Assembly (NCBI GenBank): GCA_023665205.1
Contig: JAMPEJ010000005.1
Span: 1 to 64,000 of the forward strand
Reading direction: 5' to 3'
Length of the DNA stretch: 64,000 bases
Source: Corallococcus sp.
GTDB lineage: Bacteria > Bacillota > Clostridia > Christensenellales > CAG-314
A program made the translations under genes and the position numbers. Position 1 is the stretch's first letter. Each line of letters begins with the position of its first letter. The notes beneath the pieces were generated by a model. That model did not search any database. It had not been told where the DNA came from and saw only the letters and a list, made by a program, of their open reading frames with translations. Below are positions 1 to 64,000 of this stretch, in pieces.

Positions 1-464
1 TCGCCGGAAGCGTCCCACACCACTTTGTAAAAAGACGTGCCGCAAACCTCGCTCCAAGCCGTTGCTTGACAAATGGCTTCGTCCAAGTGAGTTTTGTCGC
101 GCGCGCTGTCCAAAATACGTGTGGAAAGTTTTGCGGAATTAAGATCGGCGTCGCTGTTGCTGAAAGGGCGGGCTACGGGACGCGGACGAACTCGGTTCAA
201 ACGCGAAAGACGCGTTTCCACAATGGGAGCGATATGATTGTAAACCTGTTTTTCCTGCCAAAAGTAGTACTTTTCTTCCTGCTCGATAAGTCCGCGCGGC
301 GAAATTTGGCAGTATTGATTGCCCATTACGAAATTCATATTCAACTGCCAAGCAAGTTCGTATGGGCGGCGCATTTTCTGACGGGCTGCAAAATCCTGCT
401 GAACGTCCTTGACTATATCTTCGGCAAACCGAATACTTTGTTCGGCTTTACGCTTTTTATTCAT
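1..464 (-). CDS. Phage portal protein, N-terminal part (runs off the window edge)
   Basis: The first ~154 codons of a minus-strand gene that continues past position 1. ATG at 464 has a GGAGG ribosome site 8 bases upstream. The N-terminus is basic (MNKKRKAEQ), followed by a stretch that resembles the start of P22-type portal proteins: a helical region with WQLNMNFVMGNQY near residue 40, then YNHIAPIVETRLSRL and a proline-rich RVRPRPVARP segment, where portal families typically have 'N.I.pivetr.arL'. Portals form the dodecameric DNA channel at the capsid vertex and dock the terminase. Its place downstream of a terminase large subunit supports the call. The C-terminal two thirds are not visible, so intactness cannot be judged. 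Confidence 0.8.
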   Translation of the reverse strand, partial: MNKKRKAEQSIRFAEDIVKDVQQDFAARQKMRRPYELAWQLNMNFVMGNQYCQISPRGLIEQEEKYYFWQEKQVYNHIAPIVETRLSRLNRVRPRPVARPFSNSDADLNSAKLSTRILDSARDKTHLDEAICQATAWSEVCGTSFYKVVWDASG

Positions 465-678
465 AAAGTTTTGCCTCCTTTTGCTCTATTATCTTTTTTA
501 TCGTATTTTTGGGGCTTTTGGGCGGACGCAGGAGAGAGGCTTCCGTAGCAATCTTTTGCAAGCAATCGGCGCACAGAAAAAACTTACCTATCTTTCCCTT
601 TGCCGCAACGTAGCATTCCGCCAAGTTTTTGCAATCAGTGACGTCGCACTTGGTTTTTAGAGTAGTTTTGTTTAACAT
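457..678 (-). CDS. Small zinc-ribbon-like protein of the phage cassette
   Basis: A 73-residue protein with two cysteine pairs (CDVTDC near residue 11 and CADC near residue 36), the spacing of a small zinc ribbon, followed by a lysine-rich tail. ATG at 678 is preceded by GGAGG 11 bases upstream. Its stop overlaps the portal start by 8 bases, so the two are probably translationally coupled. No specific function is recognised. Small metal-binding ORFs between terminase and portal genes are common in phage late operons and may bind DNA or assist packaging. The reading as a real gene rests on the ribosome site, the overlap and the cysteine pattern. Confidence 0.6.
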   Translation of the reverse strand: MLNKTTLKTKCDVTDCKNLAECYVAAKGKIGKFFLCADCLQKIATEASLLRPPKSPKNTIKKIIEQKEAKLYE

Positions 679-728
679 TTCAAATCCATCCTCCTTTTGT
701 AGTTATTTTGATTTCCTATAACAACGAA

Positions 729-1043
729 TCAGTTGTCGGGCTCGGCAGCGGGACTTTGCGAAGACTCGGCGCTGTCGCAAATATTAAGCAATTGCATAAG
801 TCGCAATTTTTCCACTTGCAATTGCTCGTCCGTCATTGCGGAAACGTCCTGCATACCGTCGTCCAATTGTAAAAGCGCTTTGACTGCCGTCACGTCCGGA
901 TGAACGTTTTTGGTCACTATGCGCTTTTTTGCAAGTACCGCCTCGCCGTTTACGACGTTGTACTCTTCGGTTTTTTCCTTAAAGGAAAATCCTTTGGCTT
1001 TTTTCAATAAAATATCTTTGAGAAGTTGTTTTGTAGATTGCAT
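729..1043 (-). CDS. Hypothetical phage protein next to terminase (small-subunit candidate)
   Basis: A 104-residue protein with a clear AAGGAG site before ATG 1043. It starts with an amphipathic segment (LLKDILLKKAKGFSF), continues with a charged region ending in VHPDVTAVKALLQL, and finishes in an acidic Asp/Glu/Ser-rich tail. The 'ppDvtAvkalLel' pattern recalls small proteins found beside terminases in Firmicutes prophages, where a terminase small subunit is expected. That assignment is inferred from position and a remembered pattern, not from a diagnostic motif. It lies directly downstream of the terminase large gene and upstream of the zinc-ribbon and portal genes, consistent with one late operon. 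Confidence 0.6.
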   Translation of the reverse strand: MQSTKQLLKDILLKKAKGFSFKEKTEEYNVVNGEAVLAKKRIVTKNVHPDVTAVKALLQLDDGMQDVSAMTDEQLQVEKLRLMQLLNICDSAESSQSPAAEPDN

Positions 1044-1142
1044 TTTTACTCCTTTTACAACTATTGCAGACAGTCCTTAGCGTTTGAGAATGTGCGCATA
1101 TTCGCATTTTCAAAAAATCAAATTTAATAAACGTTTCCGTTA

Positions 1143-2564
1143 TCACAGCCTGCGCGATACGGAGTTTCTGCGCGCAAGACGTTCTTTATCCAACGTTATT
1201 GCACTTTTTACGGGTTTTAGCTCCGTTACGTCCGAAAGACTGCACACGTAATAGCGAAGTTCGTCCATGGCGTGGTCGTCGCGCTTGACCGGTACGTCTC
1301 CGTTACCCCAAAAGTATCCCTTTATTTCCCGTATCATGTTGGTACAACAGGAAAAAATGTACAGTTTTGGCGGACCTGAGGCAGGCTTCAATAAAGACTT
1401 GACTTTGCTTATTCCTGTGTACAAATCTTTGTTGACGCGCGGATTGACGGTAATGCCGTGTTCGGCAAACAGTTCCGCCACGCTGCGTTGGCCGTTTAGC
1501 GTGCGTTGGTTAGCCGCGCTGTCGATAAGCGCTTCGTACCGTCCGAATTTATCGGCGCGCCAATTGAGACGGGAGGAAATTTCCCGTATCTTTTGTGCGT
1601 GATACTCTACGCTTTGCTTTGCGGCGTACCACTCCGCCACAACGTAAACGTTGCCGTCGTAGTCTCTGGCATACCAGTGACAAGACAGAGGGTTGCTGAG
1701 CCCCGGATCGATGGACAGTTTGTCTTGCCATTCCAATGGTACGGAAAAAGGTTCGATCACGTTTGCCTCGCTAAACTCTGTGTACACCATGCCGCCCAAT
1801 GACTGAAAACGTCCAAAGCGACGCGCGTCCAGACTGTCGGCGGAAAGACTCTGCGACATTTCGGCTATTTCTTCGGCAGAAAGATACGGGTTGTCGCCCC
1901 ATTCCATAAATTCGCACCATACTTCCGGATTATTTTTTGCGTTTTGATAAATTTCTTCGTAGACCCAAGTAAGTCCTTTAAGCGGAGTCATAGTTCCGAA
2001 AATTTCGCCGCGCCGATCCAACACGCGCATGCGGCACTCTTCGTAAATATCCTGCGGCGGTTCCTCGTCGAACCAAACAAAATCCAACGACGTACCTTGG
2101 AACTTTTCCCGTCCCGCTTCGCAACTTTTGAAAGCGATTTTCGAGGTGCCGCCGAAAACGTTTTCAATTTCGATATAATCTATCACTCCGTGCGCCGGAC
2201 TGCGCTTTGAACCGCTGATCATAACTATTTGACGGATCCAAGCGGGATTTAGATAGTACAATATTTTTTGCTGAGCTACGTCGCGCTGCACCTGCTGCGA
2301 AAGCGATACTACCCAACAAGAGGTACTTTTACGGTTTGTTCTGAAAGGGTGAATTCCTCGCGAAAGCCATACCGTTTCCACCGCTCCGCACTCGGTCTTG
2401 CCGCTGCGGTTGCCGCCGAATACCCAACGGTTCCGTTTTGTGCACTTGTGAAAAGCCATTTGTTTTTTGTGAACTTTTTCGGCGTTATAACGCGCAAGCG
2501 GACTGTTTTTTCGTCGGTTTTGCTCGGCGGCAACTTCGCGCAGGCGTTCCAATAATTGTTGCAT
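1143..2564 (-). CDS. terL: Phage terminase large subunit
   Basis: A 473-residue DNA-packaging motor with both halves of the family intact. ATPase: Walker A GGNRSGKT at residues 50-57, Walker B VWFDEE at 163-168, and a coupling motif TMTPLKG near 191. C-terminal RNase H-fold nuclease: Asp285 in SIDPG, Asp347 in ALIDS and Asp433 in DHAMDE, the three metal-binding acids expected. ATG 2564 has AGGAAG upstream. Terminases cut concatemeric phage DNA and pump it into the prohead through the portal, whose gene follows downstream. Nothing looks degenerate, so the cassette may be functional; the rest of the structural genes would lie left of the window. Confidence 0.93.
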   Translation of the reverse strand: MQQLLERLREVAAEQNRRKNSPLARYNAEKVHKKQMAFHKCTKRNRWVFGGNRSGKTECGAVETVWLSRGIHPFRTNRKSTSCWVVSLSQQVQRDVAQQKILYYLNPAWIRQIVMISGSKRSPAHGVIDYIEIENVFGGTSKIAFKSCEAGREKFQGTSLDFVWFDEEPPQDIYEECRMRVLDRRGEIFGTMTPLKGLTWVYEEIYQNAKNNPEVWCEFMEWGDNPYLSAEEIAEMSQSLSADSLDARRFGRFQSLGGMVYTEFSEANVIEPFSVPLEWQDKLSIDPGLSNPLSCHWYARDYDGNVYVVAEWYAAKQSVEYHAQKIREISSRLNWRADKFGRYEALIDSAANQRTLNGQRSVAELFAEHGITVNPRVNKDLYTGISKVKSLLKPASGPPKLYIFSCCTNMIREIKGYFWGNGDVPVKRDDHAMDELRYYVCSLSDVTELKPVKSAITLDKERLARRNSVSRRL

Positions 2565-2756
2565 ATTTCAACTTCCTTAAAATTTGGTATTTGCTTGCAT
2601 TTTTCGTCAAAAAACATAGCGGCAAACGGTTATATAATTTTGTAAACGACCATACGGCAACTTGGCCGAAAACTTGTACGGCAATAAAGGCATTCCTAAC
2701 GGTTTGCAGACTTGCAAAGTTTTTAACAAAGCGCCGTACAGTAAGGAGAAAGGAGT

Positions 2757-3503
2757 ATGCTGAAATTTTTTTGTGTGTTTGCGTGCGCTATTTTGTGCTT
2801 TTGCACTTTTTTGCCGACAGACGCGTTTGCCGCGCAAGACAGCGTATGGGTACGCATTACAAAAGAAGGCGTAAATTTGTACGCAGACGAAAATGCAAAA
2901 AAAGTACTTTTTGTTTTGGAAAAGAGTTATTACTTGGAGGTTCTTGCCGAAGAAGGCGATATGTACCGGGTGACGGTAATGCAAAACCAAGTGGATTTTC
3001 CCACAATCAGCGGATGCGTTAGAAAAGACCAAGTAAAAAAGTGCGACGAAGCGCCCGTAGCGCCCTACTATCCCACGGTTAAAGTAAGCGTAGAAAGCGA
3101 CTCCGCGCAGATAAAACTGTCGCCTACTCCGTCTGCCGAAACCGTCATAACCGTAACCAATACACAAAAAATGGCTTTTTACGGAGAAATCTACCACTAC
3201 GACGACGTTTGGTATTACGTTTGTTTCTGCGGAAAGTTCGGTTACGTAAGCGCCGATAGCGTAAGTGCGCCGGTAATCAGCCTACACCCGACGCCTTTGG
3301 AGCAAACCGTTGTAGGACCGGTCGACCCGGGCAACAACGGCGAAACCAATAACAAAGGGGAAAGCGAGCAACCCAAGCGCAACGCTGCGGCGGAAATAGT
3401 GCTTATAGTGTTTGTAGTGCTGCTTGCAGTGGGCATATGTCTTGCGCTGTTTTTACCCGGAAATCTGAAAAAGAAAGGAGACGTGTTTGATCAAGACATT
3501 TAA
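2757..3503 (+). CDS. Secreted, membrane-anchored protein with SH3-like segments
   Basis: A 248-residue protein not assigned to a named family. ATG 2757 follows a strong AAGGAG site. A signal peptide covers about residues 1-26 (hydrophobic core, then AFAAQ). Two extracellular segments look like bacterial SH3 repeats (WVRITKEGVNLYADENA at ~28 and a second around 105-150 with GKFGYVS). A low-complexity Pro/Asn/Glu linker precedes a single transmembrane helix near 215-236 and a short basic tail. The architecture (signal, SH3-like modules, C-terminal anchor) matches the 622-residue protein at 4757, so the two may be distant paralogues that bind cell wall from the membrane. It interrupts the otherwise minus-strand phage-like cassette. 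Confidence 0.7.
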   Translation: MLKFFCVFACAILCFCTFLPTDAFAAQDSVWVRITKEGVNLYADENAKKVLFVLEKSYYLEVLAEEGDMYRVTVMQNQVDFPTISGCVRKDQVKKCDEAPVAPYYPTVKVSVESDSAQIKLSPTPSAETVITVTNTQKMAFYGEIYHYDDVWYYVCFCGKFGYVSADSVSAPVISLHPTPLEQTVVGPVDPGNNGETNNKGESEQPKRNAAAEIVLIVFVVLLAVGICLALFLPGNLKKKGDVFDQDI

Positions 3504-3587
3504 CGCGCCCTAAGGCGGCAAAGACCAAACTCCGATTGGGTTAGACCGTTAAATTTGCGATGCGACAAAAAAGTACGCCGCATTATC

Positions 3588-4076
3588 TTACATATTGCAG
3601 GATGCGCAGTACACGTCGAAAGCGTCCTCGAAACTCCGCTTTTTGAGTGCGGAATAAAATTCGGACAAAGCACAGTACACGACGGAAAACCATGCTTCGC
3701 GAGCGCCGGTAGATTGCAAATTTTGCGCAAAAAGCTGCCTGGCATAAGCCAACTTACGGTACAATGTAGACACGGAAACTGCGTACTTGCGGCAGAGTTC
3801 CGTCTTGGATACGTTTTTTACATAGACGGAAAAAAGCAACGCGCGGTAGCCGCCGGGCATTTTACCGAGCGCGTCCACTACCGCTTGGAAATATCTCTCG
3901 GTAACGTCGCGTTTGCATACCAGATCGGCAACTTTGCGCACTTGACCCAACGTGCCGTTTTGGAAATTCAGCGTACAAAAGGAAGAGAGCGCCAAAGTTT
4001 TGCATTCCTCGTCCAATTTTTTGGCGATGGCCTTGGCGTATCGAACGCTTTTGAGCACTGTCAGTTCGTTTTTCAT
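3588..4076 (-). CDS. Sigma-70 region 4-like helix-turn-helix regulator
   Basis: A 162-residue protein starting at ATG 4076, preferred over an in-frame GTG nine bases upstream because GGAGGTG sits 6 bases before the ATG. The middle of the protein (MPGGYRALLFSVYVKNVSKTELCRKYAVSVSTLYRKLAYARQ, written here only as a guide to ~residues 83-124) reads like sigma region 4: a proline-led helix, 'LxxxYxxxxSxxEL', then a recognition helix with SVSTLYRKL. No region 2 is present, so it is probably an auxiliary transcription regulator, as in phage late-gene activators. A LexA-type box lies 28 bases upstream of the start, which suggests DNA-damage control and ties it to the adjacent terminase cassette. Confidence 0.6.
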   Translation of the reverse strand: MKNELTVLKSVRYAKAIAKKLDEECKTLALSSFCTLNFQNGTLGQVRKVADLVCKRDVTERYFQAVVDALGKMPGGYRALLFSVYVKNVSKTELCRKYAVSVSTLYRKLAYARQLFAQNLQSTGAREAWFSVVYCALSEFYSALKKRSFEDAFDVYCASCNM

Positions 4077-4103
4077 ATTTATCACCTCCGATTTCGCATT
4101 GTG

Positions 4104-4117
4104 CGAACATTTGTTCT
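4104..4117. promoter_or_regulatory. LexA/DinR (SOS) operator candidate
   Basis: CGAACATTTGTTCT contains GAAC-N4-GTTC, the core of the Firmicutes LexA box. It lies between a possible -10 (TATTAT on the minus strand near 4130) and the ribosome site of the regulator starting at 4076, a position where a repressor would block transcription. Only one box is seen; binding is inferred. Confidence 0.5.
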
Positions 4118-4533
4118 AGTTTCGGACAAATAATATCACAGCAAATATGACAACAGTCTGTCAGTTTTAATTTTTTTTATTATAGAATTTTCTTTCAATT
4201 GTCGAAAAAATCCGATAAAAATTTATAAGGTTACCCCAAAAAAGGAATTTAGCGTTCGGAATAGATACGATAACTTGCTAACATGGATCACAGACTGCAG
4301 TCTGCCCTGCGCAATTTGCCGCAGAATAATTACAATACGTATGTCCGCATATGCGAATTTGTTATAAGAAGCATTGCCCGATAAGAATTTCATTTTCAAT
4401 AAAGCAGCGTGTAAAAAATTTCCGATTTCAAGCAAAGATCGCGGAGCGACATCGCACCGAAAAGGAAAACGCCGCACCGCTTACAGAACAAATACGGCGC
4501 ATAAAATGCAAACAAAAAATATGGTCAATTATG
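4118..4533. other. AT-rich intergenic region, no gene seen
   Basis: This stretch holds the upstream region of the minus-strand regulator and AT-rich sequence up to the plus-strand promoter at 4534. A short inverted repeat (GACA-N6-TGTC) lies near 4150-4165. No ORF with a convincing ribosome site and no recognisable RNA was found. Confidence 0.4.
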
Positions 4534-4562
4534 TTGAAAAATACAGTATTATTTGTTATAAT
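4534..4562 (+). promoter_or_regulatory. Sigma-A promoter for the 4757 gene
   Basis: TTGAAA at 4534-4539, a 17-bp spacer, and a consensus TATAAT at 4557-4562. Start of transcription would be near 4569, giving a leader of about 190 bases before the ATG at 4757. The leader contains GC-richer pieces (4625-4675) that might fold, but it did not match any riboswitch class I could recall. Confidence 0.65.
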
Positions 4563-4756
4563 AAGAACTAATAGCGTTTAATATAGCCGATCGATAAAAA
4601 CTCATTTGTGCGAGCAAGCGAAAACAAACAATGTTCGCCTCACTGACAAGGCCGAGAACCGTAGGCGATATTTGCATTTACGCTTTATACGAGAAACGGC
4701 AAAATCGGTTGACAAAATACAAAGAAAAATTACTTGATGCACGTTGAGGATAAAAT

Positions 4757-6625
4757 ATGAAAAAAATACCCTTTGTTTGCTTGATAATGGCGATATGTCT
4801 TATATGCGCATTGCCTGCTCCGCTTGCTTTGGCTAACGACGCTACAGCAGGCGCTTCGGATTCGCACGTGTTTTTGACAAACCCCGTCGCCATTGCATCT
4901 GTCGGCAACAACGTATTTATAGCGGACAATTTGGAAAGCGACCACAGCGTAATTTTTTGCTTTGACGTCTCGGAAGACACTCCGATAAAAACTGCGGAAA
5001 GGGAATTTGACAAACACGTAGTAAACGTAGCCGAACTTAACGGCGAACTTGCAGTGATCTTTGCCGACGAAATAGTTGTTTATCCCGAATCTTCTTTCCT
5101 TCCGTCGCAAAACGAATCTGACGACGTATACAGCAACGTTTATGCCGTAAGCGGCGCAGTCGACGTTGCCTACGGCACCATCAAATTCGGTAACGGCAGC
5201 AGTTTGGACACCACAAGTTATATAAGCGCGGAATACGCCAAATATTTGGGAACAAGCGGATGGATAGACGTTTACAGCGAAAAAATTTCCGCTCCGAAAT
5301 CCGTAGCATATTTTGACGGTTACTTCTACTACGCTTTTGACAACGGAGTGCAACGCTACAACGGCATAGCAGATACCAACGATAAGTTCAATAAAAATCT
5401 CAGTTTGAACGCAGGGTTCGTTCCGACGGGCATCTTTACTTTCAATGCCGACGATTCGCAAAAATTGGCGCTTTTTGACGGAAAAAACGCCTTACTTGTA
5501 GAAGAGACCTACGACGGATACACCGCAGCAGCCGCGCTTTTTGAAAATAACGCCAATATTGTTGACGTTTGTTTTGCGGCAAACAAACTGTTCGTATTAA
5601 ACGACAATCACCGCGTAGAAATATTCGACCAAAACCCTGCCGCACAGGAAACCTTTGTTAAAACAGACAAGACTATCGGTACCGACACTATCGTTATCGA
5701 TCCGCCGACAGACTTTACGGCGTTTACCCTTGCAAAATCGCTCGGCTACCCCACCAACATCATATACAAAACCAGTAATCCCGAAACCGGAATTACCGAC
5801 ATAGTGACAGACTGCAAAAACGAATTTGTTATTTTGGACTTTGACGGCGCCGATGAAATAAACTACTATTACGTGATGTACGGTAATAAATTCGGTTGGA
5901 TACGCAAGAGCGCCGGAGCGACAACGCCGGAAAACGACGCGAAAATAGAAATTCTAAACAACGACGTGGGTACGGGCGGAGTGAAATACACTTCAAAATT
6001 CACCTCTCTAAACGCCGTATACGTCTACAAATTGCCGATGACCGACGGCGAACGGATCGTACTTCACCAAACGATCGATAACCCGATAGAGTTTACATTT
6101 TTGCAAAAGTTTACGGAAGTAAAAGCCGCCGGTACTACCGTTTGGTTCTATATCGAATACGGCGAAGAACAGCGAGGATTTATTTTGGACGGCACGTTCG
6201 GGCAAATCTCCAACAAAACTGAAATGAACGAAGGCGTACCTTGCAAAAGCAAAAAAATCAACTCATCGCTGTTTGAAGCGGTAAAAATCTACATGACGGA
6301 AGATCTTGCAAAAGGGCAGGAAATAAGCGACACTGACGGTAACGTAATAAAACTGTATTCAGGCGCGCACGTAAACGCCGTGGAAGAAAGAAACGGCGCC
6401 ACATACGTACAAGTAGAATATCACGGACAATACCGCTACGGTTGGATACCGACGGATAATTTGATTGACGTAAACCGCCTGACAACCAACGCTATTGTGG
6501 GAATTTCGCTTTTGGCTGCAGCTATTGCTTTGGCAATTACTTTGATTGTAGTGTTTACGGAACGCAGAAAACACAAACGCAAAAAAGCGCAAAAAAACAC
6601 AGAAGAAATCTCTGCCGAAGAATAA
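4757..6625 (+). CDS. Large exported protein: propeller-like and SH3-like regions with C-terminal membrane anchor
   Basis: A 622-residue protein of unknown function. A signal peptide spans about residues 1-26 (MKKIPFVC... ending ALA-ND). Residues ~40-310 show repeated short beta patterns such as 'VAIASVGNNVFIADN', 'SVAYFDGYFYYAFD' and 'KLFVLNDNHRVEIFD', as in NHL/beta-propeller proteins. Residues ~315-570 contain three or more SH3-like stretches ending in FGWIRK, RGFILDG and YRYGWIPTD. A transmembrane helix (~579-600) and a basic, lysine-rich cytoplasmic tail close the protein. It has its own promoter and terminator, so it is monocistronic. Together with the 2757 protein it suggests a wall-facing, membrane-tethered surface family; no catalytic residues are evident. 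Confidence 0.75.
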   Translation: MKKIPFVCLIMAICLICALPAPLALANDATAGASDSHVFLTNPVAIASVGNNVFIADNLESDHSVIFCFDVSEDTPIKTAEREFDKHVVNVAELNGELAVIFADEIVVYPESSFLPSQNESDDVYSNVYAVSGAVDVAYGTIKFGNGSSLDTTSYISAEYAKYLGTSGWIDVYSEKISAPKSVAYFDGYFYYAFDNGVQRYNGIADTNDKFNKNLSLNAGFVPTGIFTFNADDSQKLALFDGKNALLVEETYDGYTAAAALFENNANIVDVCFAANKLFVLNDNHRVEIFDQNPAAQETFVKTDKTIGTDTIVIDPPTDFTAFTLAKSLGYPTNIIYKTSNPETGITDIVTDCKNEFVILDFDGADEINYYYVMYGNKFGWIRKSAGATTPENDAKIEILNNDVGTGGVKYTSKFTSLNAVYVYKLPMTDGERIVLHQTIDNPIEFTFLQKFTEVKAAGTTVWFYIEYGEEQRGFILDGTFGQISNKTEMNEGVPCKSKKINSSLFEAVKIYMTEDLAKGQEISDTDGNVIKLYSGAHVNAVEERNGATYVQVEYHGQYRYGWIPTDNLIDVNRLTTNAIVGISLLAAAIALAITLIVVFTERRKHKRKKAQKNTEEISAEE

Positions 6626-6672
6626 TTTTTTCCACTTTCCCGAATTACCCTTAAACTGTATATATAAAAATG

Positions 6673-6702
6673 ACGGAGCGTCAAAGACGCTCCGTTTTTT
6701 GT
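6673..6702 (+). terminator. Intrinsic terminator of the 4757 gene
   Basis: ACGGAGCGTC-AAA-GACGCTCCGT is a 10-bp perfect stem with a 3-base loop followed by TTTTTT, 47 bases after the stop codon. Confidence 0.9.
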
Positions 6703-6854
6703 ATATATAAAAAATCAAATTGGCAATATACCGGACACAGATACCCGCACACTGCAAAAATTCCGTTCTACCGTGAAACGAAGTCTTTTTCTTAGATGGA
6801 ACGCATACGCACGGTTAGATTACACGCGGCCAAACAAGCGAAACGCCGCTTGTT

Positions 6855-7508
6855 CTAGTTGGACAAAGAACCGCCCGAACGGCAATTGAGTACGTCGTCG
6901 GCGAGCAGATCGATTTTGTTAGCGGAGACTTCGTAAGCGGTACGCGTGACCACTGTTTCATCGTCTAATTTCTTTTGATAATTTCGCGACTGAACGCGTC
7001 CTGTCAACGTTACGTGAGAACCGACCGGCAGATTTTGCGCAAAGCGGGCATTACGTCCCCACACTATGCACGGTATGTAATCGCTTTTGCCGTATTGACG
7101 GTTGACGGCTATCAAAATATCGCAAATTTCACGCTCGAAAGGAGTTTTGCGAAATACGGGCGGCTTGCACACGTACCCCGTAAGACTCAGCGTGTTGGGA
7201 TTGAGCGTTTCGTCAAAAGGCATTATATCCCGCGCAAAGACCGTAAGCATCAATTTGCTTCGTTCCTCTACCGTTTTGTTGTAACTGCGAAACTGTCCGC
7301 TTACCGTAATTCTGTTGCCGAGCGCCACTTCCTGCGTCAACAAGTGCTCGGACACGGAAACAGGCAACACGTCCTCCATACCCGAAAGGCGCTTGACCGC
7401 CAGAATTATCTCGTAGAACTTTTCGCCGTAAATCTCGTGCGAAAACGTAGGTTCGTTCATTACCGTCCCCGAGAGCGTCACCGTGTTGTTGAGCACATTT
7501 GTATCCAT
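6855..7508 (-). CDS. Tandem OB-fold single-stranded DNA-binding-like protein
   Basis: A 217-residue protein made of two similar halves. Residues ~5-95 (NNTVTLSGTVMNEPTFSHE ... GNRITVSGQFRSYN) and ~105-205 (NTLSLTGYVCKPPVFRKT ... GSHVTLTGRVQSRNY) each follow the SSB layout: a first strand 'n.v.L.G.v...p', then 'YEI.lAV.R..g..D..p..v' and 'G..v.v.G...sr'. Classical SSB has one OB fold per chain and an acidic tip; here two folds are fused and the tip DDDIPF is absent (the tail ends RSGGSLSN). It probably binds single-stranded DNA but is unlikely to be the main replication SSB. ATG 7508 has GAGGAAG upstream, and it lies 20 bases downstream of the deacetylase gene. Confidence 0.7.
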   Translation of the reverse strand: MDTNVLNNTVTLSGTVMNEPTFSHEIYGEKFYEIILAVKRLSGMEDVLPVSVSEHLLTQEVALGNRITVSGQFRSYNKTVEERSKLMLTVFARDIMPFDETLNPNTLSLTGYVCKPPVFRKTPFEREICDILIAVNRQYGKSDYIPCIVWGRNARFAQNLPVGSHVTLTGRVQSRNYQKKLDDETVVTRTAYEVSANKIDLLADDVLNCRSGGSLSN

Positions 7509-7528
7509 GAAAACTTCCTCCTCTTAGG

Positions 7529-8260
7529 CTAAGTATTGTTATTTTTTACTTGAGTTCCGTCATTTTTGATCGTGTAGTTATCTTTGTAGATAAGTTCGCC
7601 TATCGGACAAAATTTGATACCTTTGAGTTTGGCCCACTCGAATATCAGCGGTAACGCTTCGACGATGTGGTCGCTGTTGTTGTGACAAAGGATGATGTCT
7701 CCCGATTTTGCCTTTTGTACGCGCTCGGCAATTTGACCTGCTGACAATCCCTTCCAGTCCAAACTGTCTACGCTCCACTGTATCGGATACAATCCCATAC
7801 CGTCGCAAACGGAAAGCAGCGTGTTGTTATAGTCGCCAAAGGGCGGACGAAACAACTTCACCTCTTTTCCGGTCAAATCGAATATCTTTTGGCAGGATGA
7901 CTTGAGTTCCGAGGCGCATTGCTCGGCAGACAAAGTGCTCATTTTGGGATGAGTGGCACTGTGCGTACCGATTTCAAAGCCGCGCGCATCTATCTCCTTA
8001 ACCATATCGGGGAACTTATCCATCCAAAATCCCACCAAAAAGAAGGTTGCTTTGACGCCGTATGCTTCGCAAGTTTCCATTATCTTTTGCGTTTTGTCGG
8101 CGCCCCAAGCGGCGTCGAACGAGATTGCGACGTAGTTATCGTCTCGCTCTACACAGTAGATAGGCACGCGCCTTTCGGCCGCGACGGCATACCAACCTAT
8201 GCCGCAGGTGGTCAGCATTGCAACCAAACAAATTGCGCACGCCGCAATAATCTTTTTCAA
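7529..8260 (-). CDS. pdaB: PdaB-like polysaccharide deacetylase (sporulation type)
   Basis: A 243-residue NodB-family carbohydrate esterase with an N-terminal signal/anchor helix (residues ~3-27). Motif 1 is SFDAAWG (~49-55) instead of the usual TFDDG, a variant typical of the PdaB branch (FDISWG in Bacillus). Motif 2 HSATHPKM carries the metal-binding histidines, and RPPFGDYN is motif 3; a late CHNN gives the last His. PdaB-type enzymes are exported and needed to maintain spores after engulfment in Bacillus. The altered motif 1 means that deacetylase activity should not be taken for granted. Symbol given by family resemblance, not by locus conservation. Confidence 0.75.
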   Translation of the reverse strand: MKKIIAACAICLVAMLTTCGIGWYAVAAERRVPIYCVERDDNYVAISFDAAWGADKTQKIMETCEAYGVKATFFLVGFWMDKFPDMVKEIDARGFEIGTHSATHPKMSTLSAEQCASELKSSCQKIFDLTGKEVKLFRPPFGDYNNTLLSVCDGMGLYPIQWSVDSLDWKGLSAGQIAERVQKAKSGDIILCHNNSDHIVEALPLIFEWAKLKGIKFCPIGELIYKDNYTIKNDGTQVKNNNT

Positions 8261-8387
8261 CCTTTGCCCCTTTGCTTGAATAATATTATACTACAAATAA
8301 CACCGCTTTCCCTGAAAAGTTTCGGTCTTGTTTTGTCGTTTGTTGTAGTTTATTGTCCTTTTTTGTCGAATATTCTATATCTACCGA

Positions 8388-8487
8388 CTTCGTCGGTATA
8401 TATTCGTAAGAATTTATAGACGAAGTCGGTATATATTCGTAAGAATTTATAGACGAAGTCGGTATATATTCGTTAGAATTTACAGAC
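8388..8487. repeat. 33-bp tandem minisatellite, about three copies
   Basis: Three head-to-tail copies of a 33-bp unit (GACGAAGTCGGTATATATTCG then TAAGAATTTATA, the last copy with two substitutions). No spacers separate them, so this is not a CRISPR array. The unit length is a multiple of three and encodes NSYEYIPTSSI on the minus strand, but the ORF containing it has no credible ribosome site. It lies between the pdaB-like gene and the fakA terminator in AT-rich sequence that otherwise shows nothing. Confidence 0.85.
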
Positions 8488-8734
8488 GAAGGCGCAAGAT
8501 AATTTGACAGAAACACCCGCTTTGTCAAAACAAAAGACAAGAAATATAAAAATACGAAATCAATATATATTTTATAAAATAAAATAGTTAATATCTTAAC
8601 AAATAAAGCCCCGTGCGTAATATTCTTTCCGTAGAAACGACGCCTGTCAATTACATAAATACGGACGCGCAAGTAATCAAAACACAAAAAAAACGTCTCT
8701 TGCATAAAACGATCTTCACGCCCGCGCAGAACAA

Positions 8735-8761
8735 CAAAAATACCGAGCAAATTGCTCGGTA
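8735..8761 (-). terminator. Intrinsic terminator of the asp23-fakA operon
   Basis: On the minus strand ACCGAGCAATTTGCTCGGT, a nearly perfect palindromic hairpin, is followed by ATTTTTG, about 40 bases after the fakA stop. Confidence 0.85.
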
Positions 8762-8802
8762 TTATCTAAATATTAAAATTGATGGAAAAAGCAGAAAACC
8801 GT

Positions 8803-10479
8803 CTATTCTACGCTCATAACGTAGTAATACAAGGGCTGTCCGCCGTAATGCAATATAACTTCCACGTCAGGATGAGTCTCCTCTACTTTCTGTGCAAACT
8901 TTTCGGCATCCTCTTCCTTGACGTCGGCACCGTAATAGAGCGTTACCACTTCCTTATCTTCCGTCAACATCTTATCGATAAGCGACATGGTCACTTGTTC
9001 TACGTTTTTACCGCTTGTCACGATATTGCCTTTGTCCAGACCTATGATATTGCCTTTTTTGATCACGACGTTATCGATAACAGTGTCGCGCACGGCATAA
9101 GTTACTTGACCTGCATCAATCGACGAAAACGCCGCAGTCATATTTTCCAAATTTTCCGACAAAGAAGCGTCGGGACTGAAATTAAGAACCGCTGCAATTC
9201 CCTGAGGCACGTCTTTGGTTTGCAAAACAAAAATGTTGCGGCGCTCGATTAAAGTGCGGGACTGCTCCGCCGACAAAATAATGTTTTTGTTATTGGGCAG
9301 AATAATGATGTTTTCCGCATTGATCTTGCGGGCGGCGCCGGCGATGTCTTCCGCAGAAGGATTCATCGTTTGTCCGCCTTCCAAAACTTGGTCTACGAGC
9401 AAATCCTTGAATATAGCGGCAAATCCGTCGCCGGAACATACGGACAAAAGCCCGATAGGTTTCTTCTCCGCCTCGTACTTGGCGCGAAGTTGACGGTTTT
9501 GCTCCATCATGTTTTCTATTTTTACTTTATCCAACTCGCCAAGCGTCAGCGCCTTGGATAAAGCTTTTCCGGGATTGTTTGTGTGAACGTGTACTTTTAT
9601 AAGTGACAAGTCACCTATACAAATTACGGAATTGCCGATTTCGTTTAAGTATGCGCGCAATTTGTCTATATCCGTTACCGTTGTGCGCTTTTTGATATTG
9701 GTAATGAAAAACTCGGTGCAGTAACCGAAATCCAACTCTCCCAAACTTTCGTAATCGACAAACAGTTCGCGGTCATCCGGAAATTCGCTTTGCGGAGTTT
9801 GCGGTTTCGCATCGGTTATTACGTATTCTTCCGCTCCGGTAATTTCCTGATCCAAATACCCCATTATAAGCCCCTTGAACAAGGTAATGAGGCCGTAACC
9901 GCCGCTATCGACAACACCCGCTTTTTTCAAAACGTCCAACATATCCGGAGTTTGAGCAAGGGTCTCCTCGCCTTTTTGCAAGACTCCGTTCATAAACTTT
10001 TCGATGCTGCTTTGACGCTTGGCTATATCTAAAGCCTCCTGCGCCATAGAACGGATAACCGTTAAAATAGTGCCTTCTTTGGGTTTGCTTACGGCGCTGT
10101 ACGCAAGCTCGGCACCTTCCTTAAGACCTTTTGCAAACGAACGGGTATCAACTTCTTCGCATGAAGAAATAACGTTGGCAAAGCCTTTTAGAATTTGAGA
10201 AAGAATAACGCCGGAATTGCCGCGAGCGCCTCTAAGCGCGCCTTTGGAAAGTTTGTCGGCAAATTCCGTCATGCTGGTGCTTGTGAGAGAATTGATTTCT
10301 CTAACGGCGGACATCATCGTTAGAGACATATTTGTTCCAGTGTCGCCGTCGGGAACGGGAAATACGTTCAAGGCGTCTACCTGCGCCTTGTTTACTTCCA
10401 ACATTTTTCCGCCGGAAATAAACATACGCTTCATTACCGAAGCGGTGATATGCGTTGTGTTAGAATATGCAGAAGACAT
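8803..10479 (-). CDS. fakA: Fatty acid kinase catalytic subunit FakA (YloV, DAK2/DegV-associated)
   Basis: A 558-residue protein with an N-terminal DAK2 domain: PVPDGDTGTN at 41-50 and GARGNSGVILSQI at ~85-97 are the ATP/Mg-binding segments of dihydroxyacetone-kinase-like enzymes. The rest corresponds to the FakA middle and C-terminal regions that contact the DegV-type FakB carrier. FakA phosphorylates FakB-bound fatty acids so that exogenous acyl chains can enter phospholipid synthesis. ATG 10479 has AAGGAG upstream. It follows an asp23-family gene by 40 bases, the conserved yloU-yloV pairing in Firmicutes, and ends in a terminator. No fakB is visible in the window. Confidence 0.92.
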   Translation of the reverse strand: MSSAYSNTTHITASVMKRMFISGGKMLEVNKAQVDALNVFPVPDGDTGTNMSLTMMSAVREINSLTSTSMTEFADKLSKGALRGARGNSGVILSQILKGFANVISSCEEVDTRSFAKGLKEGAELAYSAVSKPKEGTILTVIRSMAQEALDIAKRQSSIEKFMNGVLQKGEETLAQTPDMLDVLKKAGVVDSGGYGLITLFKGLIMGYLDQEITGAEEYVITDAKPQTPQSEFPDDRELFVDYESLGELDFGYCTEFFITNIKKRTTVTDIDKLRAYLNEIGNSVICIGDLSLIKVHVHTNNPGKALSKALTLGELDKVKIENMMEQNRQLRAKYEAEKKPIGLLSVCSGDGFAAIFKDLLVDQVLEGGQTMNPSAEDIAGAARKINAENIIILPNNKNIILSAEQSRTLIERRNIFVLQTKDVPQGIAAVLNFSPDASLSENLENMTAAFSSIDAGQVTYAVRDTVIDNVVIKKGNIIGLDKGNIVTSGKNVEQVTMSLIDKMLTEDKEVVTLYYGADVKEEDAEKFAQKVEETHPDVEVILHYGGQPLYYYVMSVE

Positions 10480-10519
10480 CAGATTCTCCTTGGAGTTTTA
10501 GCGATAGTAAATTGTTAAA

Positions 10520-10870
10520 TTACAGTTTAACACCAACCACGTGGACGTCGATAGTATCCACAATCATACCGGTAAAGTGTTCCAAACCGTATTTTACGGT
10601 TCTTTTCAAACTTTCGCTTGTTGCCGAAACGGGCAGACCGTATTTGAACTTGACGTACAAATCTACAAAAATTCTATCCCCTTTGGTGGCTACGCGTACG
10701 CCGCGGCTTTTTCCGTTGCGTCTGAAAATATCCGTAAAAGCGTCGGAAAAACCAAACGGCACCATTTCCACTACGCCGTAGCACTCGGTTGCAAAATAAC
10801 CCGCAAGAGAGGCAATCACGTCATCGGACACGGTAAGCGTGCCGTAAGAATTGTTAGTGCGCAATGCCAA
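10520..10870 (-). CDS. yloU: Asp23/Gls24 family protein (YloU type)
   Basis: A 116-residue Asp23-family protein: N-terminal GTLTVSDDVIASLAGYFATECYGV and later VKFKYGLPVSATSESL and a closing VDTIDVHVVGV strand are the usual landmarks. The start is TTG at 10870, chosen because GGAGGTG lies 8 bases upstream and the next ATG is deep in the fold. Asp23 proteins are small, often membrane-associated envelope-homeostasis factors of unclear biochemistry. Position directly before fakA and divergent from rpmB is the standard Firmicutes arrangement. A second family member lies at 44766. Confidence 0.9.
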   Translation of the reverse strand: MALRTNNSYGTLTVSDDVIASLAGYFATECYGVVEMVPFGFSDAFTDIFRRNGKSRGVRVATKGDRIFVDLYVKFKYGLPVSATSESLKRTVKYGLEHFTGMIVDTIDVHVVGVKL

Positions 10871-10898
10871 TTTGATTTCACCTCCTTTTAACTATAAT

Positions 10899-10927
10899 AT
10901 TTTACATCATAATGCGCTTTTTAACAA
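10899..10927 (-). promoter_or_regulatory. Promoter of the yloU-fakA operon
   Basis: Minus strand TTGTTA, a 17-bp spacer, then TAAAAT, ending about 30 bases upstream of the TTG start. The only other features of 10928-11409 are AT-rich sequence with no ORF or RNA that I can support. Confidence 0.55.
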
Positions 10928-11409
10928 GTATATTTTGCCGAAAATCGTCGTAAATGACAAAAAATGCATATTTGTAAGCGCGTTTTAATGCATTTTTATT
11001 CTATTTAGGATATTTTTGAATTATAAATATTCTAAATTAGAGATAATATTGCAAGTTGTGAAACATTGGGAAACATTACAAACAGAAGATAAACCGGCGA
11101 TAAAAGGCACACAAAAACTGCCTGTTACAACAAACAAAACTCGCTGATAGATCAACAAAAAAACGCTTTGTAATGAAAGCCGCATTTACCGCTAAACGCT
11201 GACGACTGTCCGAGTCTCAACATTTGCAGCCATTAAGAAATATAAACCTTGCTTTAGAGCAGCCAACCGTTACGTCGAACAATCCGAAAGGCGCAGTAAA
11301 ATAACTGTAAACAAGAAAGCAATAATCGCTACCGCATCAGGAACAATAAAAGCAAACGGAGCGTGTAACCAAACAATGATACAAACGCAAAAAAGTTGTA
11401 TCATTTTGC
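10928..11409. other. AT-rich intergenic region between divergent yloU and rpmB
   Basis: About 480 bases with no ORF carrying a ribosome site, no tRNA-like cloverleaf and no clear hairpin followed by a T-run. I see nothing in it beyond the flanking promoters. Confidence 0.4.
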
Positions 11410-11438
11410 TTGCCAAAAGGGCAAATAAGTGGTAATAT
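11410..11438 (+). promoter_or_regulatory. Promoter of rpmB
   Basis: TTGCCA at 11410-11415, a 17-bp spacer, and TAATAT at 11433-11438 (an overlapping TATAAT lies 3 bases further on). The start codon is about 48 bases downstream. Confidence 0.55.
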
Positions 11439-11486
11439 AATCTAGCATGATTTACTAAACGTTTAACTGACACGGAGGTGTGCGAT

Positions 11487-11672
11487 ATGTCGAAAGTATG
11501 TGCAATATGCGGAAAGGGCAAGATGTCCGGTAATCTTGTTAGCCACTCTAACAGAAAGACCCCTAAAACTTACAGCGCCAATTTGAAAAAGGTGAAAGTG
11601 GAAATCAACGGAAAGGAATCCACAGAGTACGTTTGCACCCGCTGCATCAGAACCGCCAATAAAGAAAACTGA
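11487..11672 (+). CDS. rpmB: 50S ribosomal protein L28 (bL28)
   Basis: A 61-residue protein beginning MSKVCAICGKGKMSGNLVSHSNR, the L28 signature. Two CxxC pairs (CAIC at the N-terminus, CTRC near the end) mark the zinc-binding form. ATG 11487 is preferred to the GTG at 11478 because CGGAGGTG is 6 bases upstream of it. L28 binds near the tRNA exit region of the large subunit. The gene is monocistronic with its own promoter and terminator, and diverges from yloU-fakA as in many Firmicutes. Confidence 0.96.
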   Translation: MSKVCAICGKGKMSGNLVSHSNRKTPKTYSANLKKVKVEINGKESTEYVCTRCIRTANKEN

Positions 11673-11691
11673 TATAATTTATAGTTTATCG

Positions 11692-11719
11692 AAAGGCTCT
11701 CGAAACCGAGAGCCTTTTT
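11692..11719 (+). terminator. Intrinsic terminator of rpmB
   Basis: AAAGGCTCTCG-AAAC-CGAGAGCCTTTTT: an 11-bp stem with a T-run, 19 bases after the rpmB stop. Confidence 0.92.
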
Positions 11720-11889
11720 GTTTACTCAAAGAGGCGGCGCAGTATTAGGCCGGAGCTTGACAACTTTACAAAACTTTACACACACTGTTGAAAAAGGGAG
11801 CATATTGTGTTACAATTCTATTGCAATTGTTGCGCGCAAATTTTTGCAAGTAAAAGGTTTTGGATGTGCAGCAAAAGGAGAAGGAGCGT

Positions 11890-13134
11890 ATGTTAAATTT
11901 ACTGTGCGCAGGAGAAATCGGACGTACTTGGGAATTAGGTTTTGAAATACCTTTTATCACTTGGCTGCAAAGTCTGGGCGGTAAAGGCAGTTTTTTGTAC
12001 TACCTGATGAACTTTATTTCCATGTTCGGCGAAGAAATGGTTTTGGTGGGCGTACTGGGGCTTGTATATTGGGGCTTGGACAAGCACCGCGGCGAAAAAA
12101 TAGGACTTTTTATGGTAACGGCAACGCTGTTGAATCCGCTTGTTAAAAATATTGCCTGCCGCACGCGTCCTTTTGATGCGCACGTGGGCACCGTACACAA
12201 CTTCCGCGACGTTTCCGGATACTCATTCCCGAGCGGACACTCGTCGGGATCCGCCTCCGTGTTTCTTGGCACGGCGCTTGCTTATAACGACAAACCCAAG
12301 CGTAAATGGCTTTGGATAAGCGGCGCAATTATTCCTGTGCTGGTGGCACTTAGCCGCAACTACTTGGGAGCGCACTACCCCACGGACGTAATTGCGGGAC
12401 TAGCTATGGGCGTAGGCGTAATATTCTTGATGAATTGGCTGATAAAAATTGTACCGAACAAGTACTTTGTGTACGGCGGCGTGTTGCTTATCGGTTTTGC
12501 GGGATTTTTCTATTGCAAAACAAGCGACTTCTACACAAGCTACGGATTGGCTGTCGGCTTTACTTTGGGGCTGCTGTTTGAGGAGAAAGTAACAAAATTC
12601 CGCAACACAAAAGTTTGGTGGCGCGTAGTGCTGCGCGTAGTTATTGGCGGAGCGCTGTTTTTGGGACTTAACGAAGGCACAAAAGGAATCGTCGGGGCAA
12701 TATACAAAGGGTACAAAGATAACGTCTGGTTCGAACGCATATTCCGCGTGCTGAGATACGCCGTTACGGTATTTTTACTGATAGGCGTGTATCCGCTGCT
12801 GTTTGCACAGACGGAAAAACTGTGGAAAAAGTGGCGTTGGCTGCAAACCGACGAAACGGCGACGGGACGGCTACCAAAAGAACAAATTGACGAGGACAAT
12901 GTGCCGACCGAAAACGATACGACTAGCACCGCCGCTGCGCAAACGGATGCAACGACACAAACAAGCGTAGAAAGTGCCGACACAGCGGAAAGAAAAGAGA
13001 ACGTAAATACCGACGATACTCTCAAAAATCCAGAAAATGCCGACGATGCGGAGAATAAGACGAAAAAGCGTAAAATCCGCGCAAAAAAGCATACCGACGG
13101 TAACGTTGCAGAAAACGCCGAAACAAGCGAATGA
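11890..13134 (+). CDS. PAP2-family membrane phosphatase with long acidic tail
   Basis: A 414-residue polytopic protein. ATG 11890 follows GAAGGAG, and an upstream in-frame start at 11860 is less likely. The three phosphatase motifs are intact: K86-X6-R93-P94, PSGH at 114-117, and SRNYLGAH at 155-162, the catalytic-site triad of phosphatidate/undecaprenyl-pyrophosphate phosphatases. About eight transmembrane helices reach to residue ~315. The last ~100 residues are hydrophilic, rich in Thr/Glu/Asp/Ala, and end with a basic KKRKIRAKK stretch; such a tail is not part of the family fold. A likely role is lipid-phosphate turnover at the outer face of the membrane. Substrate is unknown. Confidence 0.85.
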   Translation: MLNLLCAGEIGRTWELGFEIPFITWLQSLGGKGSFLYYLMNFISMFGEEMVLVGVLGLVYWGLDKHRGEKIGLFMVTATLLNPLVKNIACRTRPFDAHVGTVHNFRDVSGYSFPSGHSSGSASVFLGTALAYNDKPKRKWLWISGAIIPVLVALSRNYLGAHYPTDVIAGLAMGVGVIFLMNWLIKIVPNKYFVYGGVLLIGFAGFFYCKTSDFYTSYGLAVGFTLGLLFEEKVTKFRNTKVWWRVVLRVVIGGALFLGLNEGTKGIVGAIYKGYKDNVWFERIFRVLRYAVTVFLLIGVYPLLFAQTEKLWKKWRWLQTDETATGRLPKEQIDEDNVPTENDTTSTAAAQTDATTQTSVESADTAERKENVNTDDTLKNPENADDAENKTKKRKIRAKKHTDGNVAENAETSE

Positions 13135-13235
13135 TCCAGGTGAACGACCGTGCAAAAAACGTTTGTAGACTCCCAAAACGCGTTGATGACGCGCACCGCT
13201 CCAACCGACTACGGGAATTGAAAACAAACGGAAAA

Positions 13236-13275
13236 CCGCCACAAGGGCAAATAAAGCCCCGTGGCGGCATTTTTA
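13236..13275 (+). terminator. Intrinsic terminator of the PAP2 gene
   Basis: CCGCCAC ... GTGGCGG forms a 7-bp GC-rich stem around an 18-base loop (itself containing GGGC/GCCC), followed by CATTTTTATT. Confidence 0.8.
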
Positions 13276-13367
13276 TTCGGATCAATTTGAAAGATATTCG
13301 ATTTATTGCTTTAGAAATAAAATAAAACAACGCACGGCATACTTAAAATATGGTAAAGCCGTCTTCC

Positions 13368-13715
13368 TCAACTGTCGTATTTGTAAGGAATTTTGTTTTT
13401 GCGTTCGCCCTTGAAGTTTAGAATATAGCCGTCCTCTACTTTGCACCACCAACGCGGATCCTTTTTCGGCAAGGCCGCCAAAAGCCTTTCATCGGTAACT
13501 TCCCACCAATCGCACTCCTTTACAAACTCCAAATCTTCTATCCGTATTTCGCAATACTTATAGAAATCGTACTCATCGCCTGTTTCAAACATTACGTAAA
13601 ACAAATTGTCGCGTATTTCCGCGCTCCAAATGTTGCCGACTTCGCCTGCATGCACGTTGCACTCGGCATATTCCGGTCTGTCCTTTATTACCCTTACATA
13701 GTCAAAGTATTTCAT
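13368..13715 (-). CDS. Candidate immunity protein of the toxin at 13712-14371
   Basis: A 115-residue, highly acidic and aromatic protein. The N-terminal half (DYVRVIKDRPEYAECNVHAGEVG, ~5-27) resembles small SH3/KOW-like barrels; the C-terminal half ends DPRWWCKVE, then KGERKNKIPYKYDS. It starts inside the last codons of the upstream ORF (4-base ATGA overlap), the layout of a toxin/immunity pair. A paralogue at 31743-32081 shares about half of its residues overall and nearly all of the last 31. I infer, and do not see directly, that it neutralises the adjacent toxin candidate. It could also be a general small DUF family travelling with such toxins. Confidence 0.7.
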   Translation of the reverse strand: MKYFDYVRVIKDRPEYAECNVHAGEVGNIWSAEIRDNLFYVMFETGDEYDFYKYCEIRIEDLEFVKECDWWEVTDERLLAALPKKDPRWWCKVEDGYILNFKGERKNKIPYKYDS

Positions 13716-14371
13716 TTTTTATCCATTCCTCCAAAATAAGAATTACATTTCAGCGTTCCGTCTGGAAAAATCATCCAGTTGGACCACATTTCTATTTCCT
13801 TGCCCAGTTTGGGATTCTTACTGGGTATTTTGAAAATACAATTGATTTTATAACCATATTTATCATGTTTTTCGCATTCATAATTGCCGGAAACATAGGA
13901 ATCTTTCGTCTTTTGCGCAATTAAATTTTCAAAATATTCCTTTTCGTCGTCAGCATAGCCACATAAATGATACAAATGCAGCTTACTTTTCCACATATAG
14001 TCTATCTTGCCTTCCGTTTCAATTAGTTGTATATCCGAAGGTTGCGGATTGCGAATTGGCAACTTTTTGCAATGACAGTTGGGGTGGTACAAACCGCGTT
14101 TGGATTGCGGCACGTCCTGCTGCGTATATCTGCCGTAATCGAATTCCTGCGGCTTTTTATCAACTTCGTCAACAAACCAACAGTGGTTGACGGTGATACA
14201 TTTCCAGCAATGGTTCTCGACTTTATCCGGCACCCCGTCTTTGTAAGAAAAATCCTCTATCGTCCATTTGCTTTGGTCATCGTTTATCCTTATCCAGTCG
14301 GAAAAGAACGCCTTTGCTTCTTCGTGCACCGATTGCACGCTGCGAACGGCGTTTACGTTGGTGTTATCCAT
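13712..14371 (-). CDS. Candidate polymorphic-type toxin (MuF/phage-head-like cysteine motif plus nuclease-like C-terminus)
   Basis: A 219-residue protein with ATG 14371 behind AAGGAGG and a strong promoter. Residues ~54-106 contain CWKC ... YHPNCHCKKLPI, the pattern 'C..C...HPNCRC' found at the end of SPP1 gp7/MuF head-morphogenesis domains that phage-borne polymorphic toxins carry. The last ~90 residues (KLHLYHLCG ... YVSGNYECEKHDKYGYKI ... WSNWMIFPDGTLK) resemble the small BECR/DUF6883-type toxin domains in polymorphic systems. It overlaps the downstream acidic gene by 4 bases. Toxicity and nuclease activity are inferences from this layout; no catalytic residue is certain. It lacks a secretion domain, so it may be a remnant cargo or an intracellular pair. 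Confidence 0.6.
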   Translation of the reverse strand: MDNTNVNAVRSVQSVHEEAKAFFSDWIRINDDQSKWTIEDFSYKDGVPDKVENHCWKCITVNHCWFVDEVDKKPQEFDYGRYTQQDVPQSKRGLYHPNCHCKKLPIRNPQPSDIQLIETEGKIDYMWKSKLHLYHLCGYADDEKEYFENLIAQKTKDSYVSGNYECEKHDKYGYKINCIFKIPSKNPKLGKEIEMWSNWMIFPDGTLKCNSYFGGMDKK

Positions 14372-14437
14372 ATTGTATCATACCTCCTTGATATTGGCAA
14401 CCGTTTGGCTATTATTTGGAACATTTATTCTAAACGC

Positions 14438-14465
14438 ATTGTATCACCAAAACGCCAATTGTCAA
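14438..14465 (-). promoter_or_regulatory. Promoter of the toxin/immunity pair
   Basis: Minus strand TTGACA, 16-bp spacer, TACAAT, about 65 bases upstream of the toxin ATG. A consensus -35 implies substantial expression. Confidence 0.6.
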
Positions 14466-14521
14466 TAACAAAGGCCGTTTTTTTCTCACAAAATTTTTAT
14501 CTGCATAATTTGGGGTAACGA

Positions 14522-14554
14522 AAAAGCGGAAAGAACGTGTTCTTTCCGCTTTTT
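14522..14554. terminator. Bidirectional intrinsic terminator downstream of pnp
   Basis: AAAAGCGGAAAGAAC-GT-GTTCTTTCCGCTTTTT: a 15-bp perfect stem flanked by A- and T-runs. It separates pnp from the toxin promoter region. Confidence 0.9.
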
Positions 14555-14587
14555 GAAATTATAATTTAGCAATGTGCAAACAGTTGC

Positions 14588-14620
14588 CTTTTTGATAAGT
14601 TTCAAATCAATTCTTCCCTT
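14588..14620 (-). repeat. Echo of the pnp 3' end (11 codons)
   Basis: Read on the minus strand, these 33 bases encode KGRIDLKLIKK, identical to the last residues before the terminal Leu of pnp (14653-14685). The two copies differ at 6 of 33 bases and every difference is silent. Flanking sequence is unrelated. This looks like a displaced 3' end of a diverged pnp allele. Confidence 0.75.
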
Positions 14621-14646
14621 GTAAGGAAAAGCGTCTTGCAAGACAA

Positions 14647-16770
14647 TTACAACTTTTTAATAAGTTTAAGGTCGATCCTTCCCTTGTCGTCGATTTTAAT
14701 AACTTTGACGGTGACTGTATCGTCAATGTTGACGACGTCCGTTACCTTTTCCACGCGTTCCTTTGCAAGTTTGCTGATATGGATCATACCGTCCTTGCCG
14801 GGTGCAAGTTCCACAAACGCGCCGAAATCCAAGATGCGTACAACTTTGCCGGTGAACTCCTCGCCCACTTCCGGATCTTTGGCAATAGCAAGCACCATTG
14901 CTTTGGCTTTGGCGGACATTTCCGCATCGGCAGTTGCAATAAATACCGTGCCGTCGTCGGTAATGTCGATTTTGACGCCCGTTTCCTCTATAATCTTATT
15001 GATAACCTTTCCGCCGCTACCAATAACCTCTCGGATTTTGTCGGGATCGATAGTAAAGGAAATGATTTTTGGAGCGTATTTGGACAGTTCCGTACGGGGA
15101 GCAGGCAGAACTTCCAACATTTTGCTTAGGATATACAGACGGCCTTGGCGGGCTTGTTCCAACGCGGTGCGCAGAATATTTTCGTCAATACCCTTGATTT
15201 TGATATCCATTTGGATAGCGGTGATTCCCTTTTCCGTGCCGGCGACTTTGAAGTCCATATCTCCCAAGAAATCTTCCAAGCCTTGAATATCCGACAAAAT
15301 AGCAACTTTTTTGCCGTCTTCGCTCTTCATAAGACCCATAGCGATACCTGCAACGGGCGCCTTTATAGGCACGCCTGCATCCATAAGCGCCAAGGTGCTG
15401 CCGCAAATGCTGGCCTGCGACGTGCTGCCGTTAGAAGAAACGACTTCCGAAACGGTACGGATTGCGTACGGGAACTCGTCTTCCGTTGGAATTACCGGTT
15501 CCAAAGCGCGTTCTGCAAGCGCTCCGTGACCGATTTCGCGGCGGCCGGGACTGCGCAAAGGTTTTGCTTCGCCCGTAGAATAGCCGGGCATATTGTATTG
15601 ATGCATATAGCGCTTGTAGGTGTCGTTATCGTCCAAGTTTTCCAACTTTTGAACTTCGGAAATAGTTCCCAAAGTGCAGGTGGTGATAACTTGCGTCATA
15701 CCGCGGGTAAATACTCCGCTGCCGTGCACGCGAGGCAAAACGCCTGCTTCGCACCAAATGGGACGGATTTCCGTAAGTCCTCTGCCGTCGGGACGCACGC
15801 CCTCGTTCAATATACGCGCGCGGACTTTTTCTTTGGTCATCTTGTACAGAATATCGCCGATTTCTCCGACGAGTTCCGGATTTGTTTTTTCAAAATGAGC
15901 CACAACGTCGCGCTCGACGGCGTCTTGGTTTGCCTGACGCTCGTGACGGTCAAACGTTTCCAAAGCCTTGGAAAGCATTTTGTCAGCGTATTTGCGAACG
16001 ATCTCCTCGTATTCGGGATGAGGAAGATGCAATTCGATATCCTTTTTGGGCTTGCCTACGTTCTTTACGATAAACTCGATAAACTCGCATTGTTCCTTTA
16101 TCGCTTCGTGACCGAACAAAATTGCGTCCAACATTTCTTTTTCGGAAATTTCGTTAGCGCCGGCTTCTACCATCATTATCGCGTCTTTTGTTCCCGCAAG
16201 GTTAAGGTTCAAAAGACTCTTTTCCTTTTGTTCCTGAGTGGGGTTGATAACGTACTTTCCGTCCACGTAACCCACTACTACGCTGCCGGTAGGTCCGGCA
16301 AAGGGAATATCGGAAATAGCAAGGGCTATGGAACTGCCCATCATTGCATACACTTCCGGCTGAACGTCCGGTTCTACGGACATTGCCGTTGCAACGACGC
16401 TGACGTCGTTTAGAAAGCCTTTGGGAAACAACGGACGAATGGGACGGTCGATAAGGCGGCTTGTCAATATTGCTTTGTCGCTGGCACGTCCTTCGCGCTT
16501 TTTGAACCCTCCGGGGATTTTGCCTACGGAATACATTTTTTCCTCGAAATCTACTCCCAAAGGGAAGAAATCGATACCGTCGCGAGGCGCTTTTGCAAGC
16601 GTAACGTTGGTCATAACCACGGTTTCGCCACAACTTACCATAACGGAGCCGTTTGCCTGTTCGGCATATTTGCCGACTTCAACCTGCACGGTGCGTCCGC
16701 CGATTTCCGTTTCGAAGATATGGAAAGGTCTATTGCCAACCTGTCCGTCGATTTTTTTGAATTTTGCCAT
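14647..16770 (-). CDS. pnp: Polyribonucleotide nucleotidyltransferase (PNPase)
   Basis: A 707-residue protein of normal length with the full domain set: two RNase PH domains (about residues 10-230 and 320-545, the second with GHGALAERAL and the active-site region RRE near 412), a helical linker, a KH domain with IGSGGK near 565-570, and a C-terminal S1 domain (GKVVRILDFGAFVELAPGK). PNPase is a trimeric, phosphate-dependent 3'-5' exonuclease in mRNA decay. ATG 16770 has AAGGAG upstream. It follows rpsO, the classic rpsO-pnp pair, but a terminator at 16968 separates the two. The end of the coding region is echoed just downstream (14588-14620). Confidence 0.97.
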   Translation of the reverse strand: MAKFKKIDGQVGNRPFHIFETEIGGRTVQVEVGKYAEQANGSVMVSCGETVVMTNVTLAKAPRDGIDFFPLGVDFEEKMYSVGKIPGGFKKREGRASDKAILTSRLIDRPIRPLFPKGFLNDVSVVATAMSVEPDVQPEVYAMMGSSIALAISDIPFAGPTGSVVVGYVDGKYVINPTQEQKEKSLLNLNLAGTKDAIMMVEAGANEISEKEMLDAILFGHEAIKEQCEFIEFIVKNVGKPKKDIELHLPHPEYEEIVRKYADKMLSKALETFDRHERQANQDAVERDVVAHFEKTNPELVGEIGDILYKMTKEKVRARILNEGVRPDGRGLTEIRPIWCEAGVLPRVHGSGVFTRGMTQVITTCTLGTISEVQKLENLDDNDTYKRYMHQYNMPGYSTGEAKPLRSPGRREIGHGALAERALEPVIPTEDEFPYAIRTVSEVVSSNGSTSQASICGSTLALMDAGVPIKAPVAGIAMGLMKSEDGKKVAILSDIQGLEDFLGDMDFKVAGTEKGITAIQMDIKIKGIDENILRTALEQARQGRLYILSKMLEVLPAPRTELSKYAPKIISFTIDPDKIREVIGSGGKVINKIIEETGVKIDITDDGTVFIATADAEMSAKAKAMVLAIAKDPEVGEEFTGKVVRILDFGAFVELAPGKDGMIHISKLAKERVEKVTDVVNIDDTVTVKVIKIDDKGRIDLKLIKKL

Positions 16771-16967
16771 AAATATAGTTTCTCCTTTTTATCAAATTCG
16801 CAAAACAACTCATGCTGTTTTGCGGCAATATCGTCGTTTATTTTGCCGTAAGCGACCGTATTTGTAACGCGAACCAAAAATGCGCCTCGCAAAACAATTT
16901 ACATTTCCGTTCAATAGTAATAATTTGGGTTGTTACGACTTATTGGGCTTTGCCAATGACGGCAATA

Positions 16968-17005
16968 AAAAAGGTAAGGCTATGGTTGCAAGCCCCACCT
17001 TTTTC
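16968..17005 (-). terminator. Intrinsic terminator between rpsO and pnp
   Basis: Minus strand AAAAAGGT-gg-GGCT ... AGCC-tt-ACCTTTTTT: two stem segments around a 2x2 internal mismatch, followed by T6. It starts 8 bases after the rpsO stop and probably allows partial read-through to pnp. Confidence 0.75.
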
Positions 17006-17012
17006 GGTTACG

Positions 17013-17267
17013 TTATTTTCTCAAGCCGAGTTCGGCAATGATTTTACGGTACTTTTCGATATCCGTTTGTTTGAGATAATCCAAAAGCCCCTTTCTGCGA
17101 CCTACCATTTGCAGCAGACCTCTGCGGCTGTGGTGATCCTTTTGGTGCGTTTTTAGGTGCTCGGTGAGGTGGTTGATACGCTCTGTGAGCAACGCGATTT
17201 GCACTTCCGGCGAACCTGTGTCGCCTTCCTTTCTGCCAAACTTTGCGATGATTTCCTGTTTGTTCAT
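17013..17267 (-). CDS. rpsO: 30S ribosomal protein S15 (uS15)
   Basis: An 84-residue protein with the S15 landmarks: [18 protein letters not shown] near residues 14-31, [19 protein letters not shown] at ~33-51, and [12 protein letters not shown]15 binds the central domain of 16S rRNA early in assembly and in several bacteria represses its own mRNA. ATG 17267 has AAGGAG upstream. It has a promoter and a structured leader, and a terminator follows. Confidence 0.97.
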
Positions 17268-17364
17268 TGTGTTGTTCTCCTTTTATATATTTGCCGCAAT
17301 CCGAGAAGAAAGTCGGAGCGATCTATCTTCCCAGAACACGGTCATCTGCCCAAAAGGCAGTGTT
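17268..17364 (-). promoter_or_regulatory. Structured 5' leader of rpsO, possible S15 autoregulatory site
   Basis: The leader contains two hairpins. The first has outer arms AACAC/GTGTT (17360-17364 with 17335-17339) enclosing a CTGCC/GGCAG hairpin. The second is CCGA/TCGG inside CGC/GCG (~17297-17323), ending shortly before the ribosome site. Ribosomal protein S15 regulates its own synthesis through such leaders in several phyla. Regulation here is inferred. Confidence 0.4.
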
Positions 17365-17370
17365 TTACCT

Positions 17371-17400
17371 AAAATACAGATAATACTGTTTTAACGGCAA
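17371..17400 (-). promoter_or_regulatory. Promoter of rpsO
   Basis: Minus strand TTGCCG, 18-bp spacer, TATTTT, directly upstream of the structured leader. A moderate match to the sigma-A consensus. Confidence 0.4.
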
Positions 17401-17495
17401 TCTTATACAGAATACACATTGCGTCTATCGACCTAGATAACCGTACGTATTGCGTTTTGCCTCGCGCGTTTATCAACTCGCAGACGTTATGTCAA

Positions 17496-19565
17496 CTATT
17501 CCTTATCTGCTTCCGGAGCGGAAGAGAAATTTTCCGGACGCTCCATAAGCGCTTTGCGGGAAAGAGTGATGCGTTTCTGTTCGGCGTCGAATTCCAAAAC
17601 TTCCACTTCCACCTCGTCGCCGACCTTCAATACTTTGTTGATGTCGTCAATCCATTCCCAAGAATAGTTGGATACGTGCAACAAACCGTCGATATGTTTA
17701 TCCAATTCGATAAAAGCACCGTACGGCATCAAACGTGCAACCTTACCTTTTACTATGGTACCAACGGGGAATTTTTCCTCCGCAAGTTCCCAAGGTTTGG
17801 GTTGAAGTTGTTTGTATCCCAAAGATACGCGGTTGTTTTCTCTGTCCAAAGCAAGCACTACAAACTCGTAGGTATTGCCGATTTCCAAAACGTCTGCCGG
17901 ACCGTTTACGCGTTCCCAAGAAAGGTCGGAAGTATGAGCCAAGCAATCGAAACCGCGAACGTCTACGAAAGCGCCGAAACTTGCAAAACGCAAAACCTTG
18001 CCTTCGACAATTTCCTGTTCTTCGATATTGTTCCAAAATTCGTCTTCCTTCTCCTTGCGCTCTGCAAGCAAAATCGCCTTTTGGCTTGCATAGATTACGT
18101 GTTTGGAGTCGTCTACTTTATCTTCGGAAGAAACCAAGCGCAGAGTTTTGCCGACGTATTTGTCCAGTTCCTTTACAAAACCGATTTTTATTTGAGAAGC
18201 GTGCACTACGACGGTGTAACTGCCGAGTCTTCCCGTCAGGCAATTTTTGCCCGTGCGAGTCATCGTAACGGAGAATTCCTTGCCTTCCTTTATACCGCCG
18301 ACAAGTTCGTCGTCCTTATAACGCTCGTCTATCACTTTTTTGGAAAGGGTAATGCCCTTGTCTACGGAAATGACCGCGCACTCGATAGTCGCGTCGGGAT
18401 CGGCTTTCAACTCGGCTTTGACCGCTTTGTAATCGCCGTCCATCGCCAACTCTTCGTTGGGGATAAACCCTTCTTTTTTGGCGTTGGGTATGCTTACGTA
18501 TACTCCGTCTTCCGACATCAAAACGACGCGGCACTTTACCTTTTGTCCGGGACGGTATCTGGGACCTTCCTTTATTTGAGACACGGCTTTTGCCAACATT
18601 GCTTCGTTTTTGTCCATCACCTTTTCTTCTGCCGCCGACTCCGCCGCAACAGGCGCCGCTTCGTTTGCCGTTTCCGGTTGTACTTCCGCTACCGTTTGCG
18701 CTGCCGTTGCTTCAGCGTCTACCGTTTCCACTGCTACGGTTTCTTTTGCACTGTCTACCATTCTTTCCAAAACCCCCTTGATCAACTCGGTCGGAGTTGA
18801 TGCTCCCGAAATGATGCATACATTTCGTTTGTTATTTAAGTCGATATCACGCGCGTTTGCGCCGTCGCACAAAACCGTCGGACAGTTTTGCGATGCGATT
18901 TGAACAAGTCGGTTTGTGTTGGAACTGTGTTTGTCCCCCACGACCACCGCCAAATCGCACTGCTTGGACAGCATTTGGGCATAATATTGCCTTTGTGTAG
19001 TAGTATAACAAATTGTGTTGAATATTTCAAGCGTTTTGACGCCATCTGCAAAAATATTTTGCAAAGTTTTTTCAAAGGAACGCGTATCGAAGGTCGTTTG
19101 GAACAATACCAAAGCTTTTTCACACCCGGAAATACGCAATTCGCCCTTACCGTCAAAGACTGTCGCCGTATTTTGACACCATCCGTTTATCCCCTGTATT
19201 TCCGGATGAACCGCGTCGCCGACAAGCACTATTTTGTAGCCCTCGTCGTGGTACTTTTTTGCTTTTTTTTGTATTGCTGATACGTAAGGACAGGTAGCGT
19301 CGACAACGGTAAGTCCTTTTTCGCGGGCACGGTCAAACACCTGAGGAGGCGCGCCGTGCGCTCGGATTATAACCGTTTCTCCGTCCGGCACGTCCTCGAT
19401 ACTGTCGACGGTCACAACGCCTTTTTCTTTTAACATATCCACCACGTGCGCGTTGTGGACCAACTTGCCCAAACAAAACGCCCTGCCGGAAACTGACAAG
19501 GCTTTTGTAATAGCAGTGGACACGCCCGTGCAAAAACCGTATTCCTTTGGGAGAAGTATTCTCAT
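17496..19565 (-). CDS. ispH: IspH-S1 fusion: HMBPP reductase joined to four S1 RNA-binding domains
   Basis: A 689-residue fusion. Residues 1-~280 are IspH, which makes IPP and DMAPP from HMBPP in the MEP pathway. The three iron-sulfur cysteines are present (Cys12 in GFCTG, Cys92 in ATCPYV, Cys186 in NTICYTT) with the substrate motif GDKHSSNT at 210-217. An Ala/Glu/Val-rich linker (~285-325) leads to four S1 repeats (starting near 340, 425, 510 and 595), the last two being the best conserved (FASFGAFVDV and LMPYGAFIEL). This fusion is known in Clostridia, where it may supply ribosomal protein S1 function. It overlaps plsC by one base. A neighbouring cmk, usual in this cluster, is missing. Confidence 0.95.
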   Translation of the reverse strand: MRILLPKEYGFCTGVSTAITKALSVSGRAFCLGKLVHNAHVVDMLKEKGVVTVDSIEDVPDGETVIIRAHGAPPQVFDRAREKGLTVVDATCPYVSAIQKKAKKYHDEGYKIVLVGDAVHPEIQGINGWCQNTATVFDGKGELRISGCEKALVLFQTTFDTRSFEKTLQNIFADGVKTLEIFNTICYTTTQRQYYAQMLSKQCDLAVVVGDKHSSNTNRLVQIASQNCPTVLCDGANARDIDLNNKRNVCIISGASTPTELIKGVLERMVDSAKETVAVETVDAEATAAQTVAEVQPETANEAAPVAAESAAEEKVMDKNEAMLAKAVSQIKEGPRYRPGQKVKCRVVLMSEDGVYVSIPNAKKEGFIPNEELAMDGDYKAVKAELKADPDATIECAVISVDKGITLSKKVIDERYKDDELVGGIKEGKEFSVTMTRTGKNCLTGRLGSYTVVVHASQIKIGFVKELDKYVGKTLRLVSSEDKVDDSKHVIYASQKAILLAERKEKEDEFWNNIEEQEIVEGKVLRFASFGAFVDVRGFDCLAHTSDLSWERVNGPADVLEIGNTYEFVVLALDRENNRVSLGYKQLQPKPWELAEEKFPVGTIVKGKVARLMPYGAFIELDKHIDGLLHVSNYSWEWIDDINKVLKVGDEVEVEVLEFDAEQKRITLSRKALMERPENFSSAPEADKE

Positions 19566-20287
19566 TATTTACCCTCGCCCTCGTTTGCGGCAAATTGATT
19601 TTCCTGCGTTTTTTGTTTTTGGTTGTAGCGGTTGATTTTTTCCACTTCTTTCTTGGAAAGTTTGCGACGACGTTTGCCTTTTTTCGCAAGCGTTTCGTCC
19701 AATCGGATACGCAATTCGTCCACCTTGCAACGGATATGCTCTGTGGCCTCCGCAAGCACTTCTTTTGTAAGCGGCTTGCCGTAGAATTCGTCCAAAGTAA
19801 ATTCGTCGCCTATCAGTATGTAATTCTTGTGAAAAGCCTTGGATTTATCCCAAATACAAAAAGGCCGCACGGGCGAATGCGTTTTGAGCGCAAACATAGC
19901 CGCGCCCGTATGGAATGGCTGCAAGCAGTCGGTTCGCGGATTGCGCGTGCCCTCGGGGAACAACCCCACTATTTTGTCGTCGTGGAGATTTTTCAAAATG
20001 GCTTTCGTTGCGGCAAGATCCACTTCGCCGCGGTGAACCGGAACGAAATCCAATCCCTTAAATACCCAATTCAGCACTGCGGAACGGTCGAACTCCGCCT
20101 TGTAAACGAATGACAGCCAAGTTTTTGACCACATGGTGTACACCACGGGATCCCAACCGGAAATGTGATTACCTACAAGTAGCGTTTTCCGTTTGGGCAG
20201 TTTGCGAGGGCCTATCACCTTGACGGGAAAGAAAGGCTTGACCAAGATCCTTGCTATTGACGCTATCAGTACTACAAATTTGTTCAC
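19565..20287 (-). CDS. plsC: 1-acyl-sn-glycerol-3-phosphate acyltransferase
   Basis: A 240-residue PlsC-family protein with an N-terminal membrane helix. Catalytic motif NHISGWD (His41, Asp46) and the glycerophosphate-binding FPEGTRN at 110-116 are intact, together with a motif-II-like VYKAEFDR. It acylates lysophosphatidic acid to phosphatidic acid at the inner membrane face. The start is GTG at 20287 with GGAGG four bases upstream. The last ~50 residues (KKGKRRRKLSKKEVEKINRYN...) are an unusually basic, charged tail beyond the fold. It sits directly before ispH-rpsA, as in other Clostridia. Confidence 0.92.
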   Translation of the reverse strand: MNKFVVLIASIARILVKPFFPVKVIGPRKLPKRKTLLVGNHISGWDPVVYTMWSKTWLSFVYKAEFDRSAVLNWVFKGLDFVPVHRGEVDLAATKAILKNLHDDKIVGLFPEGTRNPRTDCLQPFHTGAAMFALKTHSPVRPFCIWDKSKAFHKNYILIGDEFTLDEFYGKPLTKEVLAEATEHIRCKVDELRIRLDETLAKKGKRRRKLSKKEVEKINRYNQKQKTQENQFAANEGEGK

Positions 20288-20533
20288 GGAACCTCCGAGA
20301 GTCCTTTACTTTTATTCTAGTTGTTATACGCTTTTGTATGCAGCGTGCGCCGCAAACTACGCCGTTAAACAGCAGGCGACGTTATTGACTTGCCTGCGTA
20401 AAATACGTTATACAAATAATCACGCGGAAAAACGATACTCGGCACAGGCGCGTCTTACATACAAAACCGATTAGATTCTATACACAACCTTTGCAAAAAG
20501 ATTTTAACAAACGCGCAGAAAAATTGCAACGGT

Positions 20534-20887
20534 TCAAGACAAATCCGGACGTAAAATTGCCGCGTCGCCGAGATACACAGGGATAAGAGTCGAACTTTGT
20601 TCCGTTTCCGCAAACACCGCCGCACGTATGCAAAAGGGTAGCATGCCTACAACAGACATTTCCTGCGAACACATAAAAGCGACGTTATCCATACAAAATT
20701 CCCTTCTTACGGCGGTTGCCGGATTAGCCGCGTCAAGATCGCGCGTTACGGTAAAAAATATCGCAGATACGTTTTTGTTTTCCAAACGGTTGCGGGAAAG
20801 GATTTCCCCGATCAATCGGGAAGCGTTCTGTGAGATACTTTCCGCCGTATTTTGAGCGCATACGGCGCCGCGGACGATTTTTAACAT
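20534..20887 (-). CDS. aroH: Chorismate mutase, AroH type
   Basis: A 117-residue protein matching the Bacillus AroH class: VRGAVCAQNTAESI at the N-terminus, the middle segment TVTRDLDAANPATAVRR (catalytic surroundings), CSQEMSVVGMLPFCIRAAVF, and a closing VYLGDAAILRPDLS. AroH converts chorismate to prephenate for Phe/Tyr synthesis and works as a trimer with active sites between subunits. ATG 20887 has GGAGG 11 bases upstream. It follows the HI0933-like gene by 6 bases, so the two are cotranscribed. No other aromatic-pathway gene is in the window. Confidence 0.9.
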   Translation of the reverse strand: MLKIVRGAVCAQNTAESISQNASRLIGEILSRNRLENKNVSAIFFTVTRDLDAANPATAVRREFCMDNVAFMCSQEMSVVGMLPFCIRAAVFAETEQSSTLIPVYLGDAAILRPDLS

Positions 20888-20893
20888 AACAGT

Positions 20894-22132
20894 TTATTCC
20901 TCCAGAGAAGCGGAAATGCCGCTGACGTAACCCGTGGACAATGCGATTTGGATATTGTAGCCGCCGGTAAGCGCGTCCACGTCCAGCACTTCGCCCGCAA
21001 AATACAAACCTTTTTGCAGTTTGCTTTGCATTGTTTTGGGATCTATTTCGCGTACGTCTACGCCGCCGCAAGTTACTATAGCGTTGTTGACGTCGTCCAA
21101 ACCGACAAACGGAAAAGAGAGATTTTTAAGCGTGCTTACCAAATCGGTGCGCTCGGCAGCGGAAATTTTATTTACTTTTTTATCAGGAAAAATACCGCAT
21201 TGACGCACTACTTCACCAACTAAGCGCGCGGGCAAAAGCGCGTCCAATGCGTTTTCAAAATTTTTGTTCATCCTTTCGGAAAAATCGCGCAGGACTCTGT
21301 CGTCCAACTTTTCAGAAGAAAGCGCAGGTTTCAAATCTAAACAAACTTGCGCGGAGCGTGCCCGACGGGAATCATAGTGAACGAAAGACGTCACACGCGA
21401 TGATAAAGTGAGCGCCGCAGGACCGGACACTCCGTCGTCGGTAAACAGCATTTCTCCGAACTCGCTTGCAACCGTCTTGCCTTCCGCGACAAAACTTATT
21501 TGTACGTTTTTGAGAGAAAGTCCCTCGAGAGCGGACGTCCCCTTGCATAAAATACGGCAGAGCGCAGGTTTTGGGTCAACCACCGTATGACCGAAATCAC
21601 GGGCAACGCAATAGCCGAAACCGTCGCTGCCGGTCGTTCGGTAACTGTAACCGCCGGTTGCAACAATTACTTTATCGCAAGATCGCACGCCTGCGGAAGT
21701 TTGCAGCAAAAAACCTTGTCCGAAATAGGAAACGGAGAAAACTTCGCAACCTAAAAGTACCGATACGCGTTCCTCCTCCAGCGCCTTGGTAAAAGTCTTG
21801 ATCACGTCGCTGGACTTGTCGCTTTGCGGAAAAACGCGGTTTCCGCGTTCTACCTTGAGCAGCAAACCGTGTTCGGAGCAAAAATCAATTGTGTTTTGCG
21901 GCGAAAATCTGTGAAGCGCCCCTTGCAAAAATTTGGGACTAGTAACGACGTTAGGCAAAAAATCGGCAACTGCGCAGTCGTTGGTAACGTTGCAACGGCC
22001 TTTACCGCTTATGTAAAGTTTTTTTCCCAGCTTTTCGTTTTTTTCCATCAATGTGACGCGAGCGCCGCAATTTGCCGCAGCCACTGCTGACATCATTCCG
22101 GCAGGGCCTCCGCCGATAACTACAATATCCAT
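20894..22132 (-). CDS. HI0933-family flavoprotein (YhiN-like, NAD(P)/FAD-dependent)
   Basis: A 412-residue flavoprotein. The FAD-binding GGGPAGMMSA lies at 7-16, and the family signature YISGKGRCNVTN at ~42-53. A second FAD-contact segment, VIVATGGYSYRTTGSDGFGY, is near 155-175, and the C-terminal TCGGVDVREIDP ... FAGEVLDVDALTGGYNIQ closes the fold. Members are called aminoacetone oxidase or BaiN-like proteins in annotation, but substrates are mostly unproven. ATG 22132 has GGAGG upstream. It is part of the surE to plsC gene string, which is conserved in order in Clostridia. Confidence 0.9.
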   Translation of the reverse strand: MDIVVIGGGPAGMMSAVAAANCGARVTLMEKNEKLGKKLYISGKGRCNVTNDCAVADFLPNVVTSPKFLQGALHRFSPQNTIDFCSEHGLLLKVERGNRVFPQSDKSSDVIKTFTKALEEERVSVLLGCEVFSVSYFGQGFLLQTSAGVRSCDKVIVATGGYSYRTTGSDGFGYCVARDFGHTVVDPKPALCRILCKGTSALEGLSLKNVQISFVAEGKTVASEFGEMLFTDDGVSGPAALTLSSRVTSFVHYDSRRARSAQVCLDLKPALSSEKLDDRVLRDFSERMNKNFENALDALLPARLVGEVVRQCGIFPDKKVNKISAAERTDLVSTLKNLSFPFVGLDDVNNAIVTCGGVDVREIDPKTMQSKLQKGLYFAGEVLDVDALTGGYNIQIALSTGYVSGISASLEE

Positions 22133-22177
22133 AATTGCCTCCGACCAAACGGCGTTGCGAGATTTGTCTCTCCTGCG

Positions 22178-22930
22178 CTATTTTAGACGTTTTTCCAAAT
22201 GTTTAAGCGCGTAAATAGCGTCGAAATTAGTGCGCACTATGGAAAGCGGAGTGACGGTGATATAGCCTGCCTCCGACAGCGCGACGTCAGTGTCTTTTTC
22301 CTGCAAATCGCATCGGAAACCCGTGCTTACAAAGCAGTCTGGTTCGTCGGTTTGCGGTTCCATGTAGTCGTTGTAAAGTTTCGCTTCGCTGTGTTTTACA
22401 ACGCGCACGCCGCGTATTTGCTCGGCAGGTAAATCCGGCACGTTGATATTAAGCAACGTGTCCTTAATACTTATTTTACATAATTCGTCCAAATTGCGCA
22501 CAAGAAAGTCTACGGCCGTAACAAAACTGCCTCCGCGCCCTAAGCGGGAAAGCGCAATGCTTTTGTAACCGCACAAAACGCCTTCCTCCGCCGCGCCCAC
22601 CGTACCGGAATACAAAATGGCATTGCCGCTGTTTTCGCCGTTGTTAGGTCCGGAAACAAGCAAATCAAACGGAATTTTGAGGACGCTTTCCGCAAATTTA
22701 ACGCAGTCGGACGGAGTGCCGGAAAATGCGTACGCTTCCGTTGCATTAAAGTAGTTTTCCATACGCTTGACGTACAGACGTTTGAAAAAGCATGCCCCGT
22801 GTGCGGTAGCAGAACGCTGACCGTCCGGCGCCACAACGTACACTTGGTGGTTAAGCGAACTCAGGCGCTGACAAAGCAGCCCCAAGCCTTCGGAATCTAT
22901 TCCGTCGTCGTTTGTAAGAAGTATTTTCAT
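22178..22930 (-). CDS. surE: 5'/3'-nucleotidase SurE
   Basis: A 250-residue protein starting MKILLTNDDGIDSEG; Asp8 and Asp9 are the metal ligands. Further family motifs are VVAPDGQRSATAHG (~36-49), YAFSGTPSDCVKFA and VSGPNNGENSG with the catalytic Asn residues, and YSGTVGAAEEG. SurE dephosphorylates nucleoside monophosphates and is linked to stationary-phase survival in other bacteria. ATG 22930 has AAGGAAA upstream. Length is typical. Confidence 0.95.
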   Translation of the reverse strand: MKILLTNDDGIDSEGLGLLCQRLSSLNHQVYVVAPDGQRSATAHGACFFKRLYVKRMENYFNATEAYAFSGTPSDCVKFAESVLKIPFDLLVSGPNNGENSGNAILYSGTVGAAEEGVLCGYKSIALSRLGRGGSFVTAVDFLVRNLDELCKISIKDTLLNINVPDLPAEQIRGVRVVKHSEAKLYNDYMEPQTDEPDCFVSTGFRCDLQEKDTDVALSEAGYITVTPLSIVRTNFDAIYALKHLEKRLK

Positions 22931-23061
22931 ATAGATTTTCCTTTGCGGTATTTAATATCCGGTTGCAATATCGACATAATAGCGTCTCCTTGCTTTACGG
23001 CGACACAAACGCAAAACTTCGGAAACGTATCGCATATAACTCCGCGTAACGGATAATTACG

Positions 23062-23769
23062 TCACTTCAGGGATTTGATATAGGCAAGTTCTTTGTCGTT
23101 TAGAAAACGGTACTTGCCGCGCTGCAAACCGCCCAAATGCAACTCGCCCACGGAAACGCGTTTCAAAAACTCCACCTCTTTGCCGACGCACTCGAACATC
23201 TTTTTGATTTGGTGATTGCGGCCTTCCGTCACCGTTATTTCAACGCGCGTGTGATGCTCGTCGCGTTGAACTATTTTGACTTTGGCAGGCGCTGTAGGAG
23301 AGCCGTCTACGGTCACTCCTTGCTCCAACTGTTTGCGTTCGGTCTCGGCTAGAGAGCCGGACAGGCGTGCGACGTAAGTTTTTTCCACTTTGTTTTTGGG
23401 ATGAGTAAGTTTGTTTGCCGCGTCGCCGTCGTTGGTAAGCAGCAACAGCCCCTCCGTGTCGTAGTCGAGCCGCCCTACCGGGAACAAACGCGCAGGCACT
23501 CCGTCTACGAGATCCATGACGGTCTTGCGTCCCAATTCGTCCTTTACGGTGGTAACGTAACCTTTGGGTTTGTGCAGCATTACGTAAAAGTTTTTAGCCT
23601 TTTGCCCTATGCGCCTACCTCGAACGGTCACTTGATCGTCATCGCCTACGACCGCCCCCAAAGCGGCGATTTTACCGTTGACTTTCACTTCTCCGTTTTG
23701 AATTATTCTATCGCACTCGCGTCTGCTGCCAACTCCGCATGCGGCCAAATATTTATTAAGTCTTTCCAT
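23062..23769 (-). CDS. rluB: 23S rRNA pseudouridine synthase, RluB/RsuA family
   Basis: A 235-residue protein: an S4 RNA-binding domain at residues ~2-50 (ERLNKYLAACGVGSRRECDRII), then the catalytic domain with GRLDYDTEGLLLLTNDG, Asp102 being the catalytic aspartate, and EGRNHQIKKMFECVG near 182. RluB-type enzymes modify helix 89 of 23S rRNA. ATG 23769 follows AGAGG. The linkage to scpAB, ytfI and gerW genes upstream matches other Firmicutes, where rluB follows scpB. Confidence 0.93.
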   Translation of the reverse strand: MERLNKYLAACGVGSRRECDRIIQNGEVKVNGKIAALGAVVGDDDQVTVRGRRIGQKAKNFYVMLHKPKGYVTTVKDELGRKTVMDLVDGVPARLFPVGRLDYDTEGLLLLTNDGDAANKLTHPKNKVEKTYVARLSGSLAETERKQLEQGVTVDGSPTAPAKVKIVQRDEHHTRVEITVTEGRNHQIKKMFECVGKEVEFLKRVSVGELHLGGLQRGKYRFLNDKELAYIKSLK

Positions 23770-24284
23770 AAATTTCCTCTTATCCTGCGCAACGGTTCCG
23801 TGCGCCGAAATAATTTTGCAAGCATATCGCCAACTGCGTTCACCGCTTTAGTAACGATAAAAATAACGCACGCTGTTTCTTAGCCGCAGCAACAATCCTT
23901 CGTCAAAAAAATCACACACGACCGCGCCACCGCCGATCCGCGCGGCGGAAGATTCTTTGCCGCCGCAGTTATCTGCAAAATACGACAAAAAAGATTACTG
24001 AATAATATAGTAACCTTTTTGAGCGGAAATTGCAAGTATTTTGTTATTTAGATATATTATTGATAAATTGCGGCTAAATTTGCCTTTTCTATATGCAAAA
24101 TCGTATGTTATGTCTGTAATAGTATTATGCAAAATACGTATTTTGACACATGGTTCGCCTATAGAAAAGGTGAAAACCTTACAAATCACCGAAAATAATC
24201 ACAAAGAGTTTTTTGAGATTTTTTTAACGGCGTACAGACAAAAGGGACAGACCGTTAAATTTGTAAGCCGCAACAGGTTTACAT
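23770..24284. other. Intergenic region between a DD-carboxypeptidase and rluB, no gene seen
   Basis: About 500 bases. A GC-rich inverted repeat CCGCC-N9-GGCGG near 23925-23945 (minus strand) is followed by GTGTGTGATTTTTTTG some 20 bases later and could be a weak terminator. The remainder is AT-rich, with no ORF bearing a ribosome site. Confidence 0.35.
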
Positions 24285-25334
24285 TTATTCTACCGGAATC
24301 AATTTGCGCGTAAACACCGTTGCGCCGTTCACGTCTACTTCTATTTTTTGTTCGTTTTCTTCTACATACACTCTCGTGGTCGCTTTTTCGCCCTCGGCAA
24401 GAGGATAGTAGAAGGGATCTTCGCAATAGTAGTAGGTGGGTTTACCGTGACGGTAAACGACGCCGCAAAGTTTGTTTTGAGGAACGACGCATTTCAATTC
24501 GTATTCCGCAAAAGCGGCATCCAAGAGGCTTGCCGTATCCTCGAACATAGGACCGCAGTTCAACACTACTACCACCACTTGCATACCGTTGCGCGTTGCA
24601 CTCCCCACAAAGCAACGACCGGCTTTTTTAGTATATCCGGTTTTTACCCCGTCGGCGCCTTCACAGTTGAAAAGCAGTTTGTTTTTGTTTGTCAGGACGC
24701 GCAAGTAGTCGTAGCCGTCGTTGCTGATTTTAGCGCTCTTAGTCGCAACGATTTCCGCAAAATCACGGTTTTTGAGGGCGTTGCAAGTGATGCGCGCCAA
24801 ATCTTTTGCCGTGGTATAGTGATTGTCGTCCGGCAATCCGTGCGGATTGGCAAAATTGCTGTTTTCGCAGCCGACGTTTTCGGCGGTCTCGTTCATCATT
24901 TTACAAAAGTTTTCCACCGTACCGCCGGTATTTAGAGCCAATGCTACTGCGCAATCGTTGCCGCTACGGAGCATCAGCCCTAGCAGCAGTTCGCGCACCG
25001 TAAGGCGTTCGCCGACGCGCAAATATACGGACGATCCCTCGATCCCGCAAGCTTCGGCAGGGATTTCCACAGACTTATCTAGATCCGGTTCGCGCTCTAT
25101 CACCGTCAAGGCTGTGACTATCTTGGTAGTGCTGGCCATTGGCAGTTGCGCATCGGCATTTTTTTGCCACAGAATGCGGCCGCTTGATTTTTCCATAACC
25201 ACTGCGCTTTGAGCGGAAGTTTGAAAATTTGCCGCAGCCTGTGCCGATCCGCTTAAAGACACAACCGCCGCAAACGTCAAACACAACAGCAGAACAAGAC
25301 ATATTAAATTTTTTGTCGTTTTTGTAGTAACCAT
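24285..25334 (-). CDS. dacF: D-alanyl-D-alanine carboxypeptidase (DacF-like)
   Basis: A 349-residue low-molecular-weight penicillin-binding protein, exported by a signal peptide (~residues 8-34). Its three active-site motifs are Ser68-X-X-Lys71 (MASTTK), SGN at 124-126 and KTG at 231-233. A C-terminal beta domain follows (~270-349). It trims pentapeptides in peptidoglycan, with DacF-type enzymes acting in spore cortex formation. The ATG at 25334 (MVTTKTTKN) is chosen because it leads directly into the signal peptide; upstream in-frame codons are Arg-rich and unlikely. No good ribosome site is seen. A second DD-carboxypeptidase lies at 30316. Confidence 0.9.
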   Translation of the reverse strand: MVTTKTTKNLICLVLLLCLTFAAVVSLSGSAQAAANFQTSAQSAVVMEKSSGRILWQKNADAQLPMASTTKIVTALTVIEREPDLDKSVEIPAEACGIEGSSVYLRVGERLTVRELLLGLMLRSGNDCAVALALNTGGTVENFCKMMNETAENVGCENSNFANPHGLPDDNHYTTAKDLARITCNALKNRDFAEIVATKSAKISNDGYDYLRVLTNKNKLLFNCEGADGVKTGYTKKAGRCFVGSATRNGMQVVVVVLNCGPMFEDTASLLDAAFAEYELKCVVPQNKLCGVVYRHGKPTYYYCEDPFYYPLAEGEKATTRVYVEENEQKIEVDVNGATVFTRKLIPVE

Positions 25335-25537
25335 ATATGTACGCCACGCTGTCCGTCGCGGAAAAGTCCGCCGGCTCGTCGGCACGCTAACGATTTATTT
25401 ATGCAACCGACTTGCCGCACGACTTCCAAGCGTATTTGCAAAAATCCGTCGACCTACGTAACGTTCAACGTATGCCGACGCAAAATAGCGTTTAGTGTAA
25501 GCGCAAATTACTTAAACTTACCGATCACGCTGCGTTG

Positions 25538-25909
25538 CTAGTTTTTGAAAGATTTTACAACGTCCTTTGCAACGTCGAAAATTTTGTTTGCAGTGCTTTC
25601 GCGGTCTGCCTCGATCACACGCACGCCCTCGCGGTCAATGACCAAAAATCCGACGGGAGTAAGACTTGCGCCGCCGCCGCTGCCGCCGGCGAAATTAGCC
25701 AAAGAACCGTCTCCGATAAACTTTTTTGGTGGAACTTTGTTGCCGTATTCGCCGCCGCCCGCCATAAACGCAAACGTGATTTGCGAAATAGGCATAATAG
25801 TCGTACCGTCCATAGTTACTATCGGCTTACCGATGATCGTATTTACTTCGGCGACCTTACTGAGATTAGAAACGGCGGTTTCCACAATATCGCTTATTTG
25901 TTGATCCAT
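25538..25909 (-). CDS. ytfJ: GerW/YtfJ family sporulation protein
   Basis: A 123-residue protein with the family's recognisable pattern: IIGKPIVTMDGTTIMPIS, a glycine-rich core with GGGEYGN and FAGGSGGGASLTPVGFLV, then IDREGVRVIEAD. GerW is made in the forespore in Bacillus and is needed for normal germination responses. ATG 25909 has AAGGAAG upstream. It follows a YtfI-like membrane protein by 97 bases, reproducing the ytfI-ytfJ order. Confidence 0.93.
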   Translation of the reverse strand: MDQQISDIVETAVSNLSKVAEVNTIIGKPIVTMDGTTIMPISQITFAFMAGGGEYGNKVPPKKFIGDGSLANFAGGSGGGASLTPVGFLVIDREGVRVIEADRESTANKIFDVAKDVVKSFKN

Positions 25910-26005
25910 ATTGCTTACTTCCTTTTGAAATTTGTTGTTTTTTTAAGTAAGACACATGCAATTTACAGTTGCAACAGTCCGAAATACAGCAACTTTTTTT
26001 GCCGC

Positions 26006-26518
26006 TCATGCTTTCTTTCCTGTTTTAAGCGAATTCGCCCAAGAACGGAACATAGCGAGAAAAACTCCCGCAAGGCTTACGCTCATACGTGCCTCTCCGT
26101 ATATTGCAGTCGAATTAGCCATTTGCGTAGCAACGTGAATTTTACAGTTAGATAATGCGCAGGCAACCGTCGTTGACATAAAAACCAGACCTTCCAAAAT
26201 CACCATAGTTTGCGGACTTTGGACAATATAGTTTGTAGCAACGGTTACGTTTACGCTATCTACGACGACGGCTTTCAGATAAAATTTGCCGCCTTTCGGA
26301 TCTATTTCCGGCAGATTGATTTTGGTATCCACCGAGCCTTGACAGTTAAGATATTTGCCGTTCAAAGTAAATTTTTCATTAAAAAACGTTATATGAAAAA
26401 TTTTAAGACGCACTATCAGCACTTTTTGAGCAAAGTTCAGACAAAATGCCACTCTTGCGCGAAGGGGCGCCATAACAAGCACGGCAATAAACATTACGGT
26501 TGTCAGCGCAATTATCAT
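26006..26518 (-). CDS. YtfI-like (DUF2953-type) membrane protein
   Basis: About 170 residues from the ATG at 26518, whose upstream AAAGG is a weak ribosome site; earlier in-frame starts add a Cys/Arg-rich stretch that is unlikely to be real. An N-terminal membrane helix (MIIALTTVMFIAVLVMAPL) leads into 'RARVAFCLNFAQKVLIVRLKIF', the layout of DUF2953 proteins such as YtfI, followed by a soluble beta-rich part and a weakly hydrophobic C-terminus. Its position between scpB and gerW/ytfJ is the main argument. The role in sporulating bacteria is unknown, probably accessory to GerW. Confidence 0.65.
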   Translation of the reverse strand: MIIALTTVMFIAVLVMAPLRARVAFCLNFAQKVLIVRLKIFHITFFNEKFTLNGKYLNCQGSVDTKINLPEIDPKGGKFYLKAVVVDSVNVTVATNYIVQSPQTMVILEGLVFMSTTVACALSNCKIHVATQMANSTAIYGEARMSVSLAGVFLAMFRSWANSLKTGKKA

Positions 26519-26676
26519 AACCTTTGTTAGTGTGGATTTTCCGTATAAAAAATATACCTGTTTGAATATAAATGAAAATCTACAACTTTTTCGAGCGCAG
26601 CGAGAAAAAATTCTGCATTTTTGCGACAATAATTATACGGAGTTTCCGCATATAAAAAATAAACAACTTTTTTTAT

Positions 26677-26704
26677 AAAAAAAAGCAACCGCAAATACGG
26701 TTGC
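26677..26704 (-). terminator. Intrinsic terminator after scpB
   Basis: Minus strand GCAACCG-TATTTG-CGGTTGC followed by TTTTTTTT, about 30 bases after the scpB stop. It separates the scp operon from the ytfI-like gene. Confidence 0.9.
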
Positions 26705-26734
26705 TCAAAACAATGCCGACAAACTGCGGCAAGT

Positions 26735-27367
26735 CTATTCTACTACTTCCACTTCCTCATTCTGCAAAAACTCCGGTACTTGTTCTTCCTCCACCTTGTC
26801 GAACATCGGTTTTTCCACCGTCTTTACGGCAGTGTTTTCGTAGGAAATCTCTTTCAACTTGGCTAATAACGTTTCGTAGTCAGGCAGTTCCGTCACGTCT
26901 CCGATGGAAAACCGTTTCAAAAAATCGTCGGTAGTAGCAAAAAGTAAAGGCTTTCCGATAGTCTCTTTGTGCCCGACAGCCTCTATCATCCCAAGACGCG
27001 TAAGATTTTGTATGGAATAGGTGCAGTCGACCGCGCGCACTTCCTCAACTTCCAACCGAGTGACCGGCTGTTTGTAGGCAATGATAGCAAGAGTCTCCAA
27101 CATAGCGTTGGTCAATTCCTTTTCCTTGATGGGATTCAAAACAGACTCCACTTCTTTGGAATACTCCGGATTTGTGGCAAACTGCAATTTTCCGTTGAAA
27201 CGCAGCAAATGAATTCCGTTTTCTCCGCCGAAATCCGCCATAAGCTCGCTTACAGCCGCACGGAATTCCTTGTCGGAAACCTGCAATTTTTCTTTAATAA
27301 ACTTTTCCTCCACGGCCTTGCCGGAAAGGAACAATATTGATTGTATAACGTTACTCAAACGACTCAT
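26735..27367 (-). CDS. scpB: Segregation and condensation protein B
   Basis: A 210-residue winged-helix protein with the ScpB core: NVIQSILFLSGKAVEE at the start, then ELTNAMLETLAIIAYKQPVTRLEVEEVRAV, GMIEAVGHKETIGKPLLFATTDDFLKRF. ScpB dimers bind the ScpA linker in the SMC condensin complex. The last ~35 residues are an acidic tail. The start overlaps the end of scpA by 17 bases, which implies translational coupling. Confidence 0.96.
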   Translation of the reverse strand: MSRLSNVIQSILFLSGKAVEEKFIKEKLQVSDKEFRAAVSELMADFGGENGIHLLRFNGKLQFATNPEYSKEVESVLNPIKEKELTNAMLETLAIIAYKQPVTRLEVEEVRAVDCTYSIQNLTRLGMIEAVGHKETIGKPLLFATTDDFLKRFSIGDVTELPDYETLLAKLKEISYENTAVKTVEKPMFDKVEEEQVPEFLQNEEVEVVE

Positions 27368-28160
27368 AATCGTCCTCCAAAACCGCTTTTATTTCATCGC
27401 TGCCTTCGCGCTTAGTCACGGTAAAATCTTCAAACAAATCCGCCTGCTCTACATCGATTATCTGTAATTTCAGCAACTCCAAAATTGCCAAAAACGTCGT
27501 AATGTACTCGTTTCGTCCGGTATCCTCTGTAAAGAGTTGTGAAAACTTGAAAGAGTTTTCCGTCGTGAGGATATCCCTCAAAAGTGCCATTTTCTGCGCA
27601 ACGGAAAAACTTTCGCGGGTGATAGCGCGCGAGACGTTTTCCGCCTGAGCCTTGATTTGCATCTTCATCAAAAATTTGGAAAATGCTTCCATAAAGCCGT
27701 CTACGCTCAAATTTTCTTTGATGACGGAAACCTCTTTACCGACGTTTTTATCCGGCTCGCGGTAAAAACGGTCGACGTTTTCCTGTTCTTTCAGTTCGCC
27801 GACTATTTCCTTGAAAACCTTGTACTCCTCCAATTGACGGATAAGCACTTTTTCGGGAGATTCGTCGTCCGGATTGAGTTCCTGCAATACGGGGATAAGC
27901 GCGCGAGCCTTGATTTCCAGCAAAGTTGCCGCCATTGCCATGTATTCGCCGGCCTTGTTGATATCTATTTCCGACAGTTGATCCATATATTGCAAAAACT
28001 GTTCGGTAACTTGAGAAACGAAAATATCCTTTATTTCTATCTTGTTGGCTTTTACAAGTTCCAAAAGCAAATCGAGAGGCCCGTTAAAATTTGTAAGTTT
28101 CAGTTCCAACACCGACTGCTCGGTATCAAACATATACTGTTGAGCGTATTCTTCCGTCAT
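27351..28160 (-). CDS. scpA: Segregation and condensation protein A
   Basis: A 269-residue kleisin. ATG 28160 overlaps the stop of the site-2 protease gene (ATGA) and has GGGGG upstream; an earlier in-frame start at 28280 is an artefact of reading into that gene. The N-terminal FNGPLDLLLELVKANKIEIKDI is the diagnostic ScpA motif, followed by AGEYMAMAATLLEIKARAL. The C-terminal winged helix (FLAILELLKLQIIDVEQADLFEDFTV) contacts the SMC head. With ScpB and SMC it organises and segregates the chromosome. Confidence 0.96.
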   Translation of the reverse strand: MTEEYAQQYMFDTEQSVLELKLTNFNGPLDLLLELVKANKIEIKDIFVSQVTEQFLQYMDQLSEIDINKAGEYMAMAATLLEIKARALIPVLQELNPDDESPEKVLIRQLEEYKVFKEIVGELKEQENVDRFYREPDKNVGKEVSVIKENLSVDGFMEAFSKFLMKMQIKAQAENVSRAITRESFSVAQKMALLRDILTTENSFKFSQLFTEDTGRNEYITTFLAILELLKLQIIDVEQADLFEDFTVTKREGSDEIKAVLEDDYESFE

Positions 28161-28879
28161 AGAATCAACCCCCAAAACTTGATAAATCCAAGTTGTATTT
28201 TGCCGCCTATCCAACGAACGTACCAATCGAGCGGCGAGAAACTTGACAGCGCCGGCACGTAGGAACACACTGTATCCCACACTAGCAAAAACAACATAAT
28301 GTACAAACTGTATCTACGCAAAAAGCGCATAAAAGCGTTATTTTCCCCAGATAAGCTTGCGATAAGACGGTAGCCGTCCAACGGGAAAAGAGGAAGCAGA
28401 TTGAACAACGCAAAAGAAACGTTCAGTACGACCATAAACTGACAAAACATATACAGACAGTACATTGCGTAGTATGCTGAGTTTTTGTCGGCAAACGTCA
28501 TACCGCCGATCGCAACGAAAGGCAACGCAAAAACAAACGCCAACAGCAAATTGGTAAATACGCCTGCCAGCGATACTGTAAAAGCGCCCCACCGCTTGTG
28601 CTTGAAATTGTTAGGATTGACGGGGACGGGACGCGCCCAGCCGAAACCCACCAAAAGCAGCATCAAAAAGCCTACGATATCGAAGTGCTTTACCGGGTTT
28701 ATAGAAAGGCGCCCCATTGCCTTAGCTGTGCCGTCGCCGTTCCACAAAGCCACCAGACCGTGGGCAAGTTCGTGCAAGACAAGAGCAAACACCAGAGCGA
28801 ATATAAAGGCAAGAACGTTTAGCAAACCTTCGCGGCAAACGCCGTCGCCGAAATTTGTCAGTAAATCATATACGTACAT
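28157..28879 (-). CDS. Site-2 protease family (M50) membrane protein
   Basis: A 240-residue polytopic protein with HELAH (His36, Glu37, His40) in the first membrane helices and NLLPLFPLDGYR near residue 160, the zinc-binding Asp of the rhomboid-unrelated M50B group. It lies directly upstream of scpA, a conserved Firmicutes arrangement (YwhC/YdjH-like proteins). Substrates of this branch are unknown. ATG 28879 has no good ribosome site. Confidence 0.9.
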   Translation of the reverse strand: MYVYDLLTNFGDGVCREGLLNVLAFIFALVFALVLHELAHGLVALWNGDGTAKAMGRLSINPVKHFDIVGFLMLLLVGFGWARPVPVNPNNFKHKRWGAFTVSLAGVFTNLLLAFVFALPFVAIGGMTFADKNSAYYAMYCLYMFCQFMVVLNVSFALFNLLPLFPLDGYRLIASLSGENNAFMRFLRRYSLYIMLFLLVWDTVCSYVPALSSFSPLDWYVRWIGGKIQLGFIKFWGLIL

Positions 28880-29198
28880 ACTTGTTTATTTTAGCAAAAA
28901 GCAAGCCAAAAGTCAACAAAAGCATAGGCATTAAGCAAGTTAGGGAAAAACAAATACTTTGCTAAACGTATGCGAATTTCTACACAATAAAATTTTGCAG
29001 ATTGACGGCAACAGAGCCGCCGCGCCTATCCCCATTTAAGCATATTGCCAAAACGGTATGCCAACCGAAATTTTGCAGAAAAATGTTAAACGTTTGTAAT
29101 GCCGAAAGCGACAAAAAAGCAATCCCGCACTAAGGAGAAGGGAAAACGTCTCCGACGTGCAGAACTGCCTTTTTAGAGAAAACAATAACGATCCTTAA
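28880..29198. other. Intergenic region, nothing recognised
   Basis: About 320 bases upstream of the site-2 protease gene and downstream of the lipoprotein stop. No ORF with a ribosome site, no T-run hairpin and no familiar RNA pattern was seen. Confidence 0.35.
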
Positions 29199-29744
29199 TT
29201 ATTTTGTTGCGTTGATCGCAGCGTCAGTACCGATCCAAAGAACCTTGCCGTCTACGCCGTAGTTGATCACGTCCATCATTTTTTTGCTGGTTTCCAATGC
29301 TTCCAACGCTGATTTGTAAGCTTCCTCACCCATCGTATCTTTCATAGCGTCAAGAGCCGCTTTGCTAGCCTCATAAGTGTCCTTTTGAGCCTTAACAAGT
29401 TTATCGTAATTATCGTACGCTTTCTTTGCCGTATCTTCGGTTTTGAACCAAATCATCATCAAAGTTTCGCCGATGTCGTCCTCTTTTTCCGATTCCAAAG
29501 CAGCATTAAGTGCCGCGTCAACGTCTTCTACGCCAGCTCCGAGCATACTGGAAATCTGGCTGAGTCCGGGAAATGCTGCAATTTCTGTAGCGTCTTTGGA
29601 CGCCTCTACTTCGTAATTAGCCTTTTCCAAATTAGCCACTGCCGTTTCGTAATCAGTGTTGGGTTTCGGTGAGCAAGCAACCAGAGCCGTAAGAGCAAGC
29701 GCGCAAACCATAACCAACGCAAAGATTTTTGCAAGTTTTTTCAT
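29199..29744 (-). CDS. Lipoprotein of unknown function
   Basis: A 181-residue exported lipoprotein. ATG 29744 is used because AAGGAG lies 9 bases upstream. The signal peptide ends in a lipobox (LTALVAC, Cys24). The mature part is a small alpha-rich domain with many Ala/Glu/Lys/Asp and a Met-rich core (ETLMMIWFKTEDTAKKAYDNYDKL), the look of a short repeat family in which helices alternate with 'A.kaYd'. No catalytic motif is seen. It is monocistronic, and its promoter has nine G in the spacer, which suggests phase-variable surface expression. Confidence 0.8.
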   Translation of the reverse strand: MKKLAKIFALVMVCALALTALVACSPKPNTDYETAVANLEKANYEVEASKDATEIAAFPGLSQISSMLGAGVEDVDAALNAALESEKEDDIGETLMMIWFKTEDTAKKAYDNYDKLVKAQKDTYEASKAALDAMKDTMGEEAYKSALEALETSKKMMDVINYGVDGKVLWIGTDAAINATK

Positions 29745-29790
29745 CTTTTTTGTTCTCCTTTTTGTGTTATCCATTTTCAATGGTAATTAC

Positions 29791-29821
29791 ATTATACAGC
29801 GCATACCCCCCCCCGTGTCAA
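29791..29821 (-). promoter_or_regulatory. Sigma-A promoter with a G9 tract in the spacer
   Basis: Minus strand TTGACA (29816-29821) and TATAAT (29791-29796) are both perfect consensus. The spacer between them is 19 bp: C, nine G (29806-29814), then TATGCGCTG. Two fewer G would give the optimal 17 bp. Tract-length change by slipped-strand mispairing would switch promoter strength. The lipoprotein ATG is 47 bases downstream of the -10. Confidence 0.85.
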
Positions 29822-30205
29822 CAGTTTTGCCTGATTTTTTTGAGAAATATGCTAAAATTTACCGTAAAAAGATTATGAAATTACTGTGCGTAACGTACGA
29901 ATAAATCAAAAAGTTGAAGCAAGAATACGTTTTCGGGAGAAGAAAACAAACAGACAAGGCGACTGCACAAAGGCAATCGCCTAGTTTAATTTATTGACTC
30001 TATTTTTAGCAGTTTATCATTGTCCGCTTGAAAACTGTGAACGCAGTGAGCCGCAGGAGCGATGACCTTCGAACCGAAAAAACAGTTAAATTCGCTTAAA
30101 AGCGGCTCGGCAATTCTTGACCATCGTTTATATCTGCAATTGAATATTTTTCACTGCGAGCACTGCTAAGCCAAAGAGAAAGCATTAGGACTTTGCAACA
30201 CCCTA
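29822..30205. other. Intergenic region with possible low-complexity repeats
   Basis: An inverted repeat AGGCGA-N14-TCGCCT lies at about 29957-29982 without a clear T-run. Segment 30040-30110 has GC-rich pieces (GAACGCAGTGAGCC, then AAAGCGGCTC) of the kind seen in short dispersed intergenic repeats. No gene is supported. Confidence 0.35.
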
Positions 30206-30308
30206 CCCTTCCGCGAACGATCAAAGGGAGCGAAACGCTGAAAGCGAGGGCATTGCGTCTTGCTACAATATTGAGCATAAGCTAAATCAAGGCGACAAAC
30301 GCAATGCC
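30206..30308 (-). repeat. Compound hairpin element, copy 1, after the DD-carboxypeptidase stop
   Basis: Arm A is GGCATTGCGT (30249-30258) pairing with ACGCAATGCC (30299-30308), 10 perfect pairs. Arm B is CCCTTCCGC (30206-30214) pairing with GCGAGGG (30244-30250); the two share a few bases. It ends 8 bases after the stop codon of the gene at 30316. A second copy lies at 34697-34794. Confidence 0.75.
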
Positions 30309-30315
30309 GGAGCAA

Positions 30316-31452
30316 CTATATGATATCGAGAACGTAATCCCAGTAGGATTTTGTCGCGACGTCGGTTTTAGCGATCAAATCAACTTTTGCAATTTCTTTC
30401 CCGTTTGCGTCCACTAACGTTGCCTCACCGACTTTGTCGCCGGCCTTTAGGGGAGCGGCAACTTCGCCGGTTTTGTAGATGACTTGACAGTTTCCTTCCT
30501 CGCCCTTTTTGCCAAAGGCAATAAGTTTACCGTTAGCCGTTACGTCTACCGTTTTTTGCTTTCCGCCGCTGACTGCAACGGGATCGACGGAAGTAGCGCC
30601 GTCCAGATACACCTTGCTTTCGTAGTTGGCAAAGGCGTAGTTGAACATATCCGAGACTTCCTTAAACCGCGTTTTGCTGTCCGTTGCACCGACTACTACG
30701 GATATGATGCGTGTATCTCCGCGCTTAGCCGTTGCCGCAAGACAATGCATCGCTTCGTTGGTGTAGCCGGTTTTTCCTCCGTCGCAGCCTTCGTAGAAGC
30801 GCACCAAACGGTTGGTGTTGGTCATGCCTGTAACGCGTCCGTCGGGATGAACGTAGTCTTCCATCCAAACGTTAGCGCACTCGAAGTAATGCGGATGTTG
30901 GATCACTTGCGCCAACATTGCGGCGACGTCCTTTGCGCAGGAAAATTGCGACACGTGAGGCAAACCCGTGCAGTTTTCAAAATGAGTGGCGACAAGGCCC
31001 AATTCTTCGGCTTTCGTGTTCATCTTGGCAACGAAGTTTTCCACACTGCCGCTGACGTGTTCCGCCAAGGCAACGCAGCTGTCGTTGGCAGAACAGACGA
31101 TTACGGATTTGACAAGATTGCCCAATTTGTGCGTCGTGTTGGCATCCAAAAATACCTGCGAACCGCCCATTGAGGCGGCGTTAGCGCTTACAAATACGTC
31201 GTCCTCCAAACTTGCCGCACCGTTGTCTACGGCATCGTAAACTACAAGCAAAGTCATAAGTTTGGTCATACTGGCTATAGGACGCTTTTCTGTAGCGTTC
31301 TTTTCAAAAATAAGTTGTCCGTCCTCAGACATCAAATACGCTTCCTTGGCGGTGACGCTGACGGGAGCGGCTGCCTGCGCGCATGCAAACGTAGGCACAA
31401 GCAAACACGCCGCAAGCGTCAAACACAAGGCTGTAAGAATAATTTTCTTCAT
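30316..31452 (-). CDS. D-alanyl-D-alanine carboxypeptidase (PBP5-like)
   Basis: A 378-residue exported penicillin-binding protein with a signal peptide (~1-27). Active-site motifs: Ser61-X-X-Lys64 (SMTK), SAN at 121-123 (the more usual SXN form) and KTG at 227-229. A C-terminal beta-domain spans about 285-378, but the terminal amphipathic helix that anchors PBP5 is short or missing. It removes the terminal D-Ala of the stem peptide in the wall. ATG 31452 has GAGAGG upstream. Compared with the DacF-like protein at 24285 it is longer and has diverged. Its stop is followed at once by a structured repeat. Confidence 0.93.
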   Translation of the reverse strand: MKKIILTALCLTLAACLLVPTFACAQAAAPVSVTAKEAYLMSEDGQLIFEKNATEKRPIASMTKLMTLLVVYDAVDNGAASLEDDVFVSANAASMGGSQVFLDANTTHKLGNLVKSVIVCSANDSCVALAEHVSGSVENFVAKMNTKAEELGLVATHFENCTGLPHVSQFSCAKDVAAMLAQVIQHPHYFECANVWMEDYVHPDGRVTGMTNTNRLVRFYEGCDGGKTGYTNEAMHCLAATAKRGDTRIISVVVGATDSKTRFKEVSDMFNYAFANYESKVYLDGATSVDPVAVSGGKQKTVDVTANGKLIAFGKKGEEGNCQVIYKTGEVAAPLKAGDKVGEATLVDANGKEIAKVDLIAKTDVATKSYWDYVLDII

Positions 31453-31742
31453 AATTCCTCTCCTTTTTGCGGTTAGTATTTGCAGTTACGCAAGCAATAT
31501 GCACAAATACAAACGGTAAGTAAAAGAGAAGGCAAACGCGTACTTTATTGCAGAGTTTTGTTTTAACCGCCAAATATAACAGCGCCGAAAGGCTGTTTGT
31601 AAGCCTAACGACGCTATTCTAAAAAACATTTCTGCGCTGTATTTGACGCTTGGCAGCAGAAAATATATTGCGTTTTTGTCGGAAACGACGAGAGTTTTCG
31701 TTACGGAAAATTTTGCAAATACAAAAATTCAATGCAAGTTTT

Positions 31743-32081
31743 TTAGGAATCGTACTTGTACGGAATCTTGTTTTTGCGTTCGCCTTTGAGATTTATTATG
31801 TACCCGCCCTCTACCTTGCACCACCAGCGCGGGTCGTTTTTGCACAAGTAGGAAAGCAGTTGCTCGTCGGTAACTGTACTTTCTTCCACGACTTCCAAGT
31901 CGCCCACATATATTTCGCAAATATTCACATTTTCATACTCATCGTTTGTTTCAAACAAAACCTCAAATGTTCCAAAACGAATTTCCGGCAAATTTATCCA
32001 ACCAATATCCCCTTGATGAATATTTTCTTTGAGATATTTCGATCTGTCTACTAATACTCGTACCTTGTCGTTGTATTTCAT
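31743..32081 (-). CDS. Orphan immunity-type protein, paralogue of 13368-13715
   Basis: A 112-residue protein beginning MKYNDKVRVLVDRSKY and ending CKVEGGYIINLKGERKNKIPYKYDS. Its last 31 residues match the 13368 protein at 28 positions or so, and the N-terminal halves align over their length. The ATG overlaps a TGA stop by 4 bases (ATGA), as in the other copy. The upstream partner gene is gone except for its last 20 codons. It may protect against the same toxin family from elsewhere, a common fate of orphan immunity genes. The function is inferred. Confidence 0.7.
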   Translation of the reverse strand: MKYNDKVRVLVDRSKYLKENIHQGDIGWINLPEIRFGTFEVLFETNDEYENVNICEIYVGDLEVVEESTVTDEQLLSYLCKNDPRWWCKVEGGYIINLKGERKNKIPYKYDS

Positions 32082-32140
32082 TTTTTATCTCTCCATCCCG
32101 CAAAAATAGTGTTTGCTTTTAATTTCCCGTTAGGGAAAAC
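32078..32140 (-). pseudogene. Relic of a toxin C-terminus
   Basis: Minus strand codons immediately before the orphan immunity start read VFPNGKLKANTIFAGWRDKK and stop, matching the end of the 13712-14371 protein (IFPDGTLKCNSYFGGMDKK, stop) at about 11 of 20 positions. The same 4-base overlap with the next gene is kept. Upstream of the Val codon an in-frame stop interrupts the reading, and sequence similarity is lost. Confidence 0.7.
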
Positions 32141-32464
32141 TATTTACGAAAAATTTTTCATAAAACAAAAATTCTCGATATTTGCACAACGAAAAAACGA
32201 CTTGATTCACAAAGAAAAAAACGCACATTATATCCGCACTGCATCGGCGGTATCCCAAAGCGCAGTTGAAAAAGCCCGAATCAACTGCGCATACGCATCG
32301 TAATTTTTTTGCCGCGCGCCATACGGTAAATACGTGCAAATAAGAGGACAAGCGGCAATGCAGACGGCACGTCGAGGCAGTCAACTCCGTTGTGCGCAAA
32401 AAAAACCGCCGTCAAACACATTTGCCGACGAACGGTATTTATATTATTGCAACTGCAAAATGAC
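32141..32464. other. Intergenic region upstream of the toxin relic
   Basis: AT-rich sequence holding the decayed remainder of the toxin locus. A TATAAT-like -10 is near 32230 on the minus strand, without a matching -35. No gene is supported. Confidence 0.35.
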
Positions 32465-33613
32465 CTAACGCGTTATTCGTTCCCAAACGGACTTGGGACC
32501 GCCGCCGATACCCAGTTGTTCTTTAATCGTATCGCAGATTACGTCAAATCCTTTTATCGTGCCGAGGTTTGTAGGAACAACGTCGCAACCGTATACAAGC
32601 AAAGGCGTGTACTCGCGCGTATGGTCGGTATGAGCCTTATGCGTCGGATCGCAGCCGTGATCTCCGGTAACGTACAGCACGTCGTCGTGCTTCATAATTT
32701 TGATCAACTCCGCCACTTTCGCGTCGATTTCTTCCAGCGCTTCCGCATAGCCGAAAACGTCGCGACGATGCCCGTACTTCATATCCGTATCGACTAGGTT
32801 GACAAAAACCAATCCGTCGAAACTTTCCTTAGCAATTTCTATCGTCCTGTTCAGTCCGTCCAAATTGCTTGAAGTATGTATGCTGCGCGTAATGCCCTGA
32901 CCGTTGAATATATACTCGATTTTTCCTACGGCAACGCTCTCCATACCTGCGTCTTTTACAAAGTCCAAAACGGTTTTTGCAGGAGGATTGAGCGAATAAT
33001 CTTTGCGTTCCGAAGTGCGTGTAAAGGGGTATTCTCCGGTAAACGGACGCGCAATAACGCGGCCAACGGCGTATTTTCCGGTGCAAAGAGCACGCGCCTT
33101 CTCGCACATACCGTAAAGGTCGTCGATCGTATACTTGTCCATATGTACGGCAATTTGCAACACGCTGTCCGCAGAAGTGTACACTATAGGGCAGCCGGTT
33201 TTCAGGTGCTCGATGCCGAAATCCTTGATGACTTCCGTTCCGCTGTAAGGCTTGTTGCAAAGAACCTTTGTGCCAAGGGCTTTTTCCAATTTGGAAATAA
33301 AATCTTTGGGAAAACCGTTAGGAAATGTGGGCAAAAACTCTTTGGTGATAACGCCGGCCATTTCCCAATGCCCTACCGTTGTGTCCTTGCCTTTGGAAAG
33401 TTCCTCCAAACGGGCGTAGGCGCCGGCAGGTTCGCGATCGTCGTTGTACGTGCCGTCAATATTGTATAGTCCCAGTTCCTGCAAGGTGGGGACGTTAAGG
33501 TCGTAGGCGTGGCGAATATTTTTGAGCGTGTTTGCTCCTGCATCGCCAAACAAATTACAATCGGGCATTGCGCCGATACCGAAACCGTCTATAACCAAAA
33601 TAAAGGCTCTCAT
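32465..33613 (-). CDS. deoB: Phosphopentomutase
   Basis: A 382-residue alkaline-phosphatase-superfamily enzyme that interconverts (deoxy)ribose 1- and 5-phosphates in nucleoside salvage. ATG 33613 (MRAFILVIDGFGIGAMPD) has GAGAGG 7 bases upstream, so the longer reading to 33691 is rejected. Metal-binding segments: VIDGFGIGAMPD with Asp9, GKDTTVGHWE with the nucleophilic Thr, NLVDTDMKYGHRRD, and VTGDHGCDP. In Bacillus deoB (drm) lies near xerD, pupG and dacF. Here it stands alone between a SpoIIM-like gene and the immunity orphan. Confidence 0.96.
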   Translation of the reverse strand: MRAFILVIDGFGIGAMPDCNLFGDAGANTLKNIRHAYDLNVPTLQELGLYNIDGTYNDDREPAGAYARLEELSKGKDTTVGHWEMAGVITKEFLPTFPNGFPKDFISKLEKALGTKVLCNKPYSGTEVIKDFGIEHLKTGCPIVYTSADSVLQIAVHMDKYTIDDLYGMCEKARALCTGKYAVGRVIARPFTGEYPFTRTSERKDYSLNPPAKTVLDFVKDAGMESVAVGKIEYIFNGQGITRSIHTSSNLDGLNRTIEIAKESFDGLVFVNLVDTDMKYGHRRDVFGYAEALEEIDAKVAELIKIMKHDDVLYVTGDHGCDPTHKAHTDHTREYTPLLVYGCDVVPTNLGTIKGFDVICDTIKEQLGIGGGPKSVWERITR

Positions 33614-33812
33614 ATAAATACCTCTCTCTTCTATTCGCTGTAAAATGCAAAAATCTACGGACTTGCAAAAACGCGCGACGTAAAATATCATTTTCCAAAA
33701 TACTGCCGAAACTTAGCAACCGAAGTAATGCCGTTAAATCGCAAACAAAAGCGAACGCGTTGGAAAAAGATTATTACGTTACGATTATATCAAATATTTT
33801 TATTTTTAACAA

Positions 33813-34388
33813 TCAAATTAGAGCAGTTAGCGGACGCAACAACACAAAAATAAGCAATAATTTGACGATAGCCGCCGCAAACTGCAAGATTATTACAGGT
33901 TTGCAAGAACCGATAATTTGCTTGAAGTTGTTATTACAAGCGTCGTCCGCCCATATAAAAAAGCAACACAAAGTGTTGACGGCAAGTTCCGTCGCAAGCA
34001 GTACAAGAGCATATACGATCGCCCACACACCCACGCACGTAAATGCTGCGCCGACGTTTGCGCCAAAATAAAATGCCCACAAAAACGCCGCAAAGATACA
34101 CAAAAATTTAGTTTGACGCCACACGGAAAACAGACAGAGCAACGCCGACAAGACCGCCGCCGAAAGCAAAAAAGCTAGCATAACGGAAAAGAAACCGCCG
34201 TAAAGCAACTTACAAGCATAGTCGTACCTGTTGTAGTACCACCAATTGTAATTGGAAATACAAAACACTGTGACACCGAGAGCCACTCCCAAAATAGCAA
34301 AAACACCGCACGCCACCGCCTTGGTTTTGTTAGTGCGGAACAATTGCAAAATATCGTCTAAATAATGTCTGAAAGAAAACGCGCCCAT
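33813..34388 (-). CDS. Polytopic membrane protein in the spoIIM position
   Basis: About 191 residues from the ATG at 34388, with no clear ribosome site; in-frame starts further upstream (ATG 34424, TTG 34436) are possible. Five hydrophobic helices follow a short cytoplasmic N-terminus (FRHYLDDILQLFRTNKTK). The first helix ILGVALGVTVFC recalls SpoIIM ('lGvi.G..i'). Length and gene context (next to deoB and spoIVB) fit SpoIIM, which acts with SpoIID/SpoIIP in engulfment. The match is too weak to assign the symbol. Confidence 0.5.
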   Translation of the reverse strand: MGAFSFRHYLDDILQLFRTNKTKAVACGVFAILGVALGVTVFCISNYNWWYYNRYDYACKLLYGGFFSVMLAFLLSAAVLSALLCLFSVWRQTKFLCIFAAFLWAFYFGANVGAAFTCVGVWAIVYALVLLATELAVNTLCCFFIWADDACNNNFKQIIGSCKPVIILQFAAAIVKLLLIFVLLRPLTALI

Positions 34389-34479
34389 ACTGTGTTGTAT
34401 GAGCACAATAAGCGAAATATGCATTGCTTGCGGCAAGGTCTACGAAAGAACGCCAAAGTCGGATACCGTGCGTTGTCGC

Positions 34480-34517
34480 TAGATTTCTCCGCGCGCTTGC
34501 GCTTGGTCGAAATGACA
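34480..34517. repeat. Short dispersed intergenic repeat (MITE-like)
   Basis: AGATTTCTCCGCGCGCTTGCG then CTTGGTCGAAATGACA: the 'TTTCTC ... GGTCGAAATGACA' wording is that of short repeats scattered in many gut Clostridia and other bacteria (recalled, not searched). TTTC and GAAA form complementary ends. Confidence 0.5.
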
Positions 34518-34696
34518 TATTAAGCGTTATTATACCATTCAAGTTTATATAGATAGCAGTAACTTTTTTTGTCTTATCTGCACAGGCTCTCGCAGAGCAA
34601 AGAACCAAGGTGTGCAATTCGCGGACTATCTAGCAAAGCGAGATCCGAGGCGCTAATTGCAATTACGGAGGTTTTCAAGTACAACTGTAACTGCCT

Positions 34697-34794
34697 TGCC
34701 CTTACGCGAACGACCGAAGGGAGTGATGCGCCAAGCGCAAGGGCATACGGACTTGGCGACATCGCAAAGCGCTAGGCGCCTAAGCCGTATGCCC
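34697..34794 (-). repeat. Compound hairpin element, copy 2, after the spoIVB stop
   Basis: Arm A is GGGCATACGG (34741-34750) pairing with CCGTATGCCC (34785-34794), 10 perfect pairs. Arm B is TGCCCTTACGC (34697-34707) with GCGCAAGGGCA (34735-34745), 10 of 11 pairs. The GGGCA strand is shared, so A and B are alternatives. It ends 11 bases after the stop of spoIVB. Between 34518 and 34696 is a further hairpin-rich segment (TGCAATT ... AATTGCA near 34617-34665). Confidence 0.75.
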
Positions 34795-34804
34795 GAGCGC
34801 CACC

Positions 34805-36034
34805 TTAATTTTGCAACATCCATTTAGCATAAATACCGTAACCGCGAGTGGGATCGTTTACAAAAACGTGCGTTACCGCGCCGACAAGTTTGCCGTTTTG
34901 CACTATCGGGCTGCCGCTCATTCCCTGCACTATTCCGCCGGTTATTTCCAACAAACGTTTATCGGTAACGTGGATAACCATTCCCTTGTCGCCTTTGGTA
35001 GTTTGGCGGTTGGCTTTAACGATTTCTATATCGAAATACTGCGGTTCTCCGCCGCTCACGGTACAATAAATTTGCGCTTTGCCTACCGCAACTTCCGATA
35101 CGTCCGCAACGGGTACCGTTTGTTTACAAAACGACGGCAAAGCGTTGAACGCGCCGAAGGCGCCGAATTTGTTGTTAAGATACAAACTGCCGATACGTTT
35201 TTCAAAAGAAAACGTTCCTTTCAATTCGCCGGCGGCACCGCGCTTGCCCTTGTTGACTCCGTTGATCGTGCAATTGAAAACTCCGCCGTTGTCGCACGCC
35301 ACGATATTACCGTCGGGATCTGTTATAGGGTGACCGAGACTTCCGAACTTAAGATTTTTACGCACGTAAGTAAGCGTTCCGATGCCGCTGGAAGAATCGC
35401 GCGTCCACAACCCCAAACGGTATTGTCCCGCCGTCAAATCGGCCTGAGGAGTTACCGTCGCGGTACGCGTTTCGCCCTGACGGATATATTTTACGGCGAG
35501 TGGTTTTCCTTCGCTTTGAGAGGCGATTTCCACCAACTTTGCGGAACTGAATATTTTGCGGTTATCCAATTCTATTATAACGTCGTTTATTTGCAGTCCG
35601 GCAGTATGAGCAGGACAAACAAGTTGGCTTTCGCTATTGAAAAACTCGTTTAGACCTATTACCGTTACTCCGTCGCCGTCTATCGTAAGCCCCAAAGGAT
35701 ATCCGCCCAAATACACCTGTTCGGAAATTTTTTGCGAGGAAGCGCCGCAAAATAAATCGGCAACGTCGTCGATCAGTTGCGATAAGTCGTCTGCGTCAAC
35801 GCCGGACCGAGAAAGAGACTGAGGTGACGTTGGCACGGCGAGGAATGCATCGTTTTGAACGGACTGTCCGATTGACGCCGAATCTTGCTGTAAGTCTGCT
35901 GCGCTCGTTTGTGTAGCAAGACAAATGTCTTGCGTAGAGGAATATGCGCAAAAATACGGCGCAAATCCCACTGCAAACAGAAAATTGCAACACAGCAAAC
36001 ACAATACAAATATTACGGTTAACTTAACTTTCAT
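34805..36034 (-). CDS. spoIVB: SpoIVB serine peptidase (sigma-K checkpoint)
   Basis: A 409-residue S55 peptidase. ATG 36034 has AGAGGTG 6 bases upstream and is preferred to a GTG at 36043. An N-terminal membrane helix (~3-30) is followed by a linker of about 85 residues, a PDZ domain (~120-195; AGLQINDVIIELDNRK), and the peptidase with SLGHPITD (catalytic His) and VQGMSGSPIVQNGKLVGAVTHVF (catalytic Ser). SpoIVB is secreted from the forespore and cleaves SpoIVFA to trigger pro-sigma-K processing. A sigma-G-type promoter lies just upstream. It follows recN, the conserved recN-spoIVB order. Confidence 0.95.
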   Translation of the reverse strand: MKVKLTVIFVLCLLCCNFLFAVGFAPYFCAYSSTQDICLATQTSAADLQQDSASIGQSVQNDAFLAVPTSPQSLSRSGVDADDLSQLIDDVADLFCGASSQKISEQVYLGGYPLGLTIDGDGVTVIGLNEFFNSESQLVCPAHTAGLQINDVIIELDNRKIFSSAKLVEIASQSEGKPLAVKYIRQGETRTATVTPQADLTAGQYRLGLWTRDSSSGIGTLTYVRKNLKFGSLGHPITDPDGNIVACDNGGVFNCTINGVNKGKRGAAGELKGTFSFEKRIGSLYLNNKFGAFGAFNALPSFCKQTVPVADVSEVAVGKAQIYCTVSGGEPQYFDIEIVKANRQTTKGDKGMVIHVTDKRLLEITGGIVQGMSGSPIVQNGKLVGAVTHVFVNDPTRGYGIYAKWMLQN

Positions 36035-36061
36035 CCGGTACACCTCTTATGCTCGTAGGTC

Positions 36062-36090
36062 TAGTTTGTGAATATTAACGACAAATATGC
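36062..36090 (-). promoter_or_regulatory. Sigma-G-type promoter of spoIVB
   Basis: Minus strand GCATA (36086-36090), a 17-bp spacer, CAAACTA (36062-36068), compared with the sigma-G consensus GHATR-N17/18-CATnnTA. It lies about 28 bases upstream of the ATG, as expected for a forespore gene. The match is partial. Confidence 0.45.
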
Positions 36091-36364
36091 GCTGTTATGT
36101 GTAACATAGTATTATACATACACGACTTTTCCGGCATAGATACGGGATGAGTGCCGTAAAAATTTAGTTTTAGCACAAAAGATTTATAGTTTTCCTAAAC
36201 AATTGCACAGAAAAAATATAAGGATGAAATTCAACGGAAAACGTCATTGCAACGGCGCGGCAGCTAAGTATTTAAGGAAACGACAACGCATCAATATATT
36301 TTTAACAGTCAAAAGCTTTATAAGATTAAAACCGTAACTGCAACATGCACCGCTCTTACAAAAC
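36091..36364. other. Intergenic region between recN and spoIVB promoter
   Basis: AT-rich. A TATAAT-like hexamer is near 36110 on the minus strand. No gene or hairpin is supported besides the flanking recN terminator. Confidence 0.3.
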
Positions 36365-36391
36365 AAAAAAAAACGGCCGCAAAAGCGGCCG
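36365..36391 (-). terminator. Intrinsic terminator of argR-recN
   Basis: Minus strand CGGCCGC-TTTT-GCGGCCG then TTTTTTTTT, about 100 bases after the recN stop. Confidence 0.9.
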
Positions 36392-36493
36392 AGAATAACT
36401 GAAAGAAAATTTCAAAAAAATCTGTTTTTAATTTGCCGGACAAAAAATGACGGAATCGTTTACTTACAGCAAAAGTCTGTCCGTTTTCAAAAA

Positions 36494-38206
36494 TCAATTC
36501 AGCGTGCGTTTGTAATCGTTTGACCAATCCAACAGTTCCTTTGCGGAGACTATCGCATGTTCCCCTACGCTGCCCATAAGTCTGGCTACTTCCTTTGCGC
36601 GCGCTTCCTCTCCGCAAAGAGGCGTAACTAACGTATGAGTGCGTCCGTCGTATTCTTTTTTTTCTATATACAAAGCGGCATCGCTCATTGCCATTATCTG
36701 AGGCAGATGAGTAATTACTATACATTGAAAACCGTCTTGCGAGCGAGAAGAAACGTTGGCAAGTTTTACCGCCACCATTTGCGCCATATTGCCGGATATA
36801 CCCGTATCGATTTCGTCAAATACCATCGTCGGAATTTTTTCCGCAAGAGCGGTAATATTTTTGACTGCCAACATAAAGCGCGACATTTCGCCGCCGGAAA
36901 TAACTTTGGACAGAGGCTTTAGCGGCTCCCCTACGTTTGCCGACATCAAAAATACCGCCTTATCAAAGCCGTCGGAAGAGGGCGACTCTCCGTACTCGTC
37001 CAAACCCGGTTTTTCGTTGAAATCAACTTCAAATTGCGTGCCGCGCATTCCGAGGTCAGCCAGTTCCTTCATTATCCTATCTGCCAAAACTTTTGCAGCC
37101 CTGCGGCGTTCCGTCGATTTGCATTCCGCAAGCGAGTACATTTCCGCAAGCACTTGCCGTTTTTCCTCATTGAGAGCGGCAATTGCCTCCGACGAGTGAG
37201 ACAGAGTTTGATACTTAGTTTCCGCTTCCGTAAGGAAAGCAAGCGCATCTTTCACGGTGCCGCCGTACTTGCGCTTTATGGACTTTATCTGTTCCAAACG
37301 CGCCTCCGCTTTCTCCTGTTCGGCGGGAGAAAAGTCCATTGAAGACAAAATGTTTTCCAACGTGTCGCATACGTCCTGCGCTTCTAAGCGGGAAGAATCC
37401 AAACGCTTGCCTAATTCGTCAGCGCTTTGTTCGTAAGCGGATATTGTGCCGAGATTGTTTTGGGCCAAAGACAATTGGCTTATCGCACCGTTTTCGCCGC
37501 TTAAGCATTCCGTAGCCTGAGAAAGGGCAACGGTAATCTTTTCCAAGTTCATCATCCGCTTATGGGTTGCCAAAAGCTCCGCTTCTTCCTCCTCGGAAAG
37601 GTCTGCATTTGCAAGTTCTTCTATTTGGTATTTCAAAATATCCAACAAACGCTCGCGCTCGGCATCGCTGCCGCCGAAAGACTTAAGTTGACGGTTGATA
37701 GAAGCAAGGCGCGGCGCAAGTTCGTTTTTAAGGCGAAGATCCGCGCCGTTGAAATTGCAAAAACTGTCTAATACCGCAAGTTGATTTTTTTCGTTGAGCA
37801 AAGCCAGATGCTGCCCCTGACCGAATATATCTACCAATTCTGCCGCTACTTCCTTTAATATAGCAAGCGTTGCCTGTTTGCCCTGTATTCTTATTTCGTT
37901 TTTGCCGGAAACGGTCATTTTGCGCGACAGCAAAATTTCCGTATCGGAACCGTAGCCGTATTCTTCAAGTTTTTTCAGCACGGGACAATTCTCGTCAACC
38001 TCGAACAAAGCGGTCACGTCCGCCCAATCTTCGCCGTATTTAATCATGGTTTTATCCGCTCTGTCACCCAAAACAAAGGCCAACGAATCGATTATGATAG
38101 ATTTGCCGCTGCCTGTTTCTCCGGACAAGACGGTAAGACCGTTGGTAAACTCTATTTCCAAGCGGTCGATCAGCGCTATGTTGTTGATTTCAATGCTTTT
38201 TATCAT
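36494..38206 (-). CDS. recN: DNA repair protein RecN
   Basis: A 570-residue SMC-like ATPase: Walker A SGETGSGKS at 28-36, a long central coiled-coil region (~170-345), an ABC signature (KVISGGEMSRFMLA), and Walker B MVFDEIDTGISG. RecN gathers broken DNA ends in double-strand break repair. Length and motif order are typical. It follows argR by 105 bases, the classical Firmicutes argR-recN pair. No LexA box was seen in front of it. Confidence 0.97.
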   Translation of the reverse strand: MIKSIEINNIALIDRLEIEFTNGLTVLSGETGSGKSIIIDSLAFVLGDRADKTMIKYGEDWADVTALFEVDENCPVLKKLEEYGYGSDTEILLSRKMTVSGKNEIRIQGKQATLAILKEVAAELVDIFGQGQHLALLNEKNQLAVLDSFCNFNGADLRLKNELAPRLASINRQLKSFGGSDAERERLLDILKYQIEELANADLSEEEEAELLATHKRMMNLEKITVALSQATECLSGENGAISQLSLAQNNLGTISAYEQSADELGKRLDSSRLEAQDVCDTLENILSSMDFSPAEQEKAEARLEQIKSIKRKYGGTVKDALAFLTEAETKYQTLSHSSEAIAALNEEKRQVLAEMYSLAECKSTERRRAAKVLADRIMKELADLGMRGTQFEVDFNEKPGLDEYGESPSSDGFDKAVFLMSANVGEPLKPLSKVISGGEMSRFMLAVKNITALAEKIPTMVFDEIDTGISGNMAQMVAVKLANVSSRSQDGFQCIVITHLPQIMAMSDAALYIEKKEYDGRTHTLVTPLCGEEARAKEVARLMGSVGEHAIVSAKELLDWSNDYKRTLN

Positions 38207-38310
38207 GATGTTTGCGTTAAGTATTATTTAGAGGGTTGACGCTTTGCAGATACCGCTCAACAAAATCAACCGCTTTTGAAAGGACGTTTTCAACAAAAAA
38301 ATATAATGCG

Positions 38311-38760
38311 CTAGATAAGTTGGTTTATTCTGACGGCAACCTTGTCGGCGTCGGCTGCACGCGGACAAACGACCAATACCGAATTTTTATCGGCAAACAT
38401 ACCGAGTATTTTTTCCAAGCCCAACTGCTCTATTGCGCCCGAAACGGTGGATGCGCTGTCGGCTATGGTTTTGATCACAACCAAATTTTCCGCCGTCACA
38501 ACGGAAACCACGGCTTCTTTCAATATCGTCATAAGTTTACCGGAGATTTTAACCTCAACGCGCTGCTGCGTAACGTATTTGTAGTTACCGTCGGCGTCCT
38601 GAGTTTTGACAAGCCCGAGTTCCTTTATATCGCGGGAAACGGTTGCCTGCGTAACGTCGAAACCTGCGTCGCACAGTGCCGTTACCAGATCGTCCTGAGT
38701 TTCGATATTGCGGCGCGATATTATATCTAAAATTTTAGATTGCCTTGACGAGCGCGACAT
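38311..38760 (-). CDS. argR: Arginine repressor ArgR/AhrC
   Basis: A 149-residue protein with a winged-helix DNA-binding domain (residues ~5-70; QATVSRDIKELGLVK is the recognition motif) and a C-terminal hexamerisation/arginine-binding domain (VISTI-like core 'LVVIKTIADSASTVSGAIEQLG', then FADKNSVLVVCP). It controls arginine metabolism. In the ArgR C-terminal domain the arginine-contacting 'GT.AGDDT' segment is here MFADKNSVLV, so the ligand contact is altered. This may reflect a different co-repressor affinity. Confidence 0.93.
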   Translation of the reverse strand: MSRSSRQSKILDIISRRNIETQDDLVTALCDAGFDVTQATVSRDIKELGLVKTQDADGNYKYVTQQRVEVKISGKLMTILKEAVVSVVTAENLVVIKTIADSASTVSGAIEQLGLEKILGMFADKNSVLVVCPRAADADKVAVRINQLI

Positions 38761-38981
38761 TTCGCCCCTCCTTATTTAACTAAATTTTGGAATTACCGTA
38801 GCAATGCAAAAGCCGGTGACTGCGCTTTACCGGCCGCAACCGCATTACTTTTATACAATTATACACAATTTTTTGCATAATTTCAAGGATTTTAGAGCAA
38901 ATGTTTGAAAAGTTTTTTTGTTTCGATTACGATATAAGCAATATTGAAAGACTTCCGGCAATCGTACTTCTTTGCAAATTG

Positions 38982-39013
38982 AAAATGCGCAGAAATTTTT
39001 CCCTTTCTGCGCA
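38982..39013 (-). terminator. Intrinsic terminator of the 39054 gene
   Basis: Minus strand TGCGCAGAAA-N8-TTTCTGCGCA then TTTTC, a 10-bp perfect stem, 41 bases after the stop. A second GCCGGT/ACCGGC hairpin lies at ~38809-38833. Confidence 0.8.
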
Positions 39014-39053
39014 CAATATTTGCCTGCAAATATTTTTTTTGACTGACCCCAAC

Positions 39054-39467
39054 TTACAGCCGACAGTTTTCTATCAAACCGTCAATTTGCTCTTTAAGCA
39101 GTGTTTCAAGTTGCTTGTAGTGGTCGAACGCATAGATATCCAATTCGTCAAAGGCATCTATATCGTCTTCGTGCTCCGAATCATTCCCCATAGACACGTA
39201 TATATCGTAAGCAGCATTGAAATTTTCCAACAAGTCCGTTGGCAAAACGGAACGCAAATCTTCGACCCGTTTGTCAAGGCAGTCATACAGGTCGTCGCTA
39301 ACAGAAAAAAAGTCAAAATGCCCGCTGCCACCGAAATTTCCGAACATATTCATGCAGTTATAGTATTCAAACAAGGAGTCGTACGGGGCAGGCAATTTTC
39401 CCTTACGGAATGCTTTTTGCGCCTTGTAATACCAATCGTTGTCCTTAGACTTTTTCCAAAACGACAT
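39054..39467 (-). CDS. DMP19/DUF4375-like small acidic protein
   Basis: A 137-residue protein starting at ATG 39467 behind GGGGG. It is strongly acidic. The segment DSLFEYYNCMNMFGNFGGSGHFDFF (~29-53) with the later DLRSVLPTDLLENFNAAYDIYV resembles the DUF4375/DMP19 pattern (a helical domain with 'nGGf.qff' and a run of helices). DMP19 of Neisseria mimics DNA, and related proteins serve as immunity genes beside polymorphic toxins. The resemblance is moderate. It sits alone between oapA and argR, with its own terminator and no toxin partner visible. Confidence 0.5.
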   Translation of the reverse strand: MSFWKKSKDNDWYYKAQKAFRKGKLPAPYDSLFEYYNCMNMFGNFGGSGHFDFFSVSDDLYDCLDKRVEDLRSVLPTDLLENFNAAYDIYVSMGNDSEHEDDIDAFDELDIYAFDHYKQLETLLKEQIDGLIENCRL

Positions 39468-39528
39468 AAAAATCCCCCTACACACGTGTTGCTAGCGTTT
39501 TATTAGACGGTATTAAAGACAAATAAGC

Positions 39529-39551
39529 AAAACGCCTTTTCCGCTAAGGCG
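39529..39551 (-). terminator. Intrinsic terminator of oapA
   Basis: Minus strand CGCCTT-AGCGGA-AAGGCG then TTTTG, immediately after the oapA stop codon. Confidence 0.75.
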
Positions 39552-39556
39552 CTATA

Positions 39557-40324
39557 TCAACCTTTTTTGGAAAAGACGCTCAAAATTTTTGCTACGGCAA
39601 ACACGATGCTGTTGGCTTTTTTGACGGCAATGCCTTTACCCGCGGCTTTAAGCGTTATTGTCGCCATGGAAATGACTGCGTAAACGGACACAGAGACCCA
39701 AAAAACCGCAGTGCTGTTAAGGGCCGCTTCCGCTGCGATTTCCGCCGCTATCGTTGCGGCGCACACACCGGAAACGATACCGCAAATATCGCCGACTATA
39801 TCACAGCATACGGAGGACACAATATCGCGCTTTTTGGCAAGACTTACTGCAGTTTTGCCGCCCTTTACCTTGCGGGAAGCCATTGCAAGAAAAGGACCGA
39901 TGTCGCAAGACGTTGCCGCAGTGCCGATCATATCAAACAAAACGCCTAACACAAGTATTACTACCGTTATAACGATTGCAACCCACAACTGAGCATTAGT
40001 AAGCGAGAAGGAAGACAGCGCATTGACGGCAAACGCCAGCAAAAGCGAAATTACCAATGCTTTAAGCGGCCACAAGTTACGTTTTTTCTTCTTTTTATCC
40101 GAGTGTTGAGCGGACTTTTCCGCCGCGGCAGATTTGTCTACCTTTTTTTCTGAGGGATCGACGGCAGACGTCAACTGCGCCGCAGACGTTTGTTGCGCGA
40201 CGTCCGATCGATCAAGATGCTCCGCTTTTTCAGCAGATTCGTTTACGGACGCGTCGTTTAATTGCGTTTCTTTTAGAGTTTCCTTTCCGTCGCTTCGCGG
40301 GACGGGCGCATCGCTGTTTTTCAT
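39557..40324 (-). CDS. oapA: OapA-like membrane protein (OLE RNA-associated)
   Basis: A 255-residue protein from ATG 40324 (GGAG upstream). A hydrophilic N-terminus (~1-85) rich in Glu, Ser, Asp and Lys ends in a basic KKKKKRN run, followed by four hydrophobic helices. The central segment DMIGTAATSCDIGPFLAMASRKVKGG and CCDIVGDICGIVSG matches, as I remember it, the 'G.A.T....PF.aMA..KV.GA ... DVIGDICGI.SG' pattern of OapA-family proteins. OapA binds OLE RNA at the membrane in Bacillus halodurans. The gene lies directly downstream of the candidate OLE RNA, as it does there. The long acidic extension is unusual. Confidence 0.8.
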   Translation of the reverse strand: MKNSDAPVPRSDGKETLKETQLNDASVNESAEKAEHLDRSDVAQQTSAAQLTSAVDPSEKKVDKSAAAEKSAQHSDKKKKKRNLWPLKALVISLLLAFAVNALSSFSLTNAQLWVAIVITVVILVLGVLFDMIGTAATSCDIGPFLAMASRKVKGGKTAVSLAKKRDIVSSVCCDIVGDICGIVSGVCAATIAAEIAAEAALNSTAVFWVSVSVYAVISMATITLKAAGKGIAVKKANSIVFAVAKILSVFSKKG

Positions 40325-40546
40325 AATTCTCCGTAGATATATTTCGTCTGCACTACTGTTTACAAATAAACGGCAAACATTTTTGCATATATTAAAACTT
40401 GACGAAATAACGCCAAGCAAAAAACTTTCCGCAAGCGCAAAGATAATTTTACCCACAAACAACAAAATCCATCCCGCGCAATGCGTTTGTATAACGCGCG
40501 AATTAACGACGGCACAACTACCGCCGTAAAACGCGATAAACGTTTC

Positions 40547-41148
40547 AAAAAAATTCGGTGGTGACCTGTCGGATAAACCTTACGGCATAGGTTCAGTAGG
40601 ATTTCCCACGCAAGAACTTCCCGTCGCCGAAGAAGCAGTTTCCTTTTGATCTCGCGTAAACGTCGTTACCGACCGTTTAACTGAATCGCCACTTAGTCCG
40701 TACTATAATCCCCGACAAGCCTGGTTTGCAGCCTAGAAGATTTCCTTTGCAGCAACCGGCACATTTTAGTTTCTTTTGCAAAATTCATTTTGTAAAGCAG
40801 TCGACGCGTCATTGTCGGCCAACAGATGCGAGTCGTTCTTTACTCCCAAAATTCCACTCAAAACAGGCTACTCTGTACACAGCGTTTGCACCGCATAGCA
40901 GGTTTAATCTCAGCGAGTAATCAGAGAGATGTGCTCTCAAACCACCCGGTAGAGTCTCCGCGAATGATGGGGATAGAATGCATGCCATTGCACCTTACCC
41001 ACCAATCTTAACTTCCAGCACAAGCCCCCGTTTGGGCAACGAAAGCCAGCACAAGAAACTTCATCGATATGCCCGTCGACGGTCTTTTAGTCCCGTCTTC
41101 AATGCCCGATTACTGACTAGAATACTGCACCACCGATATTTAGTTGTA
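40547..41148 (-). ncRNA. ole: OLE RNA (ornate, large, extremophilic RNA)
   Basis: About 600 bases that contain no credible ORF on either strand but keep mixed composition. The ends are complementary: CGGTGGTG near the 5' end (plus coordinates 41128-41135) with CACCACCG at the 3' end (40556-40563), the latter followed by AATTTTTTT, giving a closing helix and terminator-like tail. A sigma-A promoter precedes it. Internal hairpins include GACGG/CCGTC near the 5' end, and CTTGTGCTGG occurs twice, 31 bases apart. The order nusB-folD-xseA-xseB-ispA-RNA-oapA is that of known OLE loci. OLE binds OapA at the membrane and affects stress tolerance. The identification rests on locus and length, not on alignment to the family model. 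Confidence 0.85.
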
Positions 41149-41154
41149 GAATAA

Positions 41155-41183
41155 TTTATATCATACATTTGCAAAAAATGCAA
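41155..41183 (-). promoter_or_regulatory. Promoter of the OLE RNA
   Basis: Minus strand TTGCAT (41178-41183), 17-bp spacer, TATAAA (41155-41160). Transcription would start near 41148, just upstream of the 5' closing strand. Confidence 0.6.
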
Positions 41184-41202
41184 ATATATTTAGTATTTTT
41201 AG

Positions 41203-41237
41203 GCATAAAGGCGTTTGAAGAAACCTTTTGAAACGCC
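41203..41237 (-). terminator. Probable terminator of the nusB-ispA operon
   Basis: Minus strand GGCGTTT-N14-AAACGCC then TTTATG: a 7-bp stem with a short T-run, 90 bases after the ispA stop and just before the OLE promoter. Confidence 0.5.
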
Positions 41238-41325
41238 GTAAAACCGCAAAGAACAAACTTTTTGTACACTGCGTTACAATGTCACGTCAACAGCACGCAA
41301 TTTCCTTGCTCTGCTCTACAAAGCG

Positions 41326-42141
41326 TCAAAAATTGCGGGCAAGATTTTTCTTCGCGTATTCTTTGATAAAGCCCAAATCGTACTGCGGCAGACTGTCGCA
41401 AAGCGCTAGCACGTTGTCGGTCAGTTTTTCAGCGTATTCGCGGCACTCGCGCTCGGACAAAACGTCCAAGAAAGATTTTTCGCACTTTTCCGCGTCCAAC
41501 AAGTCGTCCACCACTTGATAAGCAATGCCGAAGTCGGTAGCGATCTGTTCGAATACGGCAACTTCCTCTTCCGAAGCATGTCCGGCAAGCGCGCCGCAAA
41601 CGATAGCCGCTCGGATAAGATCACCGGTTTTGTGCACGGCAACTTCCTTTGCATCGTCAAAATTCTTGGTTTCTGCAAACAAGTCCAAGCACTGTCCGTA
41701 AATCATGCCGCCCACACCGCTCTTTGCAAAAAGATATGCGCAAGCCTTTTGGTAATAAGTATCCGTCAATTTGCCGCTAAAAACGATTTCTGCGGCAAGG
41801 TTAAGCAATGCGTCGCCTGCCAAAGTCGCCGCAGCCTCGCCGTATTGCAAGTGGCACGTGCGCACTCCGCGGCGCAGTTCGTCGTTGTCCATAGCGGGCA
41901 AATCGTCGTGAATAAGAGAATACGTGTGTACGTATTCCAACGCAACGGCTAAGATAAAAGCGTTTTCCGTCAATTTTTTGCCTACCGCTAGCGCAGTGTT
42001 AAGCAAAAGCAACGGACGAAACCGTTTACCTCCGCTGAACAGACTGTATTCCATTGCCTGCTGCACTTTTCCGCCCTCTTTAGGCAAATATTTGCGCAAA
42101 TATTCTTCGATTATTTCCAAAGTGATCTTACTGTTCTTCAT
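41326..42141 (-). CDS. ispA: Farnesyl/geranylgeranyl diphosphate synthase
   Basis: A 271-residue polyprenyl synthase. First Asp-rich motif HDDLPAMD (Asp79, Asp80, Asp85) and a second YQVVDDLLD near 205 bind the allylic diphosphate through Mg. GGKRFRP at 38-44 and KTGDL near 175 are further family landmarks. The product chain length cannot be fixed; the two residues inserted in DDLPAMD (DDxxxxD) are typical of bacterial FPP/GGPP synthases. The start overlaps xseB by 14 bases. dxs and tlyA, which often follow, are missing, and the OLE RNA occupies the spot. Confidence 0.94.
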   Translation of the reverse strand: MKNSKITLEIIEEYLRKYLPKEGGKVQQAMEYSLFSGGKRFRPLLLLNTALAVGKKLTENAFILAVALEYVHTYSLIHDDLPAMDNDELRRGVRTCHLQYGEAAATLAGDALLNLAAEIVFSGKLTDTYYQKACAYLFAKSGVGGMIYGQCLDLFAETKNFDDAKEVAVHKTGDLIRAAIVCGALAGHASEEEVAVFEQIATDFGIAYQVVDDLLDAEKCEKSFLDVLSERECREYAEKLTDNVLALCDSLPQYDLGFIKEYAKKNLARNF

Positions 42142-42331
42142 CGGTCAACCTCTTTACTTGTTCTGTCAAAACTTGCAGTTTTCCGCTGCAATCGTTTAAC
42201 GTTTGCATACATTCCGAAGCCAAGCTGATGCTTTTTTCAAAAATAGATAAAGCCTGTTCCAACGGGATTTCGTTGCGTTCCATTTCTTCGGACAGTTCTT
42301 CCAACTTTGCCAATTTCTGTTCCAGATTCAT
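42128..42331 (-). CDS. xseB: Exodeoxyribonuclease VII small subunit
   Basis: A 67-residue two-helix protein with the XseB pattern: LEELSEEMERNEIPLEQALSIFEKSISLASECMQTL. It assembles with the large subunit into ExoVII, which trims single-stranded DNA ends. ATG 42331 overlaps the xseA stop (ATGA). Confidence 0.92.
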   Translation of the reverse strand: MNLEQKLAKLEELSEEMERNEIPLEQALSIFEKSISLASECMQTLNDCSGKLQVLTEQVKRLTDEEQ

Positions 42332-43500
42332 TTTGTCTCCTTATTTTCCACCGTTGCGCTAAATGCGCCGTCAAAAAGCGTTACTCGTACCGTTGCGCCG
42401 ACTTCCACCTGCGAAACGGAAGCCACCTTGTCTTCACCTTGCGACACGTATGCAAAGCCGCGCCGCAAAACAGTTGCGGGATTGGCTGCGTTAAGCCGCG
42501 CCAACGTTTTGTCCAATAAGTTTTGAACCTCGGCACACTTAGACGAAACGCTTTGCATATTACTGCGTAACCGTTGCGTTACTTTACGGCGAGCAGTATC
42601 TAAATTGCGTTGCAACGCGTTGCCCGCTCTAGTGGCGGAAAGCACAGCTACGTACTTGCGGTGTTTGACCGTGCGCGCGATAATACCGGATTGCTTTTGC
42701 AAAATGACCGATATTTTTTGTTTTTCCGCGGCAGCGTCCAACGTTACGAACTCCGCCGCTTCGCTTGGAGTGACGGCGCGCTTGTCCGATGCGAAATCGC
42801 ACAAGGTGTAATCTACCCCGTGCCCGACGGCAGATACGACGGGCTTGTCGCACGCCGCAACAGCGCGAACCAAAACCTCGCTGTTGAATACGGACAGGTC
42901 CTCGTTGGAACCGCCTCCGCGGCCGACGATTATAACGTCGACGTCGGTTTGCGCAAGATACAGTATGCCCTGTGCTATTTCCAAGTCCGCACCTTCGCCC
43001 TGCACCTTGACGGGGTACAATACTACGTCGCAAAAGGGCTGTCTGCGGTGCGCCACTTCGTCAATATCGTGTATAACGGCTCCGGTTGCGCTGGTGACGA
43101 CACCTATTTTCGCGCAGGACTTAGGTATGCTTTTTTTACGCGATTCGTCAAACAATCCTTCCTTTTGCAACTGTTCTTTCAGTTGCAAAAACTTTAGATA
43201 TGCTGCTCCGGTGTCCTTAGTCAGGGATATACGGCGCGCATAAAAAGATACGCGACCGCTCTTTACCCAATAGTTGAGGCGTCCCTCGACAACGGCCATA
43301 GCTCCGCTTACCGGCTCCGTGGCCCCTCCGTAACAAAAACAATCTACTGATGCATTGTCGTCTTTTACGGAAAAAAACCATCCGTCCCGAGAAGGTTTGA
43401 CGTTGACTATTTCGCCGCAGACCGAAAGATCGTTCAATACGCCGTCTACGTCAAATAAACCGTGGACGTAATTATTAAGTTGAGATACGGTTATCGTCAT
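42328..43500 (-). CDS. xseA: Exodeoxyribonuclease VII large subunit
   Basis: A 390-residue protein: an N-terminal OB fold (TVSQLNNYVHGLFDVDGVLNDLSVCGEIVN), a catalytic core with VVTSATGAVIHDI, VIIVGRGGGSNEDLSVFN and VSAVGHGVDYTLCDFASDKRAVTPSEAAE, and a coiled-coil C-terminus ending in the 'a..P.tvL+RG+a.v' beta strand. These are the conserved catalytic segments of the family. The protein is slightly shorter than E. coli XseA in the coiled coil. No clear ribosome site precedes ATG 43500. Confidence 0.94.
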   Translation of the reverse strand: MTITVSQLNNYVHGLFDVDGVLNDLSVCGEIVNVKPSRDGWFFSVKDDNASVDCFCYGGATEPVSGAMAVVEGRLNYWVKSGRVSFYARRISLTKDTGAAYLKFLQLKEQLQKEGLFDESRKKSIPKSCAKIGVVTSATGAVIHDIDEVAHRRQPFCDVVLYPVKVQGEGADLEIAQGILYLAQTDVDVIIVGRGGGSNEDLSVFNSEVLVRAVAACDKPVVSAVGHGVDYTLCDFASDKRAVTPSEAAEFVTLDAAAEKQKISVILQKQSGIIARTVKHRKYVAVLSATRAGNALQRNLDTARRKVTQRLRSNMQSVSSKCAEVQNLLDKTLARLNAANPATVLRRGFAYVSQGEDKVASVSQVEVGATVRVTLFDGAFSATVENKETK

Positions 43501-43518
43501 AAATTGTATATAAGGGCG

Positions 43519-44322
43519 CTAATTACCTACTTTTTGCAAATTTTGAAACAACGCGGCCACTGTGACGGGACCAACGCCGCCCGGAACGGGCGAAACCGCC
43601 GCTGCGACCTCCCGGACATCTTGCGCAACGTCGCCGCAGCTTTTACCTTCTACAAAGGATAATCCCACGTCCACGACTACCGAACGCTCTGTGACGAAAT
43701 CGCGCGTGACAAGATTAGGACAGCCGCAAGCGGACACGATAATATCCGCGCGGCGGCAAATATCCGCGAGTCCCCTAGTCTTGGTATGACATACCGTCAC
43801 CGTAGCATTGCGTTTTAGCAAAAGAAGAGCCAAAGGTTTCCCCACCGCATTGCTACGCCCAATTATAACTACGTTTTTGCCCTCAAGTTCCACGCCGTAG
43901 TAATCCAACAAATTTATCACCGCCGTAGGCGTTGCCGGCGCAATGCAATCCTCTCCTGAATACAGTTTGGCGACGGCAAGCGGCGACAGACAATCGACGT
44001 CCTTTGCCGCGTCCAGAGCGCTTTTGGCGTCGGCGTACAATTTCGGCAGGGGCTGTTGCAATAAAACTCCGTTCACGTCCGCCATCCCGCATACAAACTT
44101 GACAAATCCGCAAAATTCTATAGGCTCGGCAGAGGCATCCGCAGTCAAGTTTTCCACTTTTACGCCGATCTGCTCACCTTTTACGGCGAGCGAACGTACG
44201 TACTGCCGCCACTCCGGCGAATCCAAACCGACCGTTGCAAGCGTCAGTTTCGATTTGTCATCTGCGTTGAAACCGGCATAAACGGCGTCCGCCACGGGTT
44301 TGCCCAAAAGCAATTTAGCCAT
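43519..44322 (-). CDS. folD: Methylenetetrahydrofolate dehydrogenase/cyclohydrolase FolD
   Basis: A 267-residue bifunctional C1 enzyme. Motifs: VLLQQPLPK, DVDCLSPLAVAKL and IAPATPTAVINLLDYYGV for substrate, VVIIGRSNAVGKPLALLLL for the NADP site (GRSNxVGKP), and PVPGGVGPVTVAALFQN at the C-terminus. The N-terminal region is shorter and more diverged than usual, with the 'Y...K' catalytic segment at 'EWRQYVRSLAVKGEQIGV': Tyr and Lys are present in the expected spacing. It interconverts methylene-, methenyl- and formyl-THF. ATG 44322 overlaps nusB by 8 bases. Confidence 0.94.
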   Translation of the reverse strand: MAKLLLGKPVADAVYAGFNADDKSKLTLATVGLDSPEWRQYVRSLAVKGEQIGVKVENLTADASAEPIEFCGFVKFVCGMADVNGVLLQQPLPKLYADAKSALDAAKDVDCLSPLAVAKLYSGEDCIAPATPTAVINLLDYYGVELEGKNVVIIGRSNAVGKPLALLLLKRNATVTVCHTKTRGLADICRRADIIVSACGCPNLVTRDFVTERSVVVDVGLSFVEGKSCGDVAQDVREVAAAVSPVPGGVGPVTVAALFQNLQKVGN

Positions 44323-44710
44323 TGTTCACGCTCCTTGAATATGCCGCCAAAATTCCGTTTACGAAAGAAACGCTCTTTTCTGTGGAATACTTTTTGACAA
44401 TTCCTACCGCTTCGTTTATTGCGACAGGGTGAGGCGTACCGACGCTTTGCATTTCGAAAATTGCCATACACAACGCGGCAAGATCCGGCAAATAAATGCG
44501 GCGCAACTTGAATCCGCGCGAAAAAGACGCCACCGTCTCTTCCAGTTGCGATTTGTTTGCAGAAACGCCTTCCACAAGTTCCGTTGCAAAAGCAACGTCC
44601 TCTTCAGTCAGTTTAGACGCGTCGAACTGCGAAAAATCTCCGTCGAATTCGCCGCTGATAAAATAAGCGTAAATTTTGCAATACGCCGCTTCTCTTGCGT
44701 AACTTCTCAT
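44315..44710 (-). CDS. nusB: Transcription antitermination protein NusB
   Basis: A 131-residue all-helical protein beginning MRSYAREAAYCKIYAYFIS, with LPDLAALCMAIFEM and HPVAINEAVGIVKKYSTEKSVSFVNGILAAY, the C-terminal NusB hallmark. It binds boxA RNA with NusE and helps antitermination. ATG 44710 has a GGTGG site; the reading from 44761 starts inside a terminator hairpin and is rejected. The N-terminal 'R+.aR..A...LY' motif is slightly changed (MRSYAREAAYCKIYAY). An intrinsic terminator ends 20 bases upstream. Confidence 0.94.
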   Translation of the reverse strand: MRSYAREAAYCKIYAYFISGEFDGDFSQFDASKLTEEDVAFATELVEGVSANKSQLEETVASFSRGFKLRRIYLPDLAALCMAIFEMQSVGTPHPVAINEAVGIVKKYSTEKSVSFVNGILAAYSRSVNNG

Positions 44711-44729
44711 AAAACCACCCAAACGTCGC

Positions 44730-44758
44730 AAAAAACCCTTTGTAACTTCAAAGGGTTT
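44730..44758 (-). terminator. Intrinsic terminator directly upstream of nusB
   Basis: Minus strand AAACCCTTTG-N6-CAAAGGGTTTTTT: a 10-bp perfect stem and T6, lying between the yqhY stop and the nusB ATG. Only 19 bases separate its T-run from the ATG, which leaves no room for a downstream promoter. Confidence 0.9.
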
Positions 44759-44765
44759 CACGCAA

Positions 44766-45095
44766 TTAGTTTTCCTTGACCTCCACGTCGATAACGTGGA
44801 CGTTTACGTCTTTGACTTTGAACTCCGTCATGTCCTCGATAGTACTTTTTACAGTGCTTTGAATGCGGCTGGCCACGTCGGACACTTCCACCGTGCAAAG
44901 CAATTTCACAAACACGTCGATGTGCATTTCGTCGCCGATTTGCTCTATCTTGATGCTGTCTTTTGCCTGTTTAGATCCTGCGGCAAACTTCACCACGCCG
45001 TCGACGTCCGCTAAAGCGCAATCTACAATATCCCGCAAGATTTCGCTGTTATAAACCAGCCTGCCTATCGCGTCGTGTTTTGTTACAACTTTCAT
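44766..45095 (-). CDS. yqhY: Asp23/Gls24 family protein (YqhY type)
   Basis: A 109-residue member of the Asp23 family: LVYNSEILRDIVDCALADVDGVV, then IEQIGDEMHIDVFVKLLCTVEVSDVASRIQ, and VKDVNVHVIDVEV at the end. In Bacillus yqhY lies between accBC and nusB and influences acetyl-CoA carboxylase; here accBC is absent and it follows spoIIIAH. ATG 45095 has GGAG upstream. It is one of two family members in the window, the other being next to fakA, again a lipid-linked gene. Confidence 0.9.
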   Translation of the reverse strand: MKVVTKHDAIGRLVYNSEILRDIVDCALADVDGVVKFAAGSKQAKDSIKIEQIGDEMHIDVFVKLLCTVEVSDVASRIQSTVKSTIEDMTEFKVKDVNVHVIDVEVKEN

Positions 45096-45155
45096 TAGGT
45101 CGTTTCTCCAATTTCTTTTGTATAATTATACCACGTTTTTTTGCAAATTACAAGA

Positions 45156-45638
45156 TTAAACCGACAGTATTTTTACATATTCGTGGCTAACGTTTGCTTC
45201 CGTCGCTATGATATTGTAAATTTTGACGGTATCTTGACGCGTAAGTTCGTCGCGGTCTACTATTACGCTGATATTATCCGAAGCGGAATTGACGGTGACG
45301 AGACAATCTTCGAACCCTTGCGCTTTGAGCAGCGTTTCCAAAAGCATTTCCGTTTCCATTGCGGACACGATGTTTTGTTTTTGCTCCAAGGCCTTTTTGC
45401 GCGCTTCTGCGTACTCGTCGCCTTCCATTGCCAAAATGTTGTTCAACTCGGCAATTTCGTAGTTACGGGTCGCTTGACGGTCGGCGCGCGACGTAGCAAA
45501 GAAGCCCGTTTGTACAGAATCGTTGTCGTTATTGCCGTCGTCCGTTTTACGCGTAAGCAACGTAACGTTTAGTACCGCTGCGACAACAAGCACCAACACC
45601 ATAGACACCATGAGAGCAATTTTCTTTCCTTTTGACAT
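45156..45638 (-). CDS. spoIIIAH: Stage III sporulation protein AH
   Basis: A 160-residue protein with one N-terminal membrane helix (~7-28) and a YscJ/FliF-like ring-building domain at ~55-160 (NILAMEGDEYAEARKKALEQKQNIV ... AQGFEDCLVTVNSASDNISVIV). SpoIIIAH, in the mother-cell membrane, binds SpoIIQ of the forespore to form the channel linking the two. It is the last gene of the spoIIIA operon, 15 bases after spoIIIAG, with AGGAGG upstream. Confidence 0.95.
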   Translation of the reverse strand: MSKGKKIALMVSMVLVLVVAAVLNVTLLTRKTDDGNNDNDSVQTGFFATSRADRQATRNYEIAELNNILAMEGDEYAEARKKALEQKQNIVSAMETEMLLETLLKAQGFEDCLVTVNSASDNISVIVDRDELTRQDTVKIYNIIATEANVSHEYVKILSV

Positions 45639-45652
45639 TGTTTTTGTCCCTC

Positions 45653-46156
45653 CTAACTTTTATATGTGAACACCTGCACTTTGTCGGCACTTGTATCCAG
45701 CAGGGTTACAACCGCTTGAATAATTTTGTATTTCGTAACGGGATCGTTGGCGCCTTCTGCAACCACTACGACGCCGTAGATTTCCGGCGGCAGCGTTTTG
45801 ACGACAAGCGGTTTGCCGGAAACCGTCACCAACGTTTCGGTGATCGTTTCTTTGCCGCCCACGACGGTGGTTTCCTTGTCGTATGCGTAAATTTTTTCCT
45901 CCGCAACTGCGCAGGATACGGCCACTTTGACGTTTTTGCAACCGTCCATTTGTCCTATTACACTAGTAAGTTTATTTTCCATATAGGAAATATATTCGTT
46001 AAAATTTGCAACATCTTGGTTTTGCGTGTCGTTTTTGGAAAAGCCGCCGCTTAGAGCCAATATTACTACTACCGCAATAAGAGCAAAGGCAAGAGCCAGA
46101 TACAGTTCGATATTTTTGACCGATTTGATTTTTGCAAACGCTTTTTTTATACTCAT
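45653..46156 (-). CDS. spoIIIAG: Stage III sporulation protein AG
   Basis: A 167-residue protein: one membrane helix (~18-40), then a ring-building domain (YMENKLTSVIGQMDGCKNVKVAVSC and PEIYGVVVVAEGANDPVTKYKIIQAVVTLLD). SpoIIIAG forms a large ring in the mother-cell membrane, with an inserted beta region around residues 90-120 (DKETTVVGGKETITETLVTVSG) that builds the beta-barrel part. It lies 4 bases after spoIIIAF. Confidence 0.95.
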   Translation of the reverse strand: MSIKKAFAKIKSVKNIELYLALAFALIAVVVILALSGGFSKNDTQNQDVANFNEYISYMENKLTSVIGQMDGCKNVKVAVSCAVAEEKIYAYDKETTVVGGKETITETLVTVSGKPLVVKTLPPEIYGVVVVAEGANDPVTKYKIIQAVVTLLDTSADKVQVFTYKS

Positions 46157-46159
46157 AAT

Positions 46160-46606
46160 TTACTCCGAATTGTTCCAATGAAATACTGCGGGATATTTAG
46201 GTTCCGCTAACGCCAAAGCGGACTTTGCTTTCTCTTCGAGTTCCGGAGAACGCGCCTCGGCAAACTTCACCGTAAACTGCCGCGTCTGCACGGAAAAAGT
46301 TACCGACGGTGAGGCAAAGTCTGCCGAAACAAATGCCGCGCGTATTGCCTCCGCGTCTGCGTCTTTGCAATTTTCCACATAGTCCAGATAACTTTGCTGC
46401 GGCGTCAGTTGACTTTTCTTTTCTCGGTAGTCCGCTAAAAATCCGTTGCCGGAAAACAGCGAAAATACCGGTTGAGCCACCACTAACGTAACTACTATGC
46501 CTATGACGGTTTTGACGTATTTACGAGAAGATCCGTTCGGCAAAACTATATCCGCCAAAACGGACAAAATTGCTATGCCTGCAACGGACAATACCCATTG
46601 AGCCAA
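46160..46606 (-). CDS. spoIIIAF: Stage III sporulation protein AF
   Basis: About 148 residues from TTG 46606, chosen because GGAGG lies 9 bases upstream and the protein then begins at the expected first helix (AQWVLSVAGIAILSVLADIVLPNG). The second helix KTVIGIVVTLVVAQPVFSLF and a soluble C-terminal domain (YLDYVENCKDADAEAIRAAF ...) follow. It is part of the feeding-tube apparatus; the C-terminal domain resembles ring-forming folds. The longer reading to 46687 runs into spoIIIAE and is rejected. Confidence 0.92.
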   Translation of the reverse strand: MAQWVLSVAGIAILSVLADIVLPNGSSRKYVKTVIGIVVTLVVAQPVFSLFSGNGFLADYREKKSQLTPQQSYLDYVENCKDADAEAIRAAFVSADFASPSVTFSVQTRQFTVKFAEARSPELEEKAKSALALAEPKYPAVFHWNNSE

Positions 46607-46622
46607 CGAACATCGCCTCCCT

Positions 46623-47762
46623 TTATACAGAGTTGCCGCAGGAAATTGCAATAAAAGTAAGTATGCAGAACATAAACGATACCGCAATTACCAAAGCCGA
46701 CAAAAAGTTTAGACATTTGCTAATGCCGCCAAGCATTTTGACGTATTTGCCGTCTACCAAAGGCTCGCTTACCGCAGCCACCGCCTGTAAACCCAAGTTG
46801 ACGCATAAAAGAGACATCAAAGGCCTTACCGCCATAAAAAATACCAACAGCATCGCTACCGCGCCGAAAGCGTTTTTGATAAGCGACGAACCTGCGACAA
46901 CAATATCGAACCCGTCGGAAATGTAGCCGCCCAATATAGGTATATAATTTTTTGCGGCGAACTTGGCGGCACGGAAGGAAACTCCGTCGATTTTGGCGGC
47001 GGTTATCCCCTGAACGGTTGTAAATGCCGAAAACAACATAAAAACTACGCCTAACAGCCAACCGGAAGCATTGTTTAGAAATTGAGACATTTTGTTGACG
47101 CGGACGTTTTCGGAAATGTTGCTGACGACTACGAACACAAACGCAAATACCGAAAGCGGCAAAATAAGGTTTTTTACTACGGCAATCACGGCGGAAGAAA
47201 ACATAACCATAGCCGGTTGGCATACGCCGCTTGCGACGTTGCCTCCGCCGGCAATCACCAAAGTAAGAAGGATCGGCATTGCGGCGTCCGTCAAAGCGGA
47301 AATTTGATTTAAGAGAGTTGCCACTTGACTGTAACTTTGCATAACAAGCGACAAAACGGAAATAAGAACCACCGTAACTCCCACAAAGGATATAACGTTG
47401 CCGGTATCGACGGAAATAAAACCGTCGTTGGCGTTTCTGGTCAGCCCGCACACAACCAATACGCAAAAAATACTTACGAGTTGCGGTAATATCCCGGACA
47501 GATTGTCCCCAAACAGCGACCCCAAAAGTTGCAAAAAGCTTTCGGCGCTGTCAAATTCTCCGTTGATTATTTGACGGATCTTTTCCACAAAATTGCCGAT
47601 AAAAGAACCGCCGACTTCCTCCACTCCGGAAAAATCTATATTATCCAATCCGTCGGAAACGCCTTGTTGCAAGTCGTCCAACACGTCGGCATAGGCGAAC
47701 TGCGGCGCAAACGCAATAGAAAACAAAAGCGCCGAAACAAGCACAAATAACAATTTTTTCAT
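46623..47762 (-). CDS. spoIIIAE: Stage III sporulation protein AE
   Basis: A 379-residue polytopic protein with a signal-like N-terminus (MKKLLFVLVSALLFSIAFAPQFAYA), a linker (DVLDDLQQGVSDGLDNIDFSG), and about eight membrane helices. The late segment KNYIPILGGYISDGFDIVVAGSSLIKNAFG is the best-conserved part. It belongs to the secretion-like core of the SpoIIIA complex. ATG 47762 overlaps the spoIIIAD stop (ATGA). Confidence 0.95.
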   Translation of the reverse strand: MKKLLFVLVSALLFSIAFAPQFAYADVLDDLQQGVSDGLDNIDFSGVEEVGGSFIGNFVEKIRQIINGEFDSAESFLQLLGSLFGDNLSGILPQLVSIFCVLVVCGLTRNANDGFISVDTGNVISFVGVTVVLISVLSLVMQSYSQVATLLNQISALTDAAMPILLTLVIAGGGNVASGVCQPAMVMFSSAVIAVVKNLILPLSVFAFVFVVVSNISENVRVNKMSQFLNNASGWLLGVVFMLFSAFTTVQGITAAKIDGVSFRAAKFAAKNYIPILGGYISDGFDIVVAGSSLIKNAFGAVAMLLVFFMAVRPLMSLLCVNLGLQAVAAVSEPLVDGKYVKMLGGISKCLNFLSALVIAVSFMFCILTFIAISCGNSV

Positions 47763-48142
47763 AGCACGATACCGCGAATCAGCGCAAACAGTTTGCTTAC
47801 GACCGGCATTGCGCAAAACAAAATGGAAATTTTTGACGCCAAAAGAACCTTATCGCCCACGCTTTTGCAATTAGCGTCCGCACAAATATTGTTGGCGAAC
47901 TCCGCGACGTAACCGATGCCGACGACTTTGACGACGCAGGATATCGCCTCGCTGTCGATGCCGCTGCTTTCCGCAAAGTTGTAAAACGTGTACACAACCT
48001 CGAACAATTGGTCGCAAATAAGTATCGTAAGCGCTACTCCCGAGCAGACGGTCAAAACCGTTGCAAATTCGGGATTTAATTGTTTTGTTACCACGATTGC
48101 AACTACGGCAACGACGGCAAACAGGGCGATTTTCAAGATCAT
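47759..48142 (-). CDS. spoIIIAD: Stage III sporulation protein AD
   Basis: A 127-residue protein with four membrane helices; AVVAIVVTKQLNPEFATVLTVCSGVALTILI at the N-terminus and VVKVVGIGYVAEFANNICADA, then GDKVLLASKISILF, are family landmarks. It is likely an export-gate component of the SpoIIIA complex. It lies 4 bases after spoIIIAC. Confidence 0.95.
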   Translation of the reverse strand: MILKIALFAVVAVVAIVVTKQLNPEFATVLTVCSGVALTILICDQLFEVVYTFYNFAESSGIDSEAISCVVKVVGIGYVAEFANNICADANCKSVGDKVLLASKISILFCAMPVVSKLFALIRGIVL

Positions 48143-48146
48143 ATTG

Positions 48147-48341
48147 CTACAAATCGAACAAAGCGCGCAAAGTTTCGTACAGTTGCGAGATCATATCCAA
48201 CAGCATAACGAAAGCAATGATGAGCCCCGCCACGGAAACTACGGTTGCAATTTCGTCCTTGCCGGCCTTTTTAAGCAACATTCCGGATATTGCGGTTATT
48301 ATTCCTATTGCCGCTATTTTGAAAATGATTACAATATCCAT
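48147..48341 (-). CDS. spoIIIAC: Stage III sporulation protein AC
   Basis: A 64-residue protein with two membrane helices (IIFKIAAIGIITAISGMLLKKAGKDEIA and VVSVAGLIIAFVMLLDMI), the usual size and pattern. It resembles small export-gate subunits (SpoIIIAC/AD are related to each other) and precedes spoIIIAD. GGAG lies upstream of ATG 48341. Confidence 0.95.
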   Translation of the reverse strand: MDIVIIFKIAAIGIITAISGMLLKKAGKDEIATVVSVAGLIIAFVMLLDMISQLYETLRALFDL

Positions 48342-48350
48342 CGGTTTCTC

Positions 48351-48794
48351 CTACAAAAACAAAATGCCGATCATTGCGCCTAACAGCATGCCTATTTTTA
48401 CGTACACTGCGGACTTGGCGGCAGACTGAGCGCACTGCTCCGCGTCCGGACGGAGTTGAGATTCGTAAAACTCCAAATGCTGCAGAAGTTGGTTTCCGCT
48501 TGCACAGTTAAGATTTGCAAAGAAGTCCTGCACGGTCTTACGCTTGTCCGACTTCATACGCGGAAACTTGTTCTGACAAAGAGCCGCGCTGAACGCACCG
48601 CTACAATTGACGCAAAAATCGGCGTTGAATTTTTCCAACTCCACTTGCCGTCCGTTGACGTTCAGTTTAAGCGCGGCGATGTATTTCAGCAGATCTAAAT
48701 ACATTTGGTTTTTGACGGTTATTTGCTTTTGCAAAAAACGTCCCAACAAAAAACCGCACAAAATGCAACATATAAGTATTGTTATGCGTGTCAT
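48351..48794 (-). CDS. spoIIIAB: Stage III sporulation protein AB
   Basis: A 147-residue protein with a membrane helix at each end (ITILICCILCGFLLGRFL and VYVKIGMLLGAMIGILFL) and a cytoplasmic helical middle. The layout recalls GspF-type secretion platform proteins, as proposed for SpoIIIAB. It lies 6 bases after spoIIIAA and 9 before spoIIIAC. Confidence 0.93.
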   Translation of the reverse strand: MTRITILICCILCGFLLGRFLQKQITVKNQMYLDLLKYIAALKLNVNGRQVELEKFNADFCVNCSGAFSAALCQNKFPRMKSDKRKTVQDFFANLNCASGNQLLQHLEFYESQLRPDAEQCAQSAAKSAVYVKIGMLLGAMIGILFL

Positions 48795-48800
48795 AGTATT

Positions 48801-49646
48801 TTACAAAGTGTCGTTTGAGACAGTAATGTTCTCATTTTTACGTAAATCTACGATTCTTTGAGCAAAAGTACCCTTTTCCAAAAAAACCGCGGTTTGAAAA
48901 TATTGCAGCGAATCGCCGAGTTTTACTGCAAGGTCGCGCTCGGTTTGCGCGTGTACGCTCGCGGCAATTTGCACGCCGGAAGCGGAAACGTCGGGGATAA
49001 GCGCCACGTCGCTTGGCGAAAGTTCGTCGCAAACGACCCAATCCGGAGACATAGCGCGCACACCCACCTCGAAAGAGTATCTTTTGCCGCAATGCAGAAA
49101 TACGTCGCAGAAAGACTTTGTCTTGAAGGCCGCGCAGCAGGAAATTTCTCCGCGTTCGTCAGCCACCACCACGTTTTGCGTTTGCGAAAGTTTTATTGCA
49201 AGATCCCTTAGATAGGTGGTTTTTCCGCTGCAAGGCGCGCCGGCAATAATTACGCTAGCCGAAGGCAAACTGCCGACACAATCGATCTGGCGGGCCGTGC
49301 GAATGCAGAGCGACGTGTACTTTTGGAACACGCCCTTTGCTCCGGCAACGCCGCACACTCCCACGCGCGTTGCGTCTTCCATAGTAAAAAAGCCTTCTGC
49401 AAGCATTTTTTCATAGGCGTAAACGGAATTATTGCACGCCTTTTTTACAAACTCGTCGCAGACGTCTGCAGGCATACGTTGAGCGTAACAGGCCTGTGCC
49501 GTTAAAGAACGGGAACCGACCCAATACCAGGTTCCGCCGACGTTTACTTTTGCCGGTCTGTCATTGCGCAAACGTACTTCTCGCACGTCGGCTACGCCAC
49601 ACAAACACGCCGCGGCGGCAGGCGGCAAACACTGCAAAAAGTTCAT
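48801..49646 (-). CDS. spoIIIAA: Stage III sporulation protein AA (ATPase)
   Basis: A 281-residue secretion-type ATPase: the N-terminal module VREVRLRNDRPAKVN (~22-36), Walker A GAPCSGKTTYLRDLA near 156-170, Walker B region VVVADERGEI, and a late SASGVQIAASVHAQ. It powers the SpoIIIA channel from the mother cell. Start: ATG 49646 gives the family-typical N-terminus (MNFLQCLPP), but neither this nor the GTG at 49682 has a ribosome site. A weak sigma-E-like pair (GCTTATT, 15 bp, CATAAACG) overlaps the upstream terminator and may be the operon promoter. Confidence 0.93.
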   Translation of the reverse strand: MNFLQCLPPAAAACLCGVADVREVRLRNDRPAKVNVGGTWYWVGSRSLTAQACYAQRMPADVCDEFVKKACNNSVYAYEKMLAEGFFTMEDATRVGVCGVAGAKGVFQKYTSLCIRTARQIDCVGSLPSASVIIAGAPCSGKTTYLRDLAIKLSQTQNVVVADERGEISCCAAFKTKSFCDVFLHCGKRYSFEVGVRAMSPDWVVCDELSPSDVALIPDVSASGVQIAASVHAQTERDLAVKLGDSLQYFQTAVFLEKGTFAQRIVDLRKNENITVSNDTL

Positions 49647-49687
49647 ACAACATAATATTGGACAAGCGCTCCGTTTATGCACAGGAA

Positions 49688-49737
49688 GAAAAAAATAAGC
49701 TCAAATCAAAAACGTGCGCATTTTTTGATCTGAGCTT
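49688..49737. terminator. Strong bidirectional terminator between efp and spoIIIA
   Basis: AAGCTCA-ATCAAAAA ... TTTTTGAT-TGAGCTT: a 15-bp stem with one mismatch, followed on the minus strand by ATTTTTTTT. It is the second terminator after efp and insulates the sporulation operon. Confidence 0.9.
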
Positions 49738-49813
49738 TTGCGGTAAAGTGTAAACGGTAAATAAACTGTAAAAAGCAACAATAAATATTTGAAACAATAG
49801 TATACAATGCAAT

Positions 49814-49846
49814 AAAAAACGCCTCGGCTATCAGCAAAGGCGTTTT
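49814..49846 (-). terminator. Intrinsic terminator of efp
   Basis: Minus strand AAAACGCCT-N13-AGGCGTTTT followed by TTATTG, 22 bases after the efp stop. Confidence 0.85.
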
Positions 49847-49868
49847 GTTTTGTACTGGTATTATTCTG

Positions 49869-50432
49869 TTAAACTTTGGCGCGTTCCATATATTCGCCGG
49901 TGCGGGTATCGATACGGATGTATTCGCCTTCGTTGACGAACATAGGTACCATAAGCGTATAGCCCGTTTCCACCGTCGCCTGCTTGGTGGCGTTGGTTGC
50001 CGTATTGCCGGTAACTGCCGGCTCGCACTTTGTAATTTGCAAAACCACAAAGTTGGGCGGCTCGACGGAGAAAGCCTCGCCCTTGTAAAACTTGATGGTC
50101 GCAAGCATATTTTCTTTCATAAACATAAGAGCATCTTCTACCTGCGCGTGAGAAAGCGGAACTTGCTCGTAGGTTTGTTGATCCATAAAGTAATAAATTT
50201 CGCCGTCGGAATACAGATACTCCATTTCTTTATTTTCGATGCGCGCAAGTTCAAACTTTTCGGACGGGTTGAAAGTTTCCTCGCGCACGGCTCCGGTTAC
50301 TACGTTTTTGATTTTTGTACGCACAAAAGCCGCGCCCTTGCCCGGTTTGACGTGCTGGAAATCCACAATGGTATAGATACCGTTGTTGTAGACGAAAGTT
50401 ACGCCTTTTCTGAAATCGCCTGCTAAAATCAT
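49869..50432 (-). CDS. efp: Elongation factor P
   Basis: A 187-residue EF-P with the three-barrel fold: the domain I tip loop [14 protein letters not shown] carries Lys32, the residue that is modified or used bare to stabilise Pro-tRNA; domain [26 protein letters not shown]; domain III ending [23 protein letters not shown] relieves stalling at polyproline. GGAGG precedes ATG 50432. The pepP-efp-spoIIIAA order is that of Bacillus and Clostridia. Confidence 0.97.
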
Positions 50433-50714
50433 TGTTGTTTTGCCTCCTGATTGTGTTAGTAAGTTAAAATATTTACGTTACGTATTTGCACAATGCCATC
50501 CGAAAATACCAACTGCAAAAAAATTTGACCGCAAAAACGCATATTTTGCAATGCAGCGGCAAATTGAAATTGCTCCGCGCATGCAAATTCGGACAAAATA
50601 CCGCCGTTTTATAAAATTACAAAATTTTTATCGTATGTTGTACGGGAAGTCACCGTGCAAACTCGGGAAAATTTGCTGCGCCATGTCGAATATTAGCCAT
50701 ATTTAGCATATTGA

Positions 50715-51782
50715 CTATAATATTATAATGCCTTTATCCGAGTTTGTCAAATCTATCACTCCATCTTGCTCAAAAAGCAGCAAATCTTCTATACGAACGC
50801 CGCCTAAACCCGGCACGTACACGCCCGGCTCGCAAGTAACAAACTGTTTTGGCGCAAACTTGGTTTTGATTCCGACAGCGGCGCGAGGTTCTTCGTGAAT
50901 ATCGATACCCAAACTGTGGCCGGTACTGTGCGTAAAGTATTGCCCGAAGCCGTGCGCGGTGATAACTTCGCGGCAGAAACTGTCCAATTCTTCCCCGCTA
51001 GCGCCCACATAAGCGTTTTGAATACCCGATTTTTGCGCGGCGAGCACCGTTTCGTATATTTTGCGCATTTCCGCACTCGGTTCGCCCACAAACACCGTGC
51101 GCGTCATATCCGAGCAGTAACCGTGATAACGCGCGCCGAAATCCATCGTAACCGCATCGCCGTTTTCTATTTTTTTATCCGTCGGGTGAGCGTGCGGCTT
51201 GGAAGTATTCACTCCGGAGGCTATTATAGTATCGAATGCCAACCCCTCGGCTCCGTTTTTATCCAAACGGTACTCCAGTTCCACCGCTAATTCCTTTTCG
51301 GACATACCTACGCGAATAATTTTTAATATATCGGAAAAAGCGGCGTCTGTAATAGACTGCGCTTTTTTGATATAGGCAATTTCCGTTTCGTCCTTCACGC
51401 TGCGCACTAAATTGATATGATTTCCGCAAGGCGTAAGAGTAAAATCCTTGAAGTGTGCGCCCAAAACGGAAAACTCCGCAACGGTAAGTTCGGTATCTTC
51501 GAAACCGACCGTTTTACAGCGCTTGTCCCGAAGCAAATCCGCTACCGCCTCTATTGCGCCCGCGCCGCCTTTGGCTTCCGTTACGCGCAAATTTTCACAG
51601 TTCAAAGCGCACGCCATTTCGTAGTAACGCGGATCTGTTATAAATACGTTTCTATTGTCAGGAAACAACAGCAAATATCCGAAAGTGGATGCAAACTCCG
51701 TAAAATACATACGGTTTTTTTCACTTACGACCAATATTGCGTCGGTCTTAGTCAAATCAAAAAGTTTTTTAACGTCTTTCAT
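50715..51782 (-). CDS. pepP: Xaa-Pro aminopeptidase (M24 family)
   Basis: A 355-residue metallopeptidase. A creatinase-like N-terminal domain (~1-125) precedes the pita-bread catalytic domain. Metal ligands: Asp in VTMDFGARYHGYCSDMTRTV (two Asp), His in HSTGHSLGIDIHEEP, Glu in VTCEPGVYV and in GGVRIEDLLLF. It removes N-terminal residues before proline. It lies upstream of efp as in Bacillus (yqhT-efp), a functional theme around proline. ATG 51782 lies 3 bases after nfo. Symbol by family; PepQ (prolidase) is not excluded. Confidence 0.93.
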   Translation of the reverse strand: MKDVKKLFDLTKTDAILVVSEKNRMYFTEFASTFGYLLLFPDNRNVFITDPRYYEMACALNCENLRVTEAKGGAGAIEAVADLLRDKRCKTVGFEDTELTVAEFSVLGAHFKDFTLTPCGNHINLVRSVKDETEIAYIKKAQSITDAAFSDILKIIRVGMSEKELAVELEYRLDKNGAEGLAFDTIIASGVNTSKPHAHPTDKKIENGDAVTMDFGARYHGYCSDMTRTVFVGEPSAEMRKIYETVLAAQKSGIQNAYVGASGEELDSFCREVITAHGFGQYFTHSTGHSLGIDIHEEPRAAVGIKTKFAPKQFVTCEPGVYVPGLGGVRIEDLLLFEQDGVIDLTNSDKGIIIL

Positions 51783-51784
51783 TT

Positions 51785-52642
51785 TTAATCCTCCGCAAGA
51801 ACGCTTTCGTAGATTTTTTTCATCGCAAGCGCGTCGTCTGCCTGCGTACCGTCCGATTCGCAGATTATTACGGGTTCCAATTTATGCTTTACGATTACTT
51901 TGGCAAGCGGCAAAAATTCCGGCCCGTATTGCGTATCGGCAAAAGTAAGATGACGTACTTCGCCGCCTTGCGAATACTCTATTTTGGAAAAGTGTATATG
52001 CATTTTTTTTGTGCGCTCGTACCCCACTTTGTTTATAAGGTAAGTTATTATACGTTCGTAATCTTCTTCCGTTTTAAGTCCGCCCAAAGTACGGGCATTT
52101 TGATGTCCGAAATCGACGGTCGGAAGCAAACAATCCGCCATTGAAACCAGTTCGGCAATTTCCTCATAGTCGCCTATTTGATTTATTTTACCCATGGTTT
52201 CGGGGCAAAACCAAACGTCGGTATAATTGCTGTGAGCAAGCCTGCGTAAAAAAGTTTCCATACGCTTTTTTGTAAGCGAGAAAGCCTCGGCGCGGCTCGT
52301 TTTGCCTACCGAAGCCGTGTGGAAAATAACGCGATCGCCGAAAAACATTTGCACTTTTTGAGCGCTGCGAAACAAATACCCGAAGGACTTGTCCGCCATA
52401 CTGTCGTCGGGATTTGCAAAATTGACGTAGTACGGCGCATGTACGGAAACTTTAAGTCCGAACTGATTGCCCAAAAGACCTATGCTGTTGGCTTTTTCGT
52501 CGCCGATATTTATTCCGCGTCCGAAGGAATATTCATAGGCGTTAAGCCCCATATCCGAGCACCACTTCGGCGCGTCCATTGTGGAATCGTGTCCCTCATC
52601 GTAAAACCTTTTGCTGTTGCCGCTAGGGCCGAATCTTATCAT
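51785..52642 (-). CDS. nfo: Endonuclease IV-family AP endonuclease
   Basis: A 285-residue TIM-barrel protein of the AP endonuclease 2 family. Zinc ligands can be placed in VSVHAPYYVNFA (His), VIFHTASVG (His), WFCPETMGK (Glu), PTVDFGHQNAR (Asp, His), MHIHFSKIEY (His) and IICESDG (Glu). Endonuclease IV nicks DNA at abasic sites. Sequence is more diverged than in Bacillus Nfo, so a sugar-isomerase-like relative cannot be excluded. It is inserted between pepP and ribF with gaps of 2-3 bases, hence one transcript. Confidence 0.85.
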   Translation of the reverse strand: MIRFGPSGNSKRFYDEGHDSTMDAPKWCSDMGLNAYEYSFGRGINIGDEKANSIGLLGNQFGLKVSVHAPYYVNFANPDDSMADKSFGYLFRSAQKVQMFFGDRVIFHTASVGKTSRAEAFSLTKKRMETFLRRLAHSNYTDVWFCPETMGKINQIGDYEEIAELVSMADCLLPTVDFGHQNARTLGGLKTEEDYERIITYLINKVGYERTKKMHIHFSKIEYSQGGEVRHLTFADTQYGPEFLPLAKVIVKHKLEPVIICESDGTQADDALAMKKIYESVLAED

Positions 52643-52645
52643 AGT

Positions 52646-53539
52646 TTACCGCCTTCTCCAATGTGAAATATCCCGCTGTAATTGATGTTTTAGCGCCTGT
52701 TCGCTGTCAAATTTTTGTATCGGACGAATATACTTCAACAAACAAACTTTAAGCGGTTTTCCGTACAAGTCTCCGTCAAAATCCAGTAAATGGGCCTCTA
52801 CTCTTGGGGTTTCAAGGGCGAATGTAGGCGTATTTCCTACGTTTACAACGGCTTTGTAAGTTGTGCCGTCTACCGCTGCCAAACCTAAAAACACACCCGC
52901 CGGTGCAAGTTTGTCGGCAGGAATTTCCAAATTGGCCGTAGGAAAACCCAACTCGTGTCCCACGCGTCTTCCTCTTGCAACCGTTCCGCAAAAAAAGAAA
53001 GGCTGCGACAAATATCCGTTTGCACGCCGAACTTTTCCGTCCGACAGCAAACTTCTGATAAAAGTGCTGGAAACCTTTTTCCGGAATGCGGTTTTGACAA
53101 GAGACGCTATTTTGACAGGGCAAACTCCTTCAAAGAACTTTTGTACGTCCAGGGCACCCGTCAAATCGCTTCCGCAAGTAAAATCGCATCCGCATACAAT
53201 GCCTTTCAAATTGAAATTATCCGTTATCTCGCGCAAAAATTCCTTGCCTGTTTTCAACATAAACTCTGCGTCGAAACGCGCTTCTACCACAACGTCCACG
53301 CCCAAACTCCGATACAATTCCAATCGTTCCGAAAATGTGTAGATCAACTTTACGGGTCGGTTCAACGTATCGAAATGATTATTGGAAAAAGTAAAAAGAG
53401 CGACTTGCGCGCCGCAAAGCAAAGCAATACGCTTTGCTTCGTTCAATAGGCGCGTATGCCCCGAGTGCATACAGTCAAAAAAGCCCAAACACATAACGAC
53501 GGGAACGTCGTATTTTTGACTTAGCGAAATTACTTTCAC
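52646..53539 (-). CDS. ribF: Bifunctional riboflavin kinase/FMN adenylyltransferase
   Basis: A 297-residue RibF. The N-terminal FAD synthetase (~1-160) has GFFDCMHSGH at 19-28, where most members have GxFDGxHxGH (Gly replaced by Cys), and KKVSSTFIRSLLSDGKV. The C-terminal kinase (~175-297) has GTVARGRRVGHELGFPTANLEIP and the catalytic region YKAVVNVGNTPTF. It makes FMN and FAD. The distance to truB (148 bases) is longer than usual. Confidence 0.95.
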   Translation of the reverse strand: MKVISLSQKYDVPVVMCLGFFDCMHSGHTRLLNEAKRIALLCGAQVALFTFSNNHFDTLNRPVKLIYTFSERLELYRSLGVDVVVEARFDAEFMLKTGKEFLREITDNFNLKGIVCGCDFTCGSDLTGALDVQKFFEGVCPVKIASLVKTAFRKKVSSTFIRSLLSDGKVRRANGYLSQPFFFCGTVARGRRVGHELGFPTANLEIPADKLAPAGVFLGLAAVDGTTYKAVVNVGNTPTFALETPRVEAHLLDFDGDLYGKPLKVCLLKYIRPIQKFDSEQALKHQLQRDISHWRRR

Positions 53540-53687
53540 TTTTACTCCGTATTTTTCGTATAAACTATTACTTATCCACGCGGCATCGACAACGTCAAAA
53601 AACGGTTCTACTCAACAGACTTTTACCGCCAAACGACCGCAGTAAACGGCTTTGACCAAGCAAAATTATAGTATCTAACAAATGCTC

Positions 53688-54539
53688 TTACATACTTTTT
53701 AGGTAATATTTCAAATTGAGCGTACCGCCCGAATTGATCCCCAGACCGAAAAAAACGCCTTTGCAATAAATTTTGCGGTATCCGTCCTCAAACGGGCAGG
53801 GGATTTTACGCCCGTTATCCAAGTCCGTATACAAAGCGTCCGGCAAAACGCAGGTTTCTACGTCGGCAAGCGGGTACATAACGGGAAGCATGCACGACTC
53901 GGCGTTTTTGCGGATCTCGTCCAACGTAAATGCGTTTTCTATCGCAAAGCAGCCGGAACGCAAACGAATCAATCCGCTCATGTATCCAACGGCGCCGCAC
54001 AACTCCGCAACGTCGCGTGCAAGCGAACGAATGTACGTACCTGCGCTGCACTCCACGTCAAAAACAAAAGTATCGGCAGATATTTGCCGCAGCAAATCGA
54101 AACGGTGCACGTTGACCGGACGGGCTTTCAATTGTACCTCTGCGCCGCTGCGCGCCAATTTGTAAGCGCGAACGCCTCCGACCGTAATGGCAGAATAGGC
54201 GGGAGGCAACTGCTCTATACTTCCGGTGAGTTTCGCCGCTGCAGATCGCAGTTGCTCCAACGTAGGCAAAACGGTGCTTTTTTGCGTCACAACGCCGTAA
54301 CTGTCCAACGTGTCCGTAGTCTTACCGAAAGTAAAAAACGCCCTGTAATACTTTACTTTGTCCGTCAAAAAATTAAACAATCTGGTAGCCCTGCCGAGAG
54401 CAACAGGCAAAACGCCCGAAGCACCCGGATCCAAGGTGCCCAAGTGACCGGCCTTTTCGTTAAAAACGCGCTTTACGCACACGACTACGTCGCTGGCGGT
54501 TGCACCGACGGGCTTTAAGACGTTTACAAAGCCGTCCAT
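53688..54539 (-). CDS. truB: tRNA pseudouridine-55 synthase TruB
   Basis: A 283-residue enzyme with catalytic Asp37 in HLGTLDPGASGVLPVALG, preceded by GFVNVLKPVGATASDVV. Further landmarks: YRAFFTFGKTTDTLDSYG, QLPPAYSAITVGGVRAYKLARSG, VECSAGTYIRSLARDVAELCG and the C-terminal LRSGCFAIENAFTLDEI. It modifies U55 in the T-loop of all elongator tRNAs. It follows nrnA by 3 bases. Confidence 0.96.
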   Translation of the reverse strand: MDGFVNVLKPVGATASDVVVCVKRVFNEKAGHLGTLDPGASGVLPVALGRATRLFNFLTDKVKYYRAFFTFGKTTDTLDSYGVVTQKSTVLPTLEQLRSAAAKLTGSIEQLPPAYSAITVGGVRAYKLARSGAEVQLKARPVNVHRFDLLRQISADTFVFDVECSAGTYIRSLARDVAELCGAVGYMSGLIRLRSGCFAIENAFTLDEIRKNAESCMLPVMYPLADVETCVLPDALYTDLDNGRKIPCPFEDGYRKIYCKGVFFGLGINSGGTLNLKYYLKSM

Positions 54540-54542
54540 ACG

Positions 54543-55508
54543 CTACTCCATACTCCAAGAAAATGCTCGAACCACCTGTTCGATCACGTCTTCCAAAAAA
54601 CCGTGGATTTCGCATCCCGCCGCAACCAAATGTCCGCCGCCGCCGAAAGTGCGGCAGATATCTCGCACGTTAAAATTTTTGCTGCGCATACTTACCTTAA
54701 AACAATTTTGCGCATACTCGCACAAACTTACGCCGGCTGTCGCCGTTTCCACGCCGATTGCGTGCTGCACCATTCCTTCCGAAGCGGAAGAGTCGCAACC
54801 GTACTTTTTTAAGTCGTCACAAGTAAGGAAAATAATTACCAATTTACCGCCGAAATATTCGCGCATTCGGCCTGCCGCGTAGCCTTGCACTCTGGCAGTT
54901 GCAAAAGGAATATCGCGGAAAAATACTCGGTTTACCTTTTGCATATCAGCGCCCAATTCGCACAACTCCGCCGCCATCAAAAAACTCGGCTTGTCGGTAT
55001 TGGAATTGGCAAAATTGCCTGTATCCGTGCACAGCCCCATATACAAATAAGTTGCAAGTTGCCCGTCGATTTTTACCGGCAAGCACTGCACGATTTCGTA
55101 TATTATCTGGCAGGTGCTGGCGTAATTTAATACGCAGTTGTATTTGGAAAAATACTCGCCGCCGTGATGATCGACGGTCAGCGTTTCAGCAAAATCTTGA
55201 TAGACTCCGGCAAACTCCCCCAAACGGAAAAGGTCGCCGCAGTCCACCGCAACAAACAAATCGTAATTACCGTAAAACTCCGTACTGTATGCCGAAGTCT
55301 GCTCGAAATGCGGCAATCCGTTTTTCATAGGTTCGTCGCAAAACAGCGCAACGTTTTTCCCAAGTTGCTTTAACGCAAGAGAAAGAGCCACTGTTGCGCC
55401 CACGGTGTCGCCGTCCGGCCTTGTGTGCGAAAACAGCGCTACGTTTTGCACTGATTGCAAAAGGCGCGCTATTTCCGTTATTTCAATTTTGTTTTTTGTT
55501 GATTTCAT
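54543..55508 (-). CDS. nrnA: Bifunctional oligoribonuclease/PAP phosphatase NrnA (DHH family)
   Basis: A 321-residue DHH/DHHA1 phosphoesterase. Motif I HTRPDGDTVGA (Asp32, Asp34), motif II VAVDCGD, motif III VDHHGGE, motif IV GLCTDTGNF, and the DHHA1 RNA-binding signature FGGGGHLVAAGCEI at the C-terminus. NrnA degrades nano-RNAs and hydrolyses 3'-phosphoadenosine 5'-phosphate. The ATG at 55508 lies 26 bases inside the end of rbfA. The infB-rbfA-nrnA-truB-ribF order is conserved in Firmicutes. Confidence 0.95.
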   Translation of the reverse strand: MKSTKNKIEITEIARLLQSVQNVALFSHTRPDGDTVGATVALSLALKQLGKNVALFCDEPMKNGLPHFEQTSAYSTEFYGNYDLFVAVDCGDLFRLGEFAGVYQDFAETLTVDHHGGEYFSKYNCVLNYASTCQIIYEIVQCLPVKIDGQLATYLYMGLCTDTGNFANSNTDKPSFLMAAELCELGADMQKVNRVFFRDIPFATARVQGYAAGRMREYFGGKLVIIFLTCDDLKKYGCDSSASEGMVQHAIGVETATAGVSLCEYAQNCFKVSMRSKNFNVRDICRTFGGGGHLVAAGCEIHGFLEDVIEQVVRAFSWSME

Positions 55509-55836
55509 TTAGTATATCGTCGATTTTTTGACCGTAACTCATGGTTTTGTCCAACACAAAAGTAAACTGAGGTACCTTGCGTATGTGCATTGCCTTGGAT
55601 ATTTCGCGGCGGACGTAAGGTTCGTTTTCGCATATAGCCGCAAAGGTTGCAGCAGCCTTTTGAGTATCGGTCGAATATACGCTTACGTACACCTTAGCGG
55701 TAGAAAGATCTGCGTCCGTCACCACTTCCAAAACGGTAAACATCTCCGTTATACGCGGATCCTTGACGCGTTTTAAGAGCAATTCCGAAATATAACGTTT
55801 GAACTCGGCATTTAGTTTTTGAGTACGCGTCGTCAT
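55483..55836 (-). CDS. rbfA: Ribosome-binding factor A
   Basis: A 117-residue KH-like protein: [26 protein letters not shown], then [23 protein letters not shown], and [27 protein letters not shown]. It helps mature the 5' end of 16S rRNA in the 30S subunit, especially in the cold. The start overlaps the infB stop (ATGA). Confidence 0.96.
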
Positions 55837-58412
55837 TGTGCAATTTCTTCCATTTGATAGATTTCAAATACGTCGCCGACTTTTATGTCGTTGTAATTTT
55901 CGATAGAAATACCGCATTCGTAACCGGAAGCCACTTCCTTTACGTCGTCCTTGAAGCGCTTGAGAGCCAAAATATTGCCCTCGTAAACCGAAATATCGTT
56001 GCGGAAAATACGCACCTTGGAGTTGCGTAATACCTTGCCGTTCGTAACATAGCAACCTGCAACCGCGCCGACTCCGGTGATCTTGAACACTTCTCTGACT
56101 TCCACCGTGCCGGAAACCGTTTCCTTAAACTTGGGCGCAAGCATACCTTTCATTGCGGCGGTAACGTCGTCCACAGCGTCGTAAATGACGTTGTACAAAC
56201 GAATATCGACGCCCTCGCTTTCCGCCACGCTCTTAGCGTTGCTATCGGCACGCACGTTGAAACCGATAATGATCGCGTCCGAAGCCTTTGCAAGCATTAC
56301 GTCCGTTTCGTTGATACCGCCCACGCCTCCATGGATAGCGGAAACTTTGACTTCGTCGTTGGAAATCTTTTCCAAACTGCCTTTTAAGGCTTCAAGACTG
56401 CCTTGCACGTCGGTTTTGATGATAAGATTGAGATTCTTTAACTGACCTTCGGAAATTCGACCGAACAAATCGCCCAAATTCATAGAAGGCGTTTGACGCG
56501 CGTTTTCCAGTTTTATCTTGTTCTTGCGTTCCTCTGCGGCTTTCTTTACCAACTTTTCGTCGGCCACGTACATATAATCGCCGGCTTGAGGAACTTCGGA
56601 AAAACCGAGTACTTCCACCGGCATAGACGGACCGGCAGATTTAACTTTGCGTCCTTTATCGTCGAACATAGCGCGGATCTTTCCGGTAGCGGAACCTGCG
56701 ATCAGGCTGTCCCCTACCGACAAAGTACCGTTGGCAACCAAAACGGTCGCGACAGGTCCGCGTCCTTTGTCCAACTTGGCTTCCAGTACCGTACCGCTGG
56801 CGCGTTTTTTGGGATTGGCTTTAAGTTCTTTTATTTCGGTAACGAGCAATACGCTTTCCAAAAGTTTATCCAAGCCCATGCCCGTTTTTGCGGATACGGG
56901 AACCATGATAGTATCGCCGCCCCACTCTTCCGCCAAAAGTTCGTACTCTGTAAGTTGTTGTTTGATTTTGTCCGTATCTACGTTGGGTTTGTCCATCTTG
57001 TTTATTGCAACTATGATGGATACGCCCGCGGCTTTAGCGTGATTTATTGCTTCTACAGTTTGCGGCATCACTCCGTCGTCCGCAGCAACTACGATTATCG
57101 CAACGTCAGTGATTTTTGCACCGCGTGCGCGCATTGCGGTAAACGCCGCGTGACCGGGCGTATCGATAAAGGTTATCGTTTCGCCGTGGGCGGTAACGGT
57201 GTATGCGCCGATATGTTGCGTTATGCCGCCGGCTTCGCCGCCCGTAACGTTGGTTTTGCGGATAGCGTCCAAAATGGAAGTTTTGCCATGGTCGACGTGT
57301 CCCATAACCGTTACGACCGGCGGACGTTTCGTATCGTTCTCCAATCCGTCGTCCTCTTCGGCTCCGGTAATGATTTCCTCCGCGGTCTTATCCATTTTCA
57401 GTTCCAACGTAACGTCGTGAAGACTGGCAATATATGCCGCGTAATCGAAATCAACCGTGTCGTTTATCGTTTTCATTATTCCTTCCTTAAACAGCTGAGA
57501 AATAATTTCCGAAACGGGAACGCCTATTTTTTCGCTGAGCATTTTGATGGGAACGTCCTGCAAATTGACAACGGCGTTGGTGATTTTTTGTGTAACTATT
57601 TTGCTACCTGCGCCGCTCTTTTTTGTGCGCGCACGACGAACGATCCTGTCCTCGTCGTAATCGGCGGAATAATCGCGCGTAAGCAAATTCTTTTTGCTCT
57701 GCAAACGCTTTTCTTCCGGATGTTCCTTAGTTTTATTTTTGTTGCCGAAGTTCTTTTGAGGTGCGTTCTGAGGAACTTCTACCGGAGCAAACCCGCGTTT
57801 TACGCCGCTACGAGCCGGCTGAGCGCCGTTAGCACTCGTTTGACGACTGACTTGCGGACGGCCCGCACCGCCTTGTGCGCCTTTTCCTGTTTGCTGAGAA
57901 GTCCTTTGCGGACGCGAAGAAGAAGCGTTAGGATCCAAAAAGCGACGGACTTTGACGTTGCCTTTTTCGTCGGTATAAGTCTTGGTTTTGACGCCGTCTT
58001 TGTCTACGGTAGTAACTACAGTGGGCGTAAAAGGTTTGGGTTGCGCCGCTGCGGCAAGCTTCTGTTTTGGCTTCTCCGGCGCGGGCGCAGGAGTTTCCTC
58101 CTTCACGCCGTCGGCGACGACCTCCGGTTCTTGCTCTGCAACAGGTTCGGTTTTCTCGTCTACGGTAGGCAAAACCGCCGACTCGACTTGCTGTTGCTCG
58201 GCAACAGAAACGGGCGCTTGCACCGTCTCTTCTATTTCGACAACTTCCAATGCGGCAAACTCTGCCGCGCGCGAACGTATGCCCGCCGTAAGCGAACTTG
58301 CCTTGGATTTTACAGCGGCAAGTTGCTGCTGCAACTCACGCGCCGCGTCCAAGACGTTTCGCCGGATATTTTTGATATTGTCAAAAGATTTTTGTTTTTC
58401 CGTATTAGCCAT
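55833..58412 (-). CDS. infB: Translation initiation factor IF-2
   Basis: An 859-residue IF-2. ATG 58412 ([15 protein letters not shown]) has GGAGG 5 bases upstream, so the longer reading is rejected. The N-terminal ~270 residues are low-complexity (Ala/Glu/Pro, then basic and Gly/Asn/Gln-rich). An IF2-N domain ([23 protein letters not shown]) precedes the GTPase with [10 protein letters not shown] (G1), DTPGHAAF (G3) and NKMD (G4), followed by domains II-IV and the fMet-tRNA-binding C2 ([21 protein letters not shown]). It overlaps ylxQ by 8 bases. Confidence 0.97.
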
Positions 58413-58701
58413 TGTTACCTCCAAATGCCGCATTACAAATAGCATCTGCCAACTGTTTGTCGCAAATTGCAATAGCCTTGCAATTGTGCGTTTTCAGCGT
58501 CCCGTAATCGGGGATACGCCGCAATTTGCAACCGATTTTTCGCGCGGCCTCCTCCATTGTTTTCAATGAGTTGACCGACAAAGTTTCCGTTGCCAAAAGC
58601 AAATAAATTTTTTTGCGGTAGCGGGTTATCGAGTCCACTCCGAATACCGCAGAACCTTTTTTTATTGCAAAACCGATGTAAGTTTCAATTTTGTCGTTCA
58701 A
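58405..58701 (-). CDS. ylxQ: L7Ae-family RNA-binding protein YlxQ
   Basis: About 98 residues from TTG 58701, selected because GGAG lies 7 bases upstream and the protein then starts just before [18 protein letters not shown], the usual first helix. [22 protein letters not shown] and a terminal '[14 protein letters not shown]' follow the L7Ae/L30e fold. It is a kink-turn-type RNA-binding protein of unclear role, always between nusA/ylxR and infB in Firmicutes. It overlaps ylxR by 17 bases. Confidence 0.88.
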
Positions 58702-58954
58702 TAGTTTTCTCCAAGCAAGCAACCAATTCTTCCGTTAAAGCAAAACCGAAGTTTTTGGCAAAACTCTTATTTTTTGCCGCGCGTTCGACACACTGCTTGC
58801 ACTTGCAAATATACACGCCCCTGCCGTTGACCTTGCCGGTTTCGTCCACTGCAACCGTGCCTTCGGGCGTTTTGACGATGCGCACAAGATCGTTTTTCGG
58901 CCTCATACTGCGACAGGAAACGCACATTCTTTCGGGAATTTTGCGTTGTTTCAA
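58685..58954 (-). CDS. ylxR: YlxR/RnpM RNA-binding protein
   Basis: An 89-residue protein with the family motif RKIPERMCVSCRSMRPKNDLVRIV at 4-27 and NGRGVYICKCKQCVERA near 43-60. YlxR binds RNA and in Bacillus modulates RNase P (RnpM). ATG 58954 follows nusA directly (2 bases between the genes), in the usual nusA-ylxR-ylxQ-infB order. Confidence 0.95.
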   Translation of the reverse strand: MKQRKIPERMCVSCRSMRPKNDLVRIVKTPEGTVAVDETGKVNGRGVYICKCKQCVERAAKNKSFAKNFGFALTEELVACLEKTIERQN

Positions 58955-58956
58955 TT

Positions 58957-60036
58957 CTATTCCACCTCGTCGTTATCGAACATACCGCTTGCCATAGCCG
59001 CGCTGTAAGACTTGACGTCGATTTTCCAACCGGTAAGACGCGCCGCCAAACGGGCGTTCTGCCCCTCCTTGCCGATAGCTAAGGAAAGTTTTTCGTCAGG
59101 AACAACGACTTTAGCTTCTTTGGCTTCTTCATCCGCCTGCACGATAAGAACCTTGGCGGGAGAAAGCGCGCGGGCAATGTAGTCCAAGACGTCGCTGCTC
59201 CAAGGAATGATATCTATTTTTTCGCCGCCGATCTCCGAAACGATGGCATTTACGCGCATACCTTTGTTGCCTACGCAAGCGCCCACTGCGTCCACTTCGG
59301 GATCGGTAGAATACACCGCCATTTTTGTGCGGAAACCGGGCTCGCGCACAATGCTTTTTATCTGTACGATGTCGGCACGGATTTCGGGGACCTCGTTTTC
59401 AAACAAGCGCTTGATAAATACGTAACTTGCGCGTGACAAAATGACCTGAGTTCCGCCCACGCTGTCGCGCACGCGTTTGACAAGCACTTTGATACGATCT
59501 CCGGGATGATACTTTTCTCCGGGGATCTGTTCAGACACTGACAAAACGCCTTCGGTACCGCTTTTGCCTACTTCTACGAACACCGTACCGTCGTCCTTTA
59601 CTCGGGTAACGATACCGACGATAAGTTCGCTTTCCTTATCGGCGAACTGACTGTAAGTAACGTCCTTTTCCGCCTGATGCAAACTGTTCATGATAACCTG
59701 ACGGGCATTTTGCGCGGCGATACGGCCGAAAGTGCGCGGGTCGATTTCGGTAAGAACTTCGTCGCCGAGTTTATACGACTTTTTGATTTCGCGCGCGTCG
59801 GTCAAGGCAATTTCCTTTTCCGGTATTTCCACTTCTTCCACAACAGTTTTGCTGATGTATGCGCGGATAGTAAATTTGTCCGGATTGGTTTTGACCACCA
59901 CGTTGGAGGCTTCGCCGAAGTTCTTTTTGCAAGCGATAGCAAGCGCCGTTTCCAACGACTCTATCACCTTTTCCTTGGCTATGCCCTTTTCTCTTTCCAG
60001 TTCGTCCAAAGCGAGAAAAAACTCTTTGCTTGTCAT
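58957..60036 (-). CDS. nusA: Transcription termination/antitermination factor NusA
   Basis: A 359-residue NusA: N-terminal polymerase-binding domain (~1-125; [17 protein letters not shown]), an S1 domain (~135-200; [26 protein letters not shown]), KH1 ([27 protein letters not shown]) and KH2 ([22 protein letters not shown]). The C-terminal acidic repeats of enterics are absent, as in other Firmicutes. It promotes pausing and termination and, with NusB, antitermination of rRNA. ATG 60036 has AGGAGG upstream. Confidence 0.97.
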
Positions 60037-60272
60037 TGTCGTTTCCTCCTGATATTCGTTTAGAGAGTTTCAAAAAAGTCTTGAACCTCTGCGGTTAGGT
60101 TTGCGGCTGAAAACCGCTCGTAATGTTTTTGCAACAGACGGCACGCATAAACCTTTGCCCGTACTTATCCGATTGCAAAACGGTATTTTTAATCTTTGTT
60201 CAAGCGCAACGTTTTGTCAAAGACGCTGCAAACTTTTGCCGAAGCAACACGCGCATACAAACGCTATGCAAA

Positions 60273-60728
60273 CTAAAACTCGATTATCGGCAACACCTGT
60301 GCGGTTTCCTTTTTGACAAACGTTATCTCGGTTTTGCCTACGTCGATCGCAAACGTCTCGTCGTCATACTTCGTCAACACGCCGTCAAAAGTCTTTTTGC
60401 CGTCCATAGGCTTGTAAAGTTTGACCTTTATTTTTTTACCCAAGTTGCGTTTATAATCCCAATCCAATTTCAGAGGACGATCCAGCCCGGGCGACGACAC
60501 GTTGAGAGTGTAGGCCGTATCTATCGGATCCAGTTCGTCCAAAGGAGCGTCTATCGCTCGGTGCAAAGCTTCGCAATCGTTGATCGTAACTCCGCCTTCT
60601 TTGTCGATAATAACGGTCAAATTCATTCCGTCAAACTTTTTGGCATACTCCACTTCCAACACCGTCAAACCAAGTTGAGCGGCAATCGGTTCTATAAGCC
60701 GCAAGACGCTTTCGGATACTTTCCCCAC
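60273..60728 (-). CDS. rimP: Ribosome maturation factor RimP
   Basis: About 151 residues from GTG 60728, which has GGAGG 5 bases upstream; the longer reading to 60851 adds an unrelated N-terminus. Landmarks: VLRLIEPIAAQLGLTVLEVEYAKK, NLTVIIDKEGGVTINDCEALHRAID, and YTLNVSSPGLDRPLK. RimP assists 30S assembly. A gap of about 235 bases with no visible gene separates it from nusA downstream. Confidence 0.93.
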   Translation of the reverse strand: MGKVSESVLRLIEPIAAQLGLTVLEVEYAKKFDGMNLTVIIDKEGGVTINDCEALHRAIDAPLDELDPIDTAYTLNVSSPGLDRPLKLDWDYKRNLGKKIKVKLYKPMDGKKTFDGVLTKYDDETFAIDVGKTEITFVKKETAQVLPIIEF

Positions 60729-60916
60729 TGCAACCTCCGTTACATTAAAGTGAGAGCAGAGAAATCCCCCGCTCTCACCGTAGTATAAACTAATTAAACT
60801 AGGCGAAAAAGTTGCCGCTGTGCCGCGATTGATATACGCGAAGATACGCACGCAACTCTGTGTAATGTGATTATATCACAATACGGCGACGTTGACAACA
60901 CTTTTTGCAAAAAAAT

Positions 60917-62563
60917 TTACTTTGCGCGCTCGGACAAAACGTCAATACATTCGGCAACGGCAGACGCTATCTCGACGCTTGCGTTAGACGTTTTGTAGGA
61001 AACTTTGCAAACCCGAGCAACGTCTTCCAACTTGGCGCAATTGGGTTTTTGCGCAAAATCGCTGTGATCGAACAACTGCGACAAAATTTCGTTCTGATTT
61101 GCAATTTCGTTGTTAAAGTTGAAACCCAACGGCGCGCCGTAGTAGTTGAACAAAGCCAAAAGCGGCGGCAAATCGGCGCCGATCAAAGTCGCTCCGTGTA
61201 AAAACTTATATAAGTCCGGAATAATCTCCGTAAGCGTAGGACAAAGTGCCAAATCGCGAACGTCGACTTTTGCCGCGGCTAGTTGCTGCTGTGTAAGGGG
61301 AAGCTCCGGTTCTACGTTGGTAAAGAATTTTTCCGAAGCGTGTCCGCCCGTGATTTTTACGGCGCAAAGGGAGTAGACTTTATCTTTAGTAACGGAAAAG
61401 CCCGTTGTGTTTGCGTACAGCACTGCGTAAGTTTTACCGGACAACACGGAATCCACCGATTTTTGCGTTTGGGTAAAATCCATTTGACGGTAGCGACGAA
61501 CAGGTACCGGCTGTATCAACACGTACTGATCGGGCACGCCGCGCTCAAACGTAGGTTGTGTTGAAATAGGCATGATACGACACTTGGAAATATCGTACAC
61601 CTGCAATTCCAAACTTTCGGAAAAATTGCTGTACACCGCCTTGCCGCGCGCCACGACCTCCAAGCCGTTGGCAAGAAACATATACTTTTTCAGTTTGTTT
61701 TCATTTGCGACTGCGCGCTTTTTGGACAGCGTATGCACTTCGGAATCCGGCTTGTCGCTTTCGCGGCGCAAAATTTCAAAGTCCTGCGTCTGCAAGCGTA
61801 TAAAAGTTACGCAAGGCATAGTCGCTCCGCTGTCATCCGTCAGGCTGAATTTACAAATTTTAAGATTAGGGTTGCTTTTTACGTCGCGAATGGTTTTGCC
61901 GGATATTCTTCCGCAAACGACGCACGTATCCATGGGTTTACGAACGTCGCAAATATACATAGGCTTGGTCAAAACTTCCTTGCCTATGTATTTTTCCAAA
62001 TCCGCAACGTCAAAATAACGGCGAGGCTTTAGCATTTCCTTATTTATGGCAAGCTGCACCAATCGCTCCTGTTGTTCTTTCAGGTTGGATGCCGGTTGAA
62101 AATCCGGATCGACGCACACTGCAAATTGCACGGCAAAACTTGTGTAATCGGCAAAAAACCGCGTCAGCTCGTCCAAAAACCCGTCCGCCTCCATATTCCG
62201 CTTGACTGTCGGAGACACGCGAAACAATACGGAAAATCCTTCGTCCGAAACCTCTACGGAGACGTTATCCGGTTTGAGATTGGCAAAAAGCGGATAACGT
62301 TTTTTCAGCACGTCCAAAACCGACGCACGTAGACTTACAGGATTAAACTTATCGTTGACAAGCATGATTTCGTATCTGTAACCGGTAGGAATCGTTGCGG
62401 CAACAGCCTCTCGAATAGCGTTTTGGGTAGGCTTGTCCACGCGGTCGAAATCGGGATAAGATACAGTACATGTAACCTTTTTGGCAATTTTGTCCACTTT
62501 TATGTCCCTTACGCGTAACGCCTGCATATCAGGGAATTTTTGCAAAAGACGGTCTATTATCAT
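60917..62563 (-). CDS. PolC N-terminal-like protein with degenerate exonuclease domain and no polymerase
   Basis: A 548-residue ORF in the place where Firmicutes carry polC (between ispG and rimP). Residues ~1-180 resemble the PolC N-terminal domain; ~195-335 form an OB-like region (TCVVCGRISGKTI ... ICKFSLTDDSGATMPCVTF); ~375-545 align with the PolC proofreading exonuclease (TTGFSVTKDKVYSLCAVKITGG). Its catalytic residues are gone: exo I DVETTG is YANTTG (383-388), exo II HN...D is GADLPP (462-467), and exo III lacks its His/Asp. The PHP and polymerase domains are absent. The frame is intact and ATG 62563 overlaps ispG by 4 bases. It may be a structural or regulatory PolC derivative; the replicative PolC must be elsewhere. 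Confidence 0.8.
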   Translation of the reverse strand: MIIDRLLQKFPDMQALRVRDIKVDKIAKKVTCTVSYPDFDRVDKPTQNAIREAVAATIPTGYRYEIMLVNDKFNPVSLRASVLDVLKKRYPLFANLKPDNVSVEVSDEGFSVLFRVSPTVKRNMEADGFLDELTRFFADYTSFAVQFAVCVDPDFQPASNLKEQQERLVQLAINKEMLKPRRYFDVADLEKYIGKEVLTKPMYICDVRKPMDTCVVCGRISGKTIRDVKSNPNLKICKFSLTDDSGATMPCVTFIRLQTQDFEILRRESDKPDSEVHTLSKKRAVANENKLKKYMFLANGLEVVARGKAVYSNFSESLELQVYDISKCRIMPISTQPTFERGVPDQYVLIQPVPVRRYRQMDFTQTQKSVDSVLSGKTYAVLYANTTGFSVTKDKVYSLCAVKITGGHASEKFFTNVEPELPLTQQQLAAAKVDVRDLALCPTLTEIIPDLYKFLHGATLIGADLPPLLALFNYYGAPLGFNFNNEIANQNEILSQLFDHSDFAQKPNCAKLEDVARVCKVSYKTSNASVEIASAVAECIDVLSERAK

Positions 62564-63609
62564 TTAAGTGCACCGAGGAGCATATCTATCTCCTTTTTGA
62601 AAATCTGTACGCCGTCGGACGCGTCGACCGTTTTGTATCGCGCGCCTTTTTTGAAAAACACAAACTTGCCGCCCATGCCTGCCAAGCCCAAGTCTGCATC
62701 GGCGCACTCTCCCGGTCCGTTGACTTCACAGCCCATAACCGCAATTTTTACCGGTTTATCTATATCCTTTACGTAGTCGTAAATTTCGGCGGCAACGGCT
62801 TCCAAATCGATACTGCAACGGCCGCACTTAGGGCAGGAAACAAATTCTACGCCTTGTTTCAGCCCCACAAAACGCAAAATTTCTTTGGCGGCAATCACCT
62901 CGTCTACGGGGTTTCCCGTTAGCGACACGCGGATAGTATCCCCAATGCCGTCGAGCAGCAAACTACCTATTCCTATAGCGTTTTTTATTACGCCCTGAGG
63001 AGCAGGACCGGCTTCCGTCACGCCCAAGTGTATCGGATAGGAAAATCTGTCGAAAATCATGCGGTTGAGTTTGACGGTTTCCTTAACGTCGCTGCTTTTT
63101 GCCGAGAGAACGATACTGTAAAAACCGCGCCGTTCGAACAGCGAAATAAATTCACCTAGACTTTCCACAAGAGCCTGCGCTTTGTCGCCGCCGCAACGCG
63201 CAAGCCAATCACGGTTTACCGAGCCGCCGTTGACGCCCAAGCGCACCAGGGCGTTATGCGACTTAGCGCAATCGATAACTCTGTCCAGTTGCGTTTGCGG
63301 CACGTTGCCCGGATTTAAGCGTATCTTGTCGCAGCCCGCCTCTATTGCCGCAACGGCAAGGCGCGCGTCAAAATGTATATCGGCGACAAGAGGCAGCGTC
63401 GGAAACATTTGACGAACCTTTGCAAAAGATAAAACGTGCTGCAAATTGGGCACGGCAATACGAACGATATCGCACCCGCTTAAAATAAGCGAGCGGATTT
63501 GTTCCGCAGTACCGTCAACGTCCGTCACGGGCAAATTCGTCATAGATTGCACCGTAATGCGTCCGTCTCCGAATATCAAGTTGTTGTTGCCTTCTATAAG
63601 TTTTTTCAT
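62560..63609 (-). CDS. ispG: (E)-4-hydroxy-3-methylbut-2-enyl-diphosphate synthase (flavodoxin)
   Basis: A 349-residue IspG with an N-terminal TIM barrel (VQSMTNLPVTDVDGTAEQI ... CDIVRIAVPN ... PLVADIHFD ... KIRLNPGN) and a C-terminal domain holding the 4Fe-4S ligands: CPKCGRC and MGCEVNGPGECADADLG. It converts MEcPP to HMBPP, the step before IspH, which is fused to S1 domains at 17496. The rseP-ispG order is conserved in Firmicutes. Confidence 0.97.
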   Translation of the reverse strand: MKKLIEGNNNLIFGDGRITVQSMTNLPVTDVDGTAEQIRSLILSGCDIVRIAVPNLQHVLSFAKVRQMFPTLPLVADIHFDARLAVAAIEAGCDKIRLNPGNVPQTQLDRVIDCAKSHNALVRLGVNGGSVNRDWLARCGGDKAQALVESLGEFISLFERRGFYSIVLSAKSSDVKETVKLNRMIFDRFSYPIHLGVTEAGPAPQGVIKNAIGIGSLLLDGIGDTIRVSLTGNPVDEVIAAKEILRFVGLKQGVEFVSCPKCGRCSIDLEAVAAEIYDYVKDIDKPVKIAVMGCEVNGPGECADADLGLAGMGGKFVFFKKGARYKTVDASDGVQIFKKEIDMLLGALK

Positions 63610-63766
63610 TTCAGTATTTGAACAAAAGTAAAAGTTTCTTTTGAGGATGTAGAAACGAGCAAGACTAATCAGGCGCGGATTTTACGACAAGAGCGTCCTT
63701 GTGCGTACACGACTGATCGAAAACGTAAGCCAAAAAAGTATTGCAAAGTTTATACGACCACAAAAG

Positions 63767-64000
63767 TTAAAGTTTCAGTAGGTCCACAAGTATTACAAAT
63801 CCTAATAAAAGCACCAATCCGACGCCGTTTATCCACGCCTGAACCTTGCGGTTGACAGGTTTACGCGCTATCCACTCGATAAGGACGAAAATCATTTGGC
63901 AACCGTCCAATGCCGGCACAGGCAGCAAATTGAACACGGCCAAGTTTACGGAAATAAGGACGATCAGAGACAAAACGCTTGCAAAACCGTAGGATACGAC
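63767..64000 (-). CDS. rseP: RseP-type site-2 protease, C-terminal part
   Basis: The last ~77 codons of a gene that continues beyond the window. It includes FASVLSLIVLISVNLAVFNLLPVPALDGCQ, where NLLPVPALDG is the zinc-ligand motif of the C-terminal membrane domain, then a final helix (VQAWINGVGLVLLLGFVILVDLLKL). RseP-type proteases cleave anti-sigma factors or signal peptides inside the membrane. Its position upstream of ispG matches the Firmicutes order. The HExxH half is outside the window. Confidence 0.9.
   Translation of the reverse strand, partial: VVSYGFASVLSLIVLISVNLAVFNLLPVPALDGCQMIFVLIEWIARKPVNRKVQAWINGVGLVLLLGFVILVDLLKL

What the first reader, a model, noticed from the sequence alone, without database searches (positions are those of the whole stretch)
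40547..41148. OLE RNA locus with its own promoter and complementary termini, next to an oapA-like gene
A roughly 600-base noncoding stretch lies between ispA and a four-helix membrane protein resembling OapA, in the order nusB-folD-xseA-xseB-ispA-RNA-oapA known for OLE loci. The sequence shows a TTGCAT-N17-TATAAA promoter, CGGTGGTG at the 5' end complementary to CACCACCG at the 3' end, and a T7 tail. OLE is one of the largest structured bacterial RNAs, and its function is only partly understood. Here dxs and tlyA are missing from the locus, so the RNA and oapA form a compact two-component unit. The oapA-like protein has an 85-residue charged extension that could be an extra RNA-binding arm.
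Basis: partly seen in the sequence, partly recalled or inferred. Interest (0 to 1): 0.85.

Follow-up and report, generated by a model that had tools for sequence, protein, structure and literature searches.

The report
Full-length OLE RNA with OapA
The window holds a complete copy of OLE, a known large bacterial RNA that works at the cell membrane, next to the gene for its membrane partner; the find itself is ordinary, but relatives that keep the partner after losing the RNA point to the part of the protein that probably grips the RNA.

Summary
Window 40542-41149 (minus strand) matches Rfam OLE (RF01071) over its full length at 442.4 bits (threshold 50). The 255-aa protein encoded just downstream is OapA: OapA homologues follow OLE in 30 of 31 loci checked (the 31st contig ends), the DxxxD motif is invariant, and the predicted fold matches CNNM/CorB. 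The genome also encodes OapB and OapC and has no MpfA, so the RNA and OapA are not a stand-alone two-component unit. The promoter is conserved across the genus. The long OapA tail is mostly variable and predicted disordered. dxs really is missing from this locus (it lies on another contig), but the genus normally keeps it there. This is a new member of a known kind.

Two by-products are less expected. Most close relatives start OLE with a small 5' hairpin of changing sequence, which this species lacks. And 54 of 228 OapA-bearing genomes in the order sample gave no OLE match; five examined loci show ole absent from between ispA and oapA. In two of three such lineages OapA has lost one segment, the basic TM2-TM3 loop, and kept the rest. 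This suggests that OapA works without the RNA and that this loop binds it.

The parts
40542..41149 (-). OLE RNA gene (ole), full length
   Evidence: cmscan RF01071, model 1-616 of 616, 442.4 bits against gathering 50, E 1.4e-126; the only copy in the genome
41156..41185 (-). Promoter TTTGCA-N18-TATAAA (or TTGCAT-N17-TATAAA); leader of 20 nt before GGTGGTG
   Evidence: Sequence; TTTGCA-N18-TATAAT/TACAAT at the same place in most relatives of the genus. Start site inferred at about the conserved ACAACTAAATA
41129..41135 (-). 5' strand of the terminal helix, GGUGGUG
   Evidence: Pairs with CACCACC at 40556-40562; compensatory changes in relatives
40556..40562 (-). 3' strand of the terminal helix, CACCACC, followed by GAATTTTTTT
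40546..40552 (-). T7 run after the terminal helix, possible termination or 3'-end processing site
   Evidence: Sequence; T-rich in almost all relatives; function inferred
39557..40324 (-). oapA, 255 aa: predicted disordered N-terminal tail (1-83), four predicted TM helices, DxxxD motif 175-179, basic TM2-TM3 loop 144-157
   Evidence: OapA homologue downstream of OLE in 30 of 31 loci; CNNM 21.1 bits, below cut-off, as published for OapA; AlphaFold2 model; top PDB folds MtCorB and CNNM/CorC
41326..42141 (-). ispA (neighbour upstream of ole)
39054..39485 (-). 143-aa ORF of unknown family in the place where the genus has dxs
   Evidence: No NCBIfam or Pfam match; dxs-like ORF at this place in the relatives examined
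38311..38760 (-). argR (conserved OLE-cluster neighbour)
   Evidence: NCBIfam arginine repressor, E 3.5e-43, below the curated cut-off
36494..38206 (-). recN
   Evidence: TIGR00634, E 3.4e-139
34805..36043 (-). spoIVB
   Evidence: TIGR02860, E 7.2e-100

Best explanation
This is a functional, full-length OLE gene with its dedicated partner gene oapA in an uncultured gut Clostridia genome. It is transcribed from its own promoter directly after ispA, possibly also by read-through from the operon as described in H. halodurans. The roughly 600-nt RNA probably closes on itself through the terminal GGUGGUG/CACCACC helix, forms a dimer as the solved OLE RNAs do, and is held at the membrane by OapA. 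OapA docks the RNA most likely through its cytoplasmic basic TM2-TM3 loop (PFLAMASRKVKGGK, residues 144-157), while its membrane core with DxxxD and the conserved lysines does the ion-related work that CNNM-type proteins do. OapB and OapC, both encoded elsewhere in the genome, bind the 3' and kink-turn regions. Shown here: RNA identity, gene identities, synteny, promoter conservation, terminal pairing, and loss of the loop in two OLE-less lineages. Known from the literature: membrane localisation, dimerisation and partner binding for other OLE RNAs. Inferred: expression and function in this species, and the role of the loop.
For: RF01071 442.4 bits full length. OLE in 71 of 101 relatives and directly upstream of OapA in 30 of 31 loci, including this one; cultured species such as Ruminiclostridium sufflavum and Thermosyntropha lipolytica carry the same pair. 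DxxxD invariant in 30 OapAs. CorB/CNNM fold. OapB 7k9b and YbxF 4lck are the top PDB matches of the two partner genes, each at the operon position I recall for ybzG and ybxF. CorC_HlyC proteins in 13 of 71 OLE+ and 22 of 30 OLE- genomes, and none in this one, in line with the published anticorrelation (PMC11332333). The palindromic GGCC in GUUGGCCGAC fits the L9.3 kissing loop of the solved dimers (PMC12286853). The loop is the only conserved block lost when OLE is absent: 2-5 of 11 positions kept in five f6/f28 copies against 8-11 of 11 in 33 OLE-linked copies, with 14 of 14 core positions kept.
Against: No expression data. The host is a gut bacterium, not an extremophile (although gut clades with OLE are already published). 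P6 lacks the GGAGG/CCUCC mimic that binds bS21 in H. halodurans (GGUGGG/CCCCAUC here), so that partner may not bind. In the f8 lineage, which also lacks OLE, the loop is still mostly intact (8 of 11), so loss of the loop is not immediate. The core positions were chosen after seeing the data; the unselected list is.
Confidence: 0.93

Rival explanations
1. The ole copy is decaying and no longer functional in this species, because dxs has left the locus and the 5' hairpin of the genus is gone.
For: dxs relocated; no 5' hairpin in this leader, unlike most relatives.
Against: Full-length 442-bit match with conserved loops, well inside the range of its genus; promoter, linker, terminal helix and T-run kept; OapA keeps the full basic loop (11 of 11), which degenerates in two of three lineages that lose OLE.
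Confidence: 0.04
2. The stretch is a protein-coding or other regulatory region and the OLE match is superficial.
For: Small ORFs of 61-64 aa exist on the opposite strand.
Against: E 1.4e-126 over sequence and structure together; none of the 14 control genomes matches.
Confidence: 0.005
3. A reduced RNP: OLE plus OapA with its long tail replaces OapB and OapC.
For: Long charged N-terminal tail; published variant-OLE clades lack OapB and OapC (PMC11332333).
Against: OapB and OapC homologues are encoded in this genome at their usual operon positions; the RNA scores as full length and keeps the apical GGCGAC loop in the region that binds OapB; the tail is variable in length and sequence in the genus.
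Confidence: 0.04

Closest known systems
OLE RNA, full-length class (RF01071; H. halodurans, C. acetobutylicum, C. botulinum)
   Same: Full-length covariance match, same helices and conserved loops, ispA upstream and oapA downstream, argR-recN-spoIVB nearby.
   Different: Gut commensal host; dxs has left the locus; no SD/anti-SD mimic in P6; promoter 20 nt from GGTGGTG instead of the 6-17 nt seen outside the genus.
OapA (CNNM-like OLE-associated membrane protein)
   Same: DxxxD motif, four predicted TM helices, basic cytoplasmic loop, CorB-like fold, adjacent to ole.
   Different: 83-residue variable tail before TM1, the longest of 30 compared; L027 is nearly as long (82).
MpfA/CorB (CNNM-CBS-CorC magnesium exporters)
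   Same: Shared CNNM-like membrane domain.
   Different: No CBS or CorC_HlyC domain; DxxxD present; CorC_HlyC proteins absent from this genome.
[quoted passage not shown]
   Same: Gut bacteria with small genomes; OLE next to OapA.
   Different: Those score lower and largely lack OapB and OapC; this one is full length with all three partner genes.

Membership tests
OLE RNA (RF01071) | Score above the Rfam gathering threshold over the whole model | tested here: met
   442.4 bits against 50, positions 1-616
OLE RNA (RF01071) | Adjacent oapA and ispA-side gene cluster | tested here: met
OLE RNA (RF01071) | Terminal helix joining 5' and 3' ends | tested here: met
   Compensatory changes at 3 of 7 pairs among 31 loci
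OLE RNA (RF01071) | Dimer contacts (A-rich L4, kissing loops, palindromic L9.3) | tested here: inconclusive
   CUAAAAG loop and palindromic GGCC present in sequence; dimerisation itself not testable here
OLE RNA (RF01071) | Abundant RNA of about 600 nt at the membrane | not testable with these tools
   Needs RNA-seq, northern blot or imaging
OapA | CNNM-like membrane fold without CBS/CorC domains | tested here: met
   the Foldseek E-values are modest (8e-3) but the first six hits are all CNNM/CorC
OapA | DxxxD motif | tested here: met
   D175-I-V-G-D179, invariant in 30 sequences
OapA | Binds OLE RNA | not testable with these tools
   Needs a binding assay
MpfA/CorC | CorC_HlyC domain | tested here: not met
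   No PF03471 match in the genome; PF01595 finds only OapA, below cut-off
OapB | Similarity to solved OapB and position between map and infA | tested here: met
   7k9b top hit, E 1.5e-6; L045 5163-5465
OapC (YbxF) | L7Ae-like protein between rpoC and rpsL | tested here: met
   4lck top hit, E 1.8e-6; L035 4052-4291; PF01248 above cut-off

The most novel reading that the evidence does not exclude
OapA has a function independent of OLE RNA. In this order at least two lineages lost ole from between ispA and oapA and kept oapA, and OapA then lost only the basic TM2-TM3 loop. The loop would therefore be the RNA-docking site, and OLE a regulator added onto an ion-handling membrane protein. This qualifies the published statement that OLE and OapA may never occur independently.
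Probability: 0.55. Interest if true: 0.65.

Novelty: new member of a known kind. Interest (0 to 1): 0.4.

Why it matters
OLE is one of the largest structured bacterial RNAs and its biochemical function is still open. One more full-length copy changes little by itself. The comparison it prompted gives two testable handles: natural OapA proteins without the RNA, which can be used to ask what OapA does alone, and a specific loop predicted to bind the RNA. The 5' hairpin suggests that RNA stability or start-site structure is under selection in this genus.

Tried and rejected
Pfam and NCBIfam do not name this OapA (CNNM only, 21.1 bits, below cut-off); identity rests on synteny, DxxxD and fold. The sigma-70 scan found no promoter, so support is comparative only. 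PF00467 (KOW) found only NusG in the genome, although OapB turned up by operon position and PDB match. Apparent double, short or split OLE matches in G014, G019 and G073 lie at or near contig ends and look like assembly breaks, not extra copies. The 831-nt OLE of G069 has longer peripheral helices at three places, not a clean intron. Ribosomal protein bS21 was not searched for in the genome.

Full report
Identity. The minus strand at 41149-40542 matches the Rfam OLE model end to end (442.4 bits, E 1.4e-126, gathering score 50). It is the only copy in the genome. By the published score bands (390 bits and up for full length, PMC11332333, made with a related but not identical model) it is a full-length OLE, not one of the shortened variants.

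Anatomy. The 5' GGUGGUG and 3' CACCACC pair. The seven pairs are mostly invariant among 31 aligned loci, but several carry compensatory changes: L004 has C-G for U-A, L011 has A-U for the last G-C, L014 has A-U for the first G-C, and L015 has two double changes (L015 was re-registered by one base by hand). A T7 run follows. The Rfam consensus leaves these termini unpaired; the published models number a P1 helix in the 3'-side domain that I take, from memory, to be this one. The conserved loops, including the GGCC palindrome of the L9.3 kissing loop described in the solved dimers (PMC12286853), are present.

Promoter. A consensus scan alone finds nothing significant. Comparison does: in the genus, TTTGCA-N18-TATAAT or TACAAT lies about 40 nt upstream of GGTGGTG, and the window has TTTGCA-N18-TATAAA at the matching place, 20 nt upstream. 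Outside the genus, TATAAT usually lies 6-17 nt from GGTGGTG. Most genus leaders carry between the -10 box and the linker ACAACTAAATAAAA a hairpin of variable sequence (for example GAGCGAAAGCTC, GAGTGAAAACTC, UUCGGACGUUUACGUCCGAA). In 24 leaders of this clade, 20 fold better than shuffles at p < 0.05. That count includes the window's own leader, whose weak fold (p 0.038) is a different pairing that involves the -10 box, so I do not count it as the hairpin; L048 and L050 also lack it. The hairpin would sit at the extreme 5' end of the transcript; protection from 5'-end-dependent decay is my inference.

OapA. P0001 (255 aa) follows OLE. An OapA homologue follows OLE in 30 of 31 loci, the exception being a contig end. 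D131, D175, G178, D179, K226 and K230 are invariant in 30 sequences. AlphaFold2 gives a confident four-helix membrane core (most blocks above 85) and a tail with low confidence up to about residue 70. The first six PDB folds are archaeal CorB and bacterial CNNM/CorC, as published for H. halodurans OapA. The tail varies from 6 to 83 residues before TM1 in 30 homologues, and this species has the longest. Only K5-R/H-NLWPLKA next to TM1 is conserved in the genus.

Other partners. OapB: L045 5163-5465, between map and infA, top PDB match OLE-associated protein B (E 1.5e-6). OapC: L035 4052-4291, between rpoC and rpsL, top PDB match YbxF (E 1.8e-6). No MpfA-type protein is found.

Neighbourhood. 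In ten related loci from the genus and family, the ORF after oapA looks like dxs by its start; in this species dxs is on contig C9 and a 143-aa ORF without a family match stands in its place. So the compact locus is a local rearrangement. Named relatives are uncultured gut Clostridia from rabbit, deer, sheep, goat and chicken, including Ca. Limihabitans stercoravium and Ca. Heteroclostridium caecigallinarum.

OapA without OLE. Among 101 relatives, 71 have OLE and 76 have OapA; 70 have both and 6 have OapA only. The six were rechecked at E up to 10 over the whole genome with no OLE, and their oapA flanks were scanned with Rfam. In five of the six, oapA sits directly after ispA, with no room for a 600-nt RNA, and is followed by dxs (neighbours named by eye from their sequence starts and order). 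In a sample of 396 genomes of the order, 54 of 228 OapA-positive genomes gave no OLE match: 26 in family f6 (none of which has OLE), 19 in f28, 2 in f8 and 7 elsewhere. Only two candidates per genome were scored in that OLE search, so 54 is an upper estimate. The tree places the OLE-less OapAs in at least two groups among OLE-linked ones, on long branches in f6 and f28.

What changed in them. Of the positions conserved in 33 OLE-linked OapAs, those lost in the five f6/f28 copies cluster at residues 144-157, the PFLAMASRKVKGGK loop between TM2 and TM3; DxxxD, the conserved lysines and the glycines stay. Scored over 11 loop positions, OLE-linked copies keep 8-11, f6/f28 copies 2-5 and f8 copies 8. 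In G090, which has two OapAs, the copy beside OLE keeps all 11 and the other keeps 3. A positive cluster on the cytoplasmic face of OapA has been suggested to bind OLE (PMC12265935); these natural losses support that and narrow it to one loop. The limits: seven sequences from three lineages, and the core set used for comparison was chosen after seeing the data.

Anticorrelation with MpfA. CorC_HlyC proteins occur in 13 of 71 OLE-positive and 22 of 30 OLE-negative relatives, in line with the published trend; not corrected for relatedness.

Verdict. The finding is right in substance and ordinary in kind: a new full-length member of a known RNA class with its known partners. The side results about OapA carry most of the interest.

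Noticed in passing
L120, L121, L123, L124, L125 (genomes G045, G047, G075, G076, G097): oapA directly after ispA with no OLE in between or elsewhere in the genome; 54 of 228 OapA-positive genomes in the order sample gave no OLE match.
   Followed up: partly
P0001 residues 144-157; L120, L122, L123, L125, L126: The basic TM2-TM3 loop PFLAMASRKVKGGK is the main conserved block lost in OLE-less OapAs of families f6 and f28 while the membrane core is kept.
   Followed up: yes
Upstream of OLE in L016, L026, L028-L030, L040, L053, L054, L056, L057, L062 and others: Small 5' hairpin of variable sequence between the -10 box and the linker ACAACTAAATAAAA, absent from this species.
   Followed up: partly
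L126 and L122 (G090, G067): A second OapA-like gene just upstream of an L20-leader-like element, a sub-threshold Rfam match.
   Followed up: partly
L127 with L130 (G069); L128 (G053): oapA found on a different contig from ole.
   Followed up: no
L130 647-1477: An 831-nt OLE with three enlarged peripheral helices.
   Followed up: partly
window 39054-39485 (-): 143-aa ORF without a known family in the place where relatives carry dxs.
   Followed up: partly
window P6 of OLE, about 40965-41010: No GGAGG/CCUCC Shine-Dalgarno mimic, which binds bS21 in H. halodurans; GGUGGG/CCCCAUC here.
   Followed up: no
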